From positions 1 to 35,599 of the forward strand of contig JAOUHF010000014.1 in the NCBI GenBank assembly GCA_029865325.1: a stretch of DNA of 35,599 bases, given 5' to 3'. The position numbers and the translations under genes were made by a program. The notes under the pieces are model-generated. The model did no database searches. It worked only from the letters and a program-made list of their open reading frames with translations, and was not told the origin of the DNA. Source of the stretch: Thermoleophilia bacterium (GTDB lineage: Bacteria > Actinomycetota > Thermoleophilia > Gaiellales > Gaiellaceae). How positions within the stretch are numbered: position 1 is the stretch's first letter; the number at the start of each line of letters is the position of its first letter. Below are positions 1 through 35,599 of this stretch, piece after piece.

Positions 1-337
1 CCTCTCCTTGACGTTCAATCACTTCCACGCTCGCAAGGTGATGTTCGTGAAGGCCGCGGAAGGGTTCGTGATCTTCCCTGGCGGCTTCGGTACCCAGGAC
101 GAGCTGTGGGAAGCGCTCACCCTCATCCAGACGCGGAAGATCGGCGACTTCCCGGTCGTGCTCTTCGACTCCGACTACTGGGGAGAGCTGCTCGCCTGGG
201 TGCGCGACGAGATGTTGGCGGACGGGCTGATCTCGGCCGAGGACCTCGAGCTCCTGCTCGTCACTGACGACCCGCACGAGGCCGTGCAACTTGTGATCTC
301 ACACTACGACCGCCGCATCGCAGAGGGTTCAGCCTGA
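1..337 (+). CDS. LOG family protein (lysine-decarboxylase-like), 5' partial
   Basis: The reading frame is open at the left edge, so the gene starts outside the window and only about 110 C-terminal residues are seen. The motif PGGFGTQDELWE matches the PGGxGTxxE signature of the LOG/TIGR00730 family. Members of this family cleave nucleoside 5'-monophosphates at the N-glycosidic bond (cytokinin-riboside monophosphate phosphoribohydrolases) and are often misnamed lysine decarboxylases. The rest (LTLIQTRKIGDFPVVLF, a late acidic helix) follows the usual family C-terminus. The TGA stop shares one base with the ATG of the purine nucleoside phosphorylase, so the two are probably translated together, and a nucleotide-salvage role would fit. 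The family call is firm; the substrate is not visible from sequence. Confidence 0.9.
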   Translation, partial: LSLTFNHFHARKVMFVKAAEGFVIFPGGFGTQDELWEALTLIQTRKIGDFPVVLFDSDYWGELLAWVRDEMLADGLISAEDLELLLVTDDPHEAVQLVISHYDRRIAEGSA

Positions 338-1146
338 TGCTCGACGACGCCGTTCGCCGAATCAGAGAGGCCACCGACCTCGAGCCACGCGTTGGCGTCG
401 TTCTCGGCAGCGGGCTCGGTGGACTCGCCGACGCGCTCGAGAGTCGGGTGGAGATTCCGTACGACGACATTCCGGGCTGGCCAACCTCGACCGCCGTCGG
501 TCATGCGGGCGTGCTCGTTCTCGGAGAGGTCGATGGCGTTGCGATCGCGGTTATGCGCGGACGCGCTCACCTCTACGAAGGAGTCGGCGCAGATCGAGCG
601 GTGTTCGGCGTGCGCGTTCTCGGACGACTCGGCGTACGAACACTGGTCGTGACCAACGCGGCCGGCGGGATCAACGAGGCGTACCGGCCGGGCATGCTCG
701 TGTTGATCTCCGACCACGTGAACCTGCAGGGAGCGTCGCCGCTCGTCGGAACGAACGACGAGGAGCTCGGGCCGCGCTTTCCGGACATGAGCGACGCATA
801 CGATCCCGAGCTGCGTCGCCTGGCGCGTGAGGCCGCGGGGCGGCTCGGCATTGAGCTTCCCGAGGGCGTCTACGCCGCCTGGCTCGGCCCGCAGTTCGAG
901 ACGCCGGCTGAGATCCGCTTCATGCGAGCGGTCGGAGGTGATCTCGCCGGCATGTCGACGGTTCCCGAGGTGATCGCCGCTCGGCACATGGGTGTTCGCT
1001 GCCTCGGCATCTCTGTCGTCACGAACATGGCGGCCGGGGTCCTGCCGGAGAAGATCGACCACAGCGCCGTTCTCGAAGTGGGCGCACGCGCCGCGGGGTC
1101 GCTGACCGCGCTTCTGCGCGAGCTCGTTCCTACACTCTCTGCGTGA
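337..1146 (+). CDS. punA: Purine nucleoside phosphorylase (trimeric, PNP class)
   Basis: This 269-residue protein cleaves purine (deoxy)nucleosides with phosphate to give a free base and (deoxy)ribose 1-phosphate, in cytosolic purine salvage. The phosphate loop GSGLGG is at residues 24-29, VGHAG at about 54-58, RAHLYEG at 77-83, the purine-binding QFETPAE at 186-192 with Glu188, GMSTVPE at 205-211, and VTNMAAGV with Asn230. The Asn and Glu pair is typical of the trimeric 6-oxopurine (inosine/guanosine) enzymes, and the length is normal. The ATG at 337 overlaps the previous stop by one base, and the end overlaps selA by four bases (GTGA). It therefore sits inside one translationally coupled operon with the selenocysteine genes. 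I see no functional link between purine salvage and selenium, so the grouping may be positional only. Confidence 0.95.
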   Translation: MLDDAVRRIREATDLEPRVGVVLGSGLGGLADALESRVEIPYDDIPGWPTSTAVGHAGVLVLGEVDGVAIAVMRGRAHLYEGVGADRAVFGVRVLGRLGVRTLVVTNAAGGINEAYRPGMLVLISDHVNLQGASPLVGTNDEELGPRFPDMSDAYDPELRRLAREAAGRLGIELPEGVYAAWLGPQFETPAEIRFMRAVGGDLAGMSTVPEVIAARHMGVRCLGISVVTNMAAGVLPEKIDHSAVLEVGARAAGSLTALLRELVPTLSA

Positions 1147-2444
1147 AACTTCGCGATCTGCCCTCGGTCGACGAGCTGCTGCGGGACGAGCGGCTGGCCG
1201 CCGAGCCGCACGAACTGACCGTCACGGCGGCGCGCGCGGTGCTCGATCGGGCTCGGAAAGAGATTCAAGCCGGCGCCATGCCTGGCCCGCTCGTCGACGC
1301 CGTGCTCGCGGAGCTGGCCGGCGCCCGGGAGCCATCACTTCGCCGTGTGCTGAATGCCACCGGCGTGCTCGTGCACACGAATCTGGGTCGCGCCCCTCTG
1401 GCCGAGGCTGCGCTTGCGCGCGTCGTCGAGGTCGGGGGCGGTTACTCGAATCTCGAGTACGACCTCGCTCGTGGTGAGCGCGGCTCGCGGCAGGACCACC
1501 TCGCGCCGCTCCTCCGACGGCTGACCGGAGCGGAGGCTGCGCTCGTCGTCAACAACAACGCAGCTGCTGTGCTGCTCGCCCTCGCCGCGCTGGCTGAAGG
1601 GCGTGAAGTCATCGTGTCTCGCGGTGAGCTCATCGAGATTGGCGACGGCTTCCGCATCCCCGACGTCCTGGCTCGCTCCGGGGCGAGTCTCGTCGAGGTG
1701 GGAACGACGAACCGAACAAGGGCGACCGACTACGAGCGCGCGATTGGCCCGGAAACAGCGGTTCTCCTCCGTGTACACCAGTCGAACTTCCGCGTCGTCG
1801 GTTTCTCCGAGCGGCCGCAGCTCACCGCGCTCGCCGAAGTCGCGCGACGGCACGAGCTGCCGCTCGTCGACGACCTCGGCTCGGGCGCACTGGTGGCAGT
1901 GGGAGACGAGCCGACTCCGGCGGAAAGCCTGCGCGCGGGGGCGGATCTCGTGAGCTTCTCGGGCGACAAGCTCCTCGGCGGGCCGCAGGCGGGCGTGGTG
2001 GTGGGGCGCGCCAACCTCGTCGAGCGGCTGCGACAGCACCCACTCCAGCGAGCACTGCGTGCCGACAAGCTCACGCTCGCGGCTCTCGAGGGCACGCTCT
2101 CGGTCTCTCTCGATCCCGACGCAAGAGACCAGATCCCTGTGCTTCGCATGCTTCACGAACCGCTCGAGGCGGTGCAAGCGCGGGCCGAGTATCTGGCCGC
2201 ACTCGTCGGCGGAGAGGTCGAGGAGACCGTGGCGCGCGTGGGCGGCGGAGCGCTCCCGCTCGCCGAGCTTCCGAGCGCCGCGTGCGCGGTCGAGGAGTCG
2301 CTGGCCGAGCCGCTGCGCCTCGGCGATTCGCCGGTGATCTCCCTCGTCCGCGACGGCCGCACGCTCCTCGACTGCCGCACCCTCACCGATGCGGAGATCG
2401 ACGAGGTCGCCGGGGCGGTTCGTGCGGCCCGACGCGATGCGTAG
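1143..2444 (+). CDS. selA: L-seryl-tRNA(Sec) selenium transferase
   Basis: SelA is a PLP enzyme that converts seryl-tRNA(Sec) to selenocysteinyl-tRNA(Sec) using selenophosphate. The 433 residues are close to the usual family length. Visible family segments are LNATGVLVHTNLGRAPL (about 70-86), NLEYDLARGERGSR (103-116), VVNNNAAAVLLAL (135-147), EVGTTNRTR (185-193), VHQSNFRVVGF (211-221) and DDLGSGAL (243-250). The PLP Schiff-base lysine is Lys276 in SFSGDKLLGGPQAG. The GTG start at 1143 overlaps the phosphorylase stop as GTGA. Downstream, 56 nt separate it from selB; this spacer contains a short GC hairpin (CCGGGC-GT-GCCCGG, 2448-2461) before the selB ribosome site. tRNA-Sec and a selenoprotein gene in the same window confirm that the function is used. 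Confidence 0.97.
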   Translation: MKLRDLPSVDELLRDERLAAEPHELTVTAARAVLDRARKEIQAGAMPGPLVDAVLAELAGAREPSLRRVLNATGVLVHTNLGRAPLAEAALARVVEVGGGYSNLEYDLARGERGSRQDHLAPLLRRLTGAEAALVVNNNAAAVLLALAALAEGREVIVSRGELIEIGDGFRIPDVLARSGASLVEVGTTNRTRATDYERAIGPETAVLLRVHQSNFRVVGFSERPQLTALAEVARRHELPLVDDLGSGALVAVGDEPTPAESLRAGADLVSFSGDKLLGGPQAGVVVGRANLVERLRQHPLQRALRADKLTLAALEGTLSVSLDPDARDQIPVLRMLHEPLEAVQARAEYLAALVGGEVEETVARVGGGALPLAELPSAACAVEESLAEPLRLGDSPVISLVRDGRTLLDCRTLTDAEIDEVAGAVRAARRDA

Positions 2445-2500
2445 GGCCCGGGCGTGCCCGGTTCCGGGCGAGCCAGAACTCGCTCGGCGGAGGTAGCGTC

Positions 2501-4192
2501 ATGCCGCTGACGGTCGGAACTGCAGGCCACATCGACCACGGGAAGACGTGGCTCGTCCGGGCGCTCACGGGTAAGGACACCGATCGCCTGCCCGAGGAGC
2601 AGCGACGTGGGATCTCTATCGATCTCGGGTACGCGCCACTCGAGCTCGACGACGGTCGGACGCTCTCGGTCGTGGACGTTCCCGGGCACGAGCGCTTCGT
2701 CCGTACGATGGTCGCCGGCGCGACCGGCATCGATCTCTTCCTGCTCGTGGTCGATGCCGGCGAGGGCGCCCGCCCGCAAACGCACGAGCACCTCGCGATC
2801 CTCCGACTGCTCGGCGTCGAGAACGGCGTCGTTGCGGTGACGAAGATCGACGCTCTCGATCCCGAGACAGTCGAGCTCGCTGCGGAGGAGAGCCGAGACC
2901 TCGTGCCGGGGGCCGAGGTTGTACCGGTCAGCGCGAAGACCGGGGAGAGGCTCGACGAGCTCCGGACCGCGCTGGGACGTGCAGCCGATCGCGTGGAGCG
3001 CGTGCGTGCGAACCGGCCGACGCGGTTGTATGTGGACCGCTCGTTCTCGCTGCGGGGGTTCGGCACGGTCGTAACGGGCACACTCTGGTCGGGCTCTATT
3101 GGAGAAGGCGACGAGCTGCGGATCGAACCCGCGGGTCGTTCGGTCCGCGTCCGCAGCGTCCAAGTCCACGATCGCGACGTCGAGCGTGCCGAATCGGGGC
3201 AGCGGGTCGCCGTCAGCCTCCCGGGTGTCGAGCGCCGAGAGGTGCGTAGGGGGGACGCCCTGGTGGTGCCGGGCGCGTACCCGACCTCGTATCGCCTCGA
3301 CGTCGCCCTCGAGGAGCTCGAGCCGATTCCGCCCGACGCGCGCATCCTGATTCATGTCGGCACGGGCCAGTCCGCCGGGCGGGTCGTCCGCGTCGGTGAG
3401 CGCTTCGCGCAGCTCCGCCTTGCCGCCCCCGTCATCGCAGCCCGTGGCGACCGCGTGATCCTCAGGGGTGAGACCACCTTGGGCGGGGGGACGGTCCTCG
3501 ATCCCGCGCCCCCACGGCACCGCGACCATACGAGGATGGAGCTCCTGAAGCGCGGTGATGTAGCCGCGACTATCCACGCGCCCGTCCTCGTGGAGTCGCT
3601 TCGGTTCGTGCTCGACGGAGAGCCCGAGGGAGTCGTGCGCGGCGGGCCGTGGGCGTTCTCTGGCCTGTGGCTCGCGGAGCTCGAGAGCGAGCTTCGAGCC
3701 AGCCTCCAGGCCGCCGATCCGATCGACCCCGGCATTCCACCGCCGAGCGCCCCGTGGGCAGTCGACGTGCTTCCCCTATTGGCGTTCGAGCGTCGAGGCG
3801 CGAAGCTCTACCTCCCCGGTGCGGAGGCCACGCTCGGGGCTCGAAGCGCGGAGGCCGAAGCGCTCGAGCGGGAACTGGCGGGTATCGGTGTTCGCGCGAC
3901 GAAGGTTGAGGACAACGAGCTCGCCCGGTTTCTCGAGGCGAGCGGGCGGCTCGTGCGGCTCGGCGACGGGTACGCGATCGGTGCCGAGCAGTACGAGGTC
4001 GCGAGGGACGTCATGCTCACCGAATGCCGTAGCGCGGGTGAGATCACGCTCGCTCGGTTCCGCGACCTCGCCGGCACCGGGCGGCGTGACGCTCAGCTCC
4101 TCCTCGAACGGTTCGACCAGGACGGCCTCACTCGCCGGATTGGCGACCGCCGAGTGCTTCGCCGAGCCGCTACGAGCAGCTCGTCGTCGTGA
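2501..4192 (+). CDS. selB: Selenocysteine-specific elongation factor SelB
   Basis: SelB is an EF-Tu-like GTPase that delivers Sec-tRNA(Sec) to UGA codons marked by a SECIS hairpin, which it binds through C-terminal winged helices. The ATG at 2501 was chosen because GTP-binding homology begins at once and GGCGGAGG lies just upstream; the frame is open further upstream but runs through selA. G motifs in the 563 residues: G1 GHIDHGKT (9-16), G2 near RGISIDLGYA (36-45), G3 DVPGHERF (59-66), G4 TKID (114-117), G5 SAKTGE. Domains 2 and 3 follow (RLYVDRSFSLRGFGTVVTGT), then a winged-helix region to the serine-rich end. It is somewhat shorter than E. coli SelB (614). The 3' end overlaps the convergent pilin-like gene by 23 bp. 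Confidence 0.96.
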   Translation: MPLTVGTAGHIDHGKTWLVRALTGKDTDRLPEEQRRGISIDLGYAPLELDDGRTLSVVDVPGHERFVRTMVAGATGIDLFLLVVDAGEGARPQTHEHLAILRLLGVENGVVAVTKIDALDPETVELAAEESRDLVPGAEVVPVSAKTGERLDELRTALGRAADRVERVRANRPTRLYVDRSFSLRGFGTVVTGTLWSGSIGEGDELRIEPAGRSVRVRSVQVHDRDVERAESGQRVAVSLPGVERREVRRGDALVVPGAYPTSYRLDVALEELEPIPPDARILIHVGTGQSAGRVVRVGERFAQLRLAAPVIAARGDRVILRGETTLGGGTVLDPAPPRHRDHTRMELLKRGDVAATIHAPVLVESLRFVLDGEPEGVVRGGPWAFSGLWLAELESELRASLQAADPIDPGIPPPSAPWAVDVLPLLAFERRGAKLYLPGAEATLGARSAEAEALERELAGIGVRATKVEDNELARFLEASGRLVRLGDGYAIGAEQYEVARDVMLTECRSAGEITLARFRDLAGTGRRDAQLLLERFDQDGLTRRIGDRRVLRRAATSSSSS

Positions 4193-4529
4193 TCGGTGCG
4201 GTCGGTCCGTTCTTGAACCACGAGCGCCCGTCGACGGTGCTCTTCACGCAGTAGCCGGATCCACTCGCTGAGACGATCTCGATCCCCTGAACGCCCTTGC
4301 TGTATGAGCTCTGAAGGATCGCCAGTGTCATGCCCGTGAACTTGCCGTTGTCGAGGTTGTAGGCCTGAAGGGCAGGCACCGCGACGTCGATGTTCGACTT
4401 GGCGGCGGCGTCGCCAGCGCGGACGCGTGCGCTGGTGCTGAACCCGACGGCGATCGCGATGAGGACAGCCATGATGATCAGCACGGCGAGCATCTCGAGT
4501 AGCGTGAATCCGTCCTCCTTCCGCCGCAT
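4170..4529 (-). CDS. Type IV pilin-like / pseudopilin protein
   Basis: This 119-residue protein opens with a class III signal: a short basic leader (MRRKEDG), then FTLLEM, then a hydrophobic helix (LAVLIIMAVLIAIAVGF). That is the prepilin peptidase site with the invariant Glu at +5 of the mature protein, as in PilA/PilE and GspG. The remainder is a small globular domain with two cysteines (YCVKS near 93 and the C-terminal TSCS) that could form the usual pilin disulfide. No prepilin peptidase or assembly ATPase lies nearby, so it must use machinery encoded elsewhere. The start codon has no good Shine-Dalgarno; an AAGGAGG lies inside codons 4-6. A TAGGCA box 6 nt upstream is a possible -10. The stop lies 23 bp inside the convergent selB end. 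Confidence 0.82.
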   Translation of the reverse strand: MRRKEDGFTLLEMLAVLIIMAVLIAIAVGFSTSARVRAGDAAAKSNIDVAVPALQAYNLDNGKFTGMTLAILQSSYSKGVQGIEIVSASGSGYCVKSTVDGRSWFKNGPTAPITTTSCS

Positions 4530-4552
4530 ACGCTGTGCCTATCGGCACCGGC

Positions 4553-4572
4553 CATCACTCGCATGAGTGATG
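4553..4572. repeat. Inverted repeat upstream of the pilin-like gene
   Basis: The arms CATCACTC and GAGTGATG are perfect 8-bp inverted copies around GCAT. The repeat lies 24 bp upstream of the pilin start and behind the selenoprotein gene. It could be an operator for the pilin gene. No known repressor site was recognised. Confidence 0.5.
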
Positions 4573-4589
4573 TCAGCTCGCCTCGCGAG

Positions 4590-4605
4590 CCCCGCGGCCG
4601 CGGGG
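4590..4605. repeat. 16-bp perfect GC palindrome
   Basis: CCCCGCGGCCGCGGGG reads the same on both strands, and the 8-bp palindrome CTCGCGAG lies immediately before it (4582-4589). The pair sits in the 117-bp gap between the selenoprotein gene and the pilin-like gene. It may be a transcription terminator for the mmsA-selenoprotein unit, but no T-run follows on either side. Confidence 0.4.
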
Positions 4606-4631
4606 CGGCCGCGCTCTAGGGATCTTCGTGC

Positions 4632-4663
4632 GACCGGAATTCCGCGCTAGCGCATTTCCGGTC
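4632..4663 (-). terminator. Hairpin straddling the selenoprotein stop codon
   Basis: GACCGGAA (4632-4639) and TTCCGGTC (4656-4663) are perfect 8-bp inverted arms. The loop contains a second palindrome, GCGCTAGCGC (4644-4653), that includes the TAG stop. On the minus strand this would fold at the very end of the selenoprotein mRNA. No U-tract follows, so a terminator or mRNA-stabilising role is only a guess. Confidence 0.35.
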
Positions 4664-5207
4664 TTGCGCACCAGTCCGGCTCGTCGTCGATCCCCACGCC
4701 GTCCGCCACGCGCGTCACGTAGTTGAAGTAGCCGATCACCTGGATCGCATCCGAGATCGCCGGGTCGTCCAGGCCCTGCATGTGCAGGGCGTCAATGTCC
4801 GCTTGGTCAACCTCCGACGCGAGATTGGTGAGCTTCACGGCGAAGTCACACAGCGCACGCTCCCGGGGCGAGAGATCCGCCTTGCGGTAGTCGTGCATGG
4901 CGTGATGCGCCACTTCGTTCTCGGCGCCCTCGGCACGGAGGTCGTCGGCGTGTGCCCGCGTTCAGTAGTGGCAGCTCTGCTCCGCGGAGGTCACTGTCGC
5001 CAGAAGCTCACGCTCGCGGCGCGAGAGACCGGACTCGCCGAACATGATCTCCTTGTAGAGCTCCATCGACGCCCGAAGCACACCGGGCCGAAGGCTCATC
5101 GCCTTCAGGATGTTGAAGATCTTCCCCGCGCGCTCGACTGCCGCGTCGTACTCCTGCTTGAGCGCGCCCTCGGCCTCGCTCTCGTCGATGAGCCTTATGT
5201 GTGCCAC
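4647..5207 (-). CDS. AhpD/CMD-family selenoprotein (peroxidase-related), in-frame TGA = Sec82
   Basis: Read through a TGA at 4962-4964, this is one 186-residue protein of the alkylhydroperoxidase AhpD / carboxymuconolactone decarboxylase family. The halves before the TGA (81 residues) and after it (16 further codons, then ADLSPRERALCDFAVKLT) are in the same frame and together have normal family length. The TGA falls at the second Cys of the redox motif: Cys79-His80-Tyr81-Sec82, with His86 four residues later and Glu67 twelve before Cys79. Compared with M. tuberculosis AhpD (Glu118, Cys130, Cys133, His137), Sec replaces the peroxidatic Cys133. A SECIS-like hairpin follows the TGA, and selA, selB and tRNA-Sec are in the window. 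GTG start 2 nt after the mmsA stop. Likely role: thiol-dependent (hydro)peroxide reduction; substrate unknown. AhpD-like CxxU selenoproteins are known from selenoproteome surveys. Confidence 0.93.
4922..4947 (-). promoter_or_regulatory. Candidate bacterial SECIS element
   Basis: On the minus strand, nucleotides 15-24 after the TGA (CGACGACCUC) pair with nucleotides 31-40 (GAGGGCGCCG), giving eight base pairs with two mismatches around a six-base apical loop CGUGCC. The loop has G at its second position, 26 nt after the UGA. This fits the general bacterial SECIS pattern: stem just downstream of UGA, small apical loop with a G in its first two bases, about 16-37 nt from the codon. It lies within coding sequence, as bacterial SECIS elements must. 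The folding was done by eye. Confidence 0.7.
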
Positions 5208-5209
5208 AC

Positions 5210-6721
5210 CTATCGCGTTTGCGGGAAGCCGAGGTCGACCTTGCTCGTCGTGGGATCTGGCCAGCGGCTCGTGACTGCCTTCGTCCGCGTGTAGAAGTCG
5301 ATCCCCTCCGGCCCGTAGATGTGCCGGTCGCCGAAGAGCGAGCTCTTCCAGCCGCCGAATGAGTAGTAGGCGACGGGAACCGGAATCGGCACGTTGATCC
5401 CGACCATGCCGACGTTCACGTCGAATTGGAACTGTCGCGCGACCCCGCCGTCGCGTGTGAAGAGGGCGACGCCGTTGCCGTACTGGTTGTCGTTCACGAG
5501 CCTGAGCGCCTCGTCGTACGTCTCGACGCGAACAACCGAGAGCACGGGCCCGAAGATCTCGTCGCGGTACGCGTCCATCTCTGGCGTGACGTCGTCGAGC
5601 AGCGAGACACCGAGGAAGAAGCCGTTTCCCTCCGGCGCCGTCTCACGCCCGTCGGCGACCATGGTGGCGCCTTGCGCTGGGCCGGAATCCAGGTAGGACG
5701 CGACCTTGTCACGGTGCTCGCGGGTTACGAGCGGCCCCATCTCGGATGTGGGATCGAGGCCGTCTCCGACCTTGACGTTCGGCAGGCGCTCCTTGATCGC
5801 CCCGACGAGCTCGTCGCCGACGCCTCCGACTGCAACGAGCACGGAGATCGCCATGCAGCGCTCGCCCGCAGAGCCGTAGCCCGCGCTCACTGCAGCGTCC
5901 GCGGCCATGTCGATGTCAGCGTCGGGCAGGACGATCATGTGGTTCTTCGCGCCTCCGAGCGCCTGCACCCGCTTTCCGGCCTTCGTCCCCGTCTCGTACA
6001 CGTAGCGCGCGATGGGAGTCGAGCCGACGAAGCTCACCGCGGCGAGGTCCGGGTGCTCGAGGATCCGGTCGACGGCGACCTTGTCGCCGTTCACGACGTT
6101 GAAGACGCCGTCGGGGACGCCCGCTTCCTTGAGGAGCTCGGCCGTGAGGATGGAAGCGGAGGGATCCTTCTCGGACGGCTTCAGGACGAAGGTGTTCCCG
6201 CACGCGAGGGCGGGGGCCCACATCCACATGGGCACCATCGCGGGGAAGTTGAAGGGGGTGATCCCGGCGACGACGCCGAGCGGCTGGCGGATCGAGTAGA
6301 CGTCGACTCCCGTGGAGGCCTGCTCCGAGTACTCGCCTTTCAGCAGCGTCGGGATGCCGCACACGTACTCGATGACCTCGATCCCGCGCTGCACCTCGCC
6401 CAGCGCGTCCGAGAGCACCTTCCCGTGCTCGGCCGTGAGCAGGCGCGCGAGATCCTCCCGATGCGCGTCCATGAGCTGGTAGATGCGGAACATGAGGTCG
6501 GCGCGCTTCGAGAGCGACCATGTGCGCCACTCCGAAAACGCTTCCTTCGCCGCGGCGACGGCACGGTCAATCTCCTCGACGGACGCAAAGTCGACCTCCC
6601 CCGACTGCTCGCCGGTGGCCGGGTTGTAGACCGGGCCTTTGCGCTCTGACTCGCCCGGCACGCTTTCTCCGCCGATCCAATGGCCGATCAGCTTCAGCTC
6701 TGTCGTCACCGCTGCATTCAT
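5210..6721 (-). CDS. mmsA: CoA-acylating methylmalonate-semialdehyde dehydrogenase
   Basis: This 503-residue aldehyde dehydrogenase oxidises (methyl)malonate semialdehyde to propionyl- or acetyl-CoA with NAD+ and CoA, in valine, thymine, beta-alanine or inositol breakdown. Visible features are ITPFNFPAMVPMW with the oxyanion Asn158, KPSEKDPS (181-188), FVGSTPIARYVY (231-242) and GSAGERCMA with the catalytic Cys289. The usual ALDH general-base Glu segment is replaced by GGAKNH (256-261), which is characteristic of this CoA-acylating subfamily. A GGGAGG ribosome site lies 5 nt before the ATG. A TACGCT -10-like box (6756-6761) sits in the short divergent promoter shared with the photolyase gene. 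The selenoprotein gene starts 2 nt after its stop, so the two are almost certainly co-transcribed. Confidence 0.95.
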   Translation of the reverse strand: MNAAVTTELKLIGHWIGGESVPGESERKGPVYNPATGEQSGEVDFASVEEIDRAVAAAKEAFSEWRTWSLSKRADLMFRIYQLMDAHREDLARLLTAEHGKVLSDALGEVQRGIEVIEYVCGIPTLLKGEYSEQASTGVDVYSIRQPLGVVAGITPFNFPAMVPMWMWAPALACGNTFVLKPSEKDPSASILTAELLKEAGVPDGVFNVVNGDKVAVDRILEHPDLAAVSFVGSTPIARYVYETGTKAGKRVQALGGAKNHMIVLPDADIDMAADAAVSAGYGSAGERCMAISVLVAVGGVGDELVGAIKERLPNVKVGDGLDPTSEMGPLVTREHRDKVASYLDSGPAQGATMVADGRETAPEGNGFFLGVSLLDDVTPEMDAYRDEIFGPVLSVVRVETYDEALRLVNDNQYGNGVALFTRDGGVARQFQFDVNVGMVGINVPIPVPVAYYSFGGWKSSLFGDRHIYGPEGIDFYTRTKAVTSRWPDPTTSKVDLGFPQTR

Positions 6722-6755
6722 GGTTGCCTCCCGCGACCGCCTGCTCTTTCGGCGT

Positions 6756-6761
6756 AGCGTA
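6756..6761 (-). promoter_or_regulatory. -10 box candidate for mmsA-selenoprotein operon
   Basis: TACGCT on the minus strand lies about 35 nt upstream of the mmsA ATG, leaving room for a short leader with GGGAGG. A TAGCGT box on the plus strand (6769-6774) is the matching candidate for the divergent photolyase gene, 9 nt from its GTG. No clear -35 is seen for either. Confidence 0.4.
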
Positions 6762-6783
6762 CCGCCGCTAGCGTTAGTAGCCC

Positions 6784-8133
6784 GTGAGCGCAGCCATCGT
6801 CCTCTTCACACGCGATCTGCGCGTGCACGACAACCCGGCGCTCGACGCCGCGTGCGCTTCGGCCGAGCACGTGGTGCCGCTCTTCGTCCTCGACGACGAG
6901 CTGCTCCGGCGATTCGGCGCACCGAATCGGGTCGCGTTCCTGCTCGAGGCGCTGCGCGACCTCGACGGCTCGCTCCGCGCGCGTGGGGGCGGCCTGATCG
7001 TGCGAAGAGGCGACGTGGTCGCCGAGACCGTGAGATGCGCACGCGAGACCGACGCTCGGGTCGTCTTCCTCGCCGAGGATGTGAGCTCGTATTCGAGCCG
7101 GCGCGAGCAGGGACTCACACAGGCCGGACTGGACGTGCGCGTCAGCCCGGGTGTGGCCGTTGTTCCTCCGGGACGGATCGTCCCGTCGGGAGGCGGCGAC
7201 CACTTCTCCGTGTTCACGGCGTACTGGAACCGGTGGCGTGCGGAAGCGCGGCGCCTGGTGTTGAAGCCGCCTACGTTGCTGCGGCTGCCACGTGCTCTCG
7301 AACCCGGCTCCGCTCGGGAGCTGGAGGAGTTGCCCGAAGCCCGCACGTCATCCACCCTGCCGCCGGGCGGTGAAGCGGAAGGGCGTCGCCGACTCTCGTT
7401 CTGGCTGGAGTCGGGCCTGGGCCGCTACTCGGAGTCGAGAGACGACCTCGCGGCCGACGCGACGTCCCGGCTCTCGCCGTACCTCCACTTCGGCTGCGTC
7501 TCGCCGCTCGAGGTCGTCGAGTCCGCAGCTGCTCGAGCCGGCTCGGAGGAGTTCGTGCGTCAACTGTGTTGGCGAGACTTCAATCATCAACTCGTCGCAG
7601 CGCGACCGGAGATAGTGCGCCAGGACCTGCGTCCGCGCGGCGATCGGTGGCGCGACGCCGAGATGGACCTCATCGCCTGGAAAGAAGGGCGCACTGGCTA
7701 TCCCCTCGTCGACGCGGGCATGCGCCAGCTGCTCGAAGAGGGGTTCATGCACAACCGCGCGCGCCTCGTCACCGCTTCGTTCCTCACGAAGCACCTCTAC
7801 CTCGACTGGCGCCTCGGGGCCGATCACTTCGCATCCCTCCTCGTGGACGGCGACCTTGCGAACAACACCGTGAATTGGCAGTGGGTGGCCGGGACCGGGG
7901 CGGACACTCGCCCCAACCGCATGTTCAATCCGACACGTCAGGCGCTGCGGTACGACCCGAGCGGCGTGTACGTCCGCCGTTACGTGTCTGAGCTCGCCGA
8001 CATCGACGGAGGGGCAGTGCATGAGCCCTGGCGTCTCGGCATGCTGCGCCCGGCGGCGTATCCGGAGCCGATCGTCGATCACGAGGAGGCGGTGCTGCGC
8101 TTTCGGACGGCGCGCGGCGTCAGTCGGCTCTGA
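6784..8133 (+). CDS. phr: Deoxyribodipyrimidine photolyase (class I CPD photolyase/cryptochrome family)
   Basis: This 449-residue flavoprotein splits UV-induced cyclobutane pyrimidine dimers with blue light. The N-terminal alpha/beta antenna domain is visible from AAIVLFTRDLRVHDNPAL. The FAD-binding helical domain contains RFGRYSESRDDL-like, LSPYLHFGCVSPLEV, GYPLVDAGMRQL, GFMHNRARLVTASFL, HLYLDWRLGADHF, DGDLANNTVNWQWVAG and MFNPTRQALRYDPSG. These are hallmark segments around the flavin and the tryptophan electron path. Length is normal. The GTG start at 6784 matches the family N-terminus exactly. The 3' end overlaps the convergent reductase gene by 14 bp. Its neighbour mmsA is divergent with only 62 bp between the starts. 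Confidence 0.95.
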   Translation: MSAAIVLFTRDLRVHDNPALDAACASAEHVVPLFVLDDELLRRFGAPNRVAFLLEALRDLDGSLRARGGGLIVRRGDVVAETVRCARETDARVVFLAEDVSSYSSRREQGLTQAGLDVRVSPGVAVVPPGRIVPSGGGDHFSVFTAYWNRWRAEARRLVLKPPTLLRLPRALEPGSARELEELPEARTSSTLPPGGEAEGRRRLSFWLESGLGRYSESRDDLAADATSRLSPYLHFGCVSPLEVVESAAARAGSEEFVRQLCWRDFNHQLVAARPEIVRQDLRPRGDRWRDAEMDLIAWKEGRTGYPLVDAGMRQLLEEGFMHNRARLVTASFLTKHLYLDWRLGADHFASLLVDGDLANNTVNWQWVAGTGADTRPNRMFNPTRQALRYDPSGVYVRRYVSELADIDGGAVHEPWRLGMLRPAAYPEPIVDHEEAVLRFRTARGVSRL

Positions 8134-8992
8134 GGGCCTCCCGCACCGCATCGTCGAACGACGCCAGTGGTATCGGGACGAGCGATCGGATTCGGTCGTC
8201 GCGCACGACTGTTGGATTCCGAAGCCCGTCGATCAGCGGACGCGCGACGGAAGCCTTCACCGGTGTCACGAGATGCAGCCACCAGGAGGAGAGCCGGGGC
8301 GTGAGGACCGGAACTTCCACGATCAACGGATGTTTCCCGCGTATCCGCGCGATGCGATCGATCATGGACCGGTACGTCATCACCTCCAGCCCGCCGACGT
8401 CGTAGGTCTCGCCATACGTCGCCTCGAGCCCTATGACACCCGAGAGATACGAGACCACGTCCTTCAAGGCGATCGGCTGAGTTGGAACTGAGACCCAGCG
8501 CGGGCAGATCATCGCCGGAAGCCGATTGACGAGCGCCACGATCGTCTCGAACGCCGCACTGCCTGCGCCGACCACCATTCCGGCACGGAGCGTCGTCACC
8601 GGAACCTTTCCCCGGGCGAGCGCCTTCGCCGTCTCCAGGCGACTGAGCAGATGCTTCGAGAGAGCGGGTGACTCGTCGCCGAGGCCGCCGAGATAGACGA
8701 TCTGCGAGAGCCCTGCCTGCTCGGCCGCACGAGCGACATTCCGAGCGATCGTGAGATCCAGGTTCTCGAAGTCGGCCGAGCCGAGCGAATGGACGAGGTG
8801 CACGGCGACGTCGGTGCCGGCGAGTGCACGTTCGGCGTCCCCTGCGTCTGAGAGGTCTGCACTGAGCCACTGAACGCCTTGGGCCGCTTGCCCGGGGCGG
8901 CGCGCAACCGCGACGACGTCGTGCGTACGCGCGAGCTCTGCGACGATTGCTCGACCGATGACCCCGGATGCGCCGAGGACGGCGATCTTCAC
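8120..8992 (-). CDS. NmrA/SDR-like NAD(P)-binding protein
   Basis: This 290-residue protein has an N-terminal Rossmann fold: VLGASGVIGRAIVAEL (4-19), matching the GxxGxxG signature of atypical extended SDRs. It is followed by an SADLSD segment and HLVHSLGSADFENLDL, which resembles the NmrA/complex I NDUFA9-like subgroup. The YxxxK catalytic pair is not obvious, so a binding or sensor role is possible as well as reduction of a quinone or lipid intermediate. The GTG start overlaps the previous minus-strand gene's stop as GTGA, so the two are translationally coupled. The C-terminal end overlaps the convergent photolyase gene by 14 bp. The fold is secure; the substrate is not. Confidence 0.8.
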   Translation of the reverse strand: MKIAVLGASGVIGRAIVAELARTHDVVAVARRPGQAAQGVQWLSADLSDAGDAERALAGTDVAVHLVHSLGSADFENLDLTIARNVARAAEQAGLSQIVYLGGLGDESPALSKHLLSRLETAKALARGKVPVTTLRAGMVVGAGSAAFETIVALVNRLPAMICPRWVSVPTQPIALKDVVSYLSGVIGLEATYGETYDVGGLEVMTYRSMIDRIARIRGKHPLIVEVPVLTPRLSSWWLHLVTPVKASVARPLIDGLRNPTVVRDDRIRSLVPIPLASFDDAVREALRAD

Positions 8993-9459
8993 GATCGACC
9001 CCGTGTCATGCGCTCGAGGTACCGGCGACCGACTGCAGCGTGCGCGCGCTCCTGGAGCTGTGCGTACAGGAAGCCGCCAACGCCCCGGCGCCCCAGACCG
9101 GGGTCGAGCCGCGGGGCATAATCCTCGACCGCGACGATCAGCTCATTCGTGGGCCGGGTGTGCTGAGTGATCGTGAGTGAGCCACCCGGGCGCGCGACGA
9201 GCAGGCCACCGCGGATCTCGAATCGGCATGCTGTGCGGTCGCCACCGGCGGTCAGTGCCGGCGAGTCGAAGTCGAAGAGTGTGATCCGACGTGCCAGCCG
9301 GAGCTCGACACCCTCGCGAGTCGCTCGTGCGCTGACGAGGCCGCGCGTTGCCCGACCGATCTCGCCCAAGTACTCGTCGCCGAGTTTTCTGGCGCCCGCC
9401 TCGGACCTGTCGACGACGATGCTTCCCAGTGCGATGCGCTGCTCCGCAGCCGTGCCCAC
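8989..9459 (-). CDS. Conserved protein of unknown function (156 aa)
   Basis: I do not recognise the family. The reading frame extends far upstream, but coding character starts at about 9459. A GTG there sits exactly 7 nt after a TACCGT box, which I take as a leaderless start. The protein (begins GTAAEQRIALGSIVVD) has no signal peptide or membrane helix. It looks like a small mixed alpha/beta domain with strands such as GVELRLARRITLFDF and CRFEIRGGLLVARPGGSLTI, and a basic C-terminus ending in MTRGRS. It overlaps the NmrA-like gene by four bases and probably forms a two-gene operon with it. It is divergent from the SRPBCC gene at 9514. Confidence 0.65.
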   Translation of the reverse strand: MGTAAEQRIALGSIVVDRSEAGARKLGDEYLGEIGRATRGLVSARATREGVELRLARRITLFDFDSPALTAGGDRTACRFEIRGGLLVARPGGSLTITQHTRPTNELIVAVEDYAPRLDPGLGRRGVGGFLYAQLQERAHAAVGRRYLERMTRGRS

Positions 9460-9466
9460 TCTCGAG

Positions 9467-9472
9467 ACGGTA
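9467..9472 (-). promoter_or_regulatory. Leaderless -10 box (TACCGT, 7 nt before GTG)
   Basis: TACCGT on the minus strand is followed by exactly 7 nt and then the GTG at 9459, placing the predicted transcription start on the start codon. No -35 match is seen. Confidence 0.55.
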
Positions 9473-9513
9473 CAGTAAGCTGAACAAATAATGGACAGCG
9501 AAGGACGTAGACG

Positions 9514-9966
9514 ATGAGAATCGTCGAGAACGTGAGGATCGAGTGCCCGCCGGCCGACGTCTGGTCCGTGATCGCAGATCTCGACACTCACCTGGAGTGG
9601 CGCCCGGCGTTGGTCGAGTTCCGGCAAGTGTCGGAAGGGCCTCTGGCGGTCGGCTCCGAGATCCGGGAGGTCCTGCGCTGGAGGGGCCGTGAGCTCGTCC
9701 TCGCCGATGTCGTGACGGTCTTCGATCCGGAACGGCACTTTGGGATTCGAGGCGGTTGGAAGGCGGCGGACTTCGATCTCGATCTGACGCTCGAACCGGC
9801 AGGCGACGGGGCGACGGTGGTCACGTTCGACTGGCCGCTCTATCCCAAGTCGTTTCTCATGAAGGCCGTCACGCCGCTCCTTCGGCGCACGATGGGCCGG
9901 GCGACTGCCGAGGAGGCCGCTTTGTTGAAGGCGTACGTCGAGGGGAGGGGCGCCGTCAGCAACTGA
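9514..9966 (+). CDS. SRPBCC (START-like) ligand-binding domain protein
   Basis: This 150-residue single-domain protein of the SRPBCC/polyketide-cyclase superfamily shows the standard pattern: first strand MRIVENVRIECPPADVWSVIADLDTHLEW (helix-grip start), then EFRQVSEGPLAVGSEIREVLRWRGRE, then FGIRGGWKAADFDLDLTLEP, and a long C-terminal helix (AVTPLLRRTMGRATAEEAALLKAYVE). Such proteins bind hydrophobic ligands in a cavity; function cannot be assigned from sequence. The ATG is preceded by GAAGGACG, so unlike its divergent neighbour it is translated from a Shine-Dalgarno leader. A TACAGT (9471-9476) or AATAAT stretch may serve as -10. Confidence 0.85.
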   Translation: MRIVENVRIECPPADVWSVIADLDTHLEWRPALVEFRQVSEGPLAVGSEIREVLRWRGRELVLADVVTVFDPERHFGIRGGWKAADFDLDLTLEPAGDGATVVTFDWPLYPKSFLMKAVTPLLRRTMGRATAEEAALLKAYVEGRGAVSN

Positions 9967-9994
9967 GTCCGTCTCAGGATCTCTGGACAGAGGT

Positions 9995-10023
9995 TTGACA
10001 GACGAGTCGAGAGATGGTACAAA
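9995..10023 (+). promoter_or_regulatory. Sigma-70-type promoter of the DUF4397 gene
   Basis: A consensus -35 TTGACA (9995-10000), a 17-nt spacer and a -10 TACAAA (10018-10023) precede a roughly 40-nt leader with AGAAGGAG and the ATG at 10068. This is the best -35/-10 pair in the window, which suggests strong expression of the secreted protein. GTACAAA recurs 22 nt downstream at 10039-10045. Confidence 0.75.
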
Positions 10024-10067
10024 ATCTCTACGTTTCCTGTACAAACCCACAGAAGGAGTTGGCTCAG

Positions 10068-11330
10068 ATGACACTTCGACTGCGTTTCTTGCTCGTCGCC
10101 GTCGTCGGCCTCGTGTTCGCAGGGCTCGCCCCGAATGCGCTCGCCGCGGCGAAGGTACGGGTGCTGCACAGCGCCCCGGACGTTCCGGCCGTCACCGTCT
10201 ATGTAAACGGCTCGGCGGCCATTCCGAATCTCGACCCTCTGCAGTCCACCGACTACCTCGATCTCCCGGCGGGTACCTACAAGGTCGCCGTCTCACTCTC
10301 CGGGCAGCCCGAGTCAGCGGCCGTTCTCCGGACTGACCTCGCGGTTCAGGACGGGAAGAGCTACACCGCGTTTGCCACGGGCCTTCTCGCCAACAGCACG
10401 GTCAAACTCGGTGCTCTCGAGGATGTCGTGCGCGCCCCGTTTACCCGCTCATCGATTCGCATCTGGCACAACTCGCCGGACGCACCTGCGGTGGACGTGC
10501 TCGTCAACGGACAGGCTGTTCTCACGAACGTTCCCTACGAGACGACCTCCCAGTACCTCCCGCTTCCGGCCGGTACGTACGACGTGAAGATCAACGTCGC
10601 CGGAACGTCCACGACGGTCTTCTCGGCTCCCATCACTCTCGCTCGCGGTGAGTCGTATACCGCAGTTGCGATGGGCTCTGTCACCGGCAAGGGTGCTCCC
10701 TTCACGGCGCAGGTCCTGAAGGATGCGACCTCGGGTGCACTCCTCCGCGTTCTCCACGCGTCCCCGAACGTCCCGGCCGTCACCATCTACGTCAACGGGC
10801 AGGTCGCGGTCAAGCGTCTCTCCACCCTGAAGTGGACCGGATACCTCCCGCTTGAAGCCGGGACGTACGACGTCGCCGTCGCCGCCGCAGGTCAGCCCAT
10901 CGGGAACGCCGTGCTCAAGACGAAGATCACGGTCGCCGACAAGACCCGGTACACGGCACTCGCTCGGGGCCTGGCTGCGAGTAAGACCAAGCGCAACATC
11001 CTCGAGCTCGCGCTTCAGCAGGACATCGCCTCGGCTCCTGCCGGCAAGGCGGCCGTCCGGGTCTGGCATCTGTCGCCCGACGCACCGAAGGTGGACATCT
11101 GGGTCAACGGCAAGAAGACCCTCTCCGGTGTTTCCTACAAGCAGTCGTCCCGCTACCTCAAGCTGGCTGCCGGGACGTACCGCATCCAGGTCGCAATCGC
11201 CGGCACCAAGAAGATCGTGCTCAGCAACAAGGTGTCCGTCCGGGTCGACCGCGCGTACTCGATCGTTGCGCTGGGCTCGGCCTTGGGCAAGGGCAAGAAG
11301 CTCACCGCTGCCGGGCTCGCCGACGCGTAG
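10068..11330 (+). CDS. Secreted protein with four DUF4397 repeats
   Basis: The 420-residue protein starts with a signal peptide (LRLRFLLVAVVGLVFAGLAPNALAAA, likely cut near residue 27). It consists of four DUF4397 domains at about 29-118, 129-222, 225-316 and 329-418. Each opens with a variant of RVxHxxPDxPxVxxxVNG and has xxYLxLxAGTYxxxV about 30 residues later. DUF4397 is common in secreted actinobacterial and archaeal proteins; its biochemical role is unknown. Domains 1 and 3 resemble each other (VLH...VPAVTxY), as do 2 and 4 (WH...SPDAPxVD), so the order is A-B-A-B. There is no sortase motif or C-terminal anchor, so it is probably released or wall-associated. ATG at 10068 chosen for AGAAGGAG upstream and the signal peptide. 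A strong hairpin ends the unit. Confidence 0.9.
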   Translation: MTLRLRFLLVAVVGLVFAGLAPNALAAAKVRVLHSAPDVPAVTVYVNGSAAIPNLDPLQSTDYLDLPAGTYKVAVSLSGQPESAAVLRTDLAVQDGKSYTAFATGLLANSTVKLGALEDVVRAPFTRSSIRIWHNSPDAPAVDVLVNGQAVLTNVPYETTSQYLPLPAGTYDVKINVAGTSTTVFSAPITLARGESYTAVAMGSVTGKGAPFTAQVLKDATSGALLRVLHASPNVPAVTIYVNGQVAVKRLSTLKWTGYLPLEAGTYDVAVAAAGQPIGNAVLKTKITVADKTRYTALARGLAASKTKRNILELALQQDIASAPAGKAAVRVWHLSPDAPKVDIWVNGKKTLSGVSYKQSSRYLKLAAGTYRIQVAIAGTKKIVLSNKVSVRVDRAYSIVALGSALGKGKKLTAAGLADA

Positions 11331-11354
11331 CCGACAAGCTCTCTTCTCCCTCCA

Positions 11355-11384
11355 GCATCGGCGGCCCTTCGGGGCCGCCGATGC
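11355..11384 (+). terminator. Strong hairpin terminator between convergent genes
   Basis: A perfect 13-bp stem, GCATCGGCGGCCC and its complement, closes a TTCG tetraloop (11368-11371). It lies 25 bp after the DUF4397 stop and 16 bp before the end of the convergent ATP-grasp gene. The symmetric arms could act in both directions. Only a weak T stretch (GTTTGC) follows on the plus strand. Confidence 0.85.
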
Positions 11385-11399
11385 GTTTGCGGGAACTCC

Positions 11400-11630
11400 T
11401 CAGGCGTTCGTCTTCGCTCGGCGCTTCGCCGGCCGGTGAACGACAGCATCCCCTGCGGGGAAGAAGATCGACTCGTGATCGTCCTCCCACCGAACCCGGA
11501 ATCGCTGGCGCTCGGGCTCCCCGAGGACTTCGAGAATCACTGCCGTCCGTGGAGCATCGCCGACGGCGTGCCCCGTGATCACGATCTCGTCGCCGACCTG
11601 TGGCGGCGTGCCGTGAACGCTCTTCGTCAT
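11400..11630 (-). other. Possible internal translation start producing a stand-alone DUF1918 protein
   Basis: Within the ATP-grasp gene an ATG at 11630 is preceded by GGAGGAAGCG, a strong Shine-Dalgarno at 5-nt spacing. Initiation there would give a 76-residue protein that is exactly a complete DUF1918 domain, the form in which this domain usually occurs in Actinobacteria. This suggests either dual products or a fusion that kept the old ribosome site. It is inferred from the sequence only. Confidence 0.45.
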
Positions 11631-12551
11631 CGCTTCCTCCAATCCGTTCGTCGTGCGGCTTTCCAGGAATACGGCGCCGTCTCCTTCGTGGGGTTGTGGG
11701 ATCTCGAGTCCGCGGAGGATTGCCGCATAGGGGTCGACGTCGTGCAGCGCATAACGGGTGTCGAAGTCCACGGCGCCGTTCAGCTCGAGCACGACCCAGC
11801 CCTGATCAGTGGGAAGGAGGTCGACTCCGGCGAAATCGATACCGACCGCCTCCATCGCCCGCGCCGCGATGTCTTCGGCTCCCGGTGGGAGCTCCGCCTT
11901 CACGACCGTGCCTCCGAGCGTGACGTTCGTCCTCCACTCGCCCGGCGCGGCGGTGCGTCGCGCGCCCGCAACCGCGTACCTCCCCGCGACGATGACCCTG
12001 ATGTCGTAGTGAACCGGGCTGACGAGCTCCTGGAGGATTGCGCCGTGCCGTTTCCACCAGGCGCGGTTCTCGATCAGCTCGAGGATGCGCGCCAGATCCG
12101 CACCCGTGTTGCAGAGGAGCACGTCCTGACCCCAGCTCCCGAATCTCGGCTTGAGAACGCACGGGAACGAAGCCGCCGGGAGCGTGTGTCCGGCGTCGGC
12201 GTGCCTCGTCCAGGGATGGGGGATGCCGGCATCCTCGAGACGCTCGGCCGTCATGAGCTTGTCGTGGGTCGCGAGCAGTGCATCCGGGCGGTTGAGGACC
12301 CGCACGCCGCGTTCTTCGAGCACGTGGGCCAGCTCGAGCCCCGGCTCGATCCCGTCGAGCGTGGGTAGGACGTCCAGGCGGAGGATTGCCGTGTCGCCCT
12401 CACCCAAGGCTCTAACTGCCTCCGCCGGCCACAGAACGCGTGCGTCGAGTCCGATGCTCCGCCAGGCGTAGGCGATCTGGACGTTCGTCCGTGTGGGGCT
12501 CCCGATCAACGCGACGATCACGCCTCGATCTTCGTGTGCGTTCGATCGCAC
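11400..12551 (-). CDS. RimK-like ATP-grasp ligase fused to a C-terminal DUF1918 domain
   Basis: The 383-residue protein has an ATP-grasp core of the RimK/LysX/glutathione-synthetase type: HDKLMTAERLEDAGIPHPWT (start of the B domain), FPCVLKPRFGSWGQDV (ATP-binding lysine strand and glycine loop), ILQELVSPVHYDIRVIVAG, and the Mg-binding end GVDLLPTDQGWVVLELNGAVDF. Such enzymes join a carboxylate to an amine with ATP. The last 75 residues (TPPQVGDEIVITGH...DDHESIFFPAGDAVV) form a DUF1918 domain, a small SH3-like actinobacterial module normally encoded alone. GTG start, 7 nt after TACCGC; the gene lies 35 nt behind the M24 gene on the same strand. An internal ATG with GGAGGA could also yield the DUF1918 part separately. 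Substrate unknown. Confidence 0.85.
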   Translation of the reverse strand: MRSNAHEDRGVIVALIGSPTRTNVQIAYAWRSIGLDARVLWPAEAVRALGEGDTAILRLDVLPTLDGIEPGLELAHVLEERGVRVLNRPDALLATHDKLMTAERLEDAGIPHPWTRHADAGHTLPAASFPCVLKPRFGSWGQDVLLCNTGADLARILELIENRAWWKRHGAILQELVSPVHYDIRVIVAGRYAVAGARRTAAPGEWRTNVTLGGTVVKAELPPGAEDIAARAMEAVGIDFAGVDLLPTDQGWVVLELNGAVDFDTRYALHDVDPYAAILRGLEIPQPHEGDGAVFLESRTTNGLEEAMTKSVHGTPPQVGDEIVITGHAVGDAPRTAVILEVLGEPERQRFRVRWEDDHESIFFPAGDAVVHRPAKRRAKTNA

Positions 12552-12586
12552 GGCATCCGCGGTAACCCCGATCTGGTCTGCGGACT

Positions 12587-13780
12587 TCAGGCCGGAATGA
12601 TCAGGCTCTCGAGATCGCGAGGGTAGTAGGTGAGGATCTCGATCCCGTCATCCGTGACGAGCACGGTGTCGGAATGGCGGAAGCCGCCGAGGTCGGGGGC
12701 GTACAGGCCAGGCTCGACGGTGAAGACCATCCCAGGACGGACCTCGGTGTGGTCGCCGGAGTCGAGGAACGGGCCCTCGTGGTAGCGCAGGCCAATCGCG
12801 TGGCCCGTGTGGTGGCGCCAGCTCTCCATGAGATCGTGCTCGCCGAAGTAGGCGCGCACCGCCTTGTCGACGTCGGAGCCCGGTCGGCCCGGTCGAATTG
12901 CATCGAACGCGATGTCCTGGACGGCGACCATGTGCTCGAACATCCGCTCCTGCTCGGGTGTCGGCTCGCCGATCACCATCGTTCGCTCGAGCTCGGAGAG
13001 GTAGCCCCACACCGGAGCGCTCGCGCCCGTCACGAGCACGTCTCCCTCCTGGAACACGATGTTCCCTCCGAGCGCGTGGGGGATCGCCGAGTTCCGCCCG
13101 ATCTGTCCGCGATAGCCGGCGTGGGCGCCGTGGACGAAGAAGCTTTGAGCACTGTAGATCTCACCGATCGCGTCGAGCATGGCGAACGTCGCCTCGTCGC
13201 TCGCGCGCTGGGAGACCTCGGTCTCGGTGACGCCGACCTCGGTGTACCGCTGGAGGAGCCGGTGCGCGAGATTGCCCCAGCGGACGCTCTCGCGGATCAG
13301 CGCGATCTCTCCTGGGGACTTGATCGCCATCTGTGCATCGAGCTGCTCGACGATCCGAACGACGGACGCGCCGGAGAGCTCGGAGAGCGTCGGGCCGCGG
13401 TAGCCGAGGATCCAGGGGTAGCCGTCCTGGTCCGCGCCGATTCTCCCCGACAGCTCCAGTGCCGCGAGGGCCTGTTCGATCGCGGTCTCAGCGCGCGGCT
13501 CGCCGGGGTACTCGAGGTAGTGCTCGACGCGGTCGAACATCGCCTTCGCCTCGGCATGCTCGACCTCGAGGCGCGGGACGACCAGAGCGCGTGTGCCGTC
13601 AGCGGCGAGGACGAACGCGATCGGCCGCTCGGTGGGGGCGAACGCGAAGCCCGCGTAGTAGAGGACGTAGTACGGGTCGAAGAGCACGACGCCCGAGAGG
13701 CCGTCTGCGCCCACCCGCTCGAGCAGGGCGTTGCAGCGGGCGCGGTGCTCTTCCGGCGTTATGGCGATTGAGGTGACCAC
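12587..13780 (-). CDS. M24 (creatinase/aminopeptidase P-fold) protein with altered metal site
   Basis: The 397-residue protein has the two-domain layout of the family: an N-terminal creatinase-N domain and a C-terminal pita-bread domain from about 160. Peptidases of this fold hold two metals through Asp, Asp, His, Glu and Glu. Here His327 (HTGHAIG) and Glu356 (VFTVEPG) remain. The first Asp position is Gly252 (VLVTGASA), the second is Glu263 (LSELERT) and the last Glu is Ser370 (GGFRHSDTV). Creatinase itself lacks metal, and ectoine-hydrolase-like relatives are also non-peptidase, so a C-N hydrolase acting on a small molecule is more likely than a prolidase. GTG start at 13780, exactly 7 nt after TAGGCT. 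The ATP-grasp gene follows after 35 nt. Confidence 0.85.
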   Translation of the reverse strand: MVTSIAITPEEHRARCNALLERVGADGLSGVVLFDPYYVLYYAGFAFAPTERPIAFVLAADGTRALVVPRLEVEHAEAKAMFDRVEHYLEYPGEPRAETAIEQALAALELSGRIGADQDGYPWILGYRGPTLSELSGASVVRIVEQLDAQMAIKSPGEIALIRESVRWGNLAHRLLQRYTEVGVTETEVSQRASDEATFAMLDAIGEIYSAQSFFVHGAHAGYRGQIGRNSAIPHALGGNIVFQEGDVLVTGASAPVWGYLSELERTMVIGEPTPEQERMFEHMVAVQDIAFDAIRPGRPGSDVDKAVRAYFGEHDLMESWRHHTGHAIGLRYHEGPFLDSGDHTEVRPGMVFTVEPGLYAPDLGGFRHSDTVLVTDDGIEILTYYPRDLESLIIPA

Positions 13781-13787
13781 GATGCGG

Positions 13788-13793
13788 AGCCTA
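13788..13793 (-). promoter_or_regulatory. Leaderless -10 box (TAGGCT, 7 nt before GTG)
   Basis: TAGGCT on the minus strand lies exactly 7 nt upstream of the M24 gene's GTG, predicting transcription from the first base of the start codon. Confidence 0.6.
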
Positions 13794-13840
13794 GTGTGCG
13801 GTTAGCGTGTTGGCGTGCGCGGCCTTCCGGGTGCCCGCAA

Positions 13841-13957
13841 GTCGTCTCCAGTTGCATGCCGGGTCACGACGGGCCGCGGGACTTCTATCTCCGCCATGGC
13901 TTCGTCGAGACCGGCGAGGTCGAAGGTGGCGAGCGCGTGATTCGGTTGGCCTTGTGA
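13841..13957 (+). pseudogene. C-terminal remnant of a GNAT acetyltransferase
   Basis: Thirty-eight codons ending in TGA read VVSSCMPGHDGPRDFYLRHG then FVETGEVEGGERVIRLAL. This is the familiar C-terminal end of a GNAT N-acetyltransferase: the strand and loop before motif B (GPxxFYxRxGF), then TGE...GE.VxRLxL. The coding part upstream, with the acetyl-CoA loop, is absent; the sequence before it runs into the divergent M24 promoter. The remaining codons still look like ordinary high-GC coding sequence, so the loss may be recent or the fragment arrived by recombination. It is next to tRNA-Sec, a common place for rearrangement. Confidence 0.65.
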
Positions 13958-13970
13958 ACCCAAAAAGGGG

Positions 13971-13999
13971 CTGGCAACGGCCGCGAGCAGGTCTACATT
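13971..13999 (+). promoter_or_regulatory. Promoter candidate for the 54-residue secreted peptide
   Basis: CTGGCA (13971-13976), a 17-nt spacer and TACATT (13994-13999) lie so that the -10 box ends 6 nt before the ATG at 14006. Transcription would begin at or near the start codon. Confidence 0.5.
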
Positions 14000-14005
14000 C
14001 AGGGA

Positions 14006-14170
14006 ATGAAGAAGTTTTTCGTCGCACTGGCGATCGCCGGCCTGATGGGCCTGCTGCTCCTGGTCGCCGGCACTGCACAGAACAAGGGCTGTTTCCCGTG
14101 GCAAACCGCCGTCACGACCGGGGGCGGCGCGTTCTCGGAGGGCGACCGCAGCCAGAGGTTCTGTCGCTGA
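14006..14170 (+). CDS. Small secreted or membrane-anchored protein (54 aa)
   Basis: A 54-codon ORF begins with two lysines and a hydrophobic stretch (FFVALAIAGLMGLLLLVAG, about residues 4-22), then a short polar tail with two cysteines (KGCFPW and the C-terminal RFCR). It looks like a signal peptide or a single membrane anchor. Third-codon positions are overwhelmingly G or C, as in the neighbouring genes. A TACATT box lies 6 nt upstream with CTGGCA 17 nt before it, and AGGGA directly precedes the ATG. I do not recognise a family. The TGA stop is 11 nt before the 3' end of the convergent tRNA-Sec gene. Confidence 0.65.
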   Translation: MKKFFVALAIAGLMGLLLLVAGTAQNKGCFPWQTAVTTGGGAFSEGDRSQRFCR

Positions 14171-14181
14171 CCGGTCGCTGA

Positions 14182-14274
14182 CGGAGCGGCGCCGGAGTCG
14201 AACCGACCGAGCCGTGGGTTGCACGACCGCACGAGTTTTGAAGACCCGCTGGGCCACCGGGCCCATGCCGCTCC
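14182..14274 (-). tRNA. selC: tRNA-Sec (UCA anticodon)
   Basis: This 93-nt gene (without CCA, which is not encoded) folds as a bacterial selenocysteine tRNA. The acceptor stem is 8 bp (GGAGCGGC with GCCGCTCC), the D stem is 6 bp (TGGGCC/GGCCCA) with a four-base loop CGGT, and the anticodon stem is 5 bp (CGGGT/ACTCG) around loop CTTCAAA. The anticodon UCA corresponds to plus-strand 14239-14241. A long variable arm follows (GTCGTG/CACGGC around CAACC), then the T arm GTCGG-TTCGACT-CCGGC. The 8+5 bp acceptor/T helix, extended D stem, long extra arm and G discriminator base separate it from an ordinary tRNA-Ser or opal suppressor. SelA, SelB and a selenoprotein gene lie in the same window. Confidence 0.96.
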
Positions 14275-14281
14275 GCCGCGC

Positions 14282-14287
14282 AGGCTA
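14282..14287 (-). promoter_or_regulatory. -10 box placed 7 nt before G1 of tRNA-Sec
   Basis: TAGCCT on the minus strand is followed by exactly 7 nt and then the first nucleotide of the mature tRNA. The spacing equals that of the leaderless mRNA promoters here, so transcription may begin at G1 with no 5' leader. Confidence 0.55.
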
Positions 14288-14289
14288 GC

Positions 14290-14313
14290 GGCGTTTCCTC
14301 GGGCGAGGACGCC
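14290..14313. repeat. Inverted repeat between tRNA-Sec and the next gene
   Basis: GGCGT-TT-CCTCG-GG-CGAGG-ACGCC forms ten base pairs with a two-base bulge. It lies just upstream of the tRNA-Sec -10 box and 17 bp before the ATG of the divergent gene at 14331, covering both predicted -35 regions. It could be an operator shared by the two promoters. Confidence 0.4.
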
Positions 14314-14317
14314 GCGG

Positions 14318-14323
14318 TACGCT
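14318..14323 (+). promoter_or_regulatory. Leaderless -10 box (TACGCT, 7 nt before ATG)
   Basis: TACGCT is followed by exactly 7 nt and the ATG at 14331, predicting a leaderless mRNA for the lipid gene cluster. Confidence 0.55.
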
Positions 14324-14330
14324 CGCTGGC

Positions 14331-15092
14331 ATGTCACGGACAGCGCTCGTGGTGGGTGCACTTGCGGCGGCGGTCGCGCTCGGCGTCGTTGCGGTGTGGT
14401 CCGTCTTCCTGCGAGACACTGTGGAGCCGGTCGGCGTCGACGAGGCGGTCACGAGCTTCCGCACGGATACGGAGTCCACGCTGGATCAGCTGTCGCCCAT
14501 TCCCGAGGGCGTGTACGTGTACGCGACGGACGGGTACGAGAAGACCGATGCGCTCACCGGTGTCAGGCACCGCTACCCGAGTCGGTCAACGATCACGATC
14601 ACCGCGGCGGACTGCGGGGTCAGCTTGCTCTGGCGCGTGCTTGATGGCCGCTCGACCGAATGGATCTACTGCACGACCTCGGACGGCTGGGAGCTCGCGT
14701 CGCAGGACGAGCAGCACACATTCTTCGGCCGGACGGAGAGCACGACCTACGTCTGCGCGAACACGCCCATCAGGCCTGGGAGGGCCCTTCTACGCTGGCC
14801 CGTGGCGTGCTCTACGGACGCCGCCGAGGAGACGGGCTATGGACGCGTGGTGGCCCAGGAGCGCATCGCTGTTGGAGGCACGTCGGTCGCGACCGTTCAC
14901 GTTCTCAAGACCACGTCCTTTACGGGCGAGATCCGAGGAACGTCGGAGCACGACATCTGGTTCGACTCGAAGTCGGGCATCCCCGTGAAGATGAACATGG
15001 TGAGCCGTACGACGAACGACTCGCCTGTAGGCGACGTGCACTACGAGGAGGACGTCACGCTGCGGCTCGCGTCGCTGAGGCCGCGGCGATGA
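14331..15092 (+). CDS. Membrane-anchored extracytoplasmic protein, unknown function
   Basis: The 253-residue protein starts with an uncleaved-looking membrane helix (ALVVGALAAAVALGVVAVWS, about 5-24), followed by an extracytoplasmic domain rich in beta strands with four cysteines (ADCGV, IYCTT, YVCAN, VACST). The late segment TSEHDIWFDSKSGIPVKMN and EEDVTLRLASLRPRR resembles outer-face lipoprotein-like beta domains that bind lipids, but I do not recognise a named family. It heads a tightly coupled operon: its stop overlaps the acyltransferase start as ATGA. The operon content implies a role in envelope lipid handling. It appears to be transcribed leaderless from TACGCT. Confidence 0.75.
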   Translation: MSRTALVVGALAAAVALGVVAVWSVFLRDTVEPVGVDEAVTSFRTDTESTLDQLSPIPEGVYVYATDGYEKTDALTGVRHRYPSRSTITITAADCGVSLLWRVLDGRSTEWIYCTTSDGWELASQDEQHTFFGRTESTTYVCANTPIRPGRALLRWPVACSTDAAEETGYGRVVAQERIAVGGTSVATVHVLKTTSFTGEIRGTSEHDIWFDSKSGIPVKMNMVSRTTNDSPVGDVHYEEDVTLRLASLRPRR

Positions 15093-16045
15093 GTACGCGA
15101 GACCGGCTCGACGCGCTCCGTCTGGCACCTGACGGAAAGCCGCGTCCCGAAGCGCCCTTCGGACAGGGTCCGCTGGCGGCCCGAGGACTTCGGGCGGCGA
15201 TCGTGGCGGCGAGCGCGGTTGCGAGCCGCCTGCCCCTGGGTGTTATCACGCGGTTGACGGACGCAGGCTCGACGCTCGAGTGGGCGTGCCGTCCGGGGAA
15301 ACGTCGCCGGCTCGCGTCGAACCTCTGCCACACGCTCGGACTTCCGCCGGATCATCCAGACGTCAAGGCGCTCGTCCGGCGGGAGGTGCGAAACGAGGCG
15401 CGCCGCTCGGCCGACTTCCTGTGGGCGCTTGCCAGGCCGGATGAGCTTCGCGCCACGACGGTGATCGAGGGCCGCGAGCACATCGATACTGCGCTGGCAC
15501 GTGGACACGGCGTCCTGCTCGTGTCGACACATGTCGGAGGCTGGGAGGTGGCAACTGCACTGCCCAAGGCAATCGTGCCCGTCGCGACGACGGCGATCGT
15601 CACCGACGACTGGCTTGCGTGGGCGGTCGAGGGCCTTCGCGTGCGAGTGGGGCTCGGGATCATGTACGACTCCGAGCCGGCCACGAAGGCGGCGCGTCTC
15701 CTTCGCGACGGCCAGGCGATCCTTGTCATCGGTGACTACGCGAAGGACTGGATGCGGACGTATCCCGTCAGGCTGCTCGATGCCGTGGCCGAGCTTCCCG
15801 CGGGCGTTGCCTCTCTTGCGCGGCTCTGTGGAACGCCCGTCGTGCCGTTCAGCGTCCTTCCCGTTGCGCCAAGGCGGTGGCGGGTCGAGATCGAGCCGCC
15901 GCTCGACCCTCCGGCACGCGACGGCGGCGTCGCCGCGGAGCAAGCTCTCCTGCAGCAGGTCGCGGATCGCTGGACCGCCACATTGCGCACGAATGCTGAG
16001 CACTGGGCGGCCGTGTATCCGATGACCTGGCACGAGGGCGAGTGA
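15089..16045 (+). CDS. LpxL/PatA-like lysophospholipid acyltransferase
   Basis: This 318-residue member of the LpxL-LpxP-MsbB acyltransferase family includes the mycobacterial phosphatidylinositol-mannoside acyltransferase PatA. The key motif is HVGGWE at 148-153 (the HX4E form of HX4D/E), in VLLVSTHVGGWEVATAL. IVTDDW and LRDGQAILVIGDYA follow, corresponding to the substrate-binding block, and the C-terminus WTATLRTNAEHWAAVYPMTW matches the family ending. The N-terminal residues 30-60 are amphipathic and should hold it to the inner membrane. ATG at 15089 overlaps the upstream stop (ATGA), and the end overlaps the PAP2 gene (GTGA). Acylation of a phosphoinositol glycolipid or similar envelope lipid is the likely role. 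Confidence 0.88.
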   Translation: MSTRDRLDALRLAPDGKPRPEAPFGQGPLAARGLRAAIVAASAVASRLPLGVITRLTDAGSTLEWACRPGKRRRLASNLCHTLGLPPDHPDVKALVRREVRNEARRSADFLWALARPDELRATTVIEGREHIDTALARGHGVLLVSTHVGGWEVATALPKAIVPVATTAIVTDDWLAWAVEGLRVRVGLGIMYDSEPATKAARLLRDGQAILVIGDYAKDWMRTYPVRLLDAVAELPAGVASLARLCGTPVVPFSVLPVAPRRWRVEIEPPLDPPARDGGVAAEQALLQQVADRWTATLRTNAEHWAAVYPMTWHEGE

Positions 16046-16725
16046 CGACGTTCTCGATCCGGCGCGAGGCGAGCCTCGCACTTTCCGTCTACGGGCTGTA
16101 TCTGCTCGTTCGGGCCTTGGCGCTGCGCGGGAATGGCCGTGCGCGGGCGCGTCGCAACGCCGAGCGGATCGTCGCCGTCCAGAAGCGGCTCGGAATCGAC
16201 GTGGAGCCGGCGCTGCAACGCGCGGTCCTGCGTTTCCCGCGCACGGTGCACGGGCTCAACGTCGGATACGCGACGTTCAACGTCACGCTAACCGTCGGCT
16301 GGTTGCTCCTTCTCTATCGTCGTCGCGATCCCGCGTACCACGAGCTGCGGCGCGCGTGCCAAGGTGCGTATCTCGCCGCTCAGCCCGTCTTCCTGCTGTT
16401 TCCGACAGAGCCGCCGCGAGCGCTCGAAGGGTTCGTGGACACGATGTCGGAGGTCAGCGGGTTCGACCTCGAGCACCCGATCCTGGTTCGGCTCTACAAC
16501 CCAGTCGCGGCGATGCCGAGCCTGCACGTCGCGTTCGCTGTGCTCACTGGTGCGGCGATCGCAGAGCGAACCGACTCGCGGGTCGTCAAGGGCGCCGCGT
16601 ACGCGTACCCGGCCCTCGTGTCGTTCATCGTCGCGGCGACGGGGAACCACTACGTGCTCGACGCGGTGGCCGGGGCGGCGCTCGGGTTGGGGGCGAGGCG
16701 TGTGTTCACCGGCGGCGGAAACTGA
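16042..16725 (+). CDS. PAP2/AUR1-like membrane phosphatase or phosphotransferase
   Basis: This 227-residue integral membrane protein has several helices (for example 12-28, 78-92, 160-176, 188-201). The PAP2 catalytic motifs are present: AAMPSLHVAFA with His162, and ATGNHYVLDAVAG with His203 and Asp207. The arrangement, with a short or modified first motif, resembles the inositol-phosphorylceramide synthase/AUR1 branch. Enzymes of this branch transfer or remove head-group phosphates on the outer face of the membrane. GTG start overlapping the acyltransferase stop by four bases; the next gene begins 5 nt after its stop. It probably acts on the same lipid as the acyltransferase. Confidence 0.85.
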   Translation: MTTFSIRREASLALSVYGLYLLVRALALRGNGRARARRNAERIVAVQKRLGIDVEPALQRAVLRFPRTVHGLNVGYATFNVTLTVGWLLLLYRRRDPAYHELRRACQGAYLAAQPVFLLFPTEPPRALEGFVDTMSEVSGFDLEHPILVRLYNPVAAMPSLHVAFAVLTGAAIAERTDSRVVKGAAYAYPALVSFIVAATGNHYVLDAVAGAALGLGARRVFTGGGN

Positions 16726-16730
16726 ATCAA

Positions 16731-17759
16731 GTGAGTGCCAATCAATCCACAACACGGCCGATCCCTCCCGCTTGGAAAGTGGCGCTCGGGGTTGTCGTAG
16801 CCGTGCTCGTCGTCGTCGGCGTCGGGCTCCTGATCGCCCGTGCAGCCGGGTTCGCCGAGGTCCGGGATGCGATCGAGCAAGCCGATTCGACCTGGTTCCT
16901 CGTGTGCTTCGTTGCGCAGGTGGCTGCACTCGGCGGCTATGCGGCCGTCGTCCGCGAGGCACTGAGGTGGGACAATGGCCCTGATCCGGGCTTTGGTCTG
17001 GGCGCGCACGTCATGCTCGCGAGCATCGGAGCGACCCGCGTGTTCGCGGCCGGGGGAGCGGGAGCGATCGCCGCAGCGTATTGGTGTTTTCGCCGTGCGT
17101 GCTTTGCTCAGCGGGAGGCCCTCGTCCGTGTGCTCGGTTTCAACACGCTCTTCTACGTCGCGTTCGGCGTGGGCGCCTGGGTTGCAGCGCTCTTCTTGGC
17201 CCTGGGTATCTGGGGAGACGCCCCGCTCGCTCTCACCGTCCCCTGGCTCGCGCTCATTCCATTCTGCTTCGCGGCGGCGGCGTTCGTCACCCAGCCCGCG
17301 CGCGTCGGAGGCCTGACGGCCCCGGGTGGGTTGATGGTTCACCGTGGGCTCGCGTACGCGATTTCCGGCGCGGCCTGGGTGCGCGACGTGCTTCCGCACC
17401 CGGCGGGACGGCGGTCGCTTCTCTGGTCTCTCCTCTACTGGGCGGGGAACGTGGTCTGCCTCTGGGCGGCGCTCAGCTCGGTCGGCCAGTCCCTGCCGGT
17501 GCCGGAGCTCGTGCTTGCATTTGCCACCGGGCACGTGGCGACGATCCTCCCGCTCCCGCTGGGCGGCGTGGGAGGTGTCGACGCGGCGATGACGTACGCG
17601 CTCACCGTCGTCGGCGTTTCCCTCGCCCCAGCGTTGGTCGCCGTCGCCGTCTACCGACTCTTCGCGTTCTGGGCGCCGACGATCCCGGCGTTCGTCGCGC
17701 TCGCTCTGATGCCACGCGCGGGTCGACGGCTCGAGCAGGCCGCCGCCGCGCGGGTCTAG
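16731..17759 (+). CDS. UPF0104 / lysylphosphatidylglycerol-synthase-type transmembrane protein
   Basis: The 342-residue multi-helix protein carries the pattern of the LPG-synthase N-terminal (flippase) domain or AglD/UPF0104 family: VALGVVVAVLVVVGVGLLIA as first helix, IEQADSTWFLVCFVAQ, FAAGGAGAIAAAYWCFRRA, LPVPELVLAFATGHVATILPLPLGGVGGVD (the most conserved block), and a final VAVYRLFAFWAPTIPAF. No soluble aminoacyl-transferase domain is attached, so it may move or bind lipids rather than synthesise lysyl-PG. GTG at 16731 chosen because it follows the PAP2 stop by 5 nt and directly precedes the first helix. Its TAG stop forms part of the -10 box of the next gene. Confidence 0.82.
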   Translation: MSANQSTTRPIPPAWKVALGVVVAVLVVVGVGLLIARAAGFAEVRDAIEQADSTWFLVCFVAQVAALGGYAAVVREALRWDNGPDPGFGLGAHVMLASIGATRVFAAGGAGAIAAAYWCFRRACFAQREALVRVLGFNTLFYVAFGVGAWVAALFLALGIWGDAPLALTVPWLALIPFCFAAAAFVTQPARVGGLTAPGGLMVHRGLAYAISGAAWVRDVLPHPAGRRSLLWSLLYWAGNVVCLWAALSSVGQSLPVPELVLAFATGHVATILPLPLGGVGGVDAAMTYALTVVGVSLAPALVAVAVYRLFAFWAPTIPAFVALALMPRAGRRLEQAAAARV

Positions 17760-17762
17760 GAT
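17757..17762 (+). promoter_or_regulatory. Leaderless -10 box overlapping an upstream stop codon
   Basis: TAGGAT, whose first three bases are the stop codon of the UPF0104 gene, is followed by exactly 7 nt and the ATG at 17770. This supports 17770 rather than the in-frame TTG at 17767 as the start. Confidence 0.55.
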
Positions 17763-17769
17763 TCGATTG

Positions 17770-18177
17770 ATGCGACGTGTCGGCCTCGCGGTTGCCGTGC
17801 TGGCGTTCGCGGCGTCAGCAGCCGCTGCGAACTCTGTCACAGCGACGATGACGTCGAGCTCGGCCAAACCCGTCGTCGATCAGCCGTGGCGCTGGACGGT
17901 CAGGGTGAAGAGCGGTGCGGGCAAGCCCGTTGCCGCGAAAGTGCGCCTCCAGATCCTACTCGGCTCGACCGTGGTGGGCTGTTGGAAACGCACCGCGATG
18001 ACGCAGTGCTCGGGCGCGAATGCGGGAACGTGGATCGCCTTCAAAGGGAAGCGGACTGGCGTTATCAGCTGGCCGGCGCAGTCGGTGGGAATAAAGCTCA
18101 CCTTTCAGGCGGTCGTCGTCGCGCGGACGCGTACGCTGCGGCTGCGCGCGCCGGTGACGGTCCAGCCTGCGAGCTAG
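17770..18177 (+). CDS. Secreted protein of unknown function (135 aa)
   Basis: An N-terminal signal peptide (MRRVGLAVAVLAFAASAAAA, cut near residue 20) is followed by a small all-beta-looking domain. It contains DQPWRWTVRVKSGAGKPV, VRLQILLGSTVVGCWKRT, TQCSGANAGTWIAFKGK, and a final AVVVARTRTLRLRAPVTVQP. Two cysteines (Cys in VVGCW and TQCSG) could form a disulfide. The pattern suggests an immunoglobulin-like fold, but no family is recognised. It follows the lipid operon by 10 nt but has its own predicted -10 box. Its TAG stop overlaps the convergent DUF459 gene's stop in CTAG. Confidence 0.75.
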   Translation: MRRVGLAVAVLAFAASAAAANSVTATMTSSSAKPVVDQPWRWTVRVKSGAGKPVAAKVRLQILLGSTVVGCWKRTAMTQCSGANAGTWIAFKGKRTGVISWPAQSVGIKLTFQAVVVARTRTLRLRAPVTVQPAS

Positions 18178-19220
18178 CTCGATCTTCGCCACGACGTGAG
18201 GTCGTAGCGCTTCTCGAGGTGCTCGAGGACCTTCTCGGCGATGAGGTCGCCTGCCGGCCGCTCGAAGTGGACGCCGTCGTCGGCGCGCATTTTCACGAGC
18301 TTCCCGGTGTCGTCGGCGATGTACTCGGAGAAGCCGCCGTCGTCGCCCGCGAAGAAGAAGTACGTGTCGAGATAGGCGACATGACCCGGACGCTTTGCAG
18401 CCTCTTGCTGCACGATCGCGTTGATCGTGTCGTAGCGTTGTGTTTGAGAGGCGTCGCGCGAGATCGGCAGTCCGATCCAGACGACGAACGCGCCGCTCCG
18501 CGCAATCGTGTCCATGAGTCCGGCGACGCGGCGTCGGTACTCGGCCTGCCAGCTCGGGCTGCCGAACGAGCCGATCTGCGTCCCCTCGGGAAGGCCGGTC
18601 ATGAAGCCGTGGTCGTCGTTTCCGCCGAACATGAGCACGACAGCGCCAGGCTTCTTCGAGCGCACCTCATCGCGAACATGGGTGAACCAGTTGAAGACGT
18701 CGGGGCGCTCCAGCCCGGTCGCGATGCGGCCGTCGATCTTGCCGACGGAGGTGATCGCACGATTTTCCGCCGCCGCCCGGAGCAGTGACTCGCCCGGGAC
18801 GACCACAAACGAGTCGCCGGCGATCCAGAGGCGGAGCTTGTGCTTCGGAGAGACCGTCTCTCGCTTTGGGGGCGGCGCCGGCGCGGCGCCGATGGCCGGC
18901 TCCTCGGGCGCGAGGACGACAGCAGTATCGACCTGGTCGTCCTCTGAACGCCCGAACACGGCCTTGAGCGCGCGACGCGGGCGATCGAGCAGGAGCGCAC
19001 CGCTCACGCTCTCGAGCGGCCCCGTGACGGCGAGCGCTGTGTCGCGCTTCCAGCCCGCCGGCTGGATCGTGGCCGACTTGTGCAACCCCGGCGCGTTCAG
19101 CAGCAGCGCGATCAGGAGCCCCGCGAGCGAGACGGCGATCGCCGAGCCGGCGGAGTGCAGGCGCCTGCCTCCCTCCGCCATCCGCGGCCGAGGCCTCCTT
19201 CTGGTCTCGCTCTCACCCAT
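18174..19220 (-). CDS. SGNH hydrolase, DUF459 type, membrane-anchored
   Basis: The 348-residue protein has one N-terminal membrane helix (SAIAVSLAGLLIALLLNAPG, about 26-45), a proline-rich linker (about 105-120) and an extracytoplasmic SGNH domain. Catalytic blocks are visible: GDS with Ser137 (RLWIAGDSFVV), a central Gly block, GGND with Asn201, and DGVH with Asp315 and His318. DUF459 proteins are often paired with an MBOAT O-acyltransferase. Here the MBOAT gene ends 2 nt before this ATG, so the two form an operon equivalent to AlgI/AlgJ or PatA/PatB. The likely job is final transfer or removal of O-acetyl groups on an extracellular polysaccharide. It also overlaps the convergent secreted-protein stop by four bases. 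Confidence 0.88.
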   Translation of the reverse strand: MGESETRRRPRPRMAEGGRRLHSAGSAIAVSLAGLLIALLLNAPGLHKSATIQPAGWKRDTALAVTGPLESVSGALLLDRPRRALKAVFGRSEDDQVDTAVVLAPEEPAIGAAPAPPPKRETVSPKHKLRLWIAGDSFVVVPGESLLRAAAENRAITSVGKIDGRIATGLERPDVFNWFTHVRDEVRSKKPGAVVLMFGGNDDHGFMTGLPEGTQIGSFGSPSWQAEYRRRVAGLMDTIARSGAFVVWIGLPISRDASQTQRYDTINAIVQQEAAKRPGHVAYLDTYFFFAGDDGGFSEYIADDTGKLVKMRADDGVHFERPAGDLIAEKVLEHLEKRYDLTSWRRSS

Positions 19221-19222
19221 CC

Positions 19223-20641
19223 TCAGAACTGGAAGTAGATGAACGGTGCCACTCCTTCGGGCCCCATGGCGTGCGTGACGAGGAGTGCGAGCGAGAGAAC
19301 GGCGGCCTGGGCCGGGACCGGAAGGCGTGAGAAGCGCGCCATGATCATCAGCGGGAAGCGGCGCGGGAGGTACTGCGAACCGATTCCGACTGCGATCGCG
19401 GCGAGGACGCCTCCCGTGACCAGCGGCGACGGCTCACCCCAGGCGGTGAACATGCGCACGATGAGATCCCACGCGTCCGCGAACGAGTCCGAACGGAAGA
19501 AGACCCATGCGAAGCAGACGACCTGGAAGGTCGCGAAGCGGTGCCAGGCGCGACGGCCTCGCGTCCAGGGCCGCTCGACGAAGCCCGGCCGTTCCCGCCA
19601 CCAGCGCTCGGCGACAAGCGCGGCTCCGTGGATCGCACCCCAGGCGATGAACGTCCAGCCGGCCCCGTGCCAGAGTCCGCCGATGAGCATGGTCAGCATC
19701 AGATTTCGGTACGTGAAGAGCTTGCCGCCACGGTTACCTCCGAGCGGGATGTACAGGTAGTCGCGGAGCCAGCGGGAGAGTGTCATGTGCCAGCGACGCC
19801 AGAAGTCCGTGATGGACGTCGCCGAATAGGGGGCATCGAAGTTCTGCGGGAAGGTGAAGCCGAGCAGGAGCGCGATCCCGATGGCCATATTCGTGTAGCC
19901 GAAGAAGTCGGCGTAGATCTGCACGCCGTAGGCGTAGACGCCAACCAGCACCTCGAGCGACGAGTGCTGGTTCGGCGCGCCGAAGACTTCGTCGACGATG
20001 TTCGCCGCGAGAAAGTTCGCAACCACGACCTTCATGAAGAGACCGGTGCCGATCAGGAAGAACGCACGCGACGTGTCCACGTAGCGGGGGTCGCGCGGCG
20101 AGGAGAACTGCGGGATCAGTTCGCCGGGTCGCACGATCGGACCCGCAACGAGGTGCGGAAAGAAGGAGAGGTAGGCCGCGAACTTCCCGAAGCCCACGGG
20201 CTCGAAGTCGAGCCGGTACACGTCCACGACGTACGCGATGCCCATGAACGTGAAGAAGGAGATGCCGACGGGGAGGATGATCGAGCGCGCCTCGAGCGGA
20301 ACGTCGATGCCACCGAACGCGAACAGGTTGTTGGTGGACGTGACGAAGAAGTCGTAGTACTTGAAGTAGGCGAGGAGACCGAGGTCCCCCGTCAGCGCGC
20401 CGGCGAGAAGCCACTTCCGGGTTCGCTCGTCCCGACGGTTGTGTAGCGCGATCGCGAAGACCTGGTTCCACACGATCGAGAAGGCGAGCAGGAAGCAGAA
20501 CCGCCAGTCCCACCCGGCGTAGAAGACGAAGCTCGCGACGATCATGAACGGACGCCAGCGCTCTCCCCGTGGCATCAGGAGCCACGAGAGCGCAAGCACG
20601 ACCATGAAGAAGATCGCGAAGGTGGCGGTCGGGAAAAGCAC
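19223..20641 (-). CDS. MBOAT family O-acyltransferase (AlgI-like)
   Basis: The 472-residue polytopic membrane protein is of the membrane-bound O-acyltransferase family. The N-terminal LFPTATFAIFFMVVL and FYAGWDW are typical of AlgI. Conserved blocks follow: GDLGLLAYFKYYDFF (86-100), LPVGISFFTFMGIAYVVDVY (123-142), FFPHLVAGPIVRP (160-172), SITDFWRRWHMTLSRWLRDY with His285, IPLGGNRGG, and LIGGLWHGAGWTFIAWG with the catalytic His325. It moves acyl (usually acetyl) groups across the membrane to a periplasmic acceptor. The DUF459 partner follows 2 nt downstream. GTG start at 20641. No Shine-Dalgarno or 7-nt -10 box is evident, so the exact start is slightly uncertain. Confidence 0.93.
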   Translation of the reverse strand: MLFPTATFAIFFMVVLALSWLLMPRGERWRPFMIVASFVFYAGWDWRFCFLLAFSIVWNQVFAIALHNRRDERTRKWLLAGALTGDLGLLAYFKYYDFFVTSTNNLFAFGGIDVPLEARSIILPVGISFFTFMGIAYVVDVYRLDFEPVGFGKFAAYLSFFPHLVAGPIVRPGELIPQFSSPRDPRYVDTSRAFFLIGTGLFMKVVVANFLAANIVDEVFGAPNQHSSLEVLVGVYAYGVQIYADFFGYTNMAIGIALLLGFTFPQNFDAPYSATSITDFWRRWHMTLSRWLRDYLYIPLGGNRGGKLFTYRNLMLTMLIGGLWHGAGWTFIAWGAIHGAALVAERWWRERPGFVERPWTRGRRAWHRFATFQVVCFAWVFFRSDSFADAWDLIVRMFTAWGEPSPLVTGGVLAAIAVGIGSQYLPRRFPLMIMARFSRLPVPAQAAVLSLALLVTHAMGPEGVAPFIYFQF

Positions 20642-20711
20642 CTAAAGCTCAGTCGAGGATGATGACCCCCGCCGCGATGATCCACCGCGCGCCGAGTGGT
20701 CGGCTGATCAT

Positions 20712-21281
20712 CTACCCGGGTGGAGGCGGTGGCAAGCGCGCCGGCGTGGTCTCTCCGACGTCGGTGATCTCGAGAGCCGTGCGCTCGACCGGCGGTGCAA
20801 ACCACGAGGGATCCTGAGAGACCGCAGGCGTGCCGGACGTGACGATGCCGTACGTGAGCGCCTCGTCACGCCGTGCTGCCCGCGCCGCCGTCCACTCCGC
20901 GAGGGCGACGAGGAGCCAGGCCCCCACCATCACGGCGACGACGGCAGGAGCGTCGAGCCCAGCGGCACCGGCGAGGACGGCGACGACGACGAGGAAGACG
21001 ATCTCGAGCGCGAGCCAGGGAACAGCGGCGCGTCGCGCTGTCGGCGTGTCGAGCGACCGCACCCAAGCAGCGCCTCCTGGTTGGGCGGGCACGCGGTCGT
21101 CCCAGCCGGGTCGCTCCTCGTCCGGAGCGGGCAGAGAGCGGGGCTGCGTGCGGAGTGCTTCCAGCTCTGACTGCAGCCCTCCCACCTGTGTGGCGAGCGC
21201 GCGCACAGCGGCGAGCACCTCCTCGCTTTCCTGGTCGGCCGGCTCCTGAGAGACCTGCGTCGTCTCGGACGGGTCGGCCAT
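20712..21281 (-). CDS. Membrane protein of unknown function (189 aa)
   Basis: An acidic N-terminal region with a possible short coiled coil (ESEEVLAAVRALATQVGGLQ and SELEALR, about 18-45) precedes two closely spaced membrane helices (about 87-107 and 111-133). A cytoplasmic or extracellular tail follows, ending in a run of prolines (ARLPPPPPG). No family was recognised. It begins 10 nt after the 93-residue membrane protein on the same strand and probably shares its mRNA. The 70 bp between its stop and the MBOAT start hold no feature I can support. Confidence 0.75.
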   Translation of the reverse strand: MADPSETTQVSQEPADQESEEVLAAVRALATQVGGLQSELEALRTQPRSLPAPDEERPGWDDRVPAQPGGAAWVRSLDTPTARRAAVPWLALEIVFLVVVAVLAGAAGLDAPAVVAVMVGAWLLVALAEWTAARAARRDEALTYGIVTSGTPAVSQDPSWFAPPVERTALEITDVGETTPARLPPPPPG

Positions 21282-21291
21282 GGGAAGCCTG

Positions 21292-21573
21292 CTAGCCCTC
21301 GTCGGAGGGCTTCATCTCGTCGAGCGCGGCCTGGCCTTGCTCGTGGACGTCCGCGCGGCGGTCGTCGACCGACGCTTCGGGTCCCTTCGCAGGCTCGTCC
21401 GGCTCGTCGTCGTCCCGCGACTCGGCGAGCTTCCTGCGGAGCTCCTCTGCGGGGTCGTCCGCAGCGGGCTCGACGGGCGCAATCACCGCGGTCTCGCCGC
21501 CACGCCGCTTGAACCAGCGCACCGCAGCTGCGATGCCGATCGTGAGGATGATCCACTTGAGGAGCCTTCGCAT
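21292..21573 (-). CDS. Small single-helix membrane protein with acidic tail (93 aa)
   Basis: One N-terminal membrane segment (LLKWIILTIGIAAAVRWF, about 4-21) is followed by RRRGGE and a highly charged tail with DDPAEELRRKLAESRDDDEPDEPAK. Small proteins of this design (short anchor, RKLAESR-like helix, acidic disordered end) are common near actinobacterial housekeeping genes and have no known function. The ATG lies exactly 7 nt after TACCAT, predicting a leaderless transcript that also carries the 189-residue gene. Confidence 0.75.
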   Translation of the reverse strand: MRRLLKWIILTIGIAAAVRWFKRRGGETAVIAPVEPAADDPAEELRRKLAESRDDDEPDEPAKGPEASVDDRRADVHEQGQAALDEMKPSDEG

Positions 21574-21580
21574 TCACTCG

Positions 21581-21586
21581 ATGGTA
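21581..21586 (-). promoter_or_regulatory. Leaderless -10 box (TACCAT, 7 nt before ATG)
   Basis: TACCAT on the minus strand is followed by 7 nt and the ATG at 21573. It is divergent from the rpsF promoter region. Confidence 0.55.
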
Positions 21587-21625
21587 CAGCCATCCGCGGC
21601 GCGCTTCGACCAGCATCCGATCACC

Positions 21626-21656
21626 GCGAGGCAAGCCTCGCCCCTGCAGGTACAAT
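21626..21656 (+). promoter_or_regulatory. rpsF promoter region: dyad and -10 box
   Basis: TACAAT (21651-21656) is a good -10 hexamer, but no -35 consensus is seen. The -35 region is instead occupied by a perfect dyad, GCGAGGC-AA-GCCTCGC (21626-21641). Transcription should start near 21663, leaving a roughly 90-nt structured leader before rpsF. Confidence 0.5.
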
Positions 21657-21669
21657 CTCGCGGCTTCCT

Positions 21670-21718
21670 GCCTCGCACCGGGCCCGACCGTTCCCGGCGG
21701 TGCCTTCACAGGCGAGGC
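21670..21718 (+). promoter_or_regulatory. Structured rpsF leader, possible S6:S18 autoregulatory element
   Basis: GCCTCGC (21670-21676) pairs with GCGAGGC (21712-21718), and inside it CACCG (21676-21680) can pair with CGGTG (21698-21702), with GG/CC pairs and a GG bulge above. S6-S18 complexes are known to repress rpsF operons by binding a leader stem in other bacteria. The position and the presence of rpsR in the operon fit, but the conserved CCG bulge could not be placed with certainty. Confidence 0.4.
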
Positions 21719-21752
21719 CGATTCAGACCGAGGGAAGGAGTTGACGGGAACT

Positions 21753-22130
21753 GTGAACGAATACGAGATTCTGTTGCTGCTCGACGTCGAACTGGACGAC
21801 GACCGCCAGGCCGAGATTGTGACGCGCGTCCGCGAGCTGATCGAGAAGGGCGGAGGCTCGTGGGACCTGCACGACGTCTGGGGCCGGCGCAAGCTCGCGT
21901 ACGAGATCGGCCACAAGGGCGAGGGCAGCTACCACCTGCTGCAGTTCAGCTGTGACACGACCACGCTCGACGAGGCGTCCCGCGTGCTCCGCATCGACGA
22001 CGGTGTGATGCGCCACATGGCGACACGTCGAATTCAGGGGAGTCCCGCGCGGCCCGTAGCGGTGGCCGCGCCGACGCGCGAGGATGCAGAGATCGCATCC
22101 GACGTCGTTGCAGAAGAAGAGGAGGAGTAG
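21753..22130 (+). CDS. rpsF: 30S ribosomal protein S6
   Basis: S6 (125 residues) binds the central 16S domain together with S18. The conserved start NEYEILLLLD, the VWGRRKLAYEIGHKGEGSYHLLQF core and the IDDGVMRHMATR segment are clear; an acidic tail (DVVAEEEEE) follows. A TTG at 21741 directly abuts the AAGGAG, leaving no space, so the GTG at 21753 with the family-typical N-terminus is preferred. ssb starts 3 nt after the stop; the GAGGAGGAG coding the glutamate tail doubles as its ribosome site. Confidence 0.95.
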   Translation: MNEYEILLLLDVELDDDRQAEIVTRVRELIEKGGGSWDLHDVWGRRKLAYEIGHKGEGSYHLLQFSCDTTTLDEASRVLRIDDGVMRHMATRRIQGSPARPVAVAAPTREDAEIASDVVAEEEEE

Positions 22131-22133
22131 CCA

Positions 22134-22559
22134 ATGGCTGCCAGCATCAATCGAGTCGTGCTCGTCGGAAACCTGACGAGGGATCCGGAGCTCAGGCACA
22201 CCCCGTCCGGGACCGCTGTCTGCTCTCTCCGTCTCGCCGTGAACACGCGGCGCAAGGACGAGTCGGGCCAGTGGACCGACAAGCCGAACTACTTCGACAT
22301 CACCGTTTGGGGTCAACAGGGCGAAAACTGCGCCCAGTACCTCGCCAAGGGCCGCCCGGTCGCGATCGACGGCCGCCTCGAGTGGCGCGAGTGGGAGGCG
22401 CAGGACGGCGCGAAGCGCCAGGCGGTTGAGGTCATCGCCGAGAGCGTCCAGTTCCTCGGTGGCCGCCAGGAGTCCGAGGGCGCGTACGTGCCCGCAGGCG
22501 CCACTGCGAGCGGAGACGACTTCCCGTCCTCGCCGGCCGACGACGACATTCCGTTCTAG
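22134..22559 (+). CDS. ssb: Single-stranded DNA-binding protein
   Basis: SSB (141 residues) covers single-stranded DNA during replication and repair. The OB fold is visible: INRVVLVGNLTRDPELRHTPSG (6-27), FDITVWGQQGENCAQYLAKG, VAIDGRLEWREWE, and AVEVIAESVQFLG. A short disordered linker leads to the acidic tip DDDIPF, which recruits partner proteins. It sits between rpsF and rpsR as in many bacteria. The linker is shorter than in mycobacterial SSB. After its stop, two hairpins separate it from rpsR. Confidence 0.97.
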   Translation: MAASINRVVLVGNLTRDPELRHTPSGTAVCSLRLAVNTRRKDESGQWTDKPNYFDITVWGQQGENCAQYLAKGRPVAIDGRLEWREWEAQDGAKRQAVEVIAESVQFLGGRQESEGAYVPAGATASGDDFPSSPADDDIPF

Positions 22560-22581
22560 TGCGCAAGACCGGAGATCCCGC

Positions 22582-22606
22582 TGGCGCGACATCTCCCGTC
22601 GCGCCA
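22582..22606 (+). terminator. Hairpin in the ssb-rpsR spacer
   Basis: TGGCGCGAC and GTCGCGCCA form a perfect 9-bp stem around ATCTCCC, 22 bp after ssb. No U-tract follows. It may be a partial terminator or RNA processing site that sets the S18 to SSB ratio. Confidence 0.5.
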
Positions 22607-22618
22607 AGACCCCTAAAG

Positions 22619-22637
22619 GCGGCTGCTTCGCAGTCGC
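22619..22637 (+). repeat. Second hairpin in the ssb-rpsR spacer
   Basis: GCGGCTGC and GCAGTCGC pair over 8 bp (one G-U) around TTC, 37 bp before the rpsR start. With the hairpin at 22582-22606 it makes a structured intercistronic region. Confidence 0.4.
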
Positions 22638-22673
22638 GTCGCAGCTAGCCCACGTCAATCGCAGGAGAACACG

Positions 22674-22931
22674 ATGGCATCGAAGAAACAGCAACCACGG
22701 AGGCGCACCGGCCCGAGCACCGCGCCCGGCAGGCGGAAGAGCTGCCACTTCTGCCGGGACAAGGTCGCGGAGATCGACTACAAGAACATCGCTCAGCTGA
22801 GGCGCTACATCTCGGAGAAGGGCAAGATCCGCTCGCGCCGGATCACGGGCGCGTGCCGGCGGCACCAGGTCCAGGTGGCCTCGGCAGTCAAGCGTGCGCG
22901 GGAGATGGCTCTTCTCCCGTACGTCGGTTAG
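22674..22931 (+). CDS. rpsR: 30S ribosomal protein S18
   Basis: S18 (85 residues) pairs with S6 on the platform of the small subunit. After a basic tail ([20 protein letters not shown]) the conserved core reads [60 protein letters not shown]. The CxxC plus a later Cys-His pattern (GACRRHQ) marks the zinc-type form. ATG preceded by AGGAGA. rplI follows after 13 nt. Confidence 0.97.
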
Positions 22932-22944
22932 GAGAAGTGCGCTG

Positions 22945-23592
22945 ATGCAGATCATCCTCCTCACCGACGTCGAGAAGCTGGGCCTGCGCGGGGACGTCGT
23001 CGACGTCGCCCGTGGGTATGCCCGCAACTACCTGCTTCCGCGTCGCATGGCCGAGACCGCGACGCCGGCTCGGGTAGCCGAGCTGCGCAAGGTCGACGCA
23101 CAACGAGCGAAGCACGAGGCGCGGAGTTCCGAGCAGGCGTCCGAGATCGCGGAGGTGCTCGGGAAGACCGTGCTGCGCTTCGAGGTCAAGGCCGGGCCGA
23201 CCGGCTCGCTCTTCGGCTCCGTCACGCCGTCCGATGTCGCCGACGAGATCTGGCGCGCCCGCAAGATCCGCGTCGATCGGCGTAAGATCGCGATCGATCC
23301 CATCAAGCGCATCGGTCGCTACTCGATCCCGATCGAGGTCTTCCAAGACGTGGACGTCGAGGTCAAGACGCTCGTCGTCCCGGAGGGCGGGGAGCTCCCG
23401 CCCGAGGAAGAGCTCGCAGCGCTCGAGGCCGCCGAGGTCGAGGCCGAGGCTGCGGCAGCTGCTCTCGTAGAGGCGAAGCACGTCAACATCGACAGCGTGC
23501 TCTCGGAGGACGACGCGCCGTCGCTCGAGGCTTCCGGCGAGCAGTCGGAGGCGGAGTCCGACGATGAAACGTCCCCCGAGGTCGAGGACTAA
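22945..23592 (+). CDS. rplI: 50S ribosomal protein L9 with long acidic C-terminal extension
   Basis: L9 (215 residues) is made of the N-terminal domain MQIILLTDVEKLGLRGDVVD, VARGYARNYLLPRRMA, a connecting helix, and the C-terminal domain (FGSVTPSDVADEIW, RRKIAIDPIKRIGRYSIPIEVFQDVDVEVKTLVVPE). After residue 150 it continues for about 65 residues of alanine/glutamate-rich sequence ending in an acidic tail (ESDDETSPEVED), which the E. coli protein (about 149 residues) lacks. The ATG at 22945 matches the family start and follows GGAG; the open frame upstream overlaps rpsR and is not used. Confidence 0.95.
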   Translation: MQIILLTDVEKLGLRGDVVDVARGYARNYLLPRRMAETATPARVAELRKVDAQRAKHEARSSEQASEIAEVLGKTVLRFEVKAGPTGSLFGSVTPSDVADEIWRARKIRVDRRKIAIDPIKRIGRYSIPIEVFQDVDVEVKTLVVPEGGELPPEEELAALEAAEVEAEAAAAALVEAKHVNIDSVLSEDDAPSLEASGEQSEAESDDETSPEVED

Positions 23593-23773
23593 CGGGCCGT
23601 ACGCGAACGGGAAGCTCGGGCGTACAGTGGCTCTTGCCAGCGCGGTCGCCGTGTGCTGCCTCGTCGTTTCCGGCGCCGCGTCAGCGAATTCCTCCGCGAA
23701 GCCGCGGGTAACGCTTATCGGCGACTCGAGACTGCTTCGCCCGCTCGTGCTGAGGGCGATCACCGGCTCGTAG
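23564..23773 (+). pseudogene. Truncated secreted SGNH-hydrolase-like fragment (69 aa)
   Basis: An ORF overlapping the end of rplI in another frame encodes a signal peptide (RTVALASAVAVCCLVVSGAASA) followed by KPRVTLIGDS, which is the block-I motif of SGNH/GDSL hydrolases. The frame then stops 14 codons later, and no other frame downstream restores the Gly, Asn or Asp-His blocks. A GTG at 23627 is an alternative start. It looks like the 5' remnant of a secreted SGNH protein, distinct from the intact DUF459 gene. It could also be a small secreted protein with a chance GDS match. Confidence 0.45.
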
Positions 23774-23892
23774 CCTCTCGTTGGCACTCGCCTCCGTCTG
23801 TACGTCACGCTCGGGCTTCCCCACAGGGCTGTTGACAGAAAGCGGAACTTCCCGCTGTGTGCGCATGTTTCCGGCTGGACAACTCCGCCTGT

Positions 23893-23904
23893 CCTGTCGA
23901 CAGG
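23893..23904. repeat. 12-bp palindrome over the dnaB -35 region
   Basis: CCTGTCGACAGG is a perfect palindrome that contains the predicted -35 hexamer TCGACA. It could be a second operator at the dnaB promoter or chance. Confidence 0.4.
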
Positions 23905-23925
23905 CCATCCGGAGGCGGGGATAAC
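23897..23925 (+). promoter_or_regulatory. dnaB: dnaB promoter candidate
   Basis: TCGACA (23897-23902), a 17-nt spacer and GATAAC (23920-23925) match five and four positions of the sigma-70 hexamers. The predicted start falls within the LexA-type box just downstream. The leader to the GTG at 24044 would be about 110 nt. Confidence 0.5.
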
Positions 23926-23928
23926 CTG

Positions 23929-23942
23929 GGAACGTATGTTCC
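23929..23942. promoter_or_regulatory. LexA-type SOS box upstream of dnaB
   Basis: GGAACGTATGTTCC is a perfect dyad (arms GGAAC/GTTCC around GTAT). It matches the Gram-positive LexA consensus GAAC-N4-GTTC, including the purine/pyrimidine pattern RTRT-like centre. It lies over the predicted transcription start of dnaB, where LexA binding would block initiation. Confidence 0.65.
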
Positions 23943-24043
23943 GATCTTCCTGCACGGGAGCCAACTTGCGCTCTCATTGGACGCGGCGGGTCCAGACGGC
24001 TTGACTCCCGCTCCGTGACGAACTCCTACCCAGAGGTCGATCG

Positions 24044-25405
24044 GTGAGCGCCGCCGGGCTCGAGCACGTCGCGGACCGCTTGAGTGCGATCGTCCCGCCC
24101 CAGAACCTCGAGGCCGAGGAGTCGGTCCTGGGCGCGATGCTGCTGTCGACGACGGCTGTGGGGACCGTGAGCGAGATTCTCGACGCGTCGGACTTCTATC
24201 GGGAGAGCCACGCCAAGGCGTACCGGGCAGCGCTCGCGCTGTGGGCGAAGGGCGAGCCGGTGGATGCCATTACCCTCAGCGACGAGCTCGACGAGCGCGG
24301 TGAGCTCGAAGCGGTCGGAGGGCAGGCGCGCGTTGCCGAGCTCGCGGCCCTCGTCCCGTCCACGTCGAACGTCGAGCACTATGCACGCATCGTCAAGGAG
24401 ATGTCCACGCTCCGCGGGCTCGTTCGGGCCGGTCAGGAGATCACGCGGCTCGGCCAAGAGCGGCCCGGCGAGGTCACGGATCTCGTCGATCGCGCAGAGC
24501 AGATTGTCTTCGAGCTCGGGCAGCAGCGTGTCACGAGCGACTTCGCACACATCGAGGTGCTCCTCAAGGAGAGCTTCGAGCGGATCACGCAGCTCTACGA
24601 GTCGGGAGCCGACATCACCGGCGTTCCCGCCGGATTCCGCGAGCTCGATCTGCTCACGTCGGGGTTTCAGCCGGGGAACCTCGTGATTCTCGCCGCGCGG
24701 CCGTCGATGGGGAAGTCCGCGCTCGGCTTCTGTATCGCCGCCAACCTCGGCGTCCGCCACGGAACGCCGGTAGCCCTCTTTACGCTCGAGATGTCGAAGT
24801 CCGAGGTGACGCAGCGCATGATGTGCAGCGAAGCGAAGGTCGAGTCGCAGCGGCTGCGCACGGGGCAGCTCGCTCCGGACGACTGGCCGCGGCTGACGAC
24901 GGCCTGCGACCGGTTGATGAAGGCCCCGATCTACGTTGACGACTCGGGCTCTATCACGATCATGGAGCTCCGCTCCAAGGCGCGACGGCTCAAGTCGAGA
25001 GAACCCTCTCTCGGCCTTATCGTCGTCGACTACATCCAGCTGATGACCTCGGGCTCGAACGCGGAGAACCGTGTTCAAGAGGTCTCGCAGATTTCCCGCG
25101 CGCTCAAGGTGCTGGCGCGCGAGCTCGAGGTCCCGATCCTCGCGATGTCACAGCTCTCACGTGCCGTCGAGCAGCGCCACGACAAGCGTCCGCTCCTCTC
25201 CGACCTGCGTGAATCGGGATCGCTCGAGCAGGACTCGGATCTCGTCTTCTTCGTCTATCGCGACGAGTACTACCTCGGCGAGGAGTCCGACCAGCAGGGT
25301 ATAGCCGAGATCATCCTGGCGAAGCACCGCAACGGCCCGACGGGCACCACCAAGCTCTCGTTCCTCCGCCGCTACGCGAAGTTCGCCGATCTAGCCGCCG
25401 CGTAG
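24044..25405 (+). CDS. dnaB: Replicative DNA helicase DnaB
   Basis: DnaB (453 residues) is the hexameric 5'-3' helicase at the replication fork. The N-terminal DnaG-binding domain starts with PPQNLEAEESVLGAMLLS; the linker and RecA-like domain follow. Walker A is ARPSMGKSA with Lys224, Walker B is LGLIVVDYIQLM, and the SQLSRAVEQRHDKRPLLSDL and LRESGSLEQDSDLVFFVYRDEYY blocks are diagnostic. No intein is present. The GTG at 24044 is preceded by AGAGG and matches the family start. It follows rplI as in many bacteria, but a 450-bp gap with its own promoter and LexA-type box separates it from the ribosomal genes. Confidence 0.97.
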   Translation: MSAAGLEHVADRLSAIVPPQNLEAEESVLGAMLLSTTAVGTVSEILDASDFYRESHAKAYRAALALWAKGEPVDAITLSDELDERGELEAVGGQARVAELAALVPSTSNVEHYARIVKEMSTLRGLVRAGQEITRLGQERPGEVTDLVDRAEQIVFELGQQRVTSDFAHIEVLLKESFERITQLYESGADITGVPAGFRELDLLTSGFQPGNLVILAARPSMGKSALGFCIAANLGVRHGTPVALFTLEMSKSEVTQRMMCSEAKVESQRLRTGQLAPDDWPRLTTACDRLMKAPIYVDDSGSITIMELRSKARRLKSREPSLGLIVVDYIQLMTSGSNAENRVQEVSQISRALKVLARELEVPILAMSQLSRAVEQRHDKRPLLSDLRESGSLEQDSDLVFFVYRDEYYLGEESDQQGIAEIILAKHRNGPTGTTKLSFLRRYAKFADLAAA

Positions 25406-25513
25406 TCGCCGAACCGCGCGGTCCGGGGCGACGCGACCTCACGCTACGGAGGGGTCGTCATGGGGACATCCACGTTCGGGGGGCCGCAGGGCCAGCCGGC
25501 AGGCGTGAGTCCC

Positions 25514-25519
25514 TACGCT
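25514..25519 (+). promoter_or_regulatory. Leaderless -10 box (TACGCT, 7 nt before GTG)
   Basis: TACGCT is followed by exactly 7 nt and the GTG of the MFS gene at 25527. Confidence 0.55.
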
Positions 25520-25526
25520 ACGGCGC

Positions 25527-26894
25527 GTGGCCGTTGTCGCCGTGACGGTTCCCCCCGAGAGCCGACGCGTTCTCGCCGGCTACTTCACCTTGGCAGGGCT
25601 GTACACGCTCTCGGCAGCGCTGATCTGGGGCGTGAACACGCTGTTCCTCCTCGACGCCGGGCTGAGCTTCTTCGAGGTGTTCGTTGCGAACGCCGCCTTC
25701 TCCGCCGGGATGGTCGTCTTCGAGGTTCCGACCGGCGTAGTTGCCGACACACTAGGACGGAGGGTGTCGTTCCTGCTCTCGGTTTCGGTGCTCGCGATCA
25801 CCACGCTGCTGTACGTGGCACTCGCACAGATCGGGGCCGGTGTGGTCGCGTTCGCGTTCGTCTCTGTCGGGATGGGCCTCGGATTCACGTTCTACTCGGG
25901 CGCGACGGAGGCGTGGCTCGTGGACGCACTCGCCGTCACGGGGTACCGAGGCATCCTCGACCGCGTGTTCGCGCGCGGACAGCAGATCACCGGCGGCGCG
26001 ATGTTGGTGGGCGCGATCGGGGGCGGGCTGCTCGGCCAGATTGACCTTGCGATCCCCTACCTCGTGCGCGCGGTGCTCCTCGTGGCGGTCTTCGTGGTTG
26101 CGTTCGTCGTGATGCACGATCTCGGGTTCGCACCCAGGCGCGTGGCCGCGGCGGGCCTTCCGGGCGAGATAGCGCGGAATGCCAAGGCAGGCGTCCAATT
26201 CGGCTGGGGGCAGCGGCCGCTGCGGCTGCTCATGCTCGCGTCGCTCGTCCAGGTGGGGTTCTTCACCTGGGGGTTCTACGCTTCGCAGCCATACCTCCTC
26301 GAGTTGCTCGACAGCGACGCGGTCTGGATAGCCGGGCTCGTCGCTGCGGGGATCGCGCTGTCTACGATCGTGGGCAACCAGGTCGTCAACATTGCGTCTC
26401 GCCACGTGGGTCGACGAACGACGCTCCTGCTCGGCGCAGCTGCACTCCAGACGTGCGCCGCCGTCGCTCTCGGCTTCGCCGGCTCGTTCTGGGTGGCGCT
26501 CCCAGCGTTGCTCCTGGTGACGGCTTCGATCGGCGTAACGAGTCCCGTTCGCTCCGCCTACCTTCACCAGGTCGTTCCGACAGAGCAGCGCGCAACGGTC
26601 GTCTCGTTCGACTCGATGGTCTCGAATGCGGGTGGATTCGGGGGACAGGTCGGACTCGGGGCGCTCGGCGAGGCCCGGTCCATCGGAGCTGCGTTCGTCG
26701 CCGGTGGTTTCGCCACGGCTGCGGCGCTACCGCTTCTCGCCAGGCTGCGGTCGCTCGGCGGAGCGGCCGATTCCATCGTCGGCGAGCAAGCAGGTGCCGA
26801 GAGCGCGTGCGCTGGTGTAGGCCTCCCGGCGGTCGCGGTGGTCGAGCCGGCTCCGCTCGAAGAGCCTGCGCTCGCCGCGGCTGCGCACGTCTGA
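25527..26894 (+). CDS. MFS transporter
   Basis: The 455-residue protein has about 12 membrane helices and major facilitator signatures. The loop after helix 2 reads GVVADTLGRRVSFLLS (the GxxxDxxGRR motif A), preceded by FEVPTGV, which is typical of a subgroup of drug or unknown-substrate exporters. A central loop (PRRVAAAGLPGEIARNAKAG) separates the two halves, and the second half has NIASRHVGRRTTLLLGAAAL as a weaker repeat of motif A. A hydrophilic alanine-rich C-terminal tail of about 40 residues follows. The GTG at 25527 is chosen on the 7-nt spaced TACGCT box. The substrate is unknown; the neighbour purA lies 36 nt downstream with its own possible -10. Confidence 0.88.
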   Translation: MAVVAVTVPPESRRVLAGYFTLAGLYTLSAALIWGVNTLFLLDAGLSFFEVFVANAAFSAGMVVFEVPTGVVADTLGRRVSFLLSVSVLAITTLLYVALAQIGAGVVAFAFVSVGMGLGFTFYSGATEAWLVDALAVTGYRGILDRVFARGQQITGGAMLVGAIGGGLLGQIDLAIPYLVRAVLLVAVFVVAFVVMHDLGFAPRRVAAAGLPGEIARNAKAGVQFGWGQRPLRLLMLASLVQVGFFTWGFYASQPYLLELLDSDAVWIAGLVAAGIALSTIVGNQVVNIASRHVGRRTTLLLGAAALQTCAAVALGFAGSFWVALPALLLVTASIGVTSPVRSAYLHQVVPTEQRATVVSFDSMVSNAGGFGGQVGLGALGEARSIGAAFVAGGFATAAALPLLARLRSLGGAADSIVGEQAGAESACAGVGLPAVAVVEPAPLEEPALAAAAHV

Positions 26895-26917
26895 CTTCGG
26901 ATATTTCGGCTTCGTGC

Positions 26918-26923
26918 AAGACT
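26918..26923 (+). promoter_or_regulatory. Possible leaderless -10 box of purA (AAGACT)
   Basis: AAGACT is followed by exactly 7 nt and the purA GTG. It lacks the first T of the TANNNT pattern, so it is weaker than the others. Confidence 0.35.
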
Positions 26924-26930
26924 GGCGCGC

Positions 26931-28193
26931 GTGCCTGCGACTGTCATCGTCGGTGCGCAGTGGGGCGACGAGGGCAAGGGGAAGATCGTCGATCTGCTCG
27001 CCCAGGAGTCGGATCTCGTCTGCCGCTATCAGGGCGGTCCGAATGCGGGCCATACCATCGTCGTCGCGGGCGAGACCTACAAGATCAGGCAAATCCCGAC
27101 GGGAATCATCGCCGCCAAACGAAGCGCCATCGGAGCCGGCTGCGTCGTCGACCCCGGCGTTCTCGTCTCCGAGCTCGACGAGCTCGAGGCGCGCAGGCAC
27201 GAGACCAGAAACCTTCTGTTCGTCTCTGGCAACGCCCACCTGATCATGCCGTGGCACGTCGCGCTCGACGGAGCGCGGGAGCGCAGGCTCGGCCGCCTGC
27301 AGATCGGCACGACACGGCGAGGTATCGGACCCGCATACGCGGATAAGGCAACCCGCATCGGGATCCGCGTCCAGGACCTGCTCGACCCCAAGATCCTGCG
27401 GCAGAAGATCGAGCTTGCCGCCGCCGAGAAGAACATCTGGCTACAGCGCGTCTACGAGCTCGAGCCGTTCGATGCCGAGGAGGTCGTGGAGGCGCACCTC
27501 CACTTTGCGGAGCGGCTCGGCCCGTTCGTCGCCGACACGTCGCTCTTGGTGGACCGGTCGTTGCGCGCCGGCGAGCGCGTGCTCTTTGAGGGCGCCCAGG
27601 GCACGCTGCTCGACCTCGACCACGGCACCTACCCATTCGTGACTTCGTCGAGCCCGATCGCCGCTGGCGCGGCGGTGAGCTTCGGCATTGGGCCGAATCG
27701 AATCGACGAAGTGCTCGGGGTGTCGAAGGCCTACGTGACGCGTGTGGGCGAGGGGCCGTTCCCGAGCGAGATCGAGGGGGCAGATCACGCCCGCGTGCAG
27801 ACGCTCGGCCACGAGTTCGGCACCGTGACCGGACGCGAGCGCCGGTGTGGCTGGCTGGACTTCGTGGCTCTGCGGTTCGCCGTCCGCGTGAACGGCATCA
27901 CGTCGCTCGCGCTGACCAAGCTGGACGTGCTCTCCGAGTTCGCGGAGATTCCCGTCTGCGTGCGCTACCGGCTCGAGGACGGCACAGAGATCGAGGAGTT
28001 CCCCGCGCACCAGAGCGACTTCCACCACTGCAGGCCGGTGTTCGAGACGCTGTCCGGGTGGGAGGCCCCGATCGAGGAGGAGCTCCCGGACGCGGCGCGC
28101 GCGTACGTCGCGTTCGTGGAGGCGGCGCTCGGGGTTCCCGTGACGCTCGTCGGCACCGGAGCCGAGCGCGAGCGAGTGCTCGCGCTCGGCTGA
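26931..28193 (+). CDS. purA: Adenylosuccinate synthetase
   Basis: PurA (420 residues) joins IMP and aspartate with GTP to give adenylosuccinate, the first step from IMP to AMP. The P-loop GAQWGDEGKGK is at 8-18, GGPNAGHTIVV at about 36-46, GTTRRGIGPAYADK near 125, the FEGAQGTLLDLDHGTYPFVT block near 220, TGRERRCGWLDFVALR and LTKLDVL near 300-330. Length is standard. GTG start. purB, which completes the conversion to AMP, is 1.5 kb downstream, and purD lies between them. Confidence 0.97.
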   Translation: MPATVIVGAQWGDEGKGKIVDLLAQESDLVCRYQGGPNAGHTIVVAGETYKIRQIPTGIIAAKRSAIGAGCVVDPGVLVSELDELEARRHETRNLLFVSGNAHLIMPWHVALDGARERRLGRLQIGTTRRGIGPAYADKATRIGIRVQDLLDPKILRQKIELAAAEKNIWLQRVYELEPFDAEEVVEAHLHFAERLGPFVADTSLLVDRSLRAGERVLFEGAQGTLLDLDHGTYPFVTSSSPIAAGAAVSFGIGPNRIDEVLGVSKAYVTRVGEGPFPSEIEGADHARVQTLGHEFGTVTGRERRCGWLDFVALRFAVRVNGITSLALTKLDVLSEFAEIPVCVRYRLEDGTEIEEFPAHQSDFHHCRPVFETLSGWEAPIEEELPDAARAYVAFVEAALGVPVTLVGTGAERERVLALG

Positions 28194-28246
28194 CGTCATA
28201 CGGTCGCCACGCGCCTCGGCCGGGCGAGAAGCTCGGGTTGCACCAC

Positions 28247-28252
28247 TAGACT
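28247..28252 (+). promoter_or_regulatory. Leaderless -10 box (TAGACT, 7 nt before ATG)
   Basis: TAGACT is followed by exactly 7 nt and the purD ATG at 28260, so the mRNA should begin at the start codon. Confidence 0.6.
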
Positions 28253-28259
28253 CGGCGCG

Positions 28260-29507
28260 ATGCGCGTACTCCTCGTGGGCTCCGGTGGCCGTGAGCACGC
28301 ACTCGCCTGGAAGCTCGCGCAGTCCTCTACTCTGACGGAGCTTCATGCGGCACCGGGAAACCCTGGGATGGCGCGGCTTGCGCATTGCCACCCGATCCGT
28401 GCCGAGGACGCCGAGGGCGTCTTGGGTCTGGCAACGTCCGTGGACGCCGACCTCGTCGTCGTCGGACCCGAAATCCCGCTCGTCCTGGGCCTCGCCGACG
28501 TACTGCGCCGATTCGGCTTTGCGGTCTTCGGCCCAGGAAAGCGAGCGGCGGCGATCGAAGGGTCGAAGTCGTTCGCGAAGGAGGTCATGGCCGCCGCCGC
28601 GGTGCCGACGGCCGAGCAGCTTCCGATCGCGCGTCCGCCCTGCGTCGTCAAGGCCGACGGACTCGCCGCAGGGAAGGGGGTTCACGTCTGCCGGTCGCAG
28701 GAGGAGGTGGATGCTGCGTTGCGCGCAGTTGCCGGCCTGGGAGAGAGGGTTGTAGTCGAGGAGTTCTTGGAGGGCCCTGAGGTCTCGCTCCTTGCGATCT
28801 GCGACGGGCGGCAGGCGCTTCCACTCGTCTCGGCGCAAGACTTCAAGCGAGCGCGCGACGGTGACGAGGGGCCGAACACGGGCGGTATGGGCGCCTATGC
28901 GCCTGTCCCCGGTATCGGGCCAGCTGAGGTCGACGAGCTCGTCTCGGCCTCAATTCGTCCCGTGCTCGCCGAGCTGGATCGGAGGAGGACGCCGTTCATC
29001 GGGTTGCTCTATGCCGGTCTGATGCTGACGCCGGGTGGGCCGCACGTCCTCGAGTTCAATTGTCGGTTCGGCGATCCGGAGACGCAGGCGGTTCTTCCCC
29101 TCCTCGAGGGGGATCTTCTCGAGGTTCTGGCCGCAGCATCGAGCGGGGAGCTCGCCGGTATGGCGATGGAAGCGAGCGCTGACTCCGCAGTGACCGTCGT
29201 GCTGACCGCGCATGGGTATCCGGTGGAGGGGAGCCGTGGAAGCCAGATCACGGGTGTTGACGACGCGGAGGCTCTAGGGGCTCTCGTCTTCCATGCGGGC
29301 ACTGCGCTTCATGGTGAACGACTGGTCACGAACGGCGGGAGGATCCTCGGTGTCACCGGCCTCGGCGACACCGTCGCCGGTGCAAGAGCTGCGGCGTACG
29401 CGGCCGTGGATCGCATCGAGTTCGAAGGCATGCGCCACCGCTCGGACATCGCTCAGGCGGCAGCGGACGGGCTCGTGTTGGGCCTCTCCGGGTCTCCGGA
29501 GGGCTGA
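28260..29507 (+). CDS. purD: Phosphoribosylamine-glycine ligase
   Basis: PurD (415 residues) is an ATP-grasp ligase forming glycinamide ribonucleotide, the second step of purine synthesis. It starts MRVLLVGSGGREHALAWKLA, with VVGPEIPLVLGLAD, FGPGKRAAAIEGSKSFAKE, the ATP-grasp lysine strand CVVKADGLAAGKGVHV, VVVEEFLEGPEVSLLAI, the signature NTGGMGAYAPVPG, and LEFNCRFGDPETQAVLPLL with the metal ligands. Length and order are normal. It is preceded by a 66-bp gap carrying its leaderless -10 box and followed by 137 bp containing the purB promoter. Confidence 0.97.
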   Translation: MRVLLVGSGGREHALAWKLAQSSTLTELHAAPGNPGMARLAHCHPIRAEDAEGVLGLATSVDADLVVVGPEIPLVLGLADVLRRFGFAVFGPGKRAAAIEGSKSFAKEVMAAAAVPTAEQLPIARPPCVVKADGLAAGKGVHVCRSQEEVDAALRAVAGLGERVVVEEFLEGPEVSLLAICDGRQALPLVSAQDFKRARDGDEGPNTGGMGAYAPVPGIGPAEVDELVSASIRPVLAELDRRRTPFIGLLYAGLMLTPGGPHVLEFNCRFGDPETQAVLPLLEGDLLEVLAAASSGELAGMAMEASADSAVTVVLTAHGYPVEGSRGSQITGVDDAEALGALVFHAGTALHGERLVTNGGRILGVTGLGDTVAGARAAAYAAVDRIEFEGMRHRSDIAQAAADGLVLGLSGSPEG

Positions 29508-29631
29508 TGGTCACGCGCGCGCTTGGGGCCACCCCTCGCCTCCACCCACATTTGAGCCTATCGTCGAAAGTCGTACGAGTGGTGGACGGGCTGTGCCGAG
29601 AGCGTGACAACTGACCCTCAGGCACGCCGAC

Positions 29632-29637
29632 TAGAAT
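29632..29637 (+). promoter_or_regulatory. Leaderless -10 box (TAGAAT, 7 nt before GTG)
   Basis: TAGAAT, one mismatch from TATAAT, is followed by exactly 7 nt and the purB GTG at 29645. It would drive the purB-purC-purS-purQ operon. No -35 match at 16-18 nt. Confidence 0.6.
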
Positions 29638-29644
29638 CGACTCA

Positions 29645-30961
29645 GTGATCTCCCGCTACGCCAGACCGGCCATGGCGCTCGTCTGGTCGGAGGAGGCAAA
29701 GCTCGAGCGCTGGCTGGCAGTCGAGTTGGCTGCGCTGGACGCGTGGGCCCAGGTCGGGGTCGTGCCGTCCTCCGTGGCCCGGGCTTTTCGCAACAGTGCT
29801 CGCGCTCCGAGCGCCGAGCGTGTTGCCGAGCTCGAGCGTACGACGAATCACGACGTCGCCGCGTTCGTCGATGCGGTTTCCGCCGACCTTGGACGCGACG
29901 GCCGCTGGCTGCACTACGGCCTCACGTCCTCCGACGTCCTCGACACTGCGCTCGCCCTCACGATCCAGGACGCGGGGCGGCTTCTGCTCGATGGACTAGA
30001 GCGTGCTTTCACCGTTGTGGCGGGCCGTGCCGAGGAGCACCGAGAGACGCTCACCATCGGACGGACCCATGGCGTCCATGCCGAGCCGACGACGTTTGGG
30101 CTCAAGCTCGCTGGCTGGGCATTCCAGCTCGCGCGGGATCAGGTGCGCTTCGAGCGGGCGGTCGCGGGGATGCGGGTCGGAAAGCTCTCCGGCGCCGTCG
30201 GCACGTATGCGACGACGACCCCGGACGTCGAGCGAATCGCCTGCGACGCACTCGGGCTCGAGCCTGCTCCGAGCTCGACTCAGATCCTGCAGCGTGACCG
30301 CCACGCGGAGCTCTTGTCCTCGCTCGCGCTCATCGCGTCCTCGCTCGACCGCTTCGCGCTCGAGATCCGCCATCTCGCCCGGACGGAGGTGCGTGAGGCC
30401 GAGGAGCCGTTCGGGCGCGGACAAAAGGGCTCGTCTGCGATGCCGCACAAACGTAATCCGATCGTGTCCGAGCGGATTTGCGGCCTCGCGCGTGTCGTGC
30501 GTGGATACGCCCTCGTCGGGCTCGAGAACGTTGCCCTCTGGCACGAGCGTGACATCTCGCATTCGTCGGCGGAGCGCGTGGTGCTGCCCGATGCGTTTCT
30601 TGCCGTCGACTACATGCTCGACCGCTTCGCGTGGCTCGCCGAAGGCCTCGTCGTTCGCCCGGAGCGGATGCGAGCGAATCTCGAGGCGACCGGCGGGCTG
30701 TTCTTCAGTCAGAGGCTGCTGTTGGCGCTCGTCGAGTCGGGCCTCGACCGGGACACGGCATATCGTGCCGTCCAGCGGCATGCGATGCGCGCGTGGGACG
30801 AGGGCCTCGACTTTCGCAATCTCGTTCGTGCCGATTCGGAGATCACGAGCCGAGTCGACGTCAGCGAGATCTTCGACATGAGCGCGTTCACTCGGCATGC
30901 GGACGTGGTATTCGCACGCCTTCGAGCTCTGGTCGCAGAAAGAGAGGAAGTGAGCACATGA
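29645..30961 (+). CDS. purB: Adenylosuccinate lyase
   Basis: PurB (438 residues) removes fumarate from SAICAR and from adenylosuccinate, acting twice in purine synthesis. It belongs to the fumarase/aspartase superfamily. The three conserved regions are visible: TTNHDVAAF and HYGLTSSDVLDTA near 85-105, GRTHGVHAEPTTFGLK near 138-153, and the signature GSSAMPHKRNPIVSE near 262-276 with the mobile catalytic serine. Length is standard. Its stop overlaps the purC ATG (ATGA). It begins the four-gene purine operon, apparently transcribed leaderless. Confidence 0.97.
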   Translation: MISRYARPAMALVWSEEAKLERWLAVELAALDAWAQVGVVPSSVARAFRNSARAPSAERVAELERTTNHDVAAFVDAVSADLGRDGRWLHYGLTSSDVLDTALALTIQDAGRLLLDGLERAFTVVAGRAEEHRETLTIGRTHGVHAEPTTFGLKLAGWAFQLARDQVRFERAVAGMRVGKLSGAVGTYATTTPDVERIACDALGLEPAPSSTQILQRDRHAELLSSLALIASSLDRFALEIRHLARTEVREAEEPFGRGQKGSSAMPHKRNPIVSERICGLARVVRGYALVGLENVALWHERDISHSSAERVVLPDAFLAVDYMLDRFAWLAEGLVVRPERMRANLEATGGLFFSQRLLLALVESGLDRDTAYRAVQRHAMRAWDEGLDFRNLVRADSEITSRVDVSEIFDMSAFTRHADVVFARLRALVAEREEVST

Positions 30962-31818
30962 CGGTTGACGCGGTGCACATCGCAAGCGGCAAGGTGCGTG
31001 AGATCTACGCGGTTGGTGACGACGCCCTCGCTCTCGTGGCAAGCGACAGAATCTCGACCTTCGACGTCGTTCTTCCGACGCAGATTCCGGACAAGGGACG
31101 CGTGCTGACCGGGCTCTCGGCATTCTGGTTCGCCCGGACGCGCGAGATCGTGCCGAACCACCTGCTCGAGATTCGCGACGACGGGCGGACGATGATCTGC
31201 CGGAAGCTCGAGATGCTCCCGATCGAGTGCGTGGTTCGAGGGTACCTCGCCGGATCCGCGTGGAAGGACTACCGCGAGACGGGGGCTGTGTGCGGTCACC
31301 AGCTGCCCGCTGGGCTCGAAGAATCGGCATCCCTTCCCGAGCCGATCTTCACACCCGCGACGAAGGCGGCGGAAGGCCACGACGAGAACATCGATGAGGA
31401 GCAGGCCGCGGCTCTCTGTGGTGAGGCGCGGTATTCGATTGCGAAAGACGCCTCCCTCGAGCTCTATCGATTCGCATCGAAGCGCGCGGAGGCGCGCGGG
31501 ATCATCCTCGCCGACACGAAGTTCGAGCTCGGTGTCGACGCCGGCGGGGCGATCGTCCTCGGTGACGAGGCGCTGACGCCCGACTCGTCGCGCTTCTGGC
31601 CCGCTGACAGCTATGCCCCGGGACGACCCCAGCCGTCGTTCGACAAGCAGTTCGTTCGGGACTGGTGCGAGCAGACCGGGTGGGACAAGACCTCGCCCGG
31701 CCCCGAGCTCCCTCGGGACGTCGTCGCCGGGACTCGCGCCCGCTACGTCGAGGCGTTCGAACGGCTGACGGAGATCCGGTTCGACGACTACCTCGCCCGG
31801 CCGGAGGTCGTCCTGTGA
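30958..31818 (+). CDS. purC: SAICAR synthetase (phosphoribosylaminoimidazole-succinocarboxamide synthase)
   Basis: PurC (286 residues) couples CAIR with aspartate using ATP. Seen are SGKVREIYAVGDDALALVASDRISTFDVVLPTQIPDKG (nucleotide-binding N-domain), CRKLEMLPIECVVRGYLAGSAWKDY, PIFTPATKAAEGHDENI and the Mg/ATP block GIILADTKFELGVDA, then LTPDSSRFWP and the QFVRDW ending. This is the longer SAICAR form as in eukaryotic-type and actinobacterial enzymes. The ATG at 30958 was chosen for the four-base overlap with purB and the exact family N-terminus; the longer open frame upstream lies inside purB. purS overlaps the end by four bases. Confidence 0.96.
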   Translation: MTVDAVHIASGKVREIYAVGDDALALVASDRISTFDVVLPTQIPDKGRVLTGLSAFWFARTREIVPNHLLEIRDDGRTMICRKLEMLPIECVVRGYLAGSAWKDYRETGAVCGHQLPAGLEESASLPEPIFTPATKAAEGHDENIDEEQAAALCGEARYSIAKDASLELYRFASKRAEARGIILADTKFELGVDAGGAIVLGDEALTPDSSRFWPADSYAPGRPQPSFDKQFVRDWCEQTGWDKTSPGPELPRDVVAGTRARYVEAFERLTEIRFDDYLARPEVVL

Positions 31819-32057
31819 AGGCGACCGTCGTGGTTCGGCCCAAGCAGGGCATCCTCGATCCGCAGGGGGATGCCGTGCAGCGCTCTCTCGCAAAGCTCGG
31901 GTTCGACGTCTCCACTGCGCGCGTGGGCCGAGTCATCGACCTCGACCTCGCTGCCGACGACGCGGACGACGCCCGTTCCGCTGTGGAGAAGATGTGCGCC
32001 AACCTGCTCGCGAATCCGCTGATCGAGAGCTTCGAGATCCACGTCGACGACTCGTGA
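31815..32057 (+). CDS. purS: FGAM synthase subunit PurS
   Basis: PurS (80 residues) is the small dimeric subunit that bridges PurQ and PurL in the split formylglycinamidine ribonucleotide synthase. It starts MKATVVVRPKQGILDPQGDAVQ, the hallmark segment, and has the expected beta-alpha-beta pattern (FDVSTARVGRVIDLDL; MCANLLANPLIESFEIHV). The GTG at 31815 overlaps the purC stop (GTGA), and its own stop overlaps the purQ GTG (GTGA). Confidence 0.96.
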   Translation: MKATVVVRPKQGILDPQGDAVQRSLAKLGFDVSTARVGRVIDLDLAADDADDARSAVEKMCANLLANPLIESFEIHVDDS

Positions 32058-32749
32058 GCGAGCGCCCCGTCGTCGCGGTCGTGGTCTTCCCAGGGTCGAA
32101 CGATGACCGCGATGCGGCCTGGGCGCTCGGGGCGGTGGGCGCCGAGCCGGCCCTCGTGTGGCACGAGGAGCCGGAGCTGCCGCTCGAGACGGGGGCGGTC
32201 GTGCTGCCTGGCGGCTTCTCCTACGGCGACTACCTGCGCACGGGGGCAATCGCCAGTCTCTCGCCGGCGATGGACGCGGTCCGCAGATTCGCGAAGGACG
32301 GCGGCCCCGTCCTCGGAATCTGCAACGGGTTCCAGATCCTGTGCGAGTCGCGGTTGCTCCCCGGCGTGCTGCGACCCAACCGTCAACTCGAGTTCGTCTG
32401 TCGCGACGCGCGCGTGAACGTCGAGAACGCCGACACGATCTTCACTCGACGGTGTGCCCCCGGCCAGGAGCTCGTCATCCCGATCAAGCACGGGGAAGGT
32501 GCCTGGTTCGCGGATCAGGGAACCTTCGTGCAACTCGCGGCGCGCGGCCAGATCGTTCTGCGCTACCTCGAGGACGTGAACGGCTCGCTCGGAAATGTCG
32601 CAGGCGTGATCAACGAGACGGGCAACGTCATGGGCCTGATGCCTCATCCCGAGCACGCTGTCGACCCGTTGCTCGGCTCCGCAGACGGAGGACTCCTGCT
32701 CGCCGCGCTCGTCGACGCGGCGGCTGCGCACGCGCTCGCTCTCGCCTGA
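32054..32749 (+). CDS. purQ: FGAM synthase glutaminase subunit PurQ
   Basis: PurQ (231 residues) is a class I glutamine amidotransferase that supplies ammonia to PurL. The start VAVVVFPGSNDDRDAAWAL is followed by VVLPGGFSYGDYLRTGAIAS, the nucleophile Cys in PVLGICNGFQILCE, HGEGAWF and the GLMPHPEHAVD block with the catalytic His and Glu. GTG start, four-base overlap with purS. purL, which normally follows, is not here: the next gene is convergent and unrelated. Confidence 0.97.
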   Translation: MSERPVVAVVVFPGSNDDRDAAWALGAVGAEPALVWHEEPELPLETGAVVLPGGFSYGDYLRTGAIASLSPAMDAVRRFAKDGGPVLGICNGFQILCESRLLPGVLRPNRQLEFVCRDARVNVENADTIFTRRCAPGQELVIPIKHGEGAWFADQGTFVQLAARGQIVLRYLEDVNGSLGNVAGVINETGNVMGLMPHPEHAVDPLLGSADGGLLLAALVDAAAAHALALA

Positions 32750-32800
32750 CGCATAGCGCGCTCGCCGCATTGGCGACGTGGCCACGCTTCGTTTGCGCGC

Positions 32801-33091
32801 CTACTGCTCGCCGAGCGTGCCAAGGGCTTCTTGGAGGACGGGCGCGCGCTCGAGCGCCGCCCGCAGTCGCTCGAGGTCGCGCGCCCGCATCGTCACGGGA
32901 CCGCGCCGGGCGGATCCCGCAGTCGCGTACGCGAAGCGAACGAGACGCTCGCCGGACCGCGTCTCGAGAAGTTGGACGATGACCGAGAAGCGCTTGTCCC
33001 CCGTGCGCTGGGGCACGGCGACTTCCTCGACCACCACGGCCGCCCCCCACGGAGTTGCCGCTGTCTGGGGCTTCGCCGTCGCCAGTGCCAT
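32801..33091 (-). CDS. Small conserved protein of unknown function (96 aa)
   Basis: The protein begins ALATAKPQTAATPWGAAVVV, then EEVAVPQRTGDKRFSVIVQL, LETRSGERLVRFAYATAG, and ends in a basic helix (RARDLERLRAALERAPVLQE). It looks like a three-stranded sheet plus a C-terminal helix. The pattern resembles small transcription-cofactor-like (PC4-type) folds, but that is only a resemblance. The ATG at 33091 was preferred to longer versions because TAGGCT lies exactly 7 nt before it. It is divergent from the GMC oxidoreductase and convergent with purQ. Confidence 0.7.
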   Translation of the reverse strand: MALATAKPQTAATPWGAAVVVEEVAVPQRTGDKRFSVIVQLLETRSGERLVRFAYATAGSARRGPVTMRARDLERLRAALERAPVLQEALGTLGEQ

Positions 33092-33098
33092 GCCGTCG

Positions 33099-33104
33099 AG
33101 CCTA
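33099..33104 (-). promoter_or_regulatory. Leaderless -10 box (TAGGCT, 7 nt before ATG)
   Basis: TAGGCT on the minus strand, identical to the M24-gene box, is followed by exactly 7 nt and the ATG at 33091. Confidence 0.6.
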
Positions 33105-33167
33105 GGACGAGAACCATCACGCGTGGGGAACGCCTTCGTACGGAGAGCGTCACGGTCGCATCCTCCG

Positions 33168-33173
33168 TATCCT
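33168..33173 (+). promoter_or_regulatory. -10 box of the GMC oxidoreductase (TATCCT, 6 nt before GTG)
   Basis: TATCCT ends 6 nt before the GTG at 33180, one base closer than the usual 7-nt spacing. It supports this GTG as the start. Confidence 0.5.
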
Positions 33174-33179
33174 CGGCGC

Positions 33180-34724
33180 GTGCACGACGTCGTCATCGTG
33201 GGTGCGGGTACTGCGGGCTGCGTCCTGGCGTCCCGGCTCAGCGAGAACCCGGACCTCTCGGTGCTTCTCATCGAGGCCGGCCCGCGCTCGCGGAAGCTCG
33301 AGATCAAGATTCCCGCGGCGTTCTCGCGTCTGTACCGCACCGACCTCGACTGGGGGTTTGCGACTGCCCCGCAGTCCGCGCTCGATGGCCGAGAGCTGGT
33401 CTATCCGCTCGGCCGCATGCTCGGCGGGTGCGCCTCGATGAACGCGATGATCGTGGCTCGCGGGAATCGGCTCGACTACGACGACTGGGCTGCCGCCGCG
33501 CCCGGCTGGGCCTGGGCGGACGTCGAGCCCTTCTACGCGAAGAGCGCACGCGGCCCGTTTGCGATCGTTGACCAGCGCGACCGTAGCCCGCTCAGCGACG
33601 CCTTCGTGGCGGCTGCCCAGGCCACCGGCATTCCCTTCCGGGCCGATCTCAACGACCCCGACAACGAGGGGGTCGGGGTCGTGCGCGTGTCGCAGCGGCG
33701 GGGGGCGCGCTTCAGCGTGGCGGACGGCTACCTCCGCCCGGCGATGCGGCGCCCCAACCTGACGGTGCAAACCGGCGCCCTCGCCACGCGCATCCTGCTC
33801 GAGGGGACACGCGCAGTCGGTGTCTCGGTCCGGGTCGAGGGCGACGAGGAGCACGCGTTGGCGTCGCGGAGCGTGATCCTCACAGCGGGCGCCGTCAACA
33901 CGCCGCGCTTGCTCCAGCTCTCGGGGATCGGCCCCCGAGATGTGCTCGACGAGGCCGGTGTTCCGCTCGTGCACGAGCTCCCCGGCGTCGGAGCCGGCCT
34001 GCGCGATCGCATCGCGAGCGGCGTCGTCGTCCGAACGCGACCCGGCGTGGGGACGCTCACGTCGGCGGGATCGACGTGGAACACCTTGCGTTGGCTGCTC
34101 CTCCGGCGCGGACCGTTGACCTCGAATCTCGGGGAGGCGCTCGCGTTCGTGCGCACGAGCCCAAGCCTGGCGGCACCCGACCTCGAGCTCGTCTTCGCGC
34201 CCGTCCCGTTCGAAGAGGAGGGCCTCAAGGAGCCGACGGAGCACGGCGTCACCATCGGCGTCGTCCAGCTCCAGCCGCGCAGTACGGGATCGGTGCGGAT
34301 CCGAAGCGCCGACCCGGACGTTCCTCCCGTGGTCGATCCCGCGTTCCTGCGCGAGCCCGAGGACCTCGAGTTCCTGCTCCACGGATTGCGGCTGGCCCGA
34401 CGGATCGCAGCGGAGGAGCCGCTGGCCTCCTTTCTCGCCGACGAGATGCTCCCGGGCGACGAGATCCAGGACGACGAGGGCCTGCGCGCCCACATCCGCG
34501 CCCGCTCGCAGACGCTCTACCACCCCGTCGCGAGCTGCCGCATGGGGATCGACGACGCCGCAGTGGTCGATCCCGAGCTCCGCGTGCGAGGGGTCGACCA
34601 ACTTCGGATCGCCGACGCTTCCGTGATGCCCTTCCTCCCGCGCGGCCACACGAACTGGCCGACGGTGATGATCGCCGAGCGCGCCGCCGACCTGATTGCC
34701 GGTGCGACGCCGACGCGCGGCTAA
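33180..34724 (+). CDS. GMC family FAD-dependent oxidoreductase
   Basis: The 514-residue flavoenzyme is of the glucose-methanol-choline family. The FAD-binding start is HDVVIVGAGTAGCVLASRLSE, followed by VLLIEAGP, the GMC signature 1 region YPLGRMLGGCASMNAMIVARG, and signature 2 ILTAGAVNTPRLLQLSGIGP. The C-terminal catalytic pair is His448 (TLYHPVASCRMG) and His490 (PRGHTNWPT). A His-His pair is seen in glucose and aryl-alcohol oxidases, while choline dehydrogenases have His-Asn. Substrate class is likely an alcohol or aldehyde, not specifiable. The GTG at 33180 starts the Rossmann strand directly. The TAA overlaps the convergent gene's stop (CTAA). Confidence 0.92.
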   Translation: MHDVVIVGAGTAGCVLASRLSENPDLSVLLIEAGPRSRKLEIKIPAAFSRLYRTDLDWGFATAPQSALDGRELVYPLGRMLGGCASMNAMIVARGNRLDYDDWAAAAPGWAWADVEPFYAKSARGPFAIVDQRDRSPLSDAFVAAAQATGIPFRADLNDPDNEGVGVVRVSQRRGARFSVADGYLRPAMRRPNLTVQTGALATRILLEGTRAVGVSVRVEGDEEHALASRSVILTAGAVNTPRLLQLSGIGPRDVLDEAGVPLVHELPGVGAGLRDRIASGVVVRTRPGVGTLTSAGSTWNTLRWLLLRRGPLTSNLGEALAFVRTSPSLAAPDLELVFAPVPFEEEGLKEPTEHGVTIGVVQLQPRSTGSVRIRSADPDVPPVVDPAFLREPEDLEFLLHGLRLARRIAAEEPLASFLADEMLPGDEIQDDEGLRAHIRARSQTLYHPVASCRMGIDDAAVVDPELRVRGVDQLRIADASVMPFLPRGHTNWPTVMIAERAADLIAGATPTRG

Positions 34725-35599
34725 GCGGCCGTCTGCAGGTGCTGGCGCCAGCTGCGCAGCAACGCATGCACAGCAGCCGCGCCGACGAGCGGCTCGTCCG
34801 GGAGGGGGAGGTCGGCGGGAAAGAGGATGAACGGGCGCGTCTGCGAGCCGCCCATCCCGCCGTGGAACGAGATGAGCTCCTCGAATGCGCAGCCCTCGTC
34901 CAGCTCGGGGTCGTAGAAGCTTCCGACCATGAGGTCCGCGACGTGCGCGAAGCCATCGGTGCGCCGCAGGTGCTGCGCGGCATTGGGGGAGAAGTGGGCG
35001 AGCGGATCTTCCCCCTCGACGCGTCCGTGCACGAGGTAGTGGGCACCGCGCCCACCGAGCGCGACGGGCCCGTGTTGCGACGAGCGCACCAGCACCCATC
35101 CGACGTGGGGATGTTCACATAGCGCCGGAATGAGCCGAGGGTGTCGCGCCTCGATCTCCTCGAGCGTCAGGCGCCGGTTCTCCTCCATGAGGTAGATGAG
35201 GCCGAGGTTGCCCGAGCCCATGACCACGACGTTGCGGTCGGAGACGTCGTTCTTGGGACGCTTCTTCGCCTTCTTGTCGTCGTCAGCGCCCGTCGCCTCG
35301 CTGAACGCGTGACCGACCATCGAGCTCTGCTCGTCACCACCGGAGAAGTCAGCCACCTCGCCGCTCGTCAGCGAGCGCTCGACGAGGTCGTCGAGGCCGT
35401 AGCCGTTGCGCTGTTTGAACGTGGCTCCCTGCGTCTGGCCGTGATCCGAGAGGACGACGATCTCGTACGGGCGCGGTGCGTACTTGCGCGCGCGCTCGAT
35501 CCGCCCGAACTGCTGGTCGAGCTTGCGCAGCGCCTCGAGCGTGTCCGCCCGCTCGAGGCCTGAATGGTGCGCGACCTCGTCGTAGCTCGAGAACGTTGC
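34721..35599 (-). CDS. Alkaline-phosphatase-superfamily (type I phosphodiesterase-like) protein, 5' partial
   Basis: The frame is open to the right edge, so about 290 C-terminal residues are present and the N-terminus lies outside. The visible part begins ATFSSYDEVAHHSGLERADT, then LRKLDQQFGRIERARK and YEIVVLSDHGQTQGATF. The Asp-xxx-His (YDEVAHHSG) and SDHGQ motifs are metal ligands typical of the alkaline-phosphatase/nucleotide-pyrophosphatase superfamily. A charged insertion (GADDDKKAKKRPKND) follows, then the end of the domain with HPHVGWVLVR, GAHYLVHGRVEGEDPL and LISFHGGMGGSQTRPFILFP, where a further His lies. It probably cleaves a phosphodiester or pyrophosphate at the cell surface. In related actinobacteria such proteins often carry N-terminal membrane helices, which cannot be checked here. 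Confidence 0.85.
   Translation of the reverse strand, partial: ATFSSYDEVAHHSGLERADTLEALRKLDQQFGRIERARKYAPRPYEIVVLSDHGQTQGATFKQRNGYGLDDLVERSLTSGEVADFSGGDEQSSMVGHAFSEATGADDDKKAKKRPKNDVSDRNVVVMGSGNLGLIYLMEENRRLTLEEIEARHPRLIPALCEHPHVGWVLVRSSQHGPVALGGRGAHYLVHGRVEGEDPLAHFSPNAAQHLRRTDGFAHVADLMVGSFYDPELDEGCAFEELISFHGGMGGSQTRPFILFPADLPLPDEPLVGAAAVHALLRSWRQHLQTAA

Follow-up and report, generated by a model that had tools for sequence, protein, structure and literature searches.

AhpD-like selenoproteins are already known. A set of 27 AhpD-like sequences with the CxxU motif was reported from the Sargasso Sea in 2005 (PMC1088965), followed in 2008 by two AhpD-like types in the GOS data, with 299 and 70 sequences and including 'AhpD-like 1' (PMC2398784). 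A 2026 review and catalogue of selenoproteins includes an entry 'AhpD-like protein, TIGR01926, CxxU' (PMC13188914). A relative without selenocysteine (Sec) is AhpD of Mycobacterium tuberculosis, which doubles as an adaptor protein for AhpC and whose proton relay consists of Glu118, Cys130, His132, Cys133 and His137 (PMC3141380). In the published model of the bacterial Sec insertion sequence (bSECIS), an apical loop of 3-9 nt with a G in its first two positions is carried on a stem of 4-16 bp, 16-37 nt from the UGA (PMC13188914).

Here, we describe an AhpD-like gene in a contig of a Gaiellaceae genome (Thermoleophilia), of which a stretch of 35,599 nucleotides, referred to as the window, was analysed (Table 1). 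The gene shares its subfamily, its motif, Sec at the second motif position and a putative SECIS within the coding sequence with the catalogued TIGR01926/COG2128 CxxU selenoprotein; it belongs to a family known since 2005 and does not define a new selenoprotein family. However, the published sets searched come mainly from marine metagenomes, whereas this copy lies next to selAB in a soil-type Gaiellaceae genome. Neither Gaiellaceae nor Thermoleophilia is mentioned in the selenoprotein papers searched. Two short open reading frames at this locus very probably constitute one TIGR01926 AhpD-like gene for a redox enzyme, in which UGA 82 would be decoded as Sec with the help of a SECIS-like signal downstream.

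Table 1. Features of the selenoprotein locus (window coordinates)
Feature	Position	Strand	Remarks
selA, selenocysteine synthase	1143..2444	+	TIGR00474, 525 bits (cutoff 268)
selB, selenocysteine-specific elongation factor	about 2501..4192	+	TIGR00475, 344 bits (cutoff 242)
AhpD-like (TIGR01926) selenoprotein gene	4647..5207	-	186 codons; starts with GTG (approximate assignment) and stops with TAG
Candidate bSECIS	4923..4946	-	Strongest synonymous conservation, codons +6 to +13 after the TGA (17 orthologues)
Putative selenocysteine codon 82	4962..4964	-	In-frame TGA, second position of CxxU
mmsA-like gene, CoA-acylating methylmalonate-semialdehyde dehydrogenase	5210..6721	-	Stops 2 nt before the GTG start of the selenoprotein gene
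tRNA-Sec, anticodon TCA	14182..14274	-	ARAGORN; Rfam RF01852, 64.1 bits (cutoff 47)

Reading frame and conservation of the TGA codon

The minus-strand open reading frames 4962-5207 and 4647-4913 occupy one frame, and their translations join into a protein of 186 residues with a single recoded codon, U82, as the original prediction had proposed. The active-site string of the joined protein is S-C79-H-Y-U82-T-R-A-H86. Glu67, located 12 residues before C79, and His86, four residues after U82, are found where they had been predicted. In an alignment of 29 sequences, E67, C79, U/C82 and H86 do not vary. An open downstream half is weak proof by itself, since a random frame of its 104 codons would stay open with a chance of about 6% at this base composition; the case for a single gene rests on homology.

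A protein search across 103 genomes of the same family (Gaiellaceae) returned 17 close orthologues, our own copy counted, at 59-80% identity. All 17, spread over many genera, carry TGA at the codon-82 column, and it is the sole TGA inside the aligned gene. A homologue from an Acidobacteriota MAG (Terriglobia; 53% identity) also has TGA at this column. More distant homologues have either TGA or a Cys codon there, with TGC or TGT in six, which bears out the placement of the TGA at the second Cys of a CxxC motif (Cys-His-Tyr-[TGA]) and the expectation that a homologue search would align Cys with position 82. Among the 33 other homologous loci examined (one of which, from a deposited Gaiellaceae MAG, appears under two handles, L005 and L033), the column holds TGA or a Cys codon in every case and the downstream half is always retained. 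Two observations had been named as evidence against the prediction, a stop or an unrelated residue in place of Cys/Sec and, in close relatives, a missing downstream half; neither was seen. On the tree of Sec and Cys forms the two states interchange, with approximately four changes, but two of its branches, L032 and L035, are long, and too few rows bear on the origin. The same bacterial family contains a second TIGR01926-like clade (L006, L027, L029 and L030 versus L023, L025, L026, L028 and L031) in which Sec and Cys forms interchange.

Standard annotation would split the gene at the TGA, as would be expected of an AhpD-like pseudogene broken by a nonsense mutation. However, orthologues from many genera retain this TGA at 59-80% identity, both halves have the GC3 of a gene, and omega is similarly low before and after the TGA (0.11-0.31 versus 0.11-0.34 in eight pairs; 0.30 versus 0.37 in a ninth), with both halves under equal purifying selection. 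The conserved TGA and the low downstream omega refute the pseudogene reading, which we rejected as highly improbable.

Family, fold and active site

The joined protein matches the TIGR01926 model at 149.5 bits (cutoff 81.8) over residues 4-177 in one stretch, and PF02627 also matches. Its score of 21.3 bits against the model of AhpD proper, TIGR00777, is far below the cutoff of 191.95 bits. Similarly, it scores 76.1 bits against a cutoff of 175 bits for NF041238 (AhpD_rel_CFYUT (seleno)protein), a related CxxU selenoprotein family of which it is not a member.

An AF2 model of the joined chain (mean pLDDT 94.7) consists of one compact helical domain that superimposes on 2prr and 6k40 with Z 24.8 over 181 residues. 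The Cys-containing TIGR01926 'peroxidase-related' structures 2prr, 6k40, 2oyo, 2pfx and 3c1l adopt this fold along their whole length (Z 24.3-24.8, with 176-182 residues aligned) at 28-33% identity; the second motif position is Cys in the four compared and is predicted to be Sec here. M. tuberculosis AhpD (1gu9, 1knc) shares the CMD fold at Z of approximately 12, but with only 14-15% identity. The equivalents of its CxxC motif and its Glu-12/His+4 proton relay (PMC3141380) are E67, C79, U82 and H86, so that four of the five relay residues are conserved in kind, whereas His132 is replaced by Tyr, as in PA0269.

Both open reading frames exist mechanically, and they could in principle be translated separately into two functional proteins, the first a shortened N-terminal part and the second starting from a GTG at 4913. 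The split, however, would interrupt the helix that bears the CxxC/U active site (H80-92 of the model), the distant Cys homologues are all single chains, and the family model runs across the TGA without a break. Given these intact homologues, the conserved TGA column and the selection on both halves, the two-protein reading was rejected; there is very little chance that it is correct.

A candidate SECIS downstream of the TGA

Synonymous conservation in the gene peaks 18-41 nt after the TGA. In 180 windows of eight codons compared across the 17 orthologues, the four best begin 5-8 codons past the TGA. The conserved codons +6 to +13 read GAC GAC CTC CGT GCM GAG GGC GCM, of which CTC and CGT are each found in 17/17 sequences (expected pairwise identities 0.42 and 0.33) and GGC in 16/16. 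This pattern, as judged from the aligned codons, places an RNA-level constraint where a bacterial SECIS belongs.

A candidate hairpin, CG-A-CCTC[CGTGCC]GAGG-G-CG, lies at 4944-4925. Its loop is 24 nt past the UGA and has G as the second base, with U next. It agrees with the published constraints on loop, stem, G and spacing in 17/17 orthologues. The 4-bp CCTC/GAGG stem is present throughout and the loop is CGTGCM, with CGTGAC in L008 and CGTGCT in L016. The stem is short, with 2 bp beyond a mismatch following the 4 bp; in L012 a non-synonymous GGC to GTC change converts this A-G mismatch into a pair. The published energy criterion is an MFE of -7.5 kcal/mol or below (PMC13188914). With the hairpin enforced, the 45-nt region gives values of -7.2 to -15.6 and the hairpin is not the MFE fold in most orthologues, while the 24-nt region of the window sequence folds alone at -6.5. 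The candidate hairpin is no more stable than its synonymous variants, and there is almost no covariation signal for the stem because the columns are invariant. An alternative, longer hairpin starting from the CAC at +12 (loop ACGAC) is favoured in distant homologues and perfect in two of them, L032 and L034; in the close set it contains mismatches and has G only at loop position 3 (in L018 also at position 1). The short hairpin is thus presented as a candidate SECIS, the exact fold of which is not proven.

Selenocysteine decoding machinery and gene neighbourhood

The genome contains a complete Sec decoding system, with selA, selB and tRNA-Sec in the window and selD on another contig. The prediction that the first three lie within 10 kb of the gene holds, selA and selB being 0.5-4 kb away and tRNA-Sec, the farthest, approximately 9 kb. 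In addition, a gene for FdhA (formate dehydrogenase alpha subunit; G000:C61:48268-50178, L072) has an in-frame TGA at the known Sec site STUHGP; Sec decoding therefore has at least one classical client in this genome. Decoding of the UGA as another residue (e.g. Trp or Cys) by near-cognate tRNAs would fit the Cys found at this column in some homologues. It would not, however, account for a complete Sec system with a tRNA-Sec of anticodon TCA, an FdhA gene with TGA and a nucleotide constraint at the SECIS position, and we consider such decoding most unlikely. UGA 82 would instead be decoded as Sec by the genome's own SelA, SelB, tRNA-Sec and SelD, directed by the SECIS-like RNA signal just past the UGA.

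Across the family, selA was used as the marker of Sec decoding, since RF01852 gave weak matches in every one of the 103 genomes, controls included, and its presence is uninformative. Of the orthologue-bearing genomes with a completeness of 90% or more, 8/8 have selA. It was undetected in five orthologue-bearing MAGs, all less than 90% complete, two of which have a selB fragment near the gene. Genome G010, of the same genus (97% complete, single contig), has neither selA nor the AhpD-like selenoprotein gene.

The selA-selB pair is convergent with the AhpD(Sec) gene, an arrangement that recurs in another genus, g10 (L039, L041 and L044), and a selB fragment lies near the AhpD(Sec) gene in a third genus (L050). 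In genomes G040 and G041, the distance between tRNA-Sec and the gene is approximately 1 kb. A type IV pilin-like protein bearing an N-methylation motif (PF07963) is encoded on the minus strand at window positions 4170-4529, flanked by selB and the selenoprotein gene; it is also seen in L037. On the other side, the mmsA-like neighbour is kept within the genus; cotranscription and translational coupling of the two genes are probable.

Other AhpD-like selenoproteins in the family

The same genome contains a second, shorter AhpD-like selenoprotein gene of 133 codons (G000:C81:9888-10289; L064 from 4889, plus strand), with the motif CDYU and with His+4 and Glu-12 present. A hairpin of 8 perfect base pairs with the loop GGT follows, a textbook bSECIS. 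Together with FdhA and the AhpD-like CHYU gene, this brings the genome to at least three selenoprotein genes.

In four further loci (L020, L021, L022 and L024, from G023, G072, G060 and G068), an AhpD-like CHYU domain with an in-frame TGA (4/4) is fused in frame to a C-terminal domain. In L020 the N-terminal part matches TIGR01926 at 141 bits and the C-terminal domain is an NAD(P)H-hydrate epimerase (PF03853, 126 bits; TIGR00197, 120 bits); the fusions in L021, L022 and L024 resemble it by eye. Neither the 2026 selenoproteome review nor a paper search yielded any mention of such an AhpD(Sec)-NAD(P)HX-epimerase (YjeF) fusion, which may represent a new selenoprotein architecture.

Proposed function and significance

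The product of the CHYU gene is predicted to be a thiol/selenol redox enzyme with an all-helical CMD fold. Its Sec82 would be linked to Cys79 as a selenenylsulfide redox pair, and Glu67 and His86 would relay protons as proposed from their counterparts in M. tuberculosis AhpD; Sec82 may be the attacking residue. Such an enzyme would reduce hydroperoxides or hand electrons to a partner; its catalysis, substrate and reductant are all putative. A peroxidase role, and a rate advantage over Cys forms, would carry the chemistry of M. tuberculosis AhpD over to a subfamily that scores far below the model of AhpD proper. A more specific proposal is that in this lineage the protein serves acyl-CoA-forming aldehyde oxidation as a dedicated redox partner, with a short SECIS variant particular to the clade (loop CGUGCM) directing the reading of its UGA. 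This proposal, which draws on the spacing of 2 nt from the methylmalonate-semialdehyde dehydrogenase gene and the retention of the pair in the genus, is unlikely; any functional link between the two is putative. The proposed variant would be distinct from the hairpin of the genome's second AhpD-like selenoprotein gene, which is more stable.

The overall picture of selenoproteins is unchanged by this locus. Mechanical annotation would cut the gene in two, and the conserved selA-selB-AhpD(Sec) neighbourhood offers a handy annotation cue. The gene and its relatives add orthologues across one soil-type actinobacterial family to a selenoprotein family best known from marine metagenomes.

What the first reader, a model, noticed from the sequence alone, without database searches (positions are those of the whole stretch)
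14182..14287. tRNA-Sec whose promoter places transcription start on nucleotide 1 of the tRNA
A TAGCCT box lies exactly 7 nt upstream of G1, the same spacing as the leaderless mRNA promoters nearby. If used, the tRNA would start at its mature 5' end and keep a 5' triphosphate without RNase P cutting. Eukaryotic tRNA-Sec is known to start at its first nucleotide; a bacterial parallel would be notable.
Basis: partly seen in the sequence, partly recalled or inferred. Interest (0 to 1): 0.68.

Follow-up and report, generated by a model that had tools for sequence, protein, structure and literature searches.

The report
Bacterial selenocysteine tRNA without 5' leader
In this soil actinobacterium and in many of its relatives, the promoter of the selenocysteine tRNA gene sits exactly where transcription should begin on the first base of the finished tRNA, unlike almost all their other tRNA genes, so this one tRNA probably skips the usual trimming enzyme RNase P, as the selenocysteine tRNA of animals does.

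Summary
A tRNA-Sec gene lies at 14274..14182 (-), with TAGCCT at 14287..14282 and exactly 7 nt to G1. The window is a Gaiellaceae (Actinomycetota, Thermoleophilia) MAG. Comparative tests strongly support the reading. In 39 Gaiellaceae tRNA-Sec genes, every TANNNT found in the last 50 nt ends 6 nt (17), 7 nt (19) or 9-10 nt (3) before G1, although the rest of the upstream DNA is unalignable (30% identity). Ordinary tRNAs of the same family have the box 8 nt or more away (80 of 81; Fisher 6e-26), which implies short leaders. Leaderless mRNAs of the family calibrate the start site: TANNNT-ATG/GTG spacing peaks at the same 6-7 nt. The base before G1 is almost never a purine (2/85 against 86/286 for ordinary tRNAs). 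The arrangement recurs in many other actinobacterial families, but not in all, and not in E. coli selC. RNase P (rnpA, rnpB), selA, selB, selD and a UGA-containing formate dehydrogenase are present. Best explanation: RNA polymerase starts tRNA-Sec at G1, giving a leaderless tRNA that bypasses RNase P. Retention of the 5' triphosphate is inferred; no RNA data exist. I found no earlier report.

The parts
14182..14274 (-). tRNA-Sec (UCA), G1 = 14274, G73 = 14182, 8-bp acceptor stem, no encoded CCA
   Evidence: ARAGORN; Rfam RF01852 64.1 bits
14282..14287 (-). TAGCCT, -10 box (TANNNT)
   Evidence: sequence; conserved at N6-7 in 36/39 Gaiellaceae tRNA-Sec genes
14275..14281 (-). 7-nt spacer gcgcggc between -10 box and G1; ends in C(-1)
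   Evidence: base -1 is C in 72/85 and a purine in 2/85 of tRNA-Sec genes with N6-7
14318..14323 (+). TACGCT, -10 box of the divergent leaderless gene (N7 to ATG 14331)
14331..15092 (+). divergent ORF, 253 aa, leaderless-type start; no NCBIfam match
1143..2444 (+). [quoted passage not shown] its GTG start is itself 6 nt after TACACT (leaderless type)
   Evidence: TIGR00474 E 1.4e-157
2501..4192 (+). selB, selenocysteine-specific elongation factor
   Evidence: TIGR00475 E 2.3e-102

Best explanation
The tRNA-Sec gene has its own sigma-70-type promoter with a TANNNT -10 box placed 6-7 nt before G1, so that RNA polymerase starts on G1 itself (pyrimidine at -1, G at +1). The primary transcript has no 5' leader: its first base is the mature 5' end and forms the 8-bp acceptor stem characteristic of tRNA-Sec. 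RNase P, present in the cell and needed for the other tRNAs, has nothing to remove. The 5' triphosphate probably stays because the end is base-paired. Selection may keep this arrangement because a leader would have to be cut at the unusual 8-bp position, where E. coli RNase P needs an 'abnormal' cut, and because tRNA-Sec is carried by SelB rather than EF-Tu and may tolerate a triphosphate. Shown from sequence: the gene, the box, its conserved spacing, the contrast with other tRNAs, RNase P and Sec machinery. Inferred: start at G1, triphosphate, reason for selection.
For: (1) Gaiellaceae tRNA-Sec: box at N6 in 17, N7 in 19, N9-10 in 3 of 39, and no other TANNNT at 0-49 nt upstream in any of them. 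(2) Ordinary tRNAs of the family: N8 or more in 80/81, Fisher 6e-26; second family of the order 7/8 v 1/12; class families f11 6/6 v 0/10 and f10 (Solirubrobacteraceae) 4/5 v 0/5 among genes with a box. The extra acceptor base pair of tRNA-Sec can account for only 1 nt of a shift of about 3-4. (3) Internal calibration: leaderless mRNA start codons in the same genomes peak at N6 (31) and N7 (28). In the actinobacterium Propionibacterium acnes, mapped TSSs lie about 9 nt from the centre of TAnnnT, i.e. about N6 (PMC3848588). (4) Base -1 is a purine in 2/85 tRNA-Sec with N6-7, against 86/286 ordinary tRNAs (3.7e-9) and 27/102 other tRNA-Sec (2.7e-6), as expected if the start must fall exactly on G1. 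(5) Upstream DNA otherwise shows 30% mean identity, with 3 of 630 pairs above 50%, so conservation is not mere relatedness. (6) Phylum sample: 30/70 tRNA-Sec at N6-7; ordinary tRNAs of 15 genomes, nearly all chosen for such a tRNA-Sec: 3/105 at 7 nt or less. (7) rnpB and rnpA present; selD present; Fdh-alpha with one in-frame TGA in the context VHSCEST-U-HGPTL.
Against: No RNA 5'-end data for any of these organisms. Three Gaiellaceae tRNA-Sec genes (N9-10), the family f2 (3/3 at N9-10) and families f5, f6, f7, f9 of the same class do not show the arrangement (one f7 gene apart), so it is not essential. No conserved -35 element was seen. A start 1-2 nt upstream followed by trimming cannot be excluded from DNA alone.
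Confidence: 0.82

Rival explanations
1. Transcription starts 1-3 nt upstream of G1 and RNase P removes a very short leader, as for the ordinary tRNAs of this family.
For: Ordinary tRNAs here seem to have leaders of only a few nt, so short leaders are normal; RNase P is present; start-site choice can vary by a base.
Against: Sec spacing (6-7) matches the leaderless-mRNA peak and not the ordinary tRNA range; a start at -1 would fall on a pyrimidine in nearly all genes; there is no reason for Sec alone to be shifted by 3-4 nt.
Confidence: 0.12
2. Transcription starts at G1 but the triphosphate is afterwards trimmed to a monophosphate, so the mature tRNA looks ordinary.
For: Bacteria have RNA pyrophosphohydrolases (own knowledge); HisRS prefers monophosphate ends even in Nanoarchaeum (PMC10100707).
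Against: Such enzymes generally prefer unpaired 5' ends (own knowledge); Nanoarchaeum leaderless tRNAs keep triphosphates. Compatible with the main finding (start at G1).
Confidence: 0.3
3. The box is a chance match and the real promoter lies further upstream.
Against: Conservation in dozens of genomes with unrelated flanks.
Confidence: 0.01
4. Box placement reflects gene compaction or a general leaderless habit, not something special about tRNA-Sec.
For: Leaderless mRNAs are common here; ordinary tRNA leaders are short.
Against: Only 1 of 81 ordinary Gaiellaceae tRNAs (Leu-UAA) shows 7 nt or less; the Sec/ordinary contrast repeats in distant families, in several of which ordinary tRNAs usually have no box within 20 nt.
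Confidence: 0.05

Closest known systems
Eukaryotic tRNA[Ser]Sec, transcribed by RNA polymerase III from upstream elements and starting at its first nucleotide (own knowledge; Xenopus work is in the reference list of PMC2695483)
   Same: tRNA-Sec has a promoter placed so that the transcript starts at the mature 5' end; 5' triphosphate expected; RNase P available in the cell but not needed
   Different: Bacterial sigma-factor promoter, different polymerase, presumably independent origin; triphosphate not measured here
Leaderless tRNAs of Nanoarchaeum equitans (PMC10100707)
   Same: Fixed promoter distance gives transcripts that start at tRNA +1 with a 5' triphosphate
   Different: There all tRNAs are leaderless and RNase P is absent; here RNase P is present and essentially only tRNA-Sec is affected
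Escherichia coli selC / pre-tRNA-Sec, 8-bp stem from abnormal RNase P cleavage (Burkard and Soll 1988, cited in PMC3874170)
   Same: Same tRNA family with 8-bp acceptor stem
   Different: E. coli selC has TATAAT ending 30 nt before G1, hence a predicted leader of about 23 nt that RNase P must remove
Leaderless mRNAs of actinobacteria with TANNNT about 6-7 nt before the start codon (PMC3848588)
   Same: Same promoter type and spacing
   Different: The product here is a structural RNA, not an mRNA

Membership tests
Bacterial tRNA-Sec (Rfam RF01852) | UCA anticodon, long acceptor and variable arms, full-length match above cut-off | tested here: met
Bacterial tRNA-Sec (Rfam RF01852) | Working Sec pathway: selA, selB, selD, UGA-containing selenoprotein | tested here: met
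   genes present:
Leaderless tRNA | Promoter at the fixed distance that puts the start on nucleotide 1 | tested here: met
   N6-7 equals the leaderless mRNA peak; conserved
Leaderless tRNA | Mapped primary 5' end at nucleotide 1 | not testable with these tools
   no RNA data
Leaderless tRNA | 5' triphosphate on the mature tRNA | not testable with these tools
   inferred from start at a paired G1
RNase P-free tRNA system of Nanoarchaeum type | RNase P absent, all tRNAs leaderless | tested here: not met
   rnpB and rnpA present; ordinary tRNAs have the box at 8 nt or more
Leadered pre-tRNA-Sec of E. coli type | Promoter far enough upstream for a leader | tested here: not met
   N7 here against N30 in E. 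coli selC

The most novel reading that the evidence does not exclude
Across much of the phylum Actinomycetota, tRNA-Sec is the one tRNA that is born mature at its 5' end: it is initiated on nucleotide 1, escapes RNase P, and carries a 5' triphosphate that may help keep it out of the EF-Tu pathway and in the SelB pathway. This would be an independent bacterial parallel to eukaryotic tRNA-Sec, driven by the awkward 8-bp acceptor stem.
Probability: 0.5. Interest if true: 0.85.

Novelty: new variant of a known kind. Interest (0 to 1): 0.74.

Why it matters
RNase P processing of tRNA 5' ends is treated as universal in bacteria (PMC3848588 says so for an actinobacterium). A lineage-wide exception confined to tRNA-Sec would show that the same odd solution arose separately in bacteria and eukaryotes, and would point to the long acceptor stem, or the special elongation factor, as the cause. 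It also gives a simple prediction that can be checked in existing primary-transcriptome data for any Sec-using actinobacterium.

Tried and rejected
Chance match: rejected by conservation. A pseudo-tRNA or non-functional Sec gene: rejected by the full Rfam match and complete Sec machinery. Missing RNase P as the reason: rejected. A general leaderless habit of all tRNAs: rejected by the ordinary tRNAs of the same genomes. Shift explained by the extra base pair: accounts for 1 nt only. ARAGORN misplaced the 5' end in a few Gaiellaceae tRNA-Sec genes, so covariance-model coordinates were used for those; ordinary tRNA ends rest on ARAGORN (about +-1 nt). In family f23 the model start seems one base early (C1/T1), so spacings there may be 1 nt longer than listed. 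A first look at the formate dehydrogenase locus picked a wrong frame and was redone.

Full report
What is there. The window is contig C118 of a 2.59-Mb metagenome-assembled genome. Same-family and same-genus matches to named records (Gaiella sp. FR_16, a 3,282,754-base contig equal in length to G130's contig; Gaiellaceae bacterium bin.106, whose contig equals that of G002 in length and position of the match) place it in Gaiellaceae, Thermoleophilia, Actinomycetota. At 14274..14182 on the minus strand lies a tRNA-Sec gene. On that strand the sequence before it is gccgc-TAGCCT-gcgcggc-GGAGCGG. The TANNNT motif is rare in this DNA (0.097% of positions per strand), so one box at 6 or 7 nt has a chance probability near 0.2%.

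The promoter type. In the window and about 240 kb of sequence from the same family, TANNNT followed by 6 or 7 nt and then ATG or GTG of an ORF of at least 80 codons occurs 31 and 28 times, over a background near 4-5 per spacing. This is the signature of leaderless mRNAs and calibrates where RNA polymerase starts: on the 7th or 8th base after the box. The first gene of the Sec pathway in the window, selA (GTG at 1143), has such a box at 6 nt, and the gene divergent from the tRNA (ATG at 14331) has one at 7 nt. Mapped start sites in another actinobacterium, Propionibacterium acnes, agree: TAnnnT is centred about 9 nt before the start (PMC3848588).

Conservation. I collected tRNA-Sec genes of the family, order, class and phylum from whole genomes. 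In Gaiellaceae, 36 of 39 have the box 6 nt (17) or 7 nt (19) before G1, and 3 have it at 9-10 nt; at other distances up to 49 nt upstream there is no TANNNT in any of the 39. The rest of the upstream DNA is unalignable (mean identity 30%; 3 of 630 pairs above 50%), so the box is kept by selection. A second family of the order shows 7 of 8. Within the class, families f11 (6 of 7), f8 (1 of 1) and a minority of f10, Solirubrobacteraceae (4 of 15), show it; families f2, f5, f6, f7 and f9 do not, apart from one f7 gene. In a sample of 70 tRNA-Sec genes from other actinobacterial families, 17 lie at N6 and 13 at N7, the two clear modes. E. coli selC has TATAAT 30 nt before G1. The phylum sample was picked by score or about one per family before the upstream regions were read; it is not a random draw.

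Specific to tRNA-Sec. Ordinary tRNAs of Gaiellaceae also have a TANNNT box, but at 8-14 nt in nearly all: 80 of 81 genes with a box lie at 8 nt or more, against 3 of 39 tRNA-Sec genes (Fisher 6e-26). The only exception is tRNA-Leu(UAA) of the window's own genome at 6 nt. The contrast repeats in the second family of the order (7/8 v 1/12, p 0.0008), in f11 (6/6 v 0/10, p 0.0001) and in f10 (4/5 v 0/5). In 15 genomes of other families, nearly all chosen because tRNA-Sec looked leaderless, ordinary tRNAs at 7 nt or less number 3 of 105. The 8-bp acceptor stem of tRNA-Sec moves G1 by one base only, while the shift is three to four.

The initiating base. If the start must be exactly G1, the base before it should not be a competing purine start. 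In tRNA-Sec genes with N6-7 it is a purine in 2 of 85, against 86 of 286 ordinary tRNAs (p 3.7e-9) and 27 of 102 other tRNA-Sec genes (p 2.7e-6). Leaderless mRNAs of the family, where one extra base may matter less, are less strict (19 purines of 59).

The cell still has RNase P: RNA (cut by a contig end) and protein. The Sec system is complete: selA and selB in the window, selD, and a formate dehydrogenase alpha subunit with a single in-frame TGA in the context VHSCEST-U-HGPTL. So this is, as far as sequence can show, a working tRNA in a cell that processes its other tRNAs conventionally.

Mechanism. The best reading is that RNA polymerase starts on G1, the transcript has no leader, and RNase P has no 5' task on it. 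A 5' triphosphate would then be expected on the mature tRNA, as in Nanoarchaeum equitans, whose tRNAs all start at +1 or -1 (PMC10100707), and as known for eukaryotic tRNA-Sec (own knowledge). A plausible cause is the 8-bp acceptor stem: bacterial RNase P normally leaves 7 bp, tRNA-His and tRNA-Sec being exceptions (PMC11143913), and the E. coli stem comes from an abnormal cut (Burkard and Soll 1988, cited in PMC3874170). A start at nucleotide 1 fixes the end without that cut. That tRNA-Sec uses SelB instead of EF-Tu may remove the need for a 5' monophosphate; this is inference.

Limits. There is no RNA evidence. Genomes are mostly MAGs and most family codes are unnamed. Related sequences are not independent, although their flanks are saturated. 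Ordinary tRNA ends come from ARAGORN. The arrangement is absent in several families of the class, so it is favoured, not required. I could not survey other phyla. The literature search covered open-licence papers only and found no report of a leaderless tRNA-Sec in bacteria.

Noticed in passing
own genome tRNA loci L002-L038 and relatives: Ordinary tRNAs of Gaiellaceae have their -10 box mostly only 8-14 nt before the mature 5' end, so their precursors should carry leaders of only about 1-7 nt, much shorter than that of E. coli selC.
   Followed up: partly
L002 (G000:C4:8059-8144, -): tRNA-Leu(UAA) of the own genome has TACACT 6 nt before its 5' end: possibly a second leaderless tRNA.
   Followed up: no
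window 1131-1143: selA has TACACT 6 nt before its GTG start: a leaderless-type mRNA start in the Sec operon.
   Followed up: no
L053, L057, L059 (family f2); L049, L054, L187 (Gaiellaceae exceptions): tRNA-Sec genes with the box at 9-10 nt, suggesting loss or absence of the leaderless state; base -1 is T or G in them.
   Followed up: partly
L281, L284, L286-L292, L295, L308 (family f26): tRNA-Sec genes of this family often carry a TATAAT or TAATAAT-like sequence close to G1, i.e. a near-consensus -10 box near the putative leaderless spacing.
   Followed up: no
window 14007-14171 (+): Small ORF (54 aa, one hydrophobic segment near the N terminus) converging on the tRNA, with TACATT 6 nt before its ATG; another leaderless-type start.
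   Followed up: no
phylum tRNA-Sec loci: Families f29, f31, f32, f41, f55, f60, f68 and f73 have no box at 6-7 nt before tRNA-Sec; the trait is patchy across the phylum and would repay a named tree.
   Followed up: no
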